From positions 1-42,584 of the IMG/VR virus record IMGVR_UViG_3300034109_000450: a stretch of DNA of 42,584 nt. The stretch is one strand, 5' to 3'. The translations under genes were made by a program, and so were the position numbers. The DNA comes from a virus. Below are positions 1-42,584 of this stretch, piece after piece; within the stretch, counting starts at the first letter, position 1, and every line of letters begins with the position of its first letter. The notes under the pieces are model-generated. The model made no database searches. It saw nothing but the letters and a program-made list of their open reading frames with translations, and had not been told where the DNA came from.

Positions 1-115
1 AAGCCTCGATGTACCGGGCCATCCTAAAATCAAGTGGGGCAATCTCACTGCGAAGCTCAACTCGGTGAATCCATAGTGTCCGTCTATTTTTGAAAGCTCC
101 CATAAAGACACGCAT
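1..115 (-). CDS. Hypothetical protein, 5' part only (cut by window edge)
   Basis: An ATG at 113-115 directly follows the TGA of the upstream Lar-like gene and opens a frame that runs without a stop to base 1. The 38 visible residues begin MRVFMGAFKNRRTLW and are rich in Arg. The tight spacing matches the tiny-gene operon upstream, so this is probably a real gene whose 3' part lies outside the window. No family recognised. Confidence 0.5.
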   Translation of the reverse strand, partial: MRVFMGAFKNRRTLWIHRVELRSEIAPLDFRMARYIEA

Positions 116-358
116 TCATTTCGTGTTTAATTCCGTGTTTAATTTTTTGTTTAATTCGGCTATTTGAGCTTCAAGTTCAAAGACTTTACTCCATCTCGGA
201 GTGCCTTTATTCCAAGACTTTACTGCAAATTTAGCCTCTTGTTCAGATGGGCCTAGCGCATCGCAAGAATTGCACCCAACAGAGTAATCAAACCCGATAG
301 GCGCTTTATGCACTATCACATCTTTGCTTTGGCAAAATGGGCAGGCGTTGATCTTCAT
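116..358 (-). CDS. Lar-like restriction alleviation / zinc-ribbon protein
   Basis: About 80 residues beginning MKINACPFCQS. The N-terminal CPFC pair, a second C-x2-C pair (VGCNSCDALGP) and a following AVKSWN box match the layout of the Lar family (CPFCG, then Y-x-V-x-C-x2-CG, then A-x2-WN). Lar proteins of Rac prophage modulate type I restriction-modification in E. coli; many phage members are only zinc ribbons of unknown role. The start at 358 was chosen because it overlaps the previous stop as ATGA; an alternative ATG lies at 370. The tail after the ribbon is a short coiled coil with a repeated KLNTELNTK end. Function as an anti-restriction protein is inference. Confidence 0.6.
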   Translation of the reverse strand: MKINACPFCQSKDVIVHKAPIGFDYSVGCNSCDALGPSEQEAKFAVKSWNKGTPRWSKVFELEAQIAELNKKLNTELNTK

Positions 359-483
359 CTCTCTTTCCATCCCTCGATCAGTAGTTTGATCATCATCGTT
401 GCCATCGCCAGCACTATAACGGTTCCGGCAGCAGCAGCCAAATGTACGCAAACGTACATGAATATTTCTGTAAATGATTCCAT
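355..483 (-). CDS. Small single-span membrane protein
   Basis: A 42-residue frame starts at ATG 481-483 and ends with TGA 355-357, overlapping the next start as ATGA. The start is preceded by AGGGA about 7 nt upstream, one of the clearer ribosome-binding sites here. A short polar N-terminus (MESFTEIFMY) is followed by about 24 hydrophobic residues rich in Ala, Val and Met, then a short basic tail (EGWKER), so it should be an inner-membrane peptide. No family recognised; roles such as holin-like or exclusion peptide are possible but unsupported. Confidence 0.55.
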   Translation of the reverse strand: MESFTEIFMYVCVHLAAAAGTVIVLAMATMMIKLLIEGWKER

Positions 484-485
484 GT

Positions 486-668
486 TTAATTCCCTGACTT
501 GGCTACCATAGCCCAGTAGTGAGCCTGTTTCTTAAGCTGTTCAGCGGCATCGAGAGCGGCTTTAAGTGTTGGCCTAACACGGGAGAGTCCCTGCTCTTCC
601 CACCATTCAACGTCACCCCACAGCATCCGCAAGTCAGCTATGGCTTCTTTGATTTCTTTGTCGGTCAT
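486..668 (-). CDS. Small hypothetical phage protein
   Basis: 60 residues beginning MTDKEIKEAIADLRMLW. The start at 668 overlaps the previous stop as ATGA, which argues against the longer reading from 695. Helix-rich, with a Trp-rich centre (WGDVEWWEEQG) and an Ala/Lys-rich end. It shares its MTD(K/E)xI opening with the products at 928-1233 and 1230-1424, hinting at short related operon genes or a preferred initiation context. Function unknown. Confidence 0.6.
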   Translation of the reverse strand: MTDKEIKEAIADLRMLWGDVEWWEEQGLSRVRPTLKAALDAAEQLKKQAHYWAMVAKSGN

Positions 669-931
669 TTCTGTTCCTCCATTCTTATCTCCCACTCACC
701 TCTATGCATGAAATGTGGCGGGAACTGGCGCTCGTAGTTGACTGACTTCCGGTACTTGTACATGGCCCTATGGCAATCGTAGTGCAGGTAAGCCTTGTAC
801 TCGTCATCAAAGTCTTCTCTTTGAATGGAGATGTGCCAGCGCCCCTCTTGAGCCGGAATAACTTCACCACACCAGATGCAGGTAGTACTGTCCTGCGGCG
901 AAGACTGGTTATCTTCTCTGTATCTTGTCAT
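665..931 (-). CDS. Small zinc-finger-like protein
   Basis: 88 residues. A CIWCGE pair near residue 18 and a later HYDCH motif near residue 50 look like a four-ligand zinc site. The rest is rich in aromatic and basic residues. Its start overlaps the stop of the upstream gene as ATGA, and its stop overlaps the next start. Small treble-clef or ribbon proteins are common in phage accessory operons; no specific family or partner can be named. Confidence 0.6.
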   Translation of the reverse strand: MTRYREDNQSSPQDSTTCIWCGEVIPAQEGRWHISIQREDFDDEYKAYLHYDCHRAMYKYRKSVNYERQFPPHFMHRGEWEIRMEEQK

Positions 932-1233
932 TTATCCTCCTCCCAATTACCTAGTGTCCGCAGGAATGCCTCTGCCCGTTGGCGAGCTGTGGCGTTGAGA
1001 AGAGCAAATCTCCAACCCAGTCGGTTTGGCGTTGTTACTTTTCCCTCTACACACAAATTGTACATTATGTCCGCAAATAATTCAACCTGCTTGATATCAA
1101 GCACTTTCTCCGCCTCATGCATGGCGTTGAGGTCATTGCAAAAGTCCATCGCTTTCCGTGTATCAGAACTGTATGGGTGATCCCATAAGCCTGTTATTTC
1201 CGTGATCCGGTCGTTAATCTGTTCGTCGGTCAT
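928..1233 (-). CDS. Phage ABA-sandwich-like domain protein
   Basis: 101 residues beginning MTDEQINDRITEITGLW. The sequence has a central FCNDLNAMHEAEKVL segment and a C-terminal ATARQRAEAFLRTLGNWEE segment, the pattern of the phage ABA-sandwich domain common in small phage accessory proteins. The start at 1233 is chosen because it gives an ATGA overlap with the previous gene; the frame is open further upstream but reads through that gene. Biochemical role unknown. Confidence 0.65.
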   Translation of the reverse strand: MTDEQINDRITEITGLWDHPYSSDTRKAMDFCNDLNAMHEAEKVLDIKQVELFADIMYNLCVEGKVTTPNRLGWRFALLNATARQRAEAFLRTLGNWEEDK

Positions 1234-1424
1234 TTTAGTTGTTCTAGTATGTTTTTTATTTGATCGTTCATTGTTGAAAGCGAGTCTTTTACCTCTCCCT
1301 TCCAATTGTTTATTTGCCCACAGTAAACTTGACATTGTGCGTCACAATCCAAATATCGCTCCAGTCTAAGTAGCGTGTCAGTTAACTGATGCACCTTGTC
1401 GCGTATTGACTTCTCGTCGGTCAT
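1230..1424 (-). CDS. Small hypothetical coiled-coil protein
   Basis: 64 residues beginning MTDEKSIRDKVHQL. Predicted helical, with leucines spaced as in a coiled coil and a central cysteine cluster (LDCDAQCQVYCGQ). ATGA overlaps on both sides tie it to the operon, and the start at 1424 rather than 1556 follows from that. No family recognised; the three clustered cysteines could bind metal. Confidence 0.55.
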   Translation of the reverse strand: MTDEKSIRDKVHQLTDTLLRLERYLDCDAQCQVYCGQINNWKGEVKDSLSTMNDQIKNILEQLK

Positions 1425-1675
1425 ACTTCGTAAGTCTCCCATTCTTCTGACAAGAGTTCGTCTGCACCTAAGCGTGGATTCAGATCGGCAGGATCGCTTG
1501 TGTAATAGAGCTTCTCCAATGTCTTGCCGTTCTTCATGTCTAGTTTGCGTTGGCACCTAAGAAGCCCAACATACGCGCCCCTCCACATAGGCAACCTGAT
1601 GCCAATCTTGTGCGGCTCGTTGAGTAGAGCTTTAAATGCAGTACAAAATGGCAGTCTGTTTTGGATGAGTTTCAT
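1421..1675 (-). CDS. DUF2829/Tad2-like small protein (putative anti-Thoeris)
   Basis: 84 residues starting MKLIQNRLPFCTAFKALL at an ATGA overlap. The order of conserved pieces follows the DUF2829 (Tad2) family: an N-terminal helix (TAFKALLNE), a strand with R-x-x-x-W (RLPMWRGAYVG), and a C-terminal box (LLSEEWETYEV) resembling the family's L-x-x-x-DW-E-V ending. Known Tad2 proteins bind the cyclic nucleotide signal of the Thoeris defence system. The match here is by eye and divergent: the usual W-N-G-K box reads W-R-G-A, so signal binding is unproven. Confidence 0.45.
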   Translation of the reverse strand: MKLIQNRLPFCTAFKALLNEPHKIGIRLPMWRGAYVGLLRCQRKLDMKNGKTLEKLYYTSDPADLNPRLGADELLSEEWETYEV

Positions 1676-1911
1676 TTCTTCCCTTTCTTCAGTAGTTTCC
1701 CAATCGGAACACATGGCCCATACTTTATTTCGCGATGCAACTTCTCGTTTTCTACCAGTAGTTCAATGGTAAGCTCTAATGCCATAATCATTTTTGTTTT
1801 GATGCCTTCAGAAAAAGGGGCATTCTCAATCTCTTGCATGAAGTTCTCTGTGCGAGCAGAGGCCTTTTCCCATTCTGACTCCATTTGTTCGATGATGTAG
1901 TCTGGTATCAT
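1672..1911 (-). CDS. Small hypothetical helical protein
   Basis: 79 residues beginning MIPDYIIEQMESEWEKA. Helix-rich and charged, with a Lys-rich tail (KLLKKGKK). ATGA overlaps at both ends place it in the accessory operon and support translational coupling. No motif or family recognised. Confidence 0.6.
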   Translation of the reverse strand: MIPDYIIEQMESEWEKASARTENFMQEIENAPFSEGIKTKMIMALELTIELLVENEKLHREIKYGPCVPIGKLLKKGKK

Positions 1912-2267
1912 TTCCCCTCCTTTGCTGCCGCGATTAACTTGTCAGCGCACCATACAGCATCTGTTACAATTACTGATTTAGGATATTCCGAACTTACAAG
2001 TAGGCCCTGCATTGCCATCGCCGCAATCTCAAGCCGTGACGGTTCTGGCCTGACCATTTCGGTAACTTTACCGATATGCTGCTTCCGCTCAAGCAATGCC
2101 GCCTGTCCGCTATTCTCCAGCCTTGCATCGTGTAGAGCTTGCTTGAGTTGCTCTACTTCAGCGTGAGCCGCATCATAATCCTTCATTAAGGCATCAAAAT
2201 TTGCCTGCAGACTTTCTACGGTAAATTGCAGCGCCTTGATTAGCTGAATGTCTTCTTGTGATCTCAT
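1908..2267 (-). CDS. Coiled-coil phage protein, hypothetical
   Basis: 119 residues from MRSQEDIQLIKALQF. The first 70 residues form a likely coiled coil. The C-terminal part (AMAMQGLLVSS, then VWCADKLIAAAK) resembles the ending of many short phage proteins in which A-x-x-A-MQGLLA precedes a helix with CAD-x-LI. The start at 2267 follows the upstream stop by one base; the track also shows an unlikely longer frame inside the upstream gene. Function unknown. Confidence 0.6.
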   Translation of the reverse strand: MRSQEDIQLIKALQFTVESLQANFDALMKDYDAAHAEVEQLKQALHDARLENSGQAALLERKQHIGKVTEMVRPEPSRLEIAAMAMQGLLVSSEYPKSVIVTDAVWCADKLIAAAKEGK

Positions 2268-2268
2268 G

Positions 2269-2634
2269 TTACGCCTGCTCCGCTTGGAAGGTTTTGTAGA
2301 TCTGAGACAGAACCATGTCTGCATCCAGTAGGGCTGCTCGATCTCCGGGGAACGAGGACATGTCGTCCGGGGTGCGGTAACGCAACCGCTGCGCCAGTTG
2401 TTCGATGCACTCCTGTGACTTCGAGGTTAAGTGCCTGTACATGATTAAGGTGGATCGCAGATCCGCGATTACCTGCGCTTGTCTGTTGTGCGCCTCAACG
2501 TATTGATTGATTTGTGTTTCCATATATTTGATTTCGTTTGTTAGTTTACCGACAGTTTCACCTATATCGATCTGTTGTTGCAGTCGCAAGGTTTTTATTT
2601 GCTCCATCAGGTTATCGATGACTTGTGCGCTCAT
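2269..2634 (-). CDS. Coiled-coil phage protein, hypothetical
   Basis: 121 residues beginning MSAQVIDNLMEQIKTL. Heptad-like Leu/Ile spacing across residues 5-80 suggests a long coiled coil, followed by a short Asp/Pro-rich segment. It starts with an ATGA overlap at the end of the helicase C-terminal piece (2631-2634), so its translation is probably coupled to that gene. No family recognised. Confidence 0.6.
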   Translation of the reverse strand: MSAQVIDNLMEQIKTLRLQQQIDIGETVGKLTNEIKYMETQINQYVEAHNRQAQVIADLRSTLIMYRHLTSKSQECIEQLAQRLRYRTPDDMSSFPGDRAALLDADMVLSQIYKTFQAEQA

Positions 2635-3227
2635 TTTGGTAGAGAGAAGAACTTTGCGTGCCTGCCTGAAAAGCCTAGCTTGGTGCTTACGCCCGATGGG
2701 CCTGAGCGTTGAATAGGGATGCTAATCTCGCGCTCTCCAGCATCTTCCGTGAGCTTGACGATCACAACCGCAGTCGCGTCTTGTCCGATTGCCCGGCTCT
2801 CGCGTGCCCTGCCCTGCTCATTAAGTTGCGTAATGGCAAATATCACGCACCCAAGTTCAAGGCCCAGCAAACGCAACCTGCGGCTAACCTCGGCCACCTC
2901 ACGCTCACGGGTGATGTCCTTGTGGCTTGTCAGGTCACAGCGCACTAGTTGGATATAGTCAACAAACAAGATCTTCAGTCCGTCCTTTGACTTACCCATC
3001 GCTCGCGCTGCTGCCACTATGGACGCGATATCATGCAGATCATCACGGATCACAATCGGCACCTTATTGAGTGCGTTCATAGCCTTGAACACACCCCGCA
3101 TCTCGCCCTCGCTTTTCACGCCCTCCGCCAGAGAGCGCAAAGATACCTCACCTAAGTTGGCTACAAGTCTATCAATGATCTGCTGGGCAGACATTTCCAG
3201 ACTCACTATCATTATTCCTTTTTTCAT
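2631..3227 (-). CDS. DnaB-type replicative helicase, C-terminal piece (Walker B half)
   Basis: 198 residues that begin exactly where the N-terminal piece at 5281-6000 stops. They include the strand and catalytic glutamate (MIVSLEMSAQQ), Walker B (ILFVDYIQLV), the ITQLNEQGRARESRAIGQDA sensor region, and a C-terminal IQRSGPSGVSTKLGF segment matching the DnaB K-x-R-N-G-P-x-G box. Walker A is absent because it sits in the other gene. The two genes are separated by four inserted genes. ATG 3227 lacks an upstream SD; an internal ATG at 3212 has AAGGA just before it, so translation may begin there. Both pieces appear intact, so a two-subunit helicase is plausible; that assembly is inference. Confidence 0.85.
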   Translation of the reverse strand: MKKGIMIVSLEMSAQQIIDRLVANLGEVSLRSLAEGVKSEGEMRGVFKAMNALNKVPIVIRDDLHDIASIVAAARAMGKSKDGLKILFVDYIQLVRCDLTSHKDITREREVAEVSRRLRLLGLELGCVIFAITQLNEQGRARESRAIGQDATAVVIVKLTEDAGEREISIPIQRSGPSGVSTKLGFSGRHAKFFSLPK

Positions 3228-4032
3228 TTAATGTGTTTTTTAGTAATGTTTTAAACGCTAATTCCGCACAAGCAGGCACTACGGAGTTTCCGAGTAACCG
3301 CATTCTGTCCACCCAACTGGAACCCCCATCAGCCATTCGCACCAAGATGGGTTCAGTCGTCCCGTCTGACCAATCCGTTCTTGTGCTACTGCACAAAGAT
3401 ACTTCTTTTTGCTCATATGCTGATGACTCTTGCTTCCAAGAGGCCCGCAACCATTCGACTCGCTTGCTCTTATCGTGGGCCAGAATAAAGACCCTTTTGC
3501 GCTGTTGTGGCGACCCGCATTCCGCCGCCGAGAATATTCCCCACGACACCGAATAACCCATTTCTTCCAGATCACTGACAACAGTGGAGAGTCCCAGCGT
3601 AATATGTCCTTCGACGTTTTCAAATAGGCAAACTCTTGGCTTGAGAATGCGAACTCCTTTTGCAATCCAAGGCCACAAATGTCTTGGGTCATCTTTTCCA
3701 ATTCGTTTTCCGGCGGATGAAAATGGCTGGCAGGGATAGCCTCCAGACAAGATATCCACCTTTCCAGAAAACTCTGCCCAAGGGAAGGACTTGAGATCGC
3801 TCCATATCGGAGCCGCATCAAGCGCCCCGCTTTCCATTCGCGCAAGTAATACCTCGCAAGCGTATGCTTCGATCTCCGAGTAAGCGACTGTTCGCAAATT
3901 TTGGCACACTCGTTTAAGTCCGAGGTCAATTCCCCCGTACCCAGAGCAAAGCGAGATATGAGTGATTTCGGTAATATCCACATTATCGTTTCCCGTTTCC
4001 AGGTCTTGCTGATGTGTTTGACTTCTGTCCAT
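3172..4032 (-). CDS. DNA (cytosine-5) methyltransferase
   Basis: 286 residues with the C5-methylase motifs in order: motif I (SLCSGYGGIDLGL, residues 27-39, binds AdoMet), motif IV with the catalytic cysteine (GGYPCQPFSSAG, Cys101), motif VI (FENVEGH, 137-143), motif VIII (QQRKRVFIL, 176-184) and motif X (RLLGNSVVPACAE). The target-recognition stretch between VIII and the end is short, about 60 residues. It would transfer a methyl group to cytosine in DNA, probably to hide phage DNA from restriction. The last 18 residues are read from DNA that also encodes the start of the helicase C-terminal piece, an overlap of 56 bases, which suggests the gene was inserted into the helicase gene. Confidence 0.9.
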   Translation of the reverse strand: MDRSQTHQQDLETGNDNVDITEITHISLCSGYGGIDLGLKRVCQNLRTVAYSEIEAYACEVLLARMESGALDAAPIWSDLKSFPWAEFSGKVDILSGGYPCQPFSSAGKRIGKDDPRHLWPWIAKGVRILKPRVCLFENVEGHITLGLSTVVSDLEEMGYSVSWGIFSAAECGSPQQRKRVFILAHDKSKRVEWLRASWKQESSAYEQKEVSLCSSTRTDWSDGTTEPILVRMADGGSSWVDRMRLLGNSVVPACAELAFKTLLKNTLNEKRNNDSESGNVCPADH

Positions 4033-4228
4033 CGTACTTGACCACCTTGAGATCCACTTGGATCACATCACTTGACTGGTTCTGTGGCAGCTTCTCGATC
4101 TCTTCGAGATGCTTGTATGCTTCTTCCTTGGTTCCACGGAAGACAACGTCATTGGTAATCTTCGGCCTTGGGAGCTTCACATCTGCAATGACGGTCGTCT
4201 TGCGGAAGACGATGTAGTCTAGTCCCAT
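3983..4228 (-). CDS. Small hypothetical protein
   Basis: 81 residues beginning MGLDYIVFRKTTVIADV. It overlaps the nuclease gene upstream by 10 bases and the methyltransferase gene downstream by 50 bases. A strand-rich N-terminal half is followed by a Lys/Asn-rich tail ending in PGNGKR. Overlap with the methyltransferase suggests a compact inherited cassette. No family recognised. Confidence 0.55.
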   Translation of the reverse strand: MGLDYIVFRKTTVIADVKLPRPKITNDVVFRGTKEEAYKHLEEIEKLPQNQSSDVIQVDLKVVKYDGQKSNTSARPGNGKR

Positions 4229-4995
4229 GAGCGTTTACTGATCGTTCTAATGGTTGGAAGTCCGGGCCATACATCCTGCTCTATGCAATGCTTAAGTCCT
4301 GCAACAGCAAGGTCTAGCTTCACGTTTGCGCTATCCAGAACCTCTTGATCTGGCTTAACCCACTGAGCCAAGAACGGCTCTTCGGTGTCTACCACAAGGA
4401 AGTAGAAGTCCACTTCATCAAGGTCGTGAATCTGCTTTAGCCCATACGCATACCAAGCTGCTTGGCGGTCGTACTTGAGGCTAAAGAACTTGCTGTCAAA
4501 GCGCATGATGTCGCTTGTGGTCTTTAGATCCACAATTGCTGGCTTGCCCTTGATCTCAGTAATGACATCTGGCCTGCCCTTGCATTGCATCCCGCCGCGC
4601 TCCCAGAACATGCTCCCCTCAATGATCTTCTTTGCAGAGATCATGTTAAGTAGAGGTTCACAGGCTTTGACTGCACCTTCAATCCTTGCGGCTTCCTCGG
4701 CGTTAACGACGATCTTACCTTGGTTCTCGAAACAGAAGTCATGCCACTCTTCCCTTCCGGCTTTAGTCTTGCGATTGATTTCCTCTGGTGCCTGCACATA
4801 GTCCACGCGCCCCTCAAGAGCAAGTGAATGGATGCAAGTGCCGAGTTCCATCTCCTTTGATGGCTTCCACTCCTGAGTTCCGCGCCACTTGTAATAACTT
4901 GGACACACGCTAAATGCGTCAAGTTGATGCTTAGAAAGCCCGTCGAGCTTTCTGTACTGGTTCATTTCTAGGTCTAGGATTAGTTCTTTTTTCAT
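4219..4995 (-). CDS. PD-(D/E)XK exonuclease-like protein (RecB/Cas4/lambda-exo type)
   Basis: 258 residues from MKKELILDLEMNQY; this start was chosen because it overlaps the upstream stop as ATGA. A conserved His in LGTCIHSL (about residue 56), an acidic residue in GRPDV (about 143), the IVDLKT active site (Asp156, Lys158) and a Q-x3-Y helix (DRQAAWYAYGL, Gln178 and Tyr182) are the PD-(D/E)XK layout used by RecB, Cas4 and phage recombination exonucleases. It probably resects double-stranded DNA during recombination or replication. No separate annealase was recognised, but an SSB-like gene lies at 7615-8250. It is the largest gene of the segment that splits the helicase besides the methyltransferase. 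Confidence 0.75.
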   Translation of the reverse strand: MKKELILDLEMNQYRKLDGLSKHQLDAFSVCPSYYKWRGTQEWKPSKEMELGTCIHSLALEGRVDYVQAPEEINRKTKAGREEWHDFCFENQGKIVVNAEEAARIEGAVKACEPLLNMISAKKIIEGSMFWERGGMQCKGRPDVITEIKGKPAIVDLKTTSDIMRFDSKFFSLKYDRQAAWYAYGLKQIHDLDEVDFYFLVVDTEEPFLAQWVKPDQEVLDSANVKLDLAVAGLKHCIEQDVWPGLPTIRTISKRSWD

Positions 4996-5315
4996 TTCTT
5001 GTAGCTGTTGTTGGCTTGTAATGCTCCGCAACCAATTATGTTACCACCCTGATCACGAATCAGTTTTGACGGACTAAGCAGGTCTGCTCGTTCCGGCAGG
5101 CATTCACGGATATACGAACTCACAACGTATAGCACGCCTTTTTTTGCAGGAGGCATATTTGATACGTCTCCCTGTGTGGAGAGCATGATCGGGATGCCTT
5201 CCACGGAGTCTACCTGCGAGAGGTACGAGTGGCTGCGCGGGATTGTGCCTGATGGTTCGATGTCACCGTACCCGGTGATGTTAATTTTGTGCGGCGTTAA
5301 GTTGACTAATTTCAT
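4992..5315 (-). CDS. Conserved phage hypothetical protein (NLTPHxI type)
   Basis: 107 residues beginning MKLVNLTPHKINI, the opening of a widespread small phage protein; the following EPSGTIPR segment and the LYVVSSYIRE and ADLLSPSKLIRDQ segments also fit that type. The 5' end overlaps the last 35 bases of the helicase N-terminal piece in another frame, so this gene forms the left border of the insertion. Function unknown; it is usually found among replication or accessory genes. Confidence 0.7.
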   Translation of the reverse strand: MKLVNLTPHKINITGYGDIEPSGTIPRSHSYLSQVDSVEGIPIMLSTQGDVSNMPPAKKGVLYVVSSYIRECLPERADLLSPSKLIRDQGGNIIGCGALQANNSYKK

Positions 5316-6000
5316 GTTTGATTATGTTTGCGATTACGTTAAGTACCCAAGTTGTTTTCCCTGATTTTGTTTCGCCACCAACGACGATCAAATCTGTTTC
5401 GCGCATCGGTGTCATGTTATCAATCTCTGGAAAGCCGGTTCTGATTCTGGTGCTGTTGTCATCACCAGTCTCATAGCGTGTAGTTGCCTCCATTAATTGA
5501 GCTTTAGTGTCAAGCACTTTAGGAGGAGCAATCTCATTTTGCACTCCTTCCGATACTGCCACTAGTCCTGTAAGGAACTCATTCAAGTCCCCGGATCGGA
5601 TATCCGTCTGTGCGTTGTGCAATACTATCTGCATAGTCCTGCGCTTTGCTGCTGTACGAGTTAGCTCGATGAACTCACTAGCGAGCGACAAGATCGGACA
5701 GGCTGTGTACAAGTCACTCAACTGATAAAACTCCAGATGAGTATCTTTGCGTGCCAGCTCGTAGATGACGCGGATGTCAGTCGCCTTACCTTGAGCCGCC
5801 TGCTGGAGGGTGATCTCTGCAATGTTTCGGAGTTGGATGTCGAAGATGTCAGCAACGCTAAAGGCTGCTTCAGTTATCTTTAGCAACGCCTCGTCCGGGT
5901 TGTTCAGGATGATACTGACAAGTCCTTTCTCGGCCTCCTCTGCACGGCAGAACTCAAGATCCGGCGTTGGGTTACCACCCTTCTGTTTGCGTGTTTGCAT
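5281..6000 (-). CDS. DnaB-type replicative helicase, N-terminal piece (Walker A half)
   Basis: 239 residues. Residues about 18-115 resemble the helical DnaB N-terminal domain (primase and loader contact), then a linker and TGFPEIDNM lead into the RecA-like core with Walker A (GGETKSGKT, 208-216). The frame ends soon after the Walker A helix, and its last ten residues (EISQLNAAQN) are read out of frame from the next gene. The remaining core is encoded at 2631-3227. Counting from GKT to SLEM across the two pieces gives 21 residues, the same as E. coli DnaB, so nothing seems missing. No intein residues are visible at the cut. Confidence 0.85.
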   Translation of the reverse strand: MQTRKQKGGNPTPDLEFCRAEEAEKGLVSIILNNPDEALLKITEAAFSVADIFDIQLRNIAEITLQQAAQGKATDIRVIYELARKDTHLEFYQLSDLYTACPILSLASEFIELTRTAAKRRTMQIVLHNAQTDIRSGDLNEFLTGLVAVSEGVQNEIAPPKVLDTKAQLMEATTRYETGDDNSTRIRTGFPEIDNMTPMRETDLIVVGGETKSGKTTWVLNVIANIIKHEISQLNAAQN

Positions 6001-6646
6001 TGCTCAGTAAATTATCTGCTTTCTGGTGAACACGGGCTGGAACATTTTGCATGGCAAACTTCCTTGCTCGTCGCAACCAAGAGTTAAGGAACCTGCCAGT
6101 GCCCTTAATGGTCTTCATCCGTGTTGGGTTTGCAAGCAGCCAAGCCTGTGCTTGGAAGTACTCCTGCAACACCGTCTGTTCGCCGTACTGCTCGATGTAG
6201 CTTTTGGTTAATTTTGTGGGTGGGCAGTAGCATCCGTTTTTGCAGTCGAAAGTAATCGTAAAGATGTTTTGCGTATCCAAACGCTCGGGTTTCCCCTTTT
6301 CCCCATCTTCCTTCCTTTCCCCCACACCCCCTATCCTACCATCTTCCCCCTTTTCCCCATCCCTTCTTTCGTTTTCGATAGGTTCAAGATCCTTGTTCGA
6401 CGGAAAGGTTGGCGAGGTTTTGTATTTCCACATTGCCTCCTCAAGGTCCGTTGCTGGTTGAACAGGCGTTGGCTCATCGAACAAACGAACTACCGCGTCC
6501 TGCGTTTCTGTGGCCGTTTCTACAGGGGTCACGGGTTCCGGCTGATAAGGTACAGCGGACTGGATGGAAGCTGGCGTAGAATCGTCGATTGGAATATCGA
6601 GTTCGATCTTGGTGCCGCCTGCGGTGGTGATGCGAAGTTTAATCAT
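5972..6646 (-). CDS. Helicase loader / replisome organiser-like protein
   Basis: 224 residues. The N-terminus looks like a small strand-rich domain (MIKLRITTAGGTKIEL), followed by a low-complexity Glu/Gly/Lys linker at about 85-125. The C-terminal part has ITFDCKNGCYCPP, then a helical YFQAQAWLLANPTR plus GTGRFLNSWLRRARK. The W-x-x-x-N-x-x-R ... rFL-x-x-WL-x-RA ending is typical of phage replication proteins that bring DnaB to the origin. It directly precedes and overlaps the helicase N-terminal piece, which supports that role. Assignment rests on context and the C-terminal pattern only. Confidence 0.5.
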   Translation of the reverse strand: MIKLRITTAGGTKIELDIPIDDSTPASIQSAVPYQPEPVTPVETATETQDAVVRLFDEPTPVQPATDLEEAMWKYKTSPTFPSNKDLEPIENERRDGEKGEDGRIGGVGERKEDGEKGKPERLDTQNIFTITFDCKNGCYCPPTKLTKSYIEQYGEQTVLQEYFQAQAWLLANPTRMKTIKGTGRFLNSWLRRARKFAMQNVPARVHQKADNLLSNANTQTEGW

Positions 6647-6944
6647 TGCTTTCTCCTTTCATGTCCTGCTCAACCAAGACGGCGATTTTCACAAGCTGTT
6701 CAAGTATTTCCTCAAGTGTGAAGTCTGAAAATGATTCACGGATAAGCGACATCTCGTTTACGCCTTGCTCTTCTGCTCCCTTCAGGAACGAACAGAACAC
6801 ACCGAAGGTTAACGTCATAACCTCCATCATGCCGGGCTGACCCTTTGACGTTATCACGCCTACTTGCCCATCAGTTTGCCGGACAATCGTCACGGCAGTA
6901 ATTACTTCCTCTGGAATCTCCACTAAGTGTCTTTGTTTTTTCAT
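6639..6944 (-). CDS. Small hypothetical protein
   Basis: 101 residues beginning MKKQRHLVEIPEEVITAV. Acidic overall with a helical C-terminal half (FTLEEILEQLVKIAVLVE). The leader before the ATG is A-rich without an SD. The same frame stays open for 47 codons upstream (to a TGA at 7086-7088) but contains no ATG, GTG or TTG, so the ATG at 6944 is the only usual start. The stop overlaps the next gene by 8 bases. No family recognised. Confidence 0.6.
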   Translation of the reverse strand: MKKQRHLVEIPEEVITAVTIVRQTDGQVGVITSKGQPGMMEVMTLTFGVFCSFLKGAEEQGVNEMSLIRESFSDFTLEEILEQLVKIAVLVEQDMKGESND

Positions 6945-7096
6945 TGTTTTTTCTTTGTTAAAGTGTGCGTTACAGTCGCACCCCTGTCTGATTGCTAAGG
7001 CATTTGCAGCTACCTTAACGCCTACAGATGGCTTTTTGCTTTCACCTATGGAACGGGCCCCCGCGTCAACAGAAACCGCTAGTTGTCAGCAAAGTC

Positions 7097-7477
7097 TTAT
7101 GGCTTGGTTAGCCACTCACCTTTCAAGCACTCCATGCCATCACGGAGCAAGGCAAAAAATAAACTGGCATCCATCGTCACTTTCCAACCAGACCGATTCC
7201 GTTTGTGAGCAACGATGTACGGCTTAACGCCGCGATCCCGGTCAGCCTGTTCGCAAGCCTGCTCAAGGTTGAGCCGCTCGACAAACTTAACCTCCATGTG
7301 AAGGGACTTAAGCTCATCACAGATTACATCAGGTGACTCTGTGCCACCTGAGAACTGCTGGCCTCGACGGGCAGTGAAGCCCTCCTCACGGAGGACATCA
7401 CGCCACAGTCGTTCGCCCCTACACCCCTTCGCGCGGGAGTTGATCTTTTTTGGCATTGGCTTGGTACTTATCAACAT
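7097..7477 (-). CDS. PD-(D/E)XK endonuclease, Holliday-junction-resolvase-like
   Basis: 126 residues. After a basic start (KKINSRAKGCRGERLWRDVL), the sequence has GFTARRGQQFSGGTESPDVI and then LHMEVKFVERL: an Asp in SPDV and an E-x-K pair give the PD-(D/E)XK pattern, in the arrangement seen in phage junction resolvases of the Hjc/VRR-like group. It probably resolves branched DNA before packaging or during recombination. ATG 7477 is preferred because AAGG lies six bases before it; ATG 7456 is an alternative. It overlaps the HTH gene by 59 bases. Confidence 0.65.
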   Translation of the reverse strand: MLISTKPMPKKINSRAKGCRGERLWRDVLREEGFTARRGQQFSGGTESPDVICDELKSLHMEVKFVERLNLEQACEQADRDRGVKPYIVAHKRNRSGWKVTMDASLFFALLRDGMECLKGEWLTKP

Positions 7478-7613
7478 CACTCGCCTTAAACCTCAAAGTA
7501 CGAGGGCCATACCTGAAGTGTGGGATTTTCTTTTCACGCGCCAATCGTAGGACGATGCTTGGTTCCAGCCCCAATCGTAGGGCAACTTCTGCTGTTTTGA
7601 TGAGTCGTTCCAT
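7419..7613 (-). CDS. Excisionase-type helix-turn-helix DNA-binding protein
   Basis: 64 residues beginning MERLIKTAEVALRLGLEP. The T-x-E-x-A-x-x-L-G...R-x-A-R-x-x-x-IPHFRYG...LRF-x-x-x-D-V order is the MerR-like winged helix of the excisionase family. The start at 7613 lies one base after the SSB-like stop with GGATGG just upstream. No integrase is present in the window, so it more likely regulates transcription or helps replication than excises a prophage. Confidence 0.7.
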   Translation of the reverse strand: MERLIKTAEVALRLGLEPSIVLRLAREKKIPHFRYGPRTLRFKASDVDKYQANAKKDQLPREGV

Positions 7614-7614
7614 A

Positions 7615-8250
7615 TTACCATCCAAGATCATCTTCGTCGTCCTTCTTTGCTGGGGCAGCAGGTTTAACTTCTGCCTTCTTCTCGGCCTGAGGGAACTGCC
7701 TTGCCATGCCTGCGCGTTCGGCGCTGATGTACAAGGAAGTGGCAATAGCCTGAACATGTTCCGGGCTAAGAGCCTCAACTTGCTTTGCTACCCATTGTGC
7801 GGCATTGATGGCTTCGACCATCAACTGAGCATTCTGGAAGATGAACGCCTTTGGGCTGACCGCAGATGGGGCCACAATGGGACTCTTGCTGGTTACCGCA
7901 GGACTTGGCCCCGTGCTTCCACCTTGCAATTGCAGTTCAGCATCATTGAAGATCTGGCCAGCTTTGCCAAGTTTGAGTTCGTTGCGCTTGTTGTACTCGC
8001 TGTACACTACATTCAGGCCATCAAGCCCTCGCTTGCCTGCCGTACTGCGCACCGTGATACGGCCACCCTTGTAGTCAGACAGGTCAACGTCACTCCATGC
8101 GGCAAGGCGGGATTCACCCGTGGAGTCGAACACCACCAAGTTGTAGGGTGCCTTTGGGCTTTTAGGAGGGTAAACAGCTTTTACCCCGAGTACCATTTCC
8201 GCGATTGCGGTGTTTGGTGCTAATTGTTCTAAGTCTTTGATTTGAGTCAT
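7615..8250 (-). CDS. Single-stranded DNA-binding / OB-fold-like protein
   Basis: 211 residues. The first 110 residues are strand-rich with an OB-fold feel (AEMVLGVKAVYPPKS, YNLVVFDSTGESRLAAWSDV, GGRITVRSTAG). A Ser/Pro-rich linker leads to a helical middle (QLMVEAINAAQWVAK) and then an Ala/Pro/Lys linker ending in DDEDDLGW. A short acidic tail closed by an aromatic residue is the hallmark of phage SSBs that recruit replication partners. It is first in the replication block, after a short A-rich leader. Likely coats ssDNA at the fork; the fold is inferred. Confidence 0.55.
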   Translation of the reverse strand: MTQIKDLEQLAPNTAIAEMVLGVKAVYPPKSPKAPYNLVVFDSTGESRLAAWSDVDLSDYKGGRITVRSTAGKRGLDGLNVVYSEYNKRNELKLGKAGQIFNDAELQLQGGSTGPSPAVTSKSPIVAPSAVSPKAFIFQNAQLMVEAINAAQWVAKQVEALSPEHVQAIATSLYISAERAGMARQFPQAEKKAEVKPAAPAKKDDEDDLGW

Positions 8251-8337
8251 TTTGTTGTTTTCTAGTTTACATCCTCACCATGAAGATGTGGAGCAAACCT
8301 AGCCGCAACAAAAAGACCTGCAAGCCTTTTTTGGCAA

Positions 8338-8496
8338 TTATCTGCGTTTTGCTGCTTTTGCGTGCTGCTGACGCGCAGCATCTTTTTGTACGCGGTAGGC
8401 AATAGCAACTGCCTGCTTCTGTGGCTTCCCAGCTCCCAGCTCGCGGCGAAGGTTCTCAGTAAAGGCTTTATCGGATGGAGATTTAACGAGTGGCAT
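8338..8496 (-). CDS. Small conserved phage protein, Lys/Arg-rich
   Basis: 52 residues from MPLVKSPSDKAFTENL. The MPLVKS...AF-x-x-N-x-x-x-E...AGKPQKQA-x-AIAY pattern is a common small phage protein type. A basic tail (HAKAAKRR) follows. The start at 8496 overlaps the end of the 1564-residue gene by 14 bases. Function unknown; nucleic-acid binding is possible from the charge. Confidence 0.65.
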   Translation of the reverse strand: MPLVKSPSDKAFTENLRRELGAGKPQKQAVAIAYRVQKDAARQQHAKAAKRR

Positions 8497-11400
8497 ATTT
8501 CTTTTGGTATTTGGTTTGAGCCCTTTGCAGGGTGTCACGGTAGTTGTTGTACAGTCCTTCGGCAGACAGCTTGCCAGCCGTTGTCACGACGTAAAGCTGG
8601 AAGTTGCCCTTTGGAGTACGGGTCACGATCATGTTCGATGGTAACCGAGGTTCATCAATTGGAGTGACAATATCTACAGTTGGTTCTGGTAAATATGTAG
8701 TTGCATCAATCTTGGCTGGCTCGCGCTTGGGCATTTCAGAAGATTTCTTTGCAAGCTCTGCAAGGATTCTTGCCATTGACTCAGTGGGCTTGGTTCTAAG
8801 CAAATCAGGCCTATCAGCGGCTTGTTTTGCAAGTTCTCCCAAAATACGCGACATCGCCTTTGTTGGGTTAGTGCCAAGCAAGTTGACAACCCGTGGAGAG
8901 ATCACTTGCCTTACTGGCGCAGCTTCCCTTGGAAGGCCAACAGCACTCAAAGCCTCAAAGCCAGCATATGTGCCGGGTGCCGTTGGTCTTGGTGTTGGGC
9001 CAAGATCTCTACGTACAAAAGAAGGAGCAACTTCAAGCCTTGCTATGGCCTCAAGTTCAACAGGAGCAACCTGCTTTCTCTTACTTGGTTTCTTGCGAAG
9101 AATCTCTCGGGTTTCTTCAACATCCAAGAATGGCGCATCACGTTCAGCCAAGGCTCGCTCAACATCAGCCTTAAACAGCGCCATCTCTTTCTCGGATAAC
9201 TCGCCCATTCCAGCAGCTCTAGCAACGGCTTTGCCACCAAGTTTCTGTTGTTGCTGTGTAGCGATCCTATCGAGAGCTTGTCTAGCAATTCCGTTTTGCG
9301 CTTCTGCTGCGTCTTTAAGGAACTGTGCCTTTTGATTCTTAGTAAGCTGCGAGAATCCAGCAAACGATTCAGCCTTCCTTAGCAATTCACTTTGAGCTTC
9401 AACCGCTGCCTGCTCTACAATGGACGGCTTAATCTTGCCCTTTGCACGCTGTGGTTCGGCTCGCTTTGGCATTGCCTCTTGCTTTGCCTGCCCAGCAGAC
9501 GCCAACCATTCGGTCATGATCCGCACTGGAGCCTCTTCCTCCATTCTTGCACGCATAGCCTTTGCCTGTTCGGCTTGCCTTGCGATTGCTGCTGGACTGC
9601 GTGGAGAGAAGCGGATGTCAGCTTGGTTTAACTTAGTCTGCGCCTCGATAAAATCCTCGTAGATGCCAGTCAAAGATCCATCTTTACCGTATACCTTTGT
9701 TTTACCATTAGGCTGGATGAATGCTCTGCGCCCCGTTTCCGGGTCAGTAACAACCCTCTTGTCTCCGAGTGTCTCGGATATGGAGGTTGATGGGCTGAAG
9801 TTAGATCTTTGATTTGGGACAAACCTTGCAAGGTCAACATTCACGTTGACTGGCATTCCATTAGGATCAGCGTAAAGCTGTACGTTACGGATACCATCGA
9901 GTCGAATGTCATTGGAGACACTCCTCTCGCGAGCCATCGCAGCCTGACGGGCCTCACCCTTGACGTTATATGCTGTTACCTGCCGCTTTGGCAGTTCAGC
10001 AACAGAACCTATGAATGGTTCATTAATTCTCTTCTCAGAAGGAAATGCCTTCCTTGGCTCAATGCCAGCAGACAAATGCAGTAGGTCACGAAGGATTGTT
10101 GCGCTTTCCTTGCTTGCCTGTGGAAACGCTGCTCTAAGTGCATCTGCACCTGGAAGCGCCCCTGCTGCTGAATAGTTCTCGATGTGAGTCTTTACGATTG
10201 GAACAAGGTCTTTAAGCGTGTTGATACCAAACTGGGCCAGCGCACCATCAATCTTCTCCATTCCGGGAAGAAGCCTTTGATAGTTGATGACATCGTTCAG
10301 AAGACTGAGGTTGAAGACTCCGCCAATAGGGCCACCCTTTTGGGTTTGTTGCATACCAAGCGGCAGCACGACTTGCTGTCCACTAAATGCGTAGCTTCGT
10401 TCACTTGTCTCTTTGCCAATGTTCATGTCGTAATCAACGACAATTAGGCTTCCGTCCTTTGCGGCTTGATTAAAACGAGCAACAGCATCTCTGTTCTCTG
10501 GCGCAATTAACGGCTTCCCATGGTGTGTCTGAATGTTAAACAGACCTTCAAGCTGCTGATTATCCAAGTACTTGCTATAAACAATCGGAGATCCCGGCTT
10601 TATTTTAGTGGTGTTGCCGAAGTAAACACCAAGTCCACTCATCTCTGGATCGAAAACTTTTTCACCAGTAATTTTGGCAAACTGCTGAAATGTGATGTTG
10701 TGATACTTGTCCTTGTCAGACTTTTTTGTCTCAGACCCAGCCTTCGCGCCACTCTTCTGATCTACCGCATGAGTATCTTCATACCGAGGTTCTGGACGAG
10801 TGCCAGTTACCTGCGTGCCATCAGGCAGCTTATCGTTGATCTGGATTCCAGCCTCTTCTGCCGGAGACGGTTTCCGTGCCCTTTGCTTAACTGGTGCGCC
10901 GGGTCGATCAACTGGGAAGTAGCGTCCATCACCTTTATCGAAGTAAAGGATGGCATTCTTCATTTTCTGGGCAATACCAGAAAGAACAGGGTCATTGATT
11001 AGCTTGCCATCTTTGTAGTAGAAGCCAGTAATCGGGTCGCGAGTTGGAGCTGAAGGCTGAAGATTAAGGCCAGAGTTGATCTCAAACAGTCCCTTGCGGA
11101 TGATGTCTCCAATAAAGTTCTGGTTGCCTCGGCCAACCTGCAAGACAGTTGGATCTTCATTCTTAAGGTATTCACCAACTCCGTTTGCTGCCCACTCTTC
11201 AGCTAGTGTGATTGCCGCTTGTTGCCGTACTTCTGGTGGAAGATTAACGTCCTTAGCAATGGCAAGATCTCTGCCAAACTTAGCAGCAGCCTGCGGATTG
11301 CCCTGCACCTGAGTATCATAATATCGCTGACCAAGCTGAATAAGCGGATCAAGTGCAGCAGACAACCCTCCGCGATCTACAATCAAGTCAGAGATGATCT

Positions 11401-13177
11401 TCTTGCCAGCTTCACGGCCAACAAACGCATGAGTGACTTCCTCGACTGCACTTGCTGGGTTAATCTGATCGACGTTGATTAAGATGGTAGAACGCTTGCC
11501 GTCATAGCCTGGAGTAATCCGCACTCCCTTGCCCATTGCCTCACCAACGCCACCTAACGACTCAGGCAGCACGGTAGAGTTGTCAATGAACCCAACGTCA
11601 TTGCCAGAGAACTCTGCACTCTTAAGGATTGCAAAGATGCGAGCCTTGTCCGTTGTGGACATGTTTTCGTTGTTGAGAAGGTTAATTCTGTTCTGAACAT
11701 CAGGAACAGTGACTTCTGTATCACCAACAACAAAGCTGCGGTTCTCGGGGCGATCAGCAATATCCTTCGCCATCTCGCGCACAAACGCACGGTTGCGTCC
11801 TGCTGGGCTGTATTCAATTGCTGCTGGGACTGTGCCCACTAATCCACCAACTGCGGCCCCGGCCATAGCTCCAACTTTTGCTTGTGCCTTAATATCTTCG
11901 CCAGTGTTAAACGGATCTGCGGCTGCTTGCACACCAGATATGCCAGCACCAATAAGCGCACCGTTGATGCTTGAGTCTGCAATCTGACCGAATGCACGCA
12001 TTGCGTGATCTGAAGGCAATACCTTGGCAACTGCTCTAAGTGTGGATTCTTTTGTGCCAGCTTCAGCGGCTTCCTTTAGACCTTGAGCAATCACTTCACT
12101 TGCTGCATCCGCGCCAGCAATCTTCCCTGCCCATTTTAAAGTAGATAGCCCTAGTCCAGCCGCTTTAGGGGCAGCAAGTAAACCAAGTGTAGTGCCTATG
12201 CCAGTAAGTATTCCGCCATCTTCTCTCATGCCAGCGGCTATCCCACCTCCAGCAGCCAAAGTCGCACCTGTTTTCCCGTACTTATTTATAGCCCCTTCCA
12301 AGATCTCACTGCCAGCAGATCCTGCCCAATCTGCTGCTTTGGAAATAATCTTACGGCCAATACCAACGGTAGTTTGCTCTGCAATATCCTTAACAGTTTG
12401 AACCGCAGCTTCCTTGCCCACATTCCCAAGCAACTTACCAACTCCGGGCATTAACACTGTGGCATCCAATACATTCTTGATCTTGTTTGCTTGAGCAGCA
12501 GCTTCAGGATCGAGCGGCAGTGTTCCGCCACCTCGTTTGTAGATCTCTTCCTGAGCCTGCATATTTTTCAATGCGACGTAAGCTCCATACTTGTCACCTG
12601 TGGACAAGTTAAACAACATCTTGCCTGTATCTGCCAAAGACTCAGTTCCCCGAATACCACCCTCTACAATAGAGCCTAAAGCGTTAATTTGCTGCCTAAA
12701 TGTATTGAATGGATTTAGTGCTATTGCACCAGCTTCTCCAACTGCCACTACACCTTCATACAAACCCTTAAGCGCATGAGGAACAACATCCTCCAGCTTT
12801 GCCATCATCCCGTTATCACCCTTGTCCCTGTAGGCTTTTGCCTGCTGCATCACTTTGGACTGCTCAAGAACAAAATCAAAGTCTTCCTGACTTACAGGAG
12901 CAGCTCCGGGCTGCATCATCTCTAATGCAATGTTCTGAGCAGTCTTTGGGAACTGAGCATCAAGATCAGCCTGAAGATCATCTTCAAGGGCGTCTTGCTC
13001 TAGTCTAATCTGAATTGGCTTGCCGTCTTTTCCGTTGTGATACGGAAGCGTAATGATAGATCCAGCAGGGATAATCTTCTGGTTTGGTACGGAAGCGTAC
13101 TGTTCTGGAGCAGAATAACCCCCGTCAGCAGGGTAGTATCCAGAGGCTACTTGAGGCTGAGAAGGGTCTTGAGGCAT
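8483..13177 (-). CDS. Giant internal virion / DNA-ejection protein
   Basis: 1564 residues, the largest gene here. The N-terminus is Pro/Tyr/Gln-rich. Residues about 300-450 contain several Gly/Ala-rich hydrophobic stretches (for example GATLAAGGGIAAGM and GAMAGAAVGGLVGTV) that could enter a membrane. An SAVEEVTHAFVG segment at 577-587 resembles a zinc-peptidase-type E-E-x-x-H motif. The C-terminal third is helical and charged, with a short tandem repeat (TNPTKAMSRILGELAK, then RTKPTESMARILAELAK). Size and place at the end of the late block fit ejection proteins that pass through the tail to the host envelope. No catalytic activity is proven. Confidence 0.6.
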   Translation of the reverse strand: MPQDPSQPQVASGYYPADGGYSAPEQYASVPNQKIIPAGSIITLPYHNGKDGKPIQIRLEQDALEDDLQADLDAQFPKTAQNIALEMMQPGAAPVSQEDFDFVLEQSKVMQQAKAYRDKGDNGMMAKLEDVVPHALKGLYEGVVAVGEAGAIALNPFNTFRQQINALGSIVEGGIRGTESLADTGKMLFNLSTGDKYGAYVALKNMQAQEEIYKRGGGTLPLDPEAAAQANKIKNVLDATVLMPGVGKLLGNVGKEAAVQTVKDIAEQTTVGIGRKIISKAADWAGSAGSEILEGAINKYGKTGATLAAGGGIAAGMREDGGILTGIGTTLGLLAAPKAAGLGLSTLKWAGKIAGADAASEVIAQGLKEAAEAGTKESTLRAVAKVLPSDHAMRAFGQIADSSINGALIGAGISGVQAAADPFNTGEDIKAQAKVGAMAGAAVGGLVGTVPAAIEYSPAGRNRAFVREMAKDIADRPENRSFVVGDTEVTVPDVQNRINLLNNENMSTTDKARIFAILKSAEFSGNDVGFIDNSTVLPESLGGVGEAMGKGVRITPGYDGKRSTILINVDQINPASAVEEVTHAFVGREAGKKIISDLIVDRGGLSAALDPLIQLGQRYYDTQVQGNPQAAAKFGRDLAIAKDVNLPPEVRQQAAITLAEEWAANGVGEYLKNEDPTVLQVGRGNQNFIGDIIRKGLFEINSGLNLQPSAPTRDPITGFYYKDGKLINDPVLSGIAQKMKNAILYFDKGDGRYFPVDRPGAPVKQRARKPSPAEEAGIQINDKLPDGTQVTGTRPEPRYEDTHAVDQKSGAKAGSETKKSDKDKYHNITFQQFAKITGEKVFDPEMSGLGVYFGNTTKIKPGSPIVYSKYLDNQQLEGLFNIQTHHGKPLIAPENRDAVARFNQAAKDGSLIVVDYDMNIGKETSERSYAFSGQQVVLPLGMQQTQKGGPIGGVFNLSLLNDVINYQRLLPGMEKIDGALAQFGINTLKDLVPIVKTHIENYSAAGALPGADALRAAFPQASKESATILRDLLHLSAGIEPRKAFPSEKRINEPFIGSVAELPKRQVTAYNVKGEARQAAMARERSVSNDIRLDGIRNVQLYADPNGMPVNVNVDLARFVPNQRSNFSPSTSISETLGDKRVVTDPETGRRAFIQPNGKTKVYGKDGSLTGIYEDFIEAQTKLNQADIRFSPRSPAAIARQAEQAKAMRARMEEEAPVRIMTEWLASAGQAKQEAMPKRAEPQRAKGKIKPSIVEQAAVEAQSELLRKAESFAGFSQLTKNQKAQFLKDAAEAQNGIARQALDRIATQQQQKLGGKAVARAAGMGELSEKEMALFKADVERALAERDAPFLDVEETREILRKKPSKRKQVAPVELEAIARLEVAPSFVRRDLGPTPRPTAPGTYAGFEALSAVGLPREAAPVRQVISPRVVNLLGTNPTKAMSRILGELAKQAADRPDLLRTKPTESMARILAELAKKSSEMPKREPAKIDATTYLPEPTVDIVTPIDEPRLPSNMIVTRTPKGNFQLYVVTTAGKLSAEGLYNNYRDTLQRAQTKYQKKYATR

Positions 13178-13179
13178 CT

Positions 13180-14340
13180 TTATTGAGGGAGAAGAACTGT
13201 AAATTTAGTGCGAGGACGAGATGTTGGTGCCATTGTGCCACCAGACACTGTTCCGGGCTGAATGGTTCCAGCTTGCATAGTGCCAGACTGCATCGGAATT
13301 GTCGATCCTGCGCCAGTGGAAAGAGTAAATGATCCAGACCGATCAATAGGCTGTTCTACCATTCCAAAGCCTCGCTTAGGAGCTTGCGCCCCTTTAGCCA
13401 TGTAATCAGCAAGAGGATCATACACAACAGGCTTTAGTGCCCCCATTACCTCTGCATGATGTGGTCCTACCTTGCTGACAATCTGTTCTCGATACAACCT
13501 TTCCTTTTGAGCTTGAAAGTCCTTATTTCCTTGCTGTGCAGTTTGATACCACCGTTCAGGATCTGCTCTTAACGAGTCTCCAATCATTGCTGCCAAAGAA
13601 GCGCGCACTTCAGCTTTGTCTGCCTCAGTAGCTTTGGGGTTATTAAACTTTGACCAAGCTGTTCCAAGTACCTGCTTAATGCTACCTCCTTGACCTAAAA
13701 CCAAAGGTGCATCTATAAGCGGCTCTGCTGCGCGAGTAAACTCATCGCGTGACTGGGCATTAGGATTTAAAGCATTTGCATAGTTTTGACTAAGCTGTGC
13801 AACACCATAACTTCTTGCTCTTTCCCTATAGAAGTTAGCAGTCTCCTTGTCGCCCCTTGCATCAGCTTCTTTTGCTTGCACTAGATCTTCCCCAAATGTT
13901 TTAAGCTGTAGATTAAGAATATCAGCTACGTTAAACTTGTTGGAGATTTGGGTAAACCTATCGTAAGCTTGATTGTATTCCTTGGTATCCTCGTAGCGAG
14001 CAAGTTCGGCATCTGGGTACTTGTCCTTAATAATACCACGCATGGTGTCTGCCCCTTTTGCATCTGGGCTAAGTTCTAGCCTTGCAAGTTCAGCCTGCCT
14101 TTGAAGTCGCTTTTTCTCTGCATTTAACTCCCATTGCACCCCGGCTCCAGCCCTAACTGCTTCAGGCAATGTAGAGGCATAGGACTCCAACTGCGACAAG
14201 GCAGCAGCTTTCCCTCTGTCTATCTCCGCAAGTCTACCGTAATAGGCCTGCTGTTGTTGTTGAATAGCAGCATCTTGCTGCTGCTTTTGCGCTAAAGCAG
14301 CTTTAATGTATGGATCGTCTAAAAAGTTTTGAGATGCCAT
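13180..14340 (-). CDS. Internal virion protein, putative ejection component
   Basis: 386 residues. Mostly helical, with Gln-rich coiled-coil character at the N-terminus (AALAQKQQQDAAIQQQQQAY) and a Gly/Ser/Thr-rich repeated end (GTMQAGTIQPGTVSGGTM). It is spaced two bases from each neighbour inside the ejection-type cluster. The composition is like podoviral internal core or ejection proteins. No enzymatic motif seen. Confidence 0.5.
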   Translation of the reverse strand: MASQNFLDDPYIKAALAQKQQQDAAIQQQQQAYYGRLAEIDRGKAAALSQLESYASTLPEAVRAGAGVQWELNAEKKRLQRQAELARLELSPDAKGADTMRGIIKDKYPDAELARYEDTKEYNQAYDRFTQISNKFNVADILNLQLKTFGEDLVQAKEADARGDKETANFYRERARSYGVAQLSQNYANALNPNAQSRDEFTRAAEPLIDAPLVLGQGGSIKQVLGTAWSKFNNPKATEADKAEVRASLAAMIGDSLRADPERWYQTAQQGNKDFQAQKERLYREQIVSKVGPHHAEVMGALKPVVYDPLADYMAKGAQAPKRGFGMVEQPIDRSGSFTLSTGAGSTIPMQSGTMQAGTIQPGTVSGGTMAPTSRPRTKFTVLLPQ

Positions 14341-14341
14341 A

Positions 14342-14962
14342 TTATTGTCCAGTCCAGCTTGCTCCCATCCCTAAGTTTAATTTTCTTGGGTCGCCAAATG
14401 CTGCGCCAGATGGTCCACCGGATGGAACTAACGATGGCAAAATAGGAGATGCTCCAGTGCCGCTAGTCCCCCTAGATGTTCCTGTTCCGAGTAATGCTTT
14501 TAGTCCTTCTAGGCTAACATCACTGGAGAGCCGCTTGTCAATTAATCCTGATTCCGCTCCAGCCCTTGCGCCAACAAGCTTAAGCTGCTCCTGAAGCCCA
14601 AGGTTACTTTTCATTAGGCTTGGAATACCCATCTCATAAAACTGAATTTGAGCCGCAGGGCCGCCCATGTCTTTAGCTGCCTTGATGTAGCCCTTAGCAG
14701 TTTCTGCATTAATGCCAAGCGCCTTCTGCCCAAGTTCATTATTTAAGAATCCCTCATAGGCTTTAGCCTGAGACTGTTGTTGTTTATAGCCTGCATAAGC
14801 ACTGGCTGCTGCGGTGATCCCCTGCGCAATACCAGCTCCCATTGCCTTGTATCCTTCACCATGAATACGGCCCACGTTAGCATAAGCGTCAGCAATGCCA
14901 GCGCCCATTTGGCTCATCGCCTGTGGTGCCGGGCCATTATAAAGTTCACGAGGTCTTGCCAT
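14342..14962 (-). CDS. Internal virion protein, putative ejection component
   Basis: 206 residues. A Gly/Ala-rich N-terminal half (MGAGIADAYANVGRIHGEG, then GAGIAQGITAAASAYAGYK) and a Gly/Ser/Pro-rich end, without charged catalytic motifs. It overlaps the end of the TfuA gene by 17 bases, so it is made from the same message as the YcaO-TfuA pair and is a possible substrate, having many glycines. The role as a pilot/ejection protein is inferred from composition and position. Confidence 0.5.
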   Translation of the reverse strand: MARPRELYNGPAPQAMSQMGAGIADAYANVGRIHGEGYKAMGAGIAQGITAAASAYAGYKQQQSQAKAYEGFLNNELGQKALGINAETAKGYIKAAKDMGGPAAQIQFYEMGIPSLMKSNLGLQEQLKLVGARAGAESGLIDKRLSSDVSLEGLKALLGTGTSRGTSGTGASPILPSLVPSGGPSGAAFGDPRKLNLGMGASWTGQ

Positions 14963-15944
14963 AAGATTTTCCCTTTAAAAGCTGGTACTGATTGGTGATT
15001 TGGACGGCTTCGACGCCAGAAGTTATTGCGTTAAACCAATTTCTTGCATTTTGCTTGACTGTTTCTTTAAATGCAAACGAATTCCATGCCTCATCAGTAA
15101 TTCCAGTTTCTTTTTGCCAAGCGTCTGCATCTTCTGGACAGTTGATTCCTAGGTTCTTCCACATTTTACTGGAAAGCTCATCAACCTGTTCTTGGTTAGC
15201 TCCTATGCCAAGTATTCCGGCAAACTCAGCCAAAAGCCAAGAATCGGTCGCTTCCTCTCGAAGTGTGGCCGTTTCCCAAAGCCGTTTACCGTCCTTGCCG
15301 GTTACATCAGCCGCCAGCAGGCAAGTCATAAAGATACTTTGATCTGTCTTCTCGCGTTGAGTTGGCTTAACGGGAGATCTTGCCACCTGTATAGCCTCCA
15401 GTGCATCTATAGCCTTCTGATTAACGTAGTTGTCTTTAAGAAGGTTTGCCTTTTCGCCAATAACAGACTTTATCTTCTGCCAGCTTCTTTCCATGAAGAA
15501 GATCTTACCACATTGTTGTATAAGCTCTGGATCTTCCTTAAGTGCCTCAACTGTCGCCCGAATGTTTACTAACGGAACAGACAGTGGAACATATCCGTCT
15601 TCGGCACAAGAATGAGCCAAGGCAACTTCCGAATCATCCAAACAAGTATAGTTTTCATACCATTTTGCAATTATGCCAACAGGTTCCATTCCGTATTGTT
15701 TGCACTCCACAGCTCGGAGCGCCCCAAGTGAACCAGCACCAATGACCCGACACCCACGCTCAATGGCAAACAAAATCTCTTTGTGCCAAGGGGCAAGGTG
15801 CTGAGTAAAGTACCCATCAATTAAAACCAAGGTATCTGGGCCTTTAAGCACTTCAGTCGCTATGTCCCCCTGTTGCGCTGGTGGAAGCACGGTCAGCCCG
15901 GATAAGTCCATTCCGTTGCCAGTTGGTCCTATGAACACTTTCAT
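14946..15944 (-). CDS. tfuA: TfuA-like protein, partner of YcaO in thioamidation
   Basis: 332 residues. The TfuA core occupies about residues 1-135 and carries the family landmarks in order: MKVFIGPTGNG, LPPAQQGDI, LVLIDGYFTQHLAPWHKEIL, VIGAGSLGALRAVE, YGMEPVGIIAKWY, and LDDSEVALAH...PLSVPLVNIRAT. The rest is helical and family-variable. TfuA acts with YcaO to convert a backbone amide to a thioamide, as in thioglycine of methanogen McrA; it is thought to help deliver sulfur or the substrate. The start overlaps the YcaO stop as ATGA. Its presence in a phage late operon is unusual. Confidence 0.9.
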   Translation of the reverse strand: MKVFIGPTGNGMDLSGLTVLPPAQQGDIATEVLKGPDTLVLIDGYFTQHLAPWHKEILFAIERGCRVIGAGSLGALRAVECKQYGMEPVGIIAKWYENYTCLDDSEVALAHSCAEDGYVPLSVPLVNIRATVEALKEDPELIQQCGKIFFMERSWQKIKSVIGEKANLLKDNYVNQKAIDALEAIQVARSPVKPTQREKTDQSIFMTCLLAADVTGKDGKRLWETATLREEATDSWLLAEFAGILGIGANQEQVDELSSKMWKNLGINCPEDADAWQKETGITDEAWNSFAFKETVKQNARNWFNAITSGVEAVQITNQYQLLKGKSYGKTS

Positions 15945-17095
15945 ATGCGCCCTCCGTACTTTACATGTTCGCTAAGGTAACCTTCAAGCGTTGGGATCAT
16001 AACCTTTACTACACTACATGGATATGGATTCTTTAACTCAATAACAAGTGGTTCTGGAATCTTGGCGTCGCTTAGTTTGTCTAAAATCGCGTAGATGTCT
16101 TTCTCAAATGAGTCTGTGCTGCAATCCTCGTGAACTGTACTGCTGATGGTTTTGTCCCAAGCAACAAGAGTTGCCATATCCTTTCGAGCTTGATCTGTTT
16201 TGTACTTCAAAAACTTCTCGTGGTTAATATCGTCTCTACTGCCTGACAGATGCACGAGCCGGGCCTGCACGGCCTCACAGATGGCCCTACATTGAGCAAC
16301 CTCTGGATCTAAGTGCGCTGCATATCCCCTGTGTGCTTGCATGTCTTGCTCTGCATCGTAAATGTAGGCTGTATAAGTTGGTATCTTTATGTCTCCTGTA
16401 CAGTCAAATAGAACTGGCATGATTGACTGAGATCTCAACTTTTCAATCAGCGATCCAAGCACTTCGCCTTTAACAGACCCAAGATTAACTCGGTTTAAAG
16501 ACCGTTCATTATGAAACGCGCACTTAACTTGGTCTCTTTCTATGACCTCGTACAAGCCTCCTGCCAGCGCCTCTTCAAGCGTGTTTCCGCTGCTTAAGCC
16601 GTTACTTGAAGAGTAGAAGCATGTTTGTAGAAAATTGTACTTCCAATCACTCAACTCAAGAGTAGCCGCAGCATGCGGTACAATCTTTGATTTCTTGCTG
16701 TGTATACCAAAGGCTTCACACCATTTAATTGGCACTAGCGTATTGTAAACTGCACCATTTAAAAGAGGAAAACGGATTTCTGTATTTGCAAGTTTATGAA
16801 GTGGAGCTGTAATGTGATCCAGTTTGGCTGTTTCACCAACATGCCGTTCAAAGCCTTCCATAATTGCGCTACATATAGCAGCCTCAGAAGTAGCACCTTT
16901 TCCTGAATCAACAGACAGGTATTTTGCGTTTGGTCGAACACATTGGGCAACTGGAATACCAAGCCTATCCAGCCCTGTAATCTCGCTAACTCGCGTAATG
17001 CCAGCCGCATAAAAGTGCGGAGTCATTCTGGCAATTGTTTCTCTTGGAGTACATGCCCGCTGGGCACCTTCTAGTCGTATTTTTAGTGTGTCCAT
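15941..17095 (-). CDS. ycaO: YcaO-domain ATP-dependent cyclodehydratase/thioamide synthetase
   Basis: 384 residues spanning a full YcaO domain. ATP/Mg-binding motifs are present: SVDSGKGATSEAAICSAIME (61-80) followed by GFERH, SSNGLSSGNTLEEALAGGLY (163-182) followed by EVIERD, then GYAAHLDPEVAQCRAICEAV (257-276) with Q277-x-R279, and SGSRDD (284-289). YcaO enzymes phosphorylate a backbone amide oxygen with ATP; with a TfuA partner the product is a thioamide. The C-terminus (KVMIPTLEGYLSEHVKYGG) lacks the Pro-rich PxPxP end of azoline-forming YcaOs, as expected for TfuA-linked forms. It overlaps the upstream ejection-type gene by 13 bases. Substrate unknown; no adjacent precursor peptide gene fits. 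Confidence 0.92.
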   Translation of the reverse strand: MDTLKIRLEGAQRACTPRETIARMTPHFYAAGITRVSEITGLDRLGIPVAQCVRPNAKYLSVDSGKGATSEAAICSAIMEGFERHVGETAKLDHITAPLHKLANTEIRFPLLNGAVYNTLVPIKWCEAFGIHSKKSKIVPHAAATLELSDWKYNFLQTCFYSSSNGLSSGNTLEEALAGGLYEVIERDQVKCAFHNERSLNRVNLGSVKGEVLGSLIEKLRSQSIMPVLFDCTGDIKIPTYTAYIYDAEQDMQAHRGYAAHLDPEVAQCRAICEAVQARLVHLSGSRDDINHEKFLKYKTDQARKDMATLVAWDKTISSTVHEDCSTDSFEKDIYAILDKLSDAKIPEPLVIELKNPYPCSVVKVMIPTLEGYLSEHVKYGGRI

Positions 17096-18153
17096 TTAAA
17101 TTCAAGCGCACTTAAAAGCAGTTTTCCAACCGCCTTTGCAAGCACTGAATTTTCAATTTCCCCTGCAAGTCTTCGACCGTTCTTTAAGTACCATGCAATA
17201 AACTCGTGCGAAGCATGCTTTATCATGTTTGAACGGAATTTTTTCCATCTGTTTGTGTCGGTGCCAAAGCACTCTCTGGCCAGCCAGCAAATCGCAGCAA
17301 ACCCGGCAGCAGAAGCGGCAGCTCCTGCAATTTGTCCAGTCATTGCACTCTTGCCTGCCCGTTCAGAAGCCCTTGCCTGTGCTGTTCCCGCGGCATACTG
17401 CGATTGTGCGTTGTACGCACCGTAAATACTCCCCATGCCAGTTTGTGACTCTGGATTGAAGTACTGCGGGCCAGCCTGCTGTTGACTCATCATTGCGTTC
17501 TGTGCGGCCTGTCCACCAAAGGCGGTTGAGTACATAGGTTGCTGATAGAACGATTTAAGCGCAGGATCTGATTGTTGCGCAAAGTAGCCACCCAAGCCTG
17601 TACCAAGGGCCACAAGTTGTTGTTCTCGGGCCTGACGTGCGTTGTAGCGGTTCAGTACCTCTGCAAGGTTAGCCTGCGCGCTAAGTGCCGTGTTTCTGGC
17701 TGCATAGCCGCTCAGACTTTGATTTCTAATATCTCTTTCTTGAGCTTGAGAAAGCAACGTGCCGTCAGTCTCTAAAGCGCCGAGTTTCTGCTGGGCGTAC
17801 TGTTGGAGCGCGCGGTTGATCCCGCCAACACCCTGAACATTCTGAAACGCTTGAACATATTCACCACCGCGCCCCTGCAAGCCGCGCAACTGCGCAGCCT
17901 GCTGACTCTTCATGTAATCCTCTTCTAGCTGCGAATACGCAGGCTGAAGTCCTCGATACAGTTCCATTTGGCCAGCAGCAGCTTGCTTGGCAATCTGATT
18001 CTGAAGCGTTTGGTATTGAGGTTGCAGTGCTGCCTCTTGAGCATACACCTGTGGAGCAAGATCAATCTGCGCTTGCAGAATAGACCGCATCGACTCCTGA
18101 TAATTCGGAGCTGCTGGCTGCTGTACAACTTGGGTTTTACCTCCTCCGCCCAT
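17083..18153 (-). CDS. Internal virion / ejection-type protein with C-terminal CWLAREC module
   Basis: 356 residues. It begins MGGGGKTQVVQQPAAPNYQ, then long Gln/Ala-rich helices, then a glycine/alanine-rich stretch (GQIAGAAASAAGFAAICWLA). The C-terminal ICWLARECFGTDTNRWKKFR module, followed by AWYLKNGRRLA, resembles a short C-terminal module common at the ends of phage virion proteins (C-W-x-A-R-E-x-x-G). The composition fits a pilot or ejection protein. It lies immediately before YcaO in the same message and contains Gly-rich and Cys-containing regions. Confidence 0.55.
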   Translation of the reverse strand: MGGGGKTQVVQQPAAPNYQESMRSILQAQIDLAPQVYAQEAALQPQYQTLQNQIAKQAAAGQMELYRGLQPAYSQLEEDYMKSQQAAQLRGLQGRGGEYVQAFQNVQGVGGINRALQQYAQQKLGALETDGTLLSQAQERDIRNQSLSGYAARNTALSAQANLAEVLNRYNARQAREQQLVALGTGLGGYFAQQSDPALKSFYQQPMYSTAFGGQAAQNAMMSQQQAGPQYFNPESQTGMGSIYGAYNAQSQYAAGTAQARASERAGKSAMTGQIAGAAASAAGFAAICWLARECFGTDTNRWKKFRSNMIKHASHEFIAWYLKNGRRLAGEIENSVLAKAVGKLLLSALEFKWTH

Positions 18154-18538
18154 ATAAAAGTCTTTCTAGTTTTTTTGTGGTGATTGGAACGGCGTGATCA
18201 TGTCTCCATGCCCACACTTGCGTGATTGGTGATTTGCGTTCAAAGAACTGGTCAAACATTTGAGCAACCGCTTCAGGCTCACTTGCCCATGCCATGTGGA
18301 TCGTCCACAGGCCATCTTGCCTGCGCCACTTCCAATTAAAGTCGCTAACGCCCGGATGTGTAGTCGAGATGCCTGTGATGATGCCGTCGCGGCGAGCCAC
18401 ATAAATACTGTCGTGGACACCATAAAAGCTGAGATATCCGTCAACGTCATCTCGGGATACTTGTCCAAGAAGTTGAAGATGGTTTCGGCATTGCTCATAT
18501 AGTGTATCGACAAGTTGTTCCCATTCAGCAACGGTCAT
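18137..18538 (-). CDS. GNAT-acetyltransferase-like phage protein (T7 gp13-like layout)
   Basis: 133 residues. The strand pair around YVARRDGIITGISTTHPG, the WTIHMAWASEPEAVAQMFDQ segment (strand then helix) and the QVWAWRHDHAVPITTKKLER end match the order of a small GNAT fold, as in T7 internal protein gp13, which is also a short late protein. No clear acetyl-CoA loop (R/Q-x-x-G-x-G/A) is visible, so it may be a non-catalytic structural version. It overlaps both neighbours (17 bases and ATGA). Confidence 0.4.
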   Translation of the reverse strand: MTVAEWEQLVDTLYEQCRNHLQLLGQVSRDDVDGYLSFYGVHDSIYVARRDGIITGISTTHPGVSDFNWKWRRQDGLWTIHMAWASEPEAVAQMFDQFFERKSPITQVWAWRHDHAVPITTKKLERLLYGRRR

Positions 18539-19266
18539 GCTTTAATAAGGAATAAAAGCGCAATGTTGCGCGGACGAGTTTCAGTGTTTCCAGTGATGCT
18601 AGTATTTGCAACGGTGCCGCCAGTGGCTAAAATTTGATTGCCACCCGCATACCCCTGTGCCTGTAAGCCTCCGTAAAGGTGCGAGTGCGGCTGAATGTCT
18701 TGGGCTTGAAAAGACAACATTCCCCGCCCCGGATCAACGTCTCTGCCTTGGTCTAACCCGCGCACAAACTCGCCTCGTAAATCGGGCAAATTTGATGGGT
18801 AGTAGACCTGAAGAGCTGGGTAAGGAGCCGTTGATTGCCCATTACAAATTAACCACCCATCTGGGAAATTCAGACTGCCCCACATTATAATTGTGCCCGT
18901 TGGAACACCCACAATCGACGCAACCTTAGAATCAACATACCCTTTGCTCGCTGCTGTAGTTGCAGTTGCTGGATTGCTGTTATTCAGAATAAGCGGACCA
19001 GTCATTGCCGTTGCGCCCGAAAGCTGCATAAAAAAACTATTAAACAACGTTCTTATGCTTTGCAGCGTATATTTATAAAGCGATCCTATACGTTCAGCGA
19101 TAACGTAATCATCTGCCAGAGGAGTGGATGAGGTTTGCGCTGAAATGGCACCCGGCAACAAAATGGCGTCATCAACGTGGTTGTTGAGGTTATTGGCAGT
19201 TACCTGCGAATTAACGCTGGGGTAATTTGCATAAGTTGTGCCTTTTTGGATTTGTTGGGCTGGCAT
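18535..19266 (-). CDS. Tail collar-domain fibre protein
   Basis: 243 residues. The central VPTGTIIMWGSLNFPDGWLI (121-140) and CNGQS, then LPDLRGEFVRGLDQGRD, AQDIQPHSHLY, and the ending RPRNIALLFLIKA are the phage tail-collar domain. The first 110 residues, with SGATAMTGPLILNNSNPATA and ASKGYVDSK, are the usual fibre shaft. Likely a short tail fibre. It overlaps the GNAT-like gene as ATGA and follows the 647-residue tail gene by four bases. Confidence 0.85.
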   Translation of the reverse strand: MPAQQIQKGTTYANYPSVNSQVTANNLNNHVDDAILLPGAISAQTSSTPLADDYVIAERIGSLYKYTLQSIRTLFNSFFMQLSGATAMTGPLILNNSNPATATTAASKGYVDSKVASIVGVPTGTIIMWGSLNFPDGWLICNGQSTAPYPALQVYYPSNLPDLRGEFVRGLDQGRDVDPGRGMLSFQAQDIQPHSHLYGGLQAQGYAGGNQILATGGTVANTSITGNTETRPRNIALLFLIKA

Positions 19267-19270
19267 AAGG

Positions 19271-21214
19271 TTATTCTTGCGAGATCATTGGTCTATTAGC
19301 TGCTATAGCATAAACAGCCGTACTTTTCAAGGATGGTCTTCCAACAACGAAATTTACAGTGCAAGCAATCGAGGTCCCTCGGGCTGCAATGCGGGGGCGA
19401 AGCGTGCCATCTGAATTGCCGCTAAAGCTGTACTCCAGCACCGTCTCGGTGGCATCTGGGTCGTAAGTGGTCGTGTCGATCCGCACAAAATCGTTCTGTA
19501 CGTTGTTGAAAGTAAACTCCCCTCGGCTAAACCGTTTTTCAGAAGTTCCACCAAACGCATACTCCCTAGTCTTTATCGATGCTGGAATGTGAATGAAGTT
19601 TTGAGTAGTAGCAATTGTGGATTCAGTCTTAACTGGCTCGCCATTTGGCTGAAGAGATGCTGGAAACAAGTTAAATGGGAGTACTGGAGTTACGACAGAT
19701 GTATTAAACTCATCACCTTCGATTTGCTCCTCGCTCAAAAATACTCCACCATACTGGTCTTCTCCAGCAAAGTTGGTGATAATCATCAACCTTCGTTGAT
19801 TGATATACGCAGACAAGATAAAGTTATCTTGGAACAACCCAGTCGGATAATAGTCAATTGACTCCCACGCTTGGTTAAGTGTGTTGTAGACTAGGATCTT
19901 GTCGTTCCTCGTCGCCGTGCCAGTAGGCATGGCAATGTAAAAGCGGTTGTTAAAGTAGGTCGCAACCGAGTTTTGAACGGCGTTGTAGTTTACGGTGTCA
20001 AAGAAGTCTGCAATTGGCTCACTGAGCGGCAGCGTGTTACCTAGCAGCTTCAGGTCAAGCTGAGGTGTCAGCATGTGTACACCGTTGGCAGACAAGAAAA
20101 AGACAAACTGACCAGCAGCCACAATTGAACGTCTAGCCAGACAGCCAATCTCAGTTGTTACCACAGTTGTGCTGCTCTGCGCTCCGGGCGGAGAGCCAAT
20201 GTCAAAGTTGTTGGTATCAACGTAGACAACGTAAACACTCTTAGTCATGAAGACCAAGAACTGGTCCTGCACCCACGGCAACACCCCCACAATCGAGTCG
20301 TTCCCGCCGGTATTGATGATAAAGTTATTGAGCGTTGTGTCGCACTGCTCACTTAGTATGTCACTCACCAACACTTGGTAATCACCATACTTGAGGACAA
20401 GCCTATTCTGGAAGTACAGCCCAAAGTCAGCGCAAGGCACAGACTCTGTAATTCCTGTCACCGTAGTTCCATCCACCATGAACTTCTGCTGTGCAAACGT
20501 AAGGTCGGTCATTCCATCCTGCCAAATAAGCGGCGGCTTGCCTCGTCGAGCTGTCCATCCCGTTTGACCAGATTGCGCGATATAAATTGCAGCAGTTTCG
20601 TTTTTGTACTGGAATGTAAATGTATTTGTTCCAGTAACAGTAATCACATAACTGCCAGTAACTGACTGAAATGCGCTAGTGCTGCTTGTGTATCCTATAG
20701 TGACTTCGTCGTTGTTAGAGTACCCGTGAGCTGTGGGCGTTGTTACTGTAATTGTACCAGTGGCTCCAATTGCAATGCTTGCGTTAGATTGTGTTGTGGC
20801 AAATGTCGTCTTATCGTACTTGCCTCGAAAGATATAGATCTTATTGAGTGCTGTAACGACATCACAGATACCACCTACTGCAATTGTTCTATTGGCAGGA
20901 AATGGATACGCATCACTTAAAAATTCAGGATCTGCCCCTTGAGCTGGCCTGTACAGGTACATCTTATCCGTAAATACCAGCACGATATTGTCACGCCCCG
21001 CGTCGTCAACGTACAGGCCCGATCCAACCATCGTCAGGTTGATAAGATCATTATCCGTAAGACGCTTGGTGCCTTTACGAGGCTGGGCAATCCCACGCTG
21101 CAAGCGAGTGTTAAAGCTGGCCTGTAGCATGCCGGGCTTCAAGTTGGCAGGATCAAGCCTACTAGCAAAGCCAATAAACATGTCGTCACCTTCAGCTTGA
21201 AGTTCTTCTGCCAT
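19271..21214 (-). CDS. Tail/nozzle-type virion protein, beta-rich
   Basis: 647 residues. Repeated strand-turn units with DNIVLVFTDKMYLYRP, CDVVTALNKIYIFRGKYD and KILVYNTLNQAWESIDYY resemble blades of a propeller-like tail protein. The N-terminal FASRLDPANLKPGMLQASFN is typical of podoviral proteins that close the tail tube. It shares one base (TAATG) with the preceding zinc-ribbon gene. The likely role is tail nozzle or stabilisation. Family assignment is by composition and position. Confidence 0.5.
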   Translation of the reverse strand: MAEELQAEGDDMFIGFASRLDPANLKPGMLQASFNTRLQRGIAQPRKGTKRLTDNDLINLTMVGSGLYVDDAGRDNIVLVFTDKMYLYRPAQGADPEFLSDAYPFPANRTIAVGGICDVVTALNKIYIFRGKYDKTTFATTQSNASIAIGATGTITVTTPTAHGYSNNDEVTIGYTSSTSAFQSVTGSYVITVTGTNTFTFQYKNETAAIYIAQSGQTGWTARRGKPPLIWQDGMTDLTFAQQKFMVDGTTVTGITESVPCADFGLYFQNRLVLKYGDYQVLVSDILSEQCDTTLNNFIINTGGNDSIVGVLPWVQDQFLVFMTKSVYVVYVDTNNFDIGSPPGAQSSTTVVTTEIGCLARRSIVAAGQFVFFLSANGVHMLTPQLDLKLLGNTLPLSEPIADFFDTVNYNAVQNSVATYFNNRFYIAMPTGTATRNDKILVYNTLNQAWESIDYYPTGLFQDNFILSAYINQRRLMIITNFAGEDQYGGVFLSEEQIEGDEFNTSVVTPVLPFNLFPASLQPNGEPVKTESTIATTQNFIHIPASIKTREYAFGGTSEKRFSRGEFTFNNVQNDFVRIDTTTYDPDATETVLEYSFSGNSDGTLRPRIAARGTSIACTVNFVVGRPSLKSTAVYAIAANRPMISQE

Positions 21215-21462
21215 TAGGAAATGAGCTTACTGAGCTTGTCTACAACCCGCTGGAGATCGTCACGCAGTTCAACCATGCGCTCCATATGACCTTCATCTTC
21301 GCTTTCTTCCTCGCCTTCTTCTTCGTACTCTTCCTCGCCATACCCACACTCAGGGCAGCATCCATTGGATTCCATTGGAGAGTCGCATTCGGGGCAGGAG
21401 CGGCCTTTGTCAACGGCAGGGCCGCCAAGGATCATCAGCAGGGATTTCATTGATTTAGGCAT
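21214..21462 (-). CDS. Zinc-ribbon protein with acidic tail
   Basis: 82 residues. Two knuckles (CPECDS and CCPECGYG) form a four-cysteine zinc ribbon at residues about 23-40, followed by a strongly acidic Glu/Asp stretch and a helical C-terminus (RDDLQRVVDKLSKLI). It lies between endolysin and the 647-residue tail gene. Such ribbon-plus-acid proteins may mimic nucleic acid or act as transcription modulators; no proof here. Confidence 0.6.
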   Translation of the reverse strand: MPKSMKSLLMILGGPAVDKGRSCPECDSPMESNGCCPECGYGEEEYEEEGEEESEDEGHMERMVELRDDLQRVVDKLSKLIS

Positions 21463-21466
21463 AAAA

Positions 21467-21943
21467 TTAAGCAGTTAAAGATTGTCCCTTGGCCCAGCGA
21501 ACACGCAGATCAGCAAGAGAATAAGGAGTATCATACTCAAAATGAGGCGCATCGTAAATAGACTTGAAGTTGCCACCCCAACGGAGCTTGTGCTTGGCGC
21601 AGAGTGTGGAGGCGTGCTTATGCATAAAATCAGCGATCTTTGCGTCAGCGGGTGTGCTGCCATCCATGTACACTTTGCCCTTGAACACGCCACAGTCGAT
21701 GGCAAGTCCGAAGTTGTGCATGCTGGATCCCGGTTTGGCATTGGTTACTTTTGGCCCCGGCGCAGTGCGCCCCTTGGCGTATAAAGCAGCTTGTTCATCC
21801 CATGATCGGGTGCCGCAGATAACTTTGTAATCCAAGCCGTCTTTGGCTGCCAACTCTTTAGCATCAAGCAAAAAAGCCGTAAATGCGCCCTGTACTTCAG
21901 GGAGCAGGGTTAGGATGTGTTTAGCTGACCGTTCGTCGATCAC
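21467..21943 (-). CDS. Endolysin, M15-type L-alanyl-D-glutamate peptidase
   Basis: 158 residues with a GTG start at 21943. The CGTRSWDEQAALYAKGRT segment (43-60), SSMHNFGLAID with zinc ligands His76 and Asp83, and DAPHFE with His134 are the zinc-peptidase site of the VanY/CwlK M15 group that cuts peptidoglycan cross-bridges. There is no signal peptide, so release needs a holin. The start overlaps the stop of the 51-residue holin-like gene, completing a lysis cassette. Confidence 0.9.
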   Translation of the reverse strand: MIDERSAKHILTLLPEVQGAFTAFLLDAKELAAKDGLDYKVICGTRSWDEQAALYAKGRTAPGPKVTNAKPGSSMHNFGLAIDCGVFKGKVYMDGSTPADAKIADFMHKHASTLCAKHKLRWGGNFKSIYDAPHFEYDTPYSLADLRVRWAKGQSLTA

Positions 21944-22095
21944 CGTTTTTCGTTACGGATAATGTCGTATGTGCCAATGATGGTTAGCGCAGCAGCGCCT
22001 ACAGCGTCAACGTGACCAGTCTTTACTCCAAATCCGGCCAGAACCCACTTAAGAAGTCCAAGCCAAGTAGATGGTTGTTTGAGGTATTCTTTCAT
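21940..22095 (-). CDS. Small holin-like membrane protein
   Basis: 51 residues: MKEYLKQPSTWLGLLKWVLAGFGVKTGHVD then a second hydrophobic stretch AVGAAALTIIGTYDII and a basic end RNEKR. Two membrane segments, a basic tail and the position directly before the endolysin (stop overlaps the endolysin GTG) fit a small holin. Too short for most ORF lists. Assigned on topology and context. Confidence 0.6.
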   Translation of the reverse strand: MKEYLKQPSTWLGLLKWVLAGFGVKTGHVDAVGAAALTIIGTYDIIRNEKR

Positions 22096-22096
22096 A

Positions 22097-22276
22097 TCAA
22101 TCGTGGAGTTGGGCAATTCGTTCCCAAAGCTTGAGCCTATCTTGCTCGCACTCCGAGATCTTTACCTCTAGTTTGTTTAGTTTACTGTGCAGATAATACA
22201 GCGCCAGTGCTAGGAGCGACACCGTTAAGCCTTGGTCAAAGATGTGAGTAAGAACTTTGGTGACAAACTCGTCCAT
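22097..22276 (-). CDS. Small membrane protein with coiled coil, spanin- or holin-like
   Basis: 59 residues. One hydrophobic segment (GLTVSLLALALYYLHS) is followed by a helical coiled-coil tail (KLNKLEVKISECEQ, then DRLKLWERIAQL). A single span plus periplasmic-type coiled coil resembles an inner-membrane spanin, but holin or accessory roles are possible. Its stop lies one base before the start of the holin-like gene. Confidence 0.5.
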   Translation of the reverse strand: MDEFVTKVLTHIFDQGLTVSLLALALYYLHSKLNKLEVKISECEQDRLKLWERIAQLHD

Positions 22277-22278
22277 AC

Positions 22279-22425
22279 TTACTTCTTCTTGGCGGTCTTC
22301 GCGGCTTGTTTAAACGCCTTCGCTGTCGGGGCGCCCTTAGTGCCGGGTTTGCGCATCTTCTCTTTGCTGCCAGCAGCAATACGCTCGCGTTTGGCGTGGA
22401 TGTTGGAGTAGAGTCCTTTCTTCAT
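22279..22425 (-). CDS. Small basic conserved phage protein
   Basis: 48 residues: MKKGLYSNIHAKRERIAAGS then KEKMRKPGTKGAPTAKAFKQ and a Lys-rich end. The MKKGLY-x-NIHAK-R-x-RIAAGS and PG-x-x-GAPTA-x-x-F motifs are common in phage proteins of this size. Highly basic. It sits between the basic DUF6321-like gene and the lysis genes. Function unknown. Confidence 0.65.
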   Translation of the reverse strand: MKKGLYSNIHAKRERIAAGSKEKMRKPGTKGAPTAKAFKQAAKTAKKK

Positions 22426-22426
22426 A

Positions 22427-22687
22427 TTAGCACTTCCATCTCCGCATGCTTGCTCTAGCCCGTTCTGCCGGGCCTTTAGCCTTGGCTACGACACCAGCCA
22501 TCCTAGCACAGAAGGACTTCTTCCTGCCAGCGTCAGCCTTTGTCTTTGGGTTAGGTGCAGGAGCCTTCAGGTTGCTGCCAGTAGCTCGATTGTACTTGGC
22601 CCTGCCTTTTGCTGTCAGGCCTGCACCTTTAGACACAGGCAGCTTTTCGCCGCGTCCTACTGCAAGTGATACGGATTTTCTTGGCAT
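22427..22687 (-). CDS. DUF6321-like basic phage protein
   Basis: 86 residues. GLTAKGRAKYNRATGSNLKA, then PNPKTKADAGRKKSFCARM, then ERARASMRRWKC match the DUF6321 domain, which occurs in many environmental phages and is very rich in Lys and Arg. The high charge suggests DNA contact inside the head, but no function is established. Confidence 0.7.
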   Translation of the reverse strand: MPRKSVSLAVGRGEKLPVSKGAGLTAKGRAKYNRATGSNLKAPAPNPKTKADAGRKKSFCARMAGVVAKAKGPAERARASMRRWKC

Positions 22688-22691
22688 AAAG

Positions 22692-24860
22692 TTATCGAGC
22701 TAGAGCGTACTTGCTGGGCACTTCCGCGAAGGCTGCAAAGATATAAGTTCCGCCCATTGCATTAATCACATTACCGGAAGCGCGTAGTTTAAATCCATTT
22801 GACAATAAATCAATATCATAACCAGAAGCAAAACTTCCCTCTACGTTTGTCAAATTTGCAGCAAGTGTAGCTGTTACTACATTTCCATTTGACCTAGTCG
22901 TGTCATATAATTGCCAATCACCAGCCGCATCCGTCCGTTTAATCATTACAAATCTTGGCCTAAACCCACAGAACACAAACGGACCAGCAGCCGACCCATT
23001 TCCTGTGTAGCTGCTAAAATGAGAAAATCCTGCAATTTCAGCAAATAAATAAGCAATGTATGGCTGAGATGGATCCGCAGCCGCTCCTATCTCTACCTGA
23101 ATAGCAGAAGAGGTTGGTCCAGTTCCCCATATGCCAGCATCATCTGGAGGATTTGCACTAAAATTAATATTTAAGAAACTTGCGGTGCTCGATGGTAAAC
23201 TTTTATGCCAAAGCGCCCAATTACTTTCTGCGCCTATGCATTTTATAAAATACATCGCTGGAATAACACCAAGTGAATGGTTTATAGTTTGAGTTCCAGA
23301 TGCCAGAGTTGTAAATGATACAATATCTAATCCAGCCTGTATACTCTCCTTCCATTGCCAAGCAATGTACGAGTTTGCACTTGCGTTGACCAGTGTCGTG
23401 TCCGTTCCGAGGCTAAATCCGTTTGCGCTAAAAGCCGTCAACGTGTTTGCGTTGGTCGTTTCAGCATTTCTCAAGTTAGATGAAAGATACTTTCCAGTTC
23501 CCCGCACAGAATCGAATAGTGCATGATTTGTAGCTCCAGGCGTCCGTGATTTAATCCACACAAAGTCCGGCTGGAACGACACGCCATTCACCGTGTTTAA
23601 GATTGATTGCACGCCAGCCGTGCCCGTGTACGTCGTGGCAGCCATGAAGTTGGCTCCATTGACGATGGACGGTGTAGGCAGGTTGTTTGTGTTAAGCGCG
23701 AGGAAGCCAGCGGGGCGCGTGTAGGTGAAGGGGCGTTGACCGAAGTTGGCATAAATAACCTTTGCGTTAGTTAATGATCCAGCATACGGGAAATATCCAC
23801 CTCCAGTAAGACCTGTTGCAATCGACGTATACGTTGACCCATTAACGGTATAATCTAATGCACCGGTATCTGCATTAAAGCGAAGCCCAATTACACTGGT
23901 TGTTGGAGTGACTGCAACTGTTGTTGCAGCAGCCTTATAAACACCAACAAGCTGAGATGCTGTTGCTGCGCTATATGCAATTTCCCAATACCAACTGCCA
24001 CTATTCATTGACATGCTGCCAATAATATTTTGAGCAGCAGCAGATGTAGTTTCAAGATTTGCAGCAGCTAGTGTAGCTGTAGTTATTCTATCCAACGGAT
24101 TCAGCACCGCATAATTCCCTCTGCCATTCCCGCTGTCGCTGTAGTTCGCCGGAACATCCAGCATGCTGTCGTATGTCCCGCCAGCCGTCAATGACACGTT
24201 GTTTACGGCCCAAGTATTGCCATTCCCAGAGGTGTCTGTTCCTAGGGCCGCTAGTGATGTCGTATTGCCAAACTTTAGGTAGAACCCGTTTGTTCCGTAG
24301 GTGCCAACATACTGCTTGGGCGACCACACGCCAGTCGTGGACTCGATTTGACCGAAGGACGATGGAGTTAGTGCTTGACCGTCGATGAAGTTGACTTCTG
24401 TGAGGTAGCCGTCGAAGTAATTTGCAGTATTTGCTGCTCCAAGCTGATGGGCAATCGCAGTGTTAAAAACAGTATTTGCAGTTGTCCCTGTAGCAACGGG
24501 TGTTTGATTAACGTAAATCGTTTGAGCTGCTCCATTTTGAGTATAAACAATATGATACCAAGCAGATGGATCTCTAAATACAGCCGTTGAAGCAGCAGCA
24601 GAAATTCCATTAAGATTCAGACTTAATTGATCTGAATTATTAAACGTAAGAAACGTGTTGGTGCTTGCTCCAAACAACCTGTATGCGCCTGTCAATGCTC
24701 CTCTTTTTACCCATGCAGACCAAGTAAAGACGGTTGAGCTTGTTGGCGCTGCAAACGTCCTGCTTAGAAAGGCAGACGCACTTGACCGAAACCGAAGTGA
24801 GTTCGTAACAAAGTTTCCGCGCCTGAGACTGCCGAGTAAAGATAACATAGAAGAGAACAT
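22692..24860 (-). CDS. Tail fibre/receptor-binding protein with LamG- and SPRY-like domains
   Basis: 722 residues. Residues about 40-175 form a concanavalin/LamG-like domain (FTWSAWVKRGAL, RDPSAWYHIVYT, YFDGYLTEVNFIDGQ). About 255-385 look SPRY-like (SGSWYWEIAYS...VIGLRFNADTGALDYTVNG). The C-terminal half has repeated beta pieces (PDFVWIKSRTPGA, then PRFVMIKRTDAAGDWQLYD). Glycan or protein binding at the host surface is likely. It lies beside the 1295-residue fibre. Confidence 0.65.
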   Translation of the reverse strand: MFSSMLSLLGSLRRGNFVTNSLRFRSSASAFLSRTFAAPTSSTVFTWSAWVKRGALTGAYRLFGASTNTFLTFNNSDQLSLNLNGISAAASTAVFRDPSAWYHIVYTQNGAAQTIYVNQTPVATGTTANTVFNTAIAHQLGAANTANYFDGYLTEVNFIDGQALTPSSFGQIESTTGVWSPKQYVGTYGTNGFYLKFGNTTSLAALGTDTSGNGNTWAVNNVSLTAGGTYDSMLDVPANYSDSGNGRGNYAVLNPLDRITTATLAAANLETTSAAAQNIIGSMSMNSGSWYWEIAYSAATASQLVGVYKAAATTVAVTPTTSVIGLRFNADTGALDYTVNGSTYTSIATGLTGGGYFPYAGSLTNAKVIYANFGQRPFTYTRPAGFLALNTNNLPTPSIVNGANFMAATTYTGTAGVQSILNTVNGVSFQPDFVWIKSRTPGATNHALFDSVRGTGKYLSSNLRNAETTNANTLTAFSANGFSLGTDTTLVNASANSYIAWQWKESIQAGLDIVSFTTLASGTQTINHSLGVIPAMYFIKCIGAESNWALWHKSLPSSTASFLNINFSANPPDDAGIWGTGPTSSAIQVEIGAAADPSQPYIAYLFAEIAGFSHFSSYTGNGSAAGPFVFCGFRPRFVMIKRTDAAGDWQLYDTTRSNGNVVTATLAANLTNVEGSFASGYDIDLLSNGFKLRASGNVINAMGGTYIFAAFAEVPSKYALAR

Positions 24861-24863
24861 AAA

Positions 24864-27800
24864 TTACGTTGTTGCATCGCCACCAACTACCCAGCTATTT
24901 GCGGCCACTTTGATTAGCGAAATGACTGCATATTGTCCAGAGGTCTTCGTGCCGTTCTTGCTGTTTACAGCAGTCGTACCCGGTGTAACCGCCGAAACTG
25001 TCACTTGACCAGCGCCAAGCTGCATCACAAGGATTTGTGTGCCGATAGGAATGTCTGGCGTTGCATCTACTGGAATTGTTAACGAAATTGCAGCAGCGTT
25101 GTTTGCGGTGATGAGCTTGCCTGCGTCAGCTAGAGCGGGTGTGTAGCTTGTGCCAGTCTGCGCGTTGATTAGCACCGTAGCCGTAGCAATTGGGTTGCGG
25201 TTAAGCAAAGCAAACTGCGTGGACGAAGTGATGTAGAGCTGCTGGTTATCCCACTCAATCGCACCAAGCTGCCGCGTGGACAGCAATGTAGCCGCTGCCG
25301 TGCTAAAGCTGATTGGGTTAACTGTGGCGCTATTAAGTGGGAACGTTTGCCGCCCATTAAATGTATTGGCACTAGTAACTGCATTGCTGTTTCTAGAAGA
25401 GATAAGAGGTGCAGTTATTAAGGTTGTTCCAACTGTAATGTCTGTTTTTGTTGTGGTTGTTGGACCAATAGCAGCTCTTGCAGTTCCGGCGCTTGCATTG
25501 CCATATTTAATAACACATACAGTGTTATTTTTTACCGTTCCAGAAAACCATGATGGGCGCGTCAATTCTGTTGTGACACTTGCAGTTCCAACTCTTGTAA
25601 TAACCCATGGGCCATTTGCTGCAGTGTTAGGGGTTGTAAGGGTTGTCTGTCCACCAACAAAAACCGTATCACCCACAGCCGCCGTTGTTACACCTTCAAT
25701 TACAAGTGCAACAGGAGTAGTGTAAGTTAATACGTTGATTCCAGACGTTGTCATCGCGCCTGCAATTGCGCCACTAATATAGTAATCCACCTGCTGGAAT
25801 CCACCCATTGCTACGCGAGCAGTCTCTTGCGTAATTTCTCCCGTTCCACCTTGGCTAATCGCAAGCGGAGCAGCCGTCGTAAGTGCAGGCTGATAGGCCG
25901 CCAACTGGCTCGTAGAAGCGTACCCAGACAGTGCGTCAGTGGTGATGCCGCCGAGGTTGCTAAGGGCTGCTACAGCCGTTGTAGCGCCTGTTCCACCATT
26001 GCTGATGTCCAGCACACCAGTCAGGTTGAATGTGCCATTGTCAGTGATTGCGCTTGTTGGCGCGAATGACAGGCCAGACACTTGGCTTGTCATCGCAATG
26101 CTCGTAACCGTGCCAGCGCCAAGCTGCGACAAGGAAGCCGTCTCAAGTGCGCTGATGCGACCGTAAGCGTCTACACTAATGACTGGCACCGCTGCGCTGG
26201 AACCTACGTTCGACAGCACCCCCGGCCCAGCAGTCTCAAGGGCAATGATGCCGTCTGTCGTGATCGTGCCACCTGTAAGGCCCGTGCCAGCCGTAATGGA
26301 CGTTACCGTGCCAGATCCGCCAACAGCAATGGCCTCAGTTGTAAGCGCGGTGATTTGACCGTAGATGTTGGTCGTAATAACAGGCACTACCGAGGATGAC
26401 CCTGCGGTGATGGCAGAGATCCCAGTAGTAGCTAGTGCAAGCGTGCGGCTCGTCGAAAGGTCGCCCCCACCAGTCAAGCCGTTCCCTGCAAGGACACTTA
26501 CTTCAGACATGGCTAGCTTGCTCAGCGAGATAGCCGCGTTGGTAGCTACATCTTCGTTAAGCAGCTTCGATGCTGGAGACTGGAACACGCCATTGATGAC
26601 CTTTACGAGGCCACTGCCGCCCACAGATGGGATGGTTGTGTGAACGTGCGAAGGCTGTGTTGCGCCAAAGTTAAACGTGATCGTCTTATTGTTCTGTGTG
26701 GCTTTCCCTAAGAACTGGATGTACAAACGATCATTGAGCGCAACAGTTGTCTGCGGCAATACCACCGAAGCGATGTACTGTGCAGTTACCGTTGGATCGT
26801 AAATCGAGATGTCGTCTGATGTGGCAAGTAGTGTTGCAGTCGTGCCGTCATACTTGAACACCTTAAGCTGGACGATTGTCTCATTTGATGTAGTTCCAGT
26901 TGATGACGCCCAGAAGTTAAAGTCAAACAACCCGGCTGGGATGGCTGTGATATTCGGATCTAGAACATCAGTGACAAAGTGGACCACTAGGTCATATCCA
27001 GTTGTAGACAAATCACCAGATGTATAACTAGTTCCAGTCGTGTCTGATACGCGGCCCAGTTCTTTAACAAGCGTTGGCGTTGTGGGAAGCCCGGTCGTTG
27101 GCGCGTCTGCTGCCGTATTGTAGTTGAAGAAGAACATCTGTCCTCCGCCACCAGATCCACCATTTGGCACTGCTCCCGCTATCCAAGTTGACGTTGCCGT
27201 ATCGTACTGTAGCACCTGCCCATCGAGCGGAGTTACGTTGGTGACAGAAATGCCTTGCAGCTTTGCGACCGTTGGGTTCGGGTAGTTGCCAGACAGATCT
27301 CCGCCAGCAGCAGCCGTAGCAGACAGTGCCCCAAGATTAGACAACGCAGCAACAGCAGTCGTTGCTCCAGTTCCACCCTGCGAAAGCGCAAGGGGCGCGG
27401 CAGATGTCAACGCAGGTTGAAGTGCATCAAGCTGGGTTGTTGTTGCATATCCGCCAAGCTGGTCAGTTGTGGCAAACCCAGACAACTGTGAGGTAAAGGC
27501 GATTCCAGCAATCTGCGAAGTGGTCGCGTAGCCACCAAGCTGTGCCGTGGTCGCAAATCCCGTAATCTGCGCAGTAGTAAGCGCGTTCTGGTTGTAGTTA
27601 ACAACTGAAACAACAATATCACTAGACCCAACAACAATCGTGCCGTTTGTGGCTTTTCCGCAGGTGTAGATGTATCCAGACCTTGTGCTGCCTTGACCGA
27701 CGCTAATTGTGACTGCTTGTCCAATTGTTCCGCTAAACCAAGTTGGGCGAGTTAAAACAAACCCAGATACTCCAGAGACATTTGCGGTAGTTGCAATCCA

Positions 27801-28751
27801 AGGCCCATTCTGCTTTGGATCAGCTTGTGCAGTAAAAAGCAAAAGTGTGCCAACAGAAATCGAAATAAGATCAACTTGTACGCCGCCAAAAGTAGCGTAG
27901 GTAAACGTGTTTGGTGTAACTCCCGTATTGGAAGTCCCGGCTTGATTCGATGTGGCAGCTAAATCTACTGCGTAATGACGGGTTGCTCCAGACTGAGTTG
28001 TGTTGTCGTAGAACAAGATTCCCTTGCTATCCACGGACAACGCAGCGCCCGTGCCAGACTGTGTAATTGCAACAGCAGGGGCAGAACTGTTAGCGGTAAA
28101 GGTGGCAGCGCGGCCTGTCCCGTTCTGCTGTATGGTAAGTGAGTTAACTGTTCCACCAACGCCAATGGTCTGCGCCTGATTAAATGTGTTTGCTTGAGAA
28201 AGACCAGCAACAGTTACAGCAGTTCCTGTGCTTGGAGAAAATGTCAGCTTGCTCTGGTTGCTAATCCACACATCACCTGCAATGGACGATCCCGGCGTAG
28301 GGACAGCCAAAGCGCCCCCAATGTTTGCCTTAGCCTGATCCGTGGTTGCCGCCATGACAAGGCGACCTTCCATTGTCGAGCCAGACTTGAGCACATAAGC
28401 ATTTAGCTGCTGTGTATCAAAAGCAGGCACTTGAGCGGAAGTAATCCCGCCAAGATTGGTCAGCGCACTGACAGCGTCTGTCGCTCCGGTTCCGCCATTA
28501 CTGATAGCAATGACATCACTGGTTGCTACAGCTCCAATAGACGCAGGCGTGATAGCAGCGATCTGCGCCGATGCCAGAGCTTCGACCTGTGCGCTGCTTG
28601 TAAATCCAGATATTTGATCTGTCGTAGCCAACCCAGCGACGATAAGGCTCTTTGCGGCGGTCTTAGTGTCTCCCCCTTGGTTTAAGACAACAATGTCAGC
28701 ATCGTTGACTATGCTGGCTACGGGAAGTTGAGAGATTTTAATGTCAGGCAT
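24864..28751 (-). CDS. Large repetitive tail fibre protein
   Basis: 1295 residues. An N-terminal attachment-like module (DIKISQLPVASIVNDADIVV) is followed by many copies of phage-fibre repeats such as ATTDQLGGYATT, GGTGATTAVAALSNLG and GNGLTGGGDLSTSRTLAL. Two copies of a beta domain occur, one near residues 260-380 and one near 1060-1180, each with NGPWI(A/V) and RP(T/S)WFSGT. The last about 80 residues (GTSYTPALADAGKLIT) look like a tip domain. Internal repeats could recombine and alter length. Probably the main long fibre. Confidence 0.75.
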   Translation of the reverse strand: MPDIKISQLPVASIVNDADIVVLNQGGDTKTAAKSLIVAGLATTDQISGFTSSAQVEALASAQIAAITPASIGAVATSDVIAISNGGTGATDAVSALTNLGGITSAQVPAFDTQQLNAYVLKSGSTMEGRLVMAATTDQAKANIGGALAVPTPGSSIAGDVWISNQSKLTFSPSTGTAVTVAGLSQANTFNQAQTIGVGGTVNSLTIQQNGTGRAATFTANSSAPAVAITQSGTGAALSVDSKGILFYDNTTQSGATRHYAVDLAATSNQAGTSNTGVTPNTFTYATFGGVQVDLISISVGTLLLFTAQADPKQNGPWIATTANVSGVSGFVLTRPTWFSGTIGQAVTISVGQGSTRSGYIYTCGKATNGTIVVGSSDIVVSVVNYNQNALTTAQITGFATTAQLGGYATTSQIAGIAFTSQLSGFATTDQLGGYATTTQLDALQPALTSAAPLALSQGGTGATTAVAALSNLGALSATAAAGGDLSGNYPNPTVAKLQGISVTNVTPLDGQVLQYDTATSTWIAGAVPNGGSGGGGQMFFFNYNTAADAPTTGLPTTPTLVKELGRVSDTTGTSYTSGDLSTTGYDLVVHFVTDVLDPNITAIPAGLFDFNFWASSTGTTSNETIVQLKVFKYDGTTATLLATSDDISIYDPTVTAQYIASVVLPQTTVALNDRLYIQFLGKATQNNKTITFNFGATQPSHVHTTIPSVGGSGLVKVINGVFQSPASKLLNEDVATNAAISLSKLAMSEVSVLAGNGLTGGGDLSTSRTLALATTGISAITAGSSSVVPVITTNIYGQITALTTEAIAVGGSGTVTSITAGTGLTGGTITTDGIIALETAGPGVLSNVGSSAAVPVISVDAYGRISALETASLSQLGAGTVTSIAMTSQVSGLSFAPTSAITDNGTFNLTGVLDISNGGTGATTAVAALSNLGGITTDALSGYASTSQLAAYQPALTTAAPLAISQGGTGEITQETARVAMGGFQQVDYYISGAIAGAMTTSGINVLTYTTPVALVIEGVTTAAVGDTVFVGGQTTLTTPNTAANGPWVITRVGTASVTTELTRPSWFSGTVKNNTVCVIKYGNASAGTARAAIGPTTTTKTDITVGTTLITAPLISSRNSNAVTSANTFNGRQTFPLNSATVNPISFSTAAATLLSTRQLGAIEWDNQQLYITSSTQFALLNRNPIATATVLINAQTGTSYTPALADAGKLITANNAAAISLTIPVDATPDIPIGTQILVMQLGAGQVTVSAVTPGTTAVNSKNGTKTSGQYAVISLIKVAANSWVVGGDATT

Positions 28752-28757
28752 AGCGAC

Positions 28758-29327
28758 TTAGTATACGAAGTTTTGAACTGAGGATCCGTACCAGTTAACT
28801 CCATCGGAGACAAACGGAAGAATATCCAGCGTGCCATTGAACTGTGTAATAACAGGGGCAATGTTATTCTGCCATTTTACGCCAGTAAACGTGGCTGACC
28901 CAACAGCCCCGGATGCAGGCTGCTTGAGATACAATGTAAACGCTTTTCCGGGCGCGGGGGCTGGCATTGTGAATGTTGTGGCTGTTGCCACCGTAAGTGT
29001 AGCAATAAGAACCGTGCTGCTGGAAATGTCTAATGTCTGAGATGCTCCAACAGTGCCAAGATTAGTATTACCTTCAACATAACCGTTGATGGTTGGGTTG
29101 CTTAATGGACTAATCGAAACCGTAGTAGCACTCGTAATGCGTCCTTTTGTGTCTACGGTAAGTTGAGGGATTTGACCCGCAGCCCCGTAGGTTCCAGCAG
29201 TAACGCCACTCGCAGGACGGATTAGGCTAACATCAGCCTTCTTGGTTGTGCCATTCTGGACGATTGGAATGATGTCAGCATCGCTTACTGAAACGGCTGC
29301 TTCAAGGTCGGAAATTCTAATGCTCAT
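28758..29327 (-). CDS. Tail fibre-like / fibre-adaptor protein
   Basis: 189 residues. The opening IRISDLEAAVSVSDADIIPI is clearly related to the start of the 1295-residue fibre, so both probably attach to the same tail site. A shaft-like middle (QLTVDTKGRITSAT) and a C-terminal beta domain (YLKQPASGAVGSATFTGVKW) follow. It may be a short fibre or adaptor. Confidence 0.6.
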   Translation of the reverse strand: MSIRISDLEAAVSVSDADIIPIVQNGTTKKADVSLIRPASGVTAGTYGAAGQIPQLTVDTKGRITSATTVSISPLSNPTINGYVEGNTNLGTVGASQTLDISSSTVLIATLTVATATTFTMPAPAPGKAFTLYLKQPASGAVGSATFTGVKWQNNIAPVITQFNGTLDILPFVSDGVNWYGSSVQNFVY

Positions 29328-29330
29328 GAG

Positions 29331-29528
29331 TTAACCAATGTTAATGCGCTGACTAGCTTCAGTATTAAGAAAATCATTTGTTTGTGTCAAGATGCGAGCA
29401 CTTGCAGGAACATCTACTTTCTTAAACGCAAATGTCTTAGAGTTACCTCTCACTTGAACTCGGGCAAAGTTTTTGTTTATGTCAAGCGCAGGATTGATGT
29501 TCCGCTTTCTGATGAATTGAGTGATCAT
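29331..29528 (-). CDS. Small virion-associated hypothetical protein
   Basis: 65 residues beginning MITQFIRKRNINPALDINK. Basic and strand-like. It is one base from the end of the 404-residue gene and three from the fibre-like gene, so it is made with head-tail proteins. No family recognised. Confidence 0.5.
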   Translation of the reverse strand: MITQFIRKRNINPALDINKNFARVQVRGNSKTFAFKKVDVPASARILTQTNDFLNTEASQRINIG

Positions 29529-29529
29529 G

Positions 29530-30744
29530 CTAGTAAGTGTACACCATGTCTAACTTTTGAACTTGGCCCTGCTGGCGAACAAGAACATCAATCTGCTGCT
29601 GAATTGCCGCTTCAGCTAACTGCTCAAACAGCACAGCCTCTTCTGCACGGCCTTCAGACTTGAGGAAGTCAGCAGACACCGAGTTTGCCAAGTAGTCACG
29701 AAACCTAGCTGGAATCTCAAGAATCTTCCAGATCTCAGATGTCTGGCTTGATGGTGTTACTCCGGCAGTGACGTTTGTGTTGGCAAAGAAAAAGTTGCCG
29801 TTGCTTGCCTTGGTCTTGTCTTCTGCCGCGTAACTTCCTGAATTTTGAGCAATATCAAAATAAACCTGCGACCCAGCAGTGTAATTCACAATCGGGTCGT
29901 ACTTAACTCCAAACATGCGCGGCGGAACCAGCCTGTACTGCACAAATTGACGGTCTGCCTGAAATGTCCTTAAGTAGCTTAAGTCATCACCAAATGTCTG
30001 GGGCGTCTGATCCGCAAAGTCTTCCACAATAAACTGCACCGGAATAGACCTCGTTGACTGCCTTGGGTCGTTATTGAACACATTCAGGCCGTGAAGTGAT
30101 CCTTGTGGAATCTGAATCAACAACTGTCTATTGTCTAAAAACAACACCTTTGTCGTAAGTGGCCCGTTTGGCCCGGCATATGTAAAATAATTTGTCTGCG
30201 TAAAGTCAGTCTCAATGTCAATTGCCGTGATGTACTCTCCGAGTTCGTCAGTTGCCGTGAGGTAGGTAAAATTGTACTGGTTGTCAGCAATAGAAGTTAA
30301 AACATCTTCAGATTCATATGTGAATCCGTAAAATGGGTTTAAAAACTTAACGTAAGATTCTGATATTGTGCCTTTTTTGTAGGCGTCATTCTCGAAGTCT
30401 TGCAAGTAAACCCGCTTGAAGTTTGTATCAAAGTTAATCCGAGTTGTGTTTGTGTTTAACTCGTTTTGTGTAAGAAGATCTTCCGCGTCTTCAGTCTCAA
30501 GCGGTTCATCCGTTTCCGTTGAAAGCTTGTTTGTAGAGGCCTGAATAGACTGCACAGGCATGCCCGGCCAAGTGTACAAGTACCGCTGCACATCCGGCCA
30601 TTCCTCACGATCCCAGATCACAGACAGCCTGCGTCCTGTAAAGTCGCGGATTGCCCCGAATGCCTTATCGTTTAGCGTGGTGCGATCCAGACCAACAAGT
30701 TGGCAAACGGACGCAAGGATGTCACTAAACGGAACAGTCTTCAT
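29530..30744 (-). CDS. Head-tail connector-type virion protein
   Basis: 404 residues. The N-terminal SDILASVCQLVGLDRTTLND and FTGRRLSVIWDREEWPD resemble neck/adaptor proteins; the long middle is beta-rich (YFTYAGPNGPLTTKVLFLD), and the C-terminus is helical and Gln-rich. Position between the capsid cluster and fibres suits an adaptor or neck protein. The start overlaps the previous stop as ATGA. Assigned on context. Confidence 0.45.
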   Translation of the reverse strand: MKTVPFSDILASVCQLVGLDRTTLNDKAFGAIRDFTGRRLSVIWDREEWPDVQRYLYTWPGMPVQSIQASTNKLSTETDEPLETEDAEDLLTQNELNTNTTRINFDTNFKRVYLQDFENDAYKKGTISESYVKFLNPFYGFTYESEDVLTSIADNQYNFTYLTATDELGEYITAIDIETDFTQTNYFTYAGPNGPLTTKVLFLDNRQLLIQIPQGSLHGLNVFNNDPRQSTRSIPVQFIVEDFADQTPQTFGDDLSYLRTFQADRQFVQYRLVPPRMFGVKYDPIVNYTAGSQVYFDIAQNSGSYAAEDKTKASNGNFFFANTNVTAGVTPSSQTSEIWKILEIPARFRDYLANSVSADFLKSEGRAEEAVLFEQLAEAAIQQQIDVLVRQQGQVQKLDMVYTY

Positions 30745-31088
30745 TGATAGACAGTGCGGGATCTAAAGTTGGTAGACGGAACCCAGCCTACACTAATTTC
30801 CTTTGTGCCGCCAGAGTTTACTTTGCATTGAGGGTTATCACGCCAAAATTCAGCAAGAAACTTTTTGTCTTCCCAGCACTGATAACCAAGTTTATGGCCC
30901 CAGAAGTGATAGGCGTCACCGGGAATGCTGCCCATCTTTTGGCCTAATCCTTCAATGGATTTGTGGCGCATCTGCGCGAACTTGGCAGCTTGTTTAGACT
31001 GCACTTCAGCACGCACTCGTCTCATTTGCCATCCACGCCGAAACTCGGCTTCCATTGCAGTAGCTAGGCTAGGGTCAATGTTAATCAT
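30741..31088 (-). CDS. Virion-region hypothetical protein
   Basis: 115 residues beginning MINIDPSLATAMEAEFRRGW. A basic helical N-terminal half precedes a Trp/Cys-bearing half (YQCWEDKKFLAEFWRDNPQC). It shares ATGA with the small 31085-31213 frame and with the 404-residue gene. The position after the capsid suggests an assembly or connector role, unproven. Confidence 0.55.
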   Translation of the reverse strand: MINIDPSLATAMEAEFRRGWQMRRVRAEVQSKQAAKFAQMRHKSIEGLGQKMGSIPGDAYHFWGHKLGYQCWEDKKFLAEFWRDNPQCKVNSGGTKEISVGWVPSTNFRSRTVYQ

Positions 31089-31213
31089 AAAAGTGGCTGG
31101 TATCTCTCCCAGATGTCACACCACTCTTCGTCCGGGAATTCCCAGACCATGCACTCTGAGCTATCCAGAATGGCAGGTGTCGCAAAATTGTCCTCGTCTC
31201 TCCGAGGCGTCAC
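31085..31213 (-). CDS. Possible small ORF within the repeat array
   Basis: A GTG at 31211-31213 with GGAAG four to five bases upstream opens 42 codons ending in a TGA that overlaps the next ATG (ATGA). The second half (CMVWEFPDEEWCDIWERYQP) looks protein-like. The first half is read from repeat copy B, and the same frame in copy D reads SGVTLWRDRDNFATPA, close to SGVTPRRDEDNFATPA here. A shorter start (ATG, 21 residues) is possible. It could equally be non-coding repeat sequence. Confidence 0.3.
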   Translation of the reverse strand: MTPRRDEDNFATPAILDSSECMVWEFPDEEWCDIWERYQPLL

Positions 31214-31383
31214 GCCACTTCCGGTGTGCGTTCACCACAACGCCTCATGTCGCGTTGCCGACGAGGATGTCTCTCCATCTAGTCACACCACTACGGCGAC
31301 CGAGAAATCCCGGTCGTGCCATTGCCAGCCAGCAGGGCAGGTGTCGCAAAGTTGTCTCTGTCTCTCCAGAGTGTCACACCACT
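31097..31383 (-). repeat. Tandem array of four hairpins with GAGAGA loops
   Basis: Four units lie in the 345-base stretch after the capsid stop. On the plus strand each has a stem, the loop TCTCTC, the partner stem, 1-2 bases, then GTCAC(A/G)CCACT. Stems: CTGG/CCAG (31097-31112, loop longer by TA), CCTCG/CGAGG (31192-31207), GATG/CATC (31266-31279), CTCTG/CAGAG (31356-31371). Stem sequence changes but pairing is kept, while loop and flank stay constant, which points to a selected structure. Units B and D also share an upstream GGCAGGTGTCGCAAA. Hairpins AACGC/GCGTT and CGACCG/CGGTCG lie between units. Likely read as RNA in the late message (loop GAGAGA). REP-like DNA elements are the main alternative. 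Confidence 0.7.
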
Positions 31384-31432
31384 TATAGAAACGCAACCTT
31401 GATCGCGTACTGGCAGGTGTCGCTCAGAAGGC

Positions 31433-32491
31433 CTACGAGCTGAAGTCAAACTTGCCAAGACCCAATGGGTTCCCGACAACCAGACCGCAAACCGCTTCAA
31501 CGAGGCGAGCAGGGCCACCACCGAAACTCGGCAGAGCTTCAACAGCAGCGACGTTCCCACCGTAACGCACTTCGATCAAGTCCATGTTCAGCACAAGACC
31601 TTTGTACGGGGTAACTGTCCATGCACCACCAGTAATAGTCCCGAGAAACACAGTGGGGTGCAATTTTACAGTGCCAAAGTCACCTTGAAACACATCGACC
31701 GACTGGATGTAAGCTTCTGCAGAAGCATCGCGTTGAAAGGTTTGCACCTTGGTTGCGCCTGCTGCCAAAACGCCACTGGTGGACGTAGTGGTCAGAGCGG
31801 TAGTGCCAAGGAGGCCCGTGAACGCACGCTTCAGATCCGTGCCAACAATCGCGTCATAGGAGCGATACTGACCAGTCTGGTTGTAGATGCTCTTGAGCAA
31901 CCCCTGCACAGCCGTGTCCGTCATCGCGCTGGATGCGCCAGTCAGGATCGAATCCGTAGGAGTGCGGAAGATGGAAGGGATGTCGCCGGGGGTTGGCGTT
32001 CCGGTTCCAGCGGTGCTGATCCAAGTCTGAATCCCTGCCGTGAGGTAAGGAACAGATCCGTTGTCCTGCTGTGCAGTCTGGTTCGAGCAGAGAGTCGTCT
32101 CAATCGAACGTTTGCACTGAAGGATGGACTTGCTGACGTTGTATGCCAGCTCATCACGGACACCAGCCACTTGGGCAATGTCAGTGGAGAGTTTGGACAC
32201 ACGGACAGGATCCATACGGAAAACCTGCGCGTAGTTCGCAAGTTCCGCACGATAACCAACGTCGAAGTTGGTGTAATCGGTGGACTGCACATCAGTACCG
32301 TCAACCGTACCCCCGATTTTGGGAGCAGGATTGCTGTCTGCCTGCCAGCGGAAATACATATTTCCGGGCTTGCTGCCCTTACGGGCCATAGACGTAAAAG
32401 GCGTGTCTTTTGCGTCAACCATGCTGATCATGTCAGCCAAGTCTTCGCGTTTACCACGGCCACTAAGATTAGGTTCAGTAAGAATTGCCAT
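31433..32491 (-). CDS. Major capsid protein, SU10/DUF5309 type
   Basis: 352 residues beginning MAILTEPNLSGRGKREDLAD. The D-M-x-S-M-V-D-A-x-D-T-P-F opening, GNMYFRWQADSN, and the pattern NYAQVFRMDPVRVSKLS through FQGDFGTVKLHPT fit the DUF5309 (SU10 major capsid) HK97-fold family. Its length is normal. It follows the scaffold gene and precedes the hairpin array; the start has an A/T-rich leader without SD despite the high expression expected. Confidence 0.85.
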   Translation of the reverse strand: MAILTEPNLSGRGKREDLADMISMVDAKDTPFTSMARKGSKPGNMYFRWQADSNPAPKIGGTVDGTDVQSTDYTNFDVGYRAELANYAQVFRMDPVRVSKLSTDIAQVAGVRDELAYNVSKSILQCKRSIETTLCSNQTAQQDNGSVPYLTAGIQTWISTAGTGTPTPGDIPSIFRTPTDSILTGASSAMTDTAVQGLLKSIYNQTGQYRSYDAIVGTDLKRAFTGLLGTTALTTTSTSGVLAAGATKVQTFQRDASAEAYIQSVDVFQGDFGTVKLHPTVFLGTITGGAWTVTPYKGLVLNMDLIEVRYGGNVAAVEALPSFGGGPARLVEAVCGLVVGNPLGLGKFDFSS

Positions 32492-32519
32492 AAACTAAAT
32501 AAGGTTGGGTTGTTAAGGA

Positions 32520-33518
32520 CTAAACTAAGTCCATTGCTTTAATGAGGTCTTCAACACTGCGCATCGAAGAATCCTTCGCAAAGGATTGCTTGGCTTTCTG
32601 TAAGTCCGATTGAGATACTGTAGCTGGGGCAGCTTTAACTGTAGGTTGCGCTGGGGCGCGTTTAATTGGCGCTGCTGTCTTTTTTGCTGATTGCTTGGAT
32701 GCCATTACTTCAGCCCCAAGTGCAAATATTCCAGCAAGCCACTCAAAATCTGGCCTACGTTTCAGCTCTGGAAAGTCTTTCAATACCTGTTGCACAACCT
32801 GATACTTTTCGCTTTTAGGATCTGTCAAAAATGGCATCTCCTTAATTGCGTTAGCCTTCGCTTGTGCGTAATGCTGAATATATTCAGCACGTGCAGGCAA
32901 TTCGACTTCTTTTCGCGTGATTGCTAAGTGCTTAATGTTGCGAACTTCAACATCACTAAGCTCATGCTCAGTGCCATCTGATGTCTTTAAAGTTCCACCA
33001 TCTGGATTGTTTTCGCACCACAAGATCATATCCACTGCATTCTTATGCTCTTTCCTGATTTGTTCAATCGAGGTTAGGCGTTGGACTGCATCGGAAATGT
33101 CTACTCTAGGTTCAGGAGCGTAAGACTTTGCAGCCTCAAGCTCTTGTTGTAGTTTAGACAACTCAGCTTTCTGCGCTTCCAGTTCAGCTTGAGCGGCCTT
33201 TTTCGCGGCAACCAATTTGTTGATACGCTTCTGGACACCCTTACTTAACGGACTTTCATCAGCCTCGCTTTCTTCTTCAGCGGGTTGATCGGCTTCTTCT
33301 TCAGCTTCCACTTCCGAGTCCACAATTGGCTCCTCAGTCTCCGCTTCAAGTTCAGCCTGCTGCTCCTCTTTGGCTGGAGCCGCCCCTTCCTCGTCAAGGA
33401 AATTTGATTTAATGAAATCAGTTAAACTGTCTCCATCAATCGCTCCGAGGTTATTTGCAACGGGTACATTTGCTGCCTCCTGACTCCCGGAATCAGGCTG
33501 TGAGTTAGTCTTTATCAT
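32520..33518 (-). CDS. Capsid scaffolding-type protein
   Basis: About 332 residues from MIKTNSQPDSGSQ (ATG 33518; a TTG at 33533 is an alternative). The first 110 residues are very acidic (repeated Glu-rich runs), followed by a long coiled coil (NKLVAAKKAAQAELEAQKAE) and a Lys/Ala/Pro-rich C-terminus. Acid-helical composition and a position just before the capsid gene are typical of scaffolds, which bind capsid protein through a basic C-terminal helix. Confidence 0.7.
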   Translation of the reverse strand: MIKTNSQPDSGSQEAANVPVANNLGAIDGDSLTDFIKSNFLDEEGAAPAKEEQQAELEAETEEPIVDSEVEAEEEADQPAEEESEADESPLSKGVQKRINKLVAAKKAAQAELEAQKAELSKLQQELEAAKSYAPEPRVDISDAVQRLTSIEQIRKEHKNAVDMILWCENNPDGGTLKTSDGTEHELSDVEVRNIKHLAITRKEVELPARAEYIQHYAQAKANAIKEMPFLTDPKSEKYQVVQQVLKDFPELKRRPDFEWLAGIFALGAEVMASKQSAKKTAAPIKRAPAQPTVKAAPATVSQSDLQKAKQSFAKDSSMRSVEDLIKAMDLV

Positions 33519-33548
33519 GCTAAAAGGTAGCAAGTCCTTATTTAATCA

Positions 33549-33565
33549 AACCAGTAACGCTGGTT
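33549..33565 (-). promoter_or_regulatory. Hairpin between small gene and scaffold gene
   Basis: AACCAG, a five-base loop and CTGGTT form a 6-bp perfect stem in the gap upstream of the scaffold start. An overlapping pairing TAACGC/GCGTTA (33555-33560 with 33578-33583) competes with it. There is no clear U-run after it on the minus strand, so it may tune rather than end transcription or translation. Confidence 0.3.
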
Positions 33566-33580
33566 AGCCCGTTAGTGGCG

Positions 33581-33832
33581 TTATGCCAAATCTTCGTCAG
33601 GAGTCAAGCCATTTAATTGTCTCGCCTCTTGTCTCATACTTATCAAAGACGATATAACGTAGTTAACCGCATCAGCTTGCCCACAAAGATGTATTCTATC
33701 TTCTCCTTTAGCGGATTGTGAAATAGCCTGAAGCGTTAGACCTGTTTGCACCTCATTTAAATGCTTCACAATCTCGCTCCAAAGCAGGTTTTTGCCTGCA
33801 AATCCAAATGCTGTCTTTTGATTTTCCGTCAT
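33581..33832 (-). CDS. Small hypothetical protein between portal and scaffold
   Basis: 83 residues beginning MTENQKTAFGFAGKNLLW. Helical, with a Cys/His pair (RIHLCGQ). Its start overlaps the portal stop as ATGA. Small genes at this place often assist assembly, but no family is recognised. Confidence 0.55.
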   Translation of the reverse strand: MTENQKTAFGFAGKNLLWSEIVKHLNEVQTGLTLQAISQSAKGEDRIHLCGQADAVNYVISSLISMRQEARQLNGLTPDEDLA

Positions 33833-35937
33833 TGTTGAGATACAGGAGTTACGCCGATTCGGCCAACTTGAGCGTTTTGCTGTTGCATTACAGACATTTC
33901 AAGGCTCTTAACGTAGTTCTCAAAGAGCGCCTTAAAGTTCTCGTCCTGCTGGAGTGCCGCCTGTGCTTTCGGGTTGGCTTGCAAGATCTGCTGTGCGTAT
34001 TGCAACTTGGTTTGTGCGGTAGGATCATTCTCCTGATACAGCGCCTCGTTGCCAAGCAACATCATGCCGATATCACTCTGCACATCCTTGAACATCTGAC
34101 GACTTGCGTCCTGAGGATTCAGGATAAGTTCTTGCGCCATCTCAGGTGCCACAGCCTGGATCATCATTGCTGTGAGTTTGTTGCGGTTTAGCACGCCACC
34201 TGTATCCATCTGTGCAACCTTAGTAAGGAAGTCGATCTTCTGGGCAATGTACTCCTTATCAAGATCCATGATATCGAACTTGACGCTCAGATCAAACTCA
34301 TTGTGGATTTCAGACAAGCTCTGAGGCAACTGTCCGCCAGTGATGCGCTGAATTTCTTCAGGACTCATGTACTGGCAACAAAGCGCAAACATCTGTCGAT
34401 AGATGCTGCGCCAAGTCAAAAGCCAAGAGTTTACAAGTGCTTGCTGGGTAAGTTGAGTCTTTTGAGGCGCAACAAACGGATTAATCGTGCCAAAGTAAGC
34501 TGCGTGACTTGCTTCAACCCGTTTAATCAGCTCAAAAGCCACATTCGGCTCGCGAGCTGGAGGATCCATGAACGTGTAGTCCGTTGGATTTACAACTGGC
34601 AAAGATACACCCGGCCCAACCTTGTTGATTGCTCCAATTCTCTTAACGACCTTGATGGGTGGAAGGGTTGAGAAGGCAGTATGATCTCGGATGGAGTCGT
34701 GCTGTGCCTTAATCTCGTCCTGATCTGTGTGAGCAAGTTCAGGGACACCACGGCAATCAGTAATGGCACGACGAATGCACTCGCGACGAAACTCCACAAA
34801 CGGATACTCTCCGTGAGCGTAATCCAACCTCTCATGAATCGCATATGAGATCCTTTCCTTACGATGATCAACTGCCGCTTGAGGGCAAATGACAGTGTAG
34901 TAAATACACGGAGCCTTGCCATCTAAGCTCTTGGTGTAGCAGTAAACCACCTCGATCATGTTCTGGTAGTTCAGGCCGTTATATACCAACATCTCTGTAC
35001 TTGGCAGGATGTTCGTGTTGTACACCGTACTGCTCTTGCCTGCCATCTGCACTGCAAGTTCCACCCAATCCTTGTTCCAGCCTTCGGTAGTAATCTTTTC
35101 GCGAATCTCAACTTCAGACATCCAAGTCCGGCGGAAAATCACGCGAGAACGCTGCAAGTCTGCCGCTTCAGGTGGGAAAAGGATTTCGTCCCAAGGCTTC
35201 AAAGCAATGATTTCAGGCAAGTTCTTGCTGACATACTCCTCGTCACGAGTTGTTGCGCCAGTTTCGGCTAGCTCCTTAACCATCCGTTTTGCTTCGGATT
35301 CCGTGGTGCCGGGTACAGCAGCCTGAATGATAGCAGCAGCCTCTTCGGACTGTTGCATAATAAGTTCAGGCAACTGCATGAGTGTAGGACTGCCACTCTG
35401 CTCAGCGATAGCCATGACTTCCTGCATAGTCACCTGCTGTTCACGCTTGCTGATGTTTTGTCTCCAGCCAATAAAGAAAGCTGTCCAACCGTACTGAAAA
35501 GCGTACTGGGCGCCAAGTTCAGCCTCCCTGCGAAGCTCAAGCGGCATCTTATTGTCGCGAATCCATTGAAGAAGCGTAGTTGCAATCCCGCTTATCGAGG
35601 TGTCGTTTAACTCCACCCCATCAGCCCGGATGTTCGAGCGTTCAAAGGCCGTTACCAGAAGCGAAGACAACTCATTACAAGTTGAGTCGATCAGGCGATT
35701 GCGAACGTCACTAGCACCTTCAAACGGCCAAGCTGGGTCACCTTCGTTGCGGAGGTTGCTGTGCTTCTTCCCGTCATCACTCTGTCCAGCCCAGCGTGCA
35801 AAGCGGATATCGTCAAACTTGGTGGTCAGGTTCCCCTGAGTGGAGTTGACCATTGCGCGCCCATATTCACTTAGCAAATCTCCCACATCAGGGACATTTG
35901 TCGCAATAGCCAGAGGATCAGAAGAAGCTGAATACAT
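33829..35937 (-). CDS. Portal protein
   Basis: 702 residues, a usual size for podoviral portals. Landmarks: WPFEGASDVRNRLID near the N-terminus, helical clip and stem regions with YAHGEYPFVEFRREC and CRGVPELAHTDQDEIKAQHD, then TQQALVNSWLLTWRSIYRQM, and a Gln-rich C-terminal barrel. The dodecameric ring is the DNA gate. It follows the terminase by 13 bases and has an A/T-rich leader with no SD. Confidence 0.85.
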   Translation of the reverse strand: MYSASSDPLAIATNVPDVGDLLSEYGRAMVNSTQGNLTTKFDDIRFARWAGQSDDGKKHSNLRNEGDPAWPFEGASDVRNRLIDSTCNELSSLLVTAFERSNIRADGVELNDTSISGIATTLLQWIRDNKMPLELRREAELGAQYAFQYGWTAFFIGWRQNISKREQQVTMQEVMAIAEQSGSPTLMQLPELIMQQSEEAAAIIQAAVPGTTESEAKRMVKELAETGATTRDEEYVSKNLPEIIALKPWDEILFPPEAADLQRSRVIFRRTWMSEVEIREKITTEGWNKDWVELAVQMAGKSSTVYNTNILPSTEMLVYNGLNYQNMIEVVYCYTKSLDGKAPCIYYTVICPQAAVDHRKERISYAIHERLDYAHGEYPFVEFRRECIRRAITDCRGVPELAHTDQDEIKAQHDSIRDHTAFSTLPPIKVVKRIGAINKVGPGVSLPVVNPTDYTFMDPPAREPNVAFELIKRVEASHAAYFGTINPFVAPQKTQLTQQALVNSWLLTWRSIYRQMFALCCQYMSPEEIQRITGGQLPQSLSEIHNEFDLSVKFDIMDLDKEYIAQKIDFLTKVAQMDTGGVLNRNKLTAMMIQAVAPEMAQELILNPQDASRQMFKDVQSDIGMMLLGNEALYQENDPTAQTKLQYAQQILQANPKAQAALQQDENFKALFENYVKSLEMSVMQQQNAQVGRIGVTPVSQQ

Positions 35938-35950
35938 AGATAAAAGAAGT

Positions 35951-37678
35951 TCAATAGGAGCCGCATTTCGACATTTGTCTTATCTGCTTCTCCCATTGTT
36001 CGCCGCCGTAGTGCTTGGGTTGCATGACCACAAGGTAGCCTAAAGCATCAATAGGATCTTTACTAGCACCCTTCTGTCCATCAGCCCCAGTCCATTCCCT
36101 TAAACTATAAATCAAGTTTTGACAAGATTCATGTACCATTATTTTAGGATGATTACGCCCCTTAACCAACGGCTGTTCTCTGTCGTAGCACAACATGTCA
36201 TTAATCAAAAGAACCCGTTCCTCGACAGGAACCGCAGCAGATGCCTGCAAGTACAAAGGAACTGTAGCCTCGGCAAATAGGTCTACAATTGTAATTCCAC
36301 CTTCCTTGGTAATTGTTTCTGTTCCGGCAGTTCTAGGGTCAATATAGCGTTCAGCAATCTCTTCACGCTTATCTCCTTGGGCTTCTACTCCCCAAATAAG
36401 TTCGCTATACTCATTTACACCTCTTCCTGCTCCACTTCTCTGTGCAGGGCCGGGTCTACCGTCAGGCTTATCGCTTGGCAACGCCCATTCGCCGTAACTT
36501 TGGTCAGGCCATTCCCTGTAGATCCATAGTATATCATCTTCATCTACCCTGCCCCACAACATGAACCAATTTCGCGCTCCAGCAGGATCCATCGCCATGT
36601 AGTTTGTCCCTTCAGGTGCAACTTCCATGACATCCCCCTTAAAGATGTTTACCTCGCCAAAGTAAGGAAACTCCGTACCCGCAGTCTGGTCTGCCCACCC
36701 ATAGGCACGAATCTTAAGCTCATTGGAACTTCTTCCCTTAAGCTCCTGCTTCATGCGCTCCCAGTTGTTGTAGGGATTTAACTTGGAATGAAACCAGATA
36801 CAGGCGTGTCTCCCATAGATGTTCTCAGCCTTGTACGGCATGTTGCCAGCAGGAACACTCAGCACGTTATTATTTGGAAGTAGTTCACTCTCTTTCCAAT
36901 GTGTAATTTTTGCTGAGTTAATGTAGTCTTTAACAGTCTGGGTATAGCCTTGTACTGGGGTAAAGGTGACGATCAACTTGCCGTTCCGGGTCACCAGACG
37001 GTATCGAAGCGTATCCAGCCAGTCTTTTGGCACCATTTCATCGCACCAAATAAAGTCAACTTCGCCGCCTTCAACCACCTTAATATCCTGAGAGTAGTTT
37101 AAGAACCAAATCTGGTTCTGCATGTAAACAGCCGTGTTGTCTGAAAAGCCGTTCTTCTGGGTAAAGCTGACATGGATGTTGTTGTTGCGCTTGGCACTCT
37201 TAAGTTCTTTCGGCAGGTACTTGTAAAAGACCATCTGCTGCATCGAAATGCTAGTCTGGTTAGACGTATGCAGGCACCAAATGCGCAAGCCTCTCTGCTG
37301 TATCCGTTCACTAATCCAATGTGGTACTGTTCCAGACAAGTCCGCACCCACAAACGCCTGTGCCATCCGTTTAGCAGCCCACTCAGTCTTACCTGCCCGG
37401 TTACCCCCAAGTGCCACAACCTCGTTAAACCTAGTCAATAAATCATCAGCATCTTTCCAAGGCTCCAAGTCTGCCCCATACCTGTGCGGATCTTCCGCCT
37501 CTGCCTTGGCCCTGTTCTCTCTAATGATGAACAACTCCATCACCTTCTCAGGGCCAACATTCTCGATCATTGCCCTTCTCTGTTCCTCGTCCGGTCTAGG
37601 CAAAGTAGGGTGATCCGTCAGCTTGAACCTTAAAATTTTCTCTATCAGCTTATTTTTTTGCTCTTCTGTCATTGACAT
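35951..37678 (-). CDS. terL: Terminase large subunit (packaging ATPase-nuclease)
   Basis: 575 residues. Walker A GGNRAGKT (91-98), Walker B VDFIWCDEM (207-215) with catalytic acid Glu214, coupling segment VTFTPVQG (237-244), and an RNase H-like nuclease with Asp364 (MAMDPAG), Asp447 (RYIDPR) and Asp541/544 (DPIDALGY). It pumps DNA into the prohead and cuts it. ATG 37678 or 37672 are both possible starts; neither has an SD. A 467-base gene-free, folded region lies upstream. Confidence 0.93.
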   Translation of the reverse strand: MSMTEEQKNKLIEKILRFKLTDHPTLPRPDEEQRRAMIENVGPEKVMELFIIRENRAKAEAEDPHRYGADLEPWKDADDLLTRFNEVVALGGNRAGKTEWAAKRMAQAFVGADLSGTVPHWISERIQQRGLRIWCLHTSNQTSISMQQMVFYKYLPKELKSAKRNNNIHVSFTQKNGFSDNTAVYMQNQIWFLNYSQDIKVVEGGEVDFIWCDEMVPKDWLDTLRYRLVTRNGKLIVTFTPVQGYTQTVKDYINSAKITHWKESELLPNNNVLSVPAGNMPYKAENIYGRHACIWFHSKLNPYNNWERMKQELKGRSSNELKIRAYGWADQTAGTEFPYFGEVNIFKGDVMEVAPEGTNYMAMDPAGARNWFMLWGRVDEDDILWIYREWPDQSYGEWALPSDKPDGRPGPAQRSGAGRGVNEYSELIWGVEAQGDKREEIAERYIDPRTAGTETITKEGGITIVDLFAEATVPLYLQASAAVPVEERVLLINDMLCYDREQPLVKGRNHPKIMVHESCQNLIYSLREWTGADGQKGASKDPIDALGYLVVMQPKHYGGEQWEKQIRQMSKCGSY

Positions 37679-37705
37679 GGGCCATTATGTAGCTATGTTT
37701 ACCTC

Positions 37706-37859
37706 GCAGGTCAAAATAGATCTGCCGTGTAGCCTCTGGATAGTCGCGTAAGGCGAGCCACAGGTGAAGGAGAGGTTCCCCTTGCATGAAAACCGGGGGG
37801 GATTAATAACTCGGGAGCTGGGAGCCCGATACTTCCAAGTAGTCCACGAAAGAAGACTA
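37706..37859. ncRNA. Candidate structured RNA or packaging element upstream of terL
   Basis: In a gap of about 470 bases, several helices occur one after another: GCAGGTC/GATCTGC (37706-37725, with a G-U pair only if read on the plus strand), CCTCT/AGAGG (37733-37775) enclosing TGG/CCA and TCGC/GCGA, CCCC/GGGG overlapped with GGTT/AACC (37774-37798, pseudoknot-like), TCGGG/CCCGA (37811-37829), and TAGTC/GACTA (37840-37859). It is more GC-rich than its surroundings. The strand is uncertain. It may be an RNA gene, a terL leader, or a pac/cos signal. No tRNA fits. Confidence 0.4.
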
Positions 37860-38134
37860 GCGTAGGTTGACTCGGGTACCCTCTGCGCGTGACTTGGTAA
37901 AAGCGAAACGAAAGGCGACGGTGACGGTGAGTGTCACTTCTTCTTGCGGTGAGCTTAAGTAACTTCCTAAAAAGATTTTCTTTTCTTTTTAATGTCACTT
38001 TTGACAGGGTTACTTATGCTCACTCAGGTCTCTGGTTCTGGTGAGGTTTTCTTCTTTAGTAGATTAACTAACGAGCGAAGCGAGAGCGACCAAAGGGAGC
38101 GACAGAAAGAAGAAGATAAGATGAAGATGAAAGG

Positions 38135-38153
38135 AAAGCTAGGGCCTAGCTTT
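38135..38153 (-). terminator. Stem-loop at the 3' end of the 136-residue gene
   Basis: AAAGCTAGG and CCTAGCTTT form a perfect 9-bp stem with one base between, covering the stop codon of the gene at 38146-38556. On the minus strand it is followed by a T-rich stretch beginning TTCCTTTCATCTTC, so it could act as a weak terminator. Confidence 0.4.
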
Positions 38154-38556
38154 GCGCTTTACCTAGAAACATAGTGGTTCCTTTGTAGTTTATCTTCTGG
38201 CCAAGTCGCAAACTTGTCCCTTTACCACCAACATAAATCGTCTTTCCACTCTTTACCCGCACATATCTTGTGTTTGGAAAGATGTTTTGTACCTCTTCAG
38301 TGAAGATAACTTCATCTTGTTCACTTAACTTGATAGGAAGTACGTCTATCTTTGCGTTATCTTCTTCCAAACCCACCTTCTTCTCTAGCGAATCAAGAAG
38401 ATCAGCCCGGTAAACACGCTTAAACCCAGCCAAACACCGTTTATCTTTGATCTTAATGTAGTCAAACCCCTCCTTAAGTAGGGCTAACTTGTCCTCAAAC
38501 TTGTCTCCATACACCTCTTTTACCCTCTTTTCACTTAACTCGTACTTTTGTGTCAT
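38146..38556 (-). CDS. Hypothetical protein
   Basis: 136 residues from MTQKYELSEKRVKEVYG; the ATG at 38556 has an AAGAAAG purine run upstream and is preferred over the longer reading from 38628. Highly charged, strand-rich at the C-terminus (RYVRVKSGKTIYVGGKG). It is separated from terL by the folded gap, so may be its own transcription unit. No family recognised. Confidence 0.55.
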   Translation of the reverse strand: MTQKYELSEKRVKEVYGDKFEDKLALLKEGFDYIKIKDKRCLAGFKRVYRADLLDSLEKKVGLEEDNAKIDVLPIKLSEQDEVIFTEEVQNIFPNTRYVRVKSGKTIYVGGKGTSLRLGQKINYKGTTMFLGKAQS

Positions 38557-39208
38557 CTTTCTTGGACTATACGCCCAATCTTCATACGTCAATACTGTCG
38601 ACACAAAAAATGACGCCCAGCCTTCCACAGGAAGACCAGCCTAGTCATGTTCAAGTTCACCTCCACTCCCCAAAGCAAAGGCTGCCTAAACACGCTAAGG
38701 AGCAATCACGCTCGCGTCACGTTTCTACACACACACAACATCAGTCTTACAGAGTAAAAGCGGCAGTCAAGTGCATGTGGGCGCATTTGTAAAAATAAAA
38801 TCCGAGGGGGGGAATGCGTCGCAGCTTTCCAGCCGGAACCAAGTCGAACCCCCTCCCCCCCTTACTGCTACAGATACAGATACAAAAGCCAGGTTGCACT
38901 GCTTGCCATCATGTTGCATGGTGCACTGCCCCAGGAGTTTGCGCATGCTTGTGCTGCTTTGCTTATGTAAGTGCGTGAATGCCCAGGGTTTACTTGGCTT
39001 GCGTTTGGTTTGCGCCGTCTTCGCTTCAACGCATTCCTCTCTACCGCTCTTCGCCCTTCACCCTTCGCTTGTCTCTCGCGCGCTTTTCACCCTGTCCAAT
39101 CAACCTTTTTCACCCTTTTCTTCTCTTTTTTGTTGCAAGTGTCTTTGCTTCGGATACCTTCGCTTTTGTTGGCAATGTTGCCGACATAAACTAAACAAAC
39201 GAAAGAAA
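38557..39208. other. Gene-free divergent region (possible control region or origin)
   Basis: About 650 bases between genes that diverge. Contents: an AC-rich tract near 38730, a G7 run (38806-38812) able to pair with a C7 run (38855-38861) around a TTCC/GGAA inner stem, a TGCACTGC direct repeat (near 38896 and 38922), a long pyrimidine-rich stretch with repeated CCTTCGCTT words (39000-39170), and GGCAA/TTGCC (39171-39182) just before the first plus-strand gene. No convincing coding frame. Likely holds promoters for both sides. Confidence 0.5.
39133..39162 (+). promoter_or_regulatory. Candidate promoter for the plus-strand operon
   Basis: TTG (39133-39135), 19 bases, then TACCTTCG (39155-39162), about 45 bases before the first ATG at 39209. 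This resembles the Bacteroidota type TTG-N19-TAnnTTTG with one mismatch. The match is weak and could be chance; no sigma-70 pair fits better. Confidence 0.2.
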
Positions 39209-39379
39209 ATGAAGACACTCGAAACACTGGAAGCAGAACTGCAAGAAGCTCACGACGCTTTGCTTGCCATTACCAAGGCTGGAACCTTTGGAAAACCCCG
39301 CTTGCAAGCGTGTGGAAGGGTTATAGAGGCAATGCAGGCCATCCTTGCATACAAGCGCGCCAAACTCGCAACCAAGTAA
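39209..39379 (+). CDS. Small helical hypothetical protein
   Basis: 56 residues beginning MKTLETLEAELQEAHDALL, starting 25 bases after the GGCAA/TTGCC repeat, with an A-rich leader (ACGAAAGAAA). Helical, Ala/Leu-rich with a basic end. First gene of the plus-strand operon. A much longer upstream reading of the same frame is not supported because its composition is unlike a protein. Confidence 0.55.
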   Translation: MKTLETLEAELQEAHDALLAITKAGTFGKPRLQACGRVIEAMQAILAYKRAKLATK

Positions 39380-39384
39380 ACATC

Positions 39385-39639
39385 ATGAAACTAAAAACAA
39401 AACCCTTCGCTTGGGACTTCGAACTGACCGACACCTTCGGCGGGGAGGCCAATTATAGTTGGGTACGTCGCGGGCAAGTTAAAGCGTCAACTCCATCAGG
39501 AGCAATCAGAGCAGCCAAAAAAGCCCTTGGCTTAACTGGAAAGCATACATCCGAGAAGTACTCGGACTTGCTATCCCTTCGCTTTGGGTCAGCTTGTATC
39601 GTCCTCTTTCTTACCCCTTCGGACAGTCTCAGCTTCTAA
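39385..39639 (+). CDS. Small hypothetical protein
   Basis: 84 residues beginning MKLKTKPFAWDFELTDTFGG. Six bases after the previous stop. An AIRAAKKALGLTGK segment looks like a helix that could bind nucleic acid; the end is hydrophobic (ACIVLFLTPSD). No family recognised. Confidence 0.55.
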   Translation: MKLKTKPFAWDFELTDTFGGEANYSWVRRGQVKASTPSGAIRAAKKALGLTGKHTSEKYSDLLSLRFGSACIVLFLTPSDSLSF

Positions 39640-39648
39640 CAAACTAAT

Positions 39649-39834
39649 ATGAAACTATTTGACGTATATACCGGAGACGACTTAGTTGCGGTTATCCTAG
39701 GAAAAGAGCAGGCTGAAGAATTAGTCTCTCAATTAAGCCAAGAATTCCCGGAATGTGCTTCTTTTCGATTTGAAGAAAGGAATTTAAAGCAACCGTTTAT
39801 ACACTGGCATAATGCCTCTTTTATTATCGATTAA
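39649..39834 (+). CDS. Small hypothetical protein
   Basis: 61 residues beginning MKLFDVYTGDDLVAVILGKE. Mixed alpha/beta, with DLVAVILGKEQAEELVSQLS suggesting a small compact fold. Spaced nine bases from the previous gene, with an A-rich leader. Function unknown. Confidence 0.55.
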   Translation: MKLFDVYTGDDLVAVILGKEQAEELVSQLSQEFPECASFRFEERNLKQPFIHWHNASFIID

Positions 39835-39848
39835 AAAAAATAAACACT

Positions 39849-40160
39849 ATGGAAAATAATACTTATAACGGCTGGCGAAATCGTGAAACTTGGCTCGTAC
39901 CACTTTGGTGGAATGAGTGTCCTATTGAATCAATCGACGCAGATACAAGAGAAGAGGCTGTGGACGCCTTAACAGAACAGCTTGAAAGCCTTTTTGATGA
40001 ACTCTTGGAACAAGCCAACATCCCTTCTGGCTCTTTGATTGCTGATCTATTGTCCGGAGCAGTAGCAAGAATCGATTGGCGTGAAATCGCTGAACACTGG
40101 GTTGATGACATTCAATTAAATCTTCCGGAGTCAGATGAAACAGAGGAGGTTGAATCATGA
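39849..40160 (+). CDS. NGWRNRETWLV-type conserved phage protein
   Basis: 103 residues. The N-terminal YNGWRNRETWLVPLWWNE is the signature of a widespread small phage protein family (DUF7249-like), followed by an acidic helical part (DWREIAEHWVDDI). A-rich leader. Its stop overlaps the next ATG. Often found in early or accessory operons; no biochemical role is established. Confidence 0.75.
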   Translation: MENNTYNGWRNRETWLVPLWWNECPIESIDADTREEAVDALTEQLESLFDELLEQANIPSGSLIADLLSGAVARIDWREIAEHWVDDIQLNLPESDETEEVES

Positions 40161-40321
40161 GAACACCCATTTTTTTTTGCACGCTTGGCTTGGCTTTGTT
40201 TGATATGGGAGGCCTGAAGGCTTTTGCCTTACAGCCCGAAGCATACATATTCGGAAGTCTTTTGCTTTGCTCTTTAGCTTTGCTTTATTTGCTTGCAAGG
40301 CCTTTGTTTCCTAAAGCTTAA
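40157..40321 (+). CDS. Small two-span membrane protein
   Basis: 54 residues (MRTPIFFCTLGLALFDMGGL, then EAYIFGSLLLCSLALLYLLA, basic end). Starts at an ATGA overlap with GAGGAGGT just upstream, the clearest SD in the window. Two hydrophobic segments with a short polar loop. Could be a superinfection-exclusion or holin-like peptide; no family recognised. Too short for usual ORF lists. Confidence 0.6.
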   Translation: MRTPIFFCTLGLALFDMGGLKAFALQPEAYIFGSLLLCSLALLYLLARPLFPKA

Positions 40322-40339
40322 GCTTTCAAAGTGTTTCCA

Positions 40340-40388
40340 TTCCCATTCTTTGCAATTGCAAGGGGTGGGAAGGAAGCATTTATGCTTC
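40340..40388 (+). promoter_or_regulatory. Two consecutive hairpins between operon genes
   Basis: The first (40340-40371) folds TTCCCATTCTTTGCAA onto TTGCAAGGGGTGGGAA with only G-U wobbles (pairs that hold in plus-strand RNA). The second (40373-40388) is GAAGCAT/ATGCTTC. A U-tract does not follow, so it more likely protects or separates the messages of the two parts of the operon than ends transcription. Confidence 0.5.
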
Positions 40389-40408
40389 AATAAAACAAAC
40401 TAAACATC

Positions 40409-40738
40409 ATGACAAAAAAGCAAGAGTTAGACGCATGGAAAGATTTTTCGGAGTCTTTGCCAATTGAAAGCTATTCAAAGGGAGCCCTGTGTTCTCTTTT
40501 GATTGAACTAGAGAACGCTCTCCGGAGTGATTACATCCCCACGTTAAGTCTTTTCGAAGCTGGCCAGCGTGCTAGTGACTTGATTGAAGGGGCAAAAAAG
40601 ACCAGTGAAGGCCTTTTAAAACAAGCAGAAGAAAAGGCTGATAGAATCGTATCAAAGGCAATCGAAACGGATTTAATGTACAGGGCGCGAATTGACGCTT
40701 GGAAGGTTAAAGCTGGAAAGGAGATTGAAGCACTGTGA
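40409..40738 (+). CDS. Coiled-coil hypothetical protein
   Basis: 109 residues beginning MTKKQELDAWKDFSESLPIE. The C-terminal half (ASDLIEGAKKTSEGLLKQAE and EKADRIVSKAI) is a heptad-like coiled coil. First gene after the double hairpin. The leader is A-rich (AACTAAACATC), nearly identical to the leader of the 39385 gene. No family recognised. Confidence 0.55.
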   Translation: MTKKQELDAWKDFSESLPIESYSKGALCSLLIELENALRSDYIPTLSLFEAGQRASDLIEGAKKTSEGLLKQAEEKADRIVSKAIETDLMYRARIDAWKVKAGKEIEAL

Positions 40739-41100
40739 GAGCCCCAAGCATCAAAACACTTTGCGAGAGCCTTCACCTTGAAAGGGACAAGGCAAAGCTA
40801 ATCCGGGCTCTTATCAAAAAAGAGCAAAAGACTCGGGACGAAACTCTTTTCCCTTTAACATTCGAATGGATAGAGCAATGCTACCATGCTCCCAATTGGG
40901 TGGAGCGCGTGCTTTCGTGCGTGAATGAATTCTTACAAGGACACGGAGTTGAAGGGATAGATGGCGCAGACTTCCGATTCCCTTTGATGGCATACGTCAA
41001 CATTGGAGAGACTTATCAGCCTACGCTTCTCTTTTGCTATAAAACGCAAAACTTTCGCGTTCAATCGGTAGGAGACTACCTGGAAAAAATGGGGCTATAA
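40735..41100 (+). CDS. Hypothetical protein, GTG start
   Basis: 121 residues beginning (GTG) RAPSIKTLCESLHLERDKA. The GTG overlaps the previous stop as GTGA. Mixed fold with several aromatic residues (WIEQCYHAPNWVERVL, then YQPTLLFCYKTQNFRV). Last gene before the terminator. Function unknown. Confidence 0.55.
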   Translation: MRAPSIKTLCESLHLERDKAKLIRALIKKEQKTRDETLFPLTFEWIEQCYHAPNWVERVLSCVNEFLQGHGVEGIDGADFRFPLMAYVNIGETYQPTLLFCYKTQNFRVQSVGDYLEKMGL

Positions 41101-41132
41101 GCCTTTTCCTGTCAGCTTAAATCAAAAGACTG

Positions 41133-41152
41133 GGGAAGCCTTCGCGCTTCCC
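41133..41152 (+). terminator. Intrinsic terminator of plus-strand operon
   Basis: GGGAAGC and GCTTCCC form a 7-bp stem around CTTCGC, followed by TTTTCTTTTCC. It lies 33 bases after the last plus-strand stop and ends just before the convergent minus-strand gene stop at 41164; a TCTTTT tract on the other side suggests it may work in both directions. Confidence 0.75.
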
Positions 41153-41163
41153 TTTTCTTTTCC

Positions 41164-41439
41164 TTACCCTTTTGCCTTTTCGCTTAGGGAAGCTCTTAAG
41201 GCTTCCCATCGTTCCCTACTGTCCTCTTCTTTAATCGGCACAAGAATTTCATCGACATCGCCCTGGAACACTGCTAGCGCGACGGCCAGCCGTCTGGCGT
41301 CTATGCACGTTGCGTCTTTTACAAAGCCATCATGATGAGCCTTTTGCAGTTGAGTTGCAATACGCTTTGCCTCGTCCAGGAACTGCGTGTACTCCAAAGA
41401 GTGCCCAAGTACCGGGCAATAGATCGTTTTATTTTTCAA
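41164..41439 (-). CDS. Hypothetical protein
   Basis: 91 residues beginning MKNKTIYCPVLGHSLEYTQF. A His/Cys-bearing N-terminus (YCPVLGHS) and helical remainder. Upstream bases 41440-41461 repeat ATTTTCATTT-like words. Convergent with the plus-strand operon. No family recognised. Confidence 0.5.
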   Translation of the reverse strand: MKNKTIYCPVLGHSLEYTQFLDEAKRIATQLQKAHHDGFVKDATCIDARRLAVALAVFQGDVDEILVPIKEEDSRERWEALRASLSEKAKG

Positions 41440-41461
41440 ATTTGAAATCTCATTTTCATTT

Positions 41462-42001
41462 TCATTTTGGTTTCGAAGCCTGATTGAACAAGTCCCCTAT
41501 CTCTCCATGAGCGTGCAGGTGTACATGCTGGTGGAGCTGTTCTGGTGCCTTATTCTTCTCTAGGGCCATGTACTTATCCAGAGTCACGCCTAAGGTCAGC
41601 ACGGCGTCTTTAGGGGCCATCTCTGGCAGGGTATCTTCTACCCTTTTCATGGCTCCGTCGATTAGGGTCTGCATCCTACCCTTCAGGTTTGCCGAGAAAT
41701 ATGAATTTCGAAATTGAGAATCGTAATCCAAAAAGTATTGCCTTACCTCGTTGACTGTATTGTACGAGACACCCACCTTGTCTGCGATATACGGGCTACC
41801 ATGCCCTTGGCAGTACAGTTCTAGGATCTCCTTACGCTGTTCCTCTGACACCCCAGCAAACAGTCCTTTACCGTTGATCTTCTCGATCTGTACGCCCATG
41901 ACGTGATCCTCGATCTTGACATTGGCTAACCCGGCAAGCTGCCTTGCTCTAGTCTCGGCTGACTTATACTGTCGCTTCTTTTTTGGCTTTGGCTTTTGCA
42001 T
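41462..42001 (-). CDS. Helix-turn-helix protein, putative small terminase
   Basis: 179 residues from MQKPKPKKKRQYKSAETRAR (a GTG at 42055 is the alternative). Basic N-terminus, HTH at about 52-92 (EEQRKEILELYCQGHGSPYI then GVSYNTVNEV), then helices (PKDAVLTLGVTLDKYMALEK) and a His-rich end. The layout of HTH plus oligomerisation helices resembles small terminase subunits. Role inferred; it could also be a regulator. Confidence 0.45.
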   Translation of the reverse strand: MQKPKPKKKRQYKSAETRARQLAGLANVKIEDHVMGVQIEKINGKGLFAGVSEEQRKEILELYCQGHGSPYIADKVGVSYNTVNEVRQYFLDYDSQFRNSYFSANLKGRMQTLIDGAMKRVEDTLPEMAPKDAVLTLGVTLDKYMALEKNKAPEQLHQHVHLHAHGEIGDLFNQASKPK

Positions 42002-42257
42002 CGAGTCTTCTCTGTTTACGCCTGAAGTATCTTTCGCGGGATTCAATCTCCCCACAAGGCTGGCAAAACTTTTGGATGGTTACGTTCTTTTCGTAATCAA
42101 TACCACATTTCACACAGACTGCCGCAATCTTTCTGTACTTAAAGCCTTTACGCTCCCCGATATCCTTGGGAAACACAACGATGTTACGCCTAAGTGCATC
42201 TAGCACAATACGATTGGCCTGCCGATAGAAGTCTTCCGTTAAAGGTTGCGCAGACAT
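41964..42257 (-). CDS. Zinc-ribbon small protein
   Basis: 97 residues. CVKCGIDY and FCQPCGE give a C-x2-C ... C-x2-C ribbon at about residues 48-72, with a very basic C-terminus (RRKQRRLDAKAKAKKEA). It overlaps both neighbours. Probably DNA- or RNA-binding. It resembles small phage proteins beside terminase or replication genes. Confidence 0.55.
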   Translation of the reverse strand: MSAQPLTEDFYRQANRIVLDALRRNIVVFPKDIGERKGFKYRKIAAVCVKCGIDYEKNVTIQKFCQPCGEIESRERYFRRKQRRLDAKAKAKKEATV

Positions 42258-42448
42258 TGGAAGGAAATAGTTTGAGTGATCCTTGCCGCCATCTTGGTTG
42301 CTGACGGTTTCGAGTAACCAAACGCCATGATCTCTTCGATAAACGCTTTGCGATGAGCATTTAAGAAGAATGCTGTGACATCTAGGTCGTAGAAGTCTAG
42401 GTCAAGGATTGGGTTCTTTTTGATTTTCTTTAATGTATTCGATTCCAT
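42239..42448 (-). CDS. Small hypothetical protein
   Basis: 69 residues beginning MESNTLKKIKKNPILDLDFY. Helical C-terminal half (GYSKPSATKMAARITQTI). The start lies inside the end of the upstream frame (overlap of about 47 bases). Function unknown. Confidence 0.5.
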   Translation of the reverse strand: MESNTLKKIKKNPILDLDFYDLDVTAFFLNAHRKAFIEEIMAFGYSKPSATKMAARITQTISFQCLRNL

Positions 42449-42584
42449 GTTGTTCTAGTAGTTTGTAGAGGCGTTGTGCCTCGGTCTTCCATGTTGTTCT
42501 TTTTTCTTTGATTGGCAAGCCTGCGATTTGACGCAGTTTGTTTATTGTACCAGCACCGATGCCGTGCAGTAACTTGGACTGTAG
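42402..42584 (-). CDS. DNA-binding-like protein, C-terminal part only (cut by window edge)
   Basis: The frame is open from base 42584 to a TGA at 42402-42404, 60 codons: LQSKLLHGIGAGTINKLRQI then an RTTWKTEAQRLYKLLEQHGI helix. The GIGAGTINKLR segment looks like a helix-turn-helix. The start lies outside the window. It overlaps the next gene, as is usual here. Confidence 0.5.
   Translation of the reverse strand, partial: LQSKLLHGIGAGTINKLRQIAGLPIKEKRTTWKTEAQRLYKLLEQHGIEYIKENQKEPNP

Follow-up and report, generated by a model that had tools for sequence, protein, structure and literature searches.

We found that genes for a YcaO and a TfuA protein lie side by side in a putative late virion operon of the phage represented by IMG/VR virus record IMGVR_UViG_3300034109_000450, a DNA of 42,584 bases that was analysed over its whole length and is called the window below (Table 1). 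Judged from sequence, several alternative cassettes, the pair among them, occupy a single site, the pair apparently being an exchangeable thioamidation module; the reading we tentatively prefer, with a probability of roughly 0.4, is that this cassette may modify the C-terminal four-helix tail of the neighboring virion-type protein c4. In the mechanism proposed, YcaO would activate a backbone amide using ATP, TfuA would free sulfide from a carrier of the ThiS/MoaD type bearing a thiocarboxylate (supplied by the host in the window phage and by the phage itself in one subclade), and C=O would be converted to C=S in the protein backbone, most likely within the c4 tail. We infer that the enzymes would be active during infection and would yield a thioamide, with the tail as substrate.

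Table 1. Features of the putative late operon around the YcaO and TfuA genes of the window
Feature	Position	Strand	Remarks
YcaO, ATP-dependent amide-activating enzyme	15941..17095	-	384 aa; PF02624, ATP-site residues, dN/dS
TfuA, thioamidation partner	14946..15944	-	332 aa; PF07812 core and helical C-terminal part
c4, virion-type protein (ejection-type by position)	17083..18153	-	356 aa; gene order, Ala/Gln-rich composition
Pair-type tail domain of c4, candidate substrate	17086..17289	-	CWLARECFG... to ...EFKWTH; AF2
Exchanged block, borders approximate	14970..17375	-	tail codons, YcaO and TfuA; DNA identity
c15, small ejection-type protein by position, right flank of exchange site	14342..14962	-	206 aa
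386-aa late-operon protein, ejection-type by position	13180..14340	-	gene order
1564-aa late-operon protein, ejection-type by position and size	8483..13177	-	gene order
Tail collar fibre protein	18535..19266	-	PF07484 4.2e-8; phrog_523 8.9e-39
c1, virion structural protein, backbone marker	19271..21214	-	phrog_3287 3.9e-8

As the first-pass annotation had reported, the two genes overlap each other (by 4 nt, ATGA) as well as both neighbors, c4/YcaO by 13 nt and TfuA/c15 by 17 nt, and GGAGG is present upstream of the TfuA start. Ordered by protein size, the operon reads 133, 356, the pair, 206, 386 and 1564 aa, with a tail-collar protein and an endolysin encoded nearby, and in almost all relatives c4 immediately precedes YcaO. 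From this operon we infer that the pair would be made together with the virion. The same annotation had called the neighbors ejection-type proteins, a label favored by gene order and composition; however, Pfam and PHROGs assign no function to c4 or c15, and neither database gave a confident family match for the 386-aa and 1564-aa proteins. Elsewhere in the window, the minus-strand gene at 22692-24860 encodes a large protein of virion type that contains a Laminin_G_3 domain and DUF7483, and a DnaB-like replicative helicase is divided into two ORFs, 5281-6000 and 2631-3227 (minus strand), split just after Walker A and covering positions 161-378 and 382-571 of phrog_19. Genes for an exonuclease-VIII-like protein and a DNA methyltransferase are among those between the two halves, neither half shows an evident intein sequence, and Rfam detected no intron; contig L052 has a C-terminal helicase half resembling that of the window.

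The YcaO protein matched PF02624 over the whole profile (1-325 of 325; E=1.4e-56, 192.7 bits, gathering cut-off 25.7), and TfuA matched PF07812 over profile positions 1-96 of 119 (E=9.3e-31, 106.5 bits, cut-off 30), confirming the initial description of a complete YcaO with its ATP motifs and of a TfuA with a complete core. The ATP/Mg-site residues E80, E83, N171, E175, E183, E186, R187, R270 and E274 are all present, the last seven aligning with those of E. coli YcaO (EcYcaO) and the first two assigned by motif only; a loss of such residues on alignment, named beforehand as a reason to doubt the pair, was thus not seen. Residues 163-280 align to EcYcaO 179-296 with a constant offset of 16, so that E186 corresponds to EcYcaO E202, and the E202A mutant was used in a coexpression experiment (PMC13063428). 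Among solved structures, the closest to TfuA is 6xp8 (E 1.1e-19 by sequence; E=3.5e-14 by fold with the AF2 model, mean pLDDT 89.5). The closest to YcaO is 6pe3 (E=1.5e-24; entry title "uncharacterized protein MJ1094"), which we take to be the Methanocaldococcus jannaschii YcaO studied for McrA thioamidation; both entries are methanogen proteins. When the window was compared with four close relatives, dN/dS was 0.03-0.08 for YcaO and 0.10-0.14 for TfuA (0.03-0.09 and 0.10-0.15 over the comparisons as a whole), indicating strong purifying selection; the ratios are approximate because many of the comparisons approach saturation at synonymous sites. Both enzymes therefore appear, at the level of sequence, to be maintained and intact.

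The same two enzymes, with adjacent genes, occur in the McrA thioglycine system of methanogens (PMC5589413), but the phage pair has its own gene order, is not accompanied by McrA and has a TfuA with a longer C-terminal part. The best NCBIfam match was methan_mark_1, and the scores were below the McrA-type equivalog cut-offs (TIGR03266 and NF033432; 199.4 against 365 and 114.7 against 235.2 bits). The E. coli YcaO/uL16 system (PMC13063428) resembles the phage pair in its ATP-site residues and in that the proposed substrate is a folded protein and not a peptide, but operates without TfuA, and the phage YcaO missed its equivalog, NF040716, by a wide margin (37.6 against 700 bits). In thioviridamide-type RiPP clusters (PMC8120280, PMC6511847), YcaO and TfuA are adjacent as in the phage, whereas the phage pair is flanked by virion-type genes and leaves no room beside it for a precursor-peptide gene; membership in such a cluster was rejected for the adjacent positions on the basis of the overlaps of 13, 4 and 17 nt. 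By the tests made, the pair is thus assigned to the YcaO and TfuA families, outside the McrA-type, uL16-type and RiPP-cluster kinds, and it probably works like the thioamidation pairs of the McrA and RiPP systems.

Support of a different kind came from related contigs. TfuA adjoins YcaO in the window, as it does wherever the contig is of sufficient length, and in 13 contigs (L076-L087 and L092) a ThiS/MoaD-type protein of 88 aa with a terminal GG is encoded between the two, its start overlapping the YcaO stop in L077 and others. This subclade therefore encodes the full published parts list, namely YcaO, a ThiS-type carrier and TfuA. Of 31 records searched over their whole length, 4 contained ThiS, each of them a member of the carrier subclade; none was found in the window or elsewhere in other pair phages, and a phage-encoded E1 (ThiF) for the carrier was present in 0 of 27 records. 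The window phage would therefore rely on a carrier and an activating enzyme of its host. No small GG-ending gene was found next to cellular pairs. According to PMC13063428, YcaO thioamide systems outside high-sulfide habitats tend to obtain sulfide through a TfuA hydrolase and a ThiS homologue in thiocarboxylated form. Because the in-operon carrier matches this route, we regard it as very probable, from the gene content, that the pair carries out thioamidation chemistry; the earlier identification of the two genes as a thioamidation pair is well supported, the carrier in the 13 contigs being independent support.

A search with c1 yielded 422 relatives in viral contigs, most of the close ones lacking the pair, and revealed four states of the site between c4 and c15: (i) the tail with YcaO and TfuA; (ii) a c4 tail of the CWVAREVYG type followed directly by c15; (iii) no tail but a 280-aa PP-loop gene with a PAPS_reduct domain; and (iv) neither tail nor cassette gene. 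For example, the pairless contigs L424 and L354 share 91-92% DNA identity with the window upstream of the site; this identity stops within c4, immediately ahead of the tail, and similarity restarts at the start of c15, which resembles that of pairless relatives at its beginning and diverges thereafter. On the best c1 tree, built with 31 PP-loop, 9 EVYG-tail, 12 empty (eight assigned by eye) and 16 pair records, the site changed state at least 18 times, and L402 and L403 differ in state although their c1 sequences are identical. Absence of the pair from related phages, with signs of decay, had been put forward as evidence against the annotation: among the closest relatives sampled, most indeed lack the pair, but the pattern is one of clean cassette exchange with no decay. 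Such frequent exchange, including the different cassettes beside one c1 sequence, is what would be seen if the pair were a passenger of a recombination hot spot, linked with the tail only because crossovers occur in the Ala-rich linker; we consider this most improbable, since one border of the block coincides with the tail and the other with the end of TfuA. These borders, together with the strong selection, argue that both enzymes do at least something. In one phage of clade V2 (L431, 3478-4041), an HNH-endonuclease-like ORF, recognized by eye, lies between the tail gene and YcaO.

The PP-loop gene (L354 6035-6877, L428 13634-14476, and L320-L339) occupies the site of the pair in two phage lineages; in the second, which has an unrelated N-terminal part of the c4 equivalent, 12 contigs carry it at or just after that gene. 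Its product scored 39-45 bits against PF01507 (cut-off 22.5), missed the NCBIfam CysH and CysD cut-offs, and showed, in the sequences inspected, no ECGLH, which we take to be the CysH-type motif. The pair and the PP-loop gene were never found together in the pair-carrying loci examined, which are partial genomes. If the PP-loop gene encodes a modifying enzyme, it may be that some phage genes of its family that would be counted as sulfur-metabolism auxiliary genes act otherwise.

Around the window phage, the c4 tail is the sole non-enzyme sequence that varies with the pair, and for this reason we regard it as the likeliest target. It has four predicted helices (AF2 pLDDT 87.8), and its fold had no PDB match below E 1 and matched two uncultured-phage proteins at E about 0.02. 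When a pair-type tail was used as query and YcaO was ignored, 57 loci were retrieved, with YcaO next to the tail wherever downstream sequence suffices. The comparison covered 101 distinct tails that were informative; YcaO accompanies 50 of them and was scored as absent for the other 51. The Tyr-Cys (YC) motif occurred in 42 of the 50 but in 1 of the 51, and a C-terminal Trp in 44 with YcaO against 1 without; conversely, FRxW was found in 5 tails with YcaO and 46 without, and Pro before the Trp in 3 and 44. The one YC tail scored as pairless, that of L037, does have YcaO, cut by the contig end. These motifs were picked post hoc, and the tails come from few searches and include related, non-independent sequences; the c1 tree offers only four supported independent pair/tail contrasts, which all agree (p=0.125). 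In lineage B (L071 and L073), the c4 equivalent has an N-terminal part unrelated to that of the window (E 6.7), yet the tail is 48.5% identical to the window tail (E 6e-24) and the pair is next to it. Such co-travel of tail and pair where the N-terminal part varies would also fit a tail that serves as a docking domain for YcaO-TfuA, for instance to package them in the virion for early action in the next host, but this is an unlikely explanation, as the pair also exists without the tail and the presence of the enzymes in virions is a supposition.

A Cys conserved in 42 of the 50 pair-type tails raises the question of whether the system might instead produce a modified peptide (a toxin or exclusion factor) or thiazolines rather than thioamides of a structural protein, all the more since TfuA-YcaO pairs are a hallmark of thioamidated RiPP clusters according to the RiPP papers cited above. 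However, the position of this Cys is Leu in the window tail, the overlaps on both sides of the pair leave no space between genes for a precursor, and the ThiS carrier and TfuA imply exogenous sulfide, making a RiPP or azoline system very unlikely.

Modification of the c4 tail, our preferred reading, has to be weighed against several exceptions. Four contigs (L046, L048, L049 and L041) have the pair with no detectable tail, although these records may be incomplete. In L052 the pair (8856-10978, plus strand) lies outside the late operon, surrounded by replication genes of the minus strand, and the tail domain sits elsewhere in the record, away from the pair. L036 has the pair accompanied by a tail of the other general type, and in clade V2 the pair of six of the seven contigs is near a gene with an EVYG-like tail. 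In addition, linkage at the recombination site alone could yield much of the tail-pair association. Both the tail-less contigs and L052 would be accommodated if the pair thioamidates a host protein, such as a ribosomal or core protein, during infection and the late-operon site is chiefly one that accepts cassettes. Few protein targets of backbone thioamidation are known, and both McrA in methanogens and uL16 in Pseudomonadota, modified by YcaO enzymes, are core host proteins (PMC5589413, PMC13063428). On the other hand, the tail type changes along with the pair, and the uL16-type equivalog was not matched, so that a host target seems doubtful to us. The exceptions and the linkage effect together are the reason why the tail is held tentatively and the host target is given weight beside it. 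Another phage protein of the shared backbone might also be the target, for example a downstream ejection protein, with the tail linked by position alone; the downstream proteins are present in every late-operon state and the pair is kept where the tail is lost, but among backbone proteins none was identified that is restricted to pair-carrying phages, and the tail type follows the pair, making this improbable. Where the first-pass annotation had left the target as a virion or a host protein, a virion protein is thus the leading hypothesis, with the c4 tail as candidate.

Neither YcaO nor TfuA was found in 50,697 isolate phage records (tblastn, E 0.01), and tblastn searches of isolate phages with c4 and one pair-type tail gave no match. 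With the L036 protein as query, Puniceispirillum phage HMO-2011 was the only isolate phage found to have the tail domain; its gene with a CWVAREVYG tail is followed by genes for proteins of 165, about 500 and about 1130 aa in the same order as in the window, but it has the other tail type and lacks YcaO and TfuA. Alignment searches of IMG/VR retrieved 31 YcaO and 57 TfuA loci. After removal of duplicates, 64 records including the window had both genes, so that the search for the pair in related phage contigs, one of the checks suggested earlier, located it in at least 63 other viral contigs; six records with one partner only all end at the contig edge. In L011 (2137-3145), which is counted among the 64, two ORFs of 119 and 291 aa that overlap share the YcaO sequence, reflecting a frameshift or an assembly error. 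Among the matches listed from 84,980 genomes, the nearest sequences were cellular and 33-38% identical, TfuA was also present at 73 of 80 such loci, and no near-identical prophage copy of the pair was seen. Seven cellular loci (L232, L233, L235, L236, L238, L239 and L240) have tandem YcaO genes, some followed by TfuA. In a tree with cellular forms, also suggested earlier, phage YcaO proteins formed a clade of 28 including the window (support 98/94) and a second clade of five, and a single common viral clade was not rejected (AU p=0.49), the tree being compatible with one or two viral origins of the pair.

The remark in the first-pass annotation that a phage-borne pair was not known to be described agrees with the open-access literature, covered mostly as titles and abstracts, in which we found no published phage thioamidation pair and no paper linking YcaO with "auxiliary metabolic genes"; papers naming YcaO, TfuA and phage describe no phage pair in their titles and abstracts. 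What appears to be new is the combination of a phage-encoded pair, a virion operon, a sulfur carrier that is partly the phages' own, and exchange as a block with the tail of a virion protein, at a site that also appears to accommodate a PP-loop enzyme. It is conceivable, though doubtful, that a phage module thioamidates the tail of its own virion protein and that the PP-loop enzyme at the site may meet the same need by a different chemistry of sulfur transfer. The benefit can only be guessed at, and could be, for example, stability, folding or ejection of a virion protein. If true, tail modification would be, to our knowledge, the first case of a thioamidated backbone in a viral protein; it would add a new class of target, and a candidate substrate that is specific, small and expressible would make viral backbone modification directly testable.
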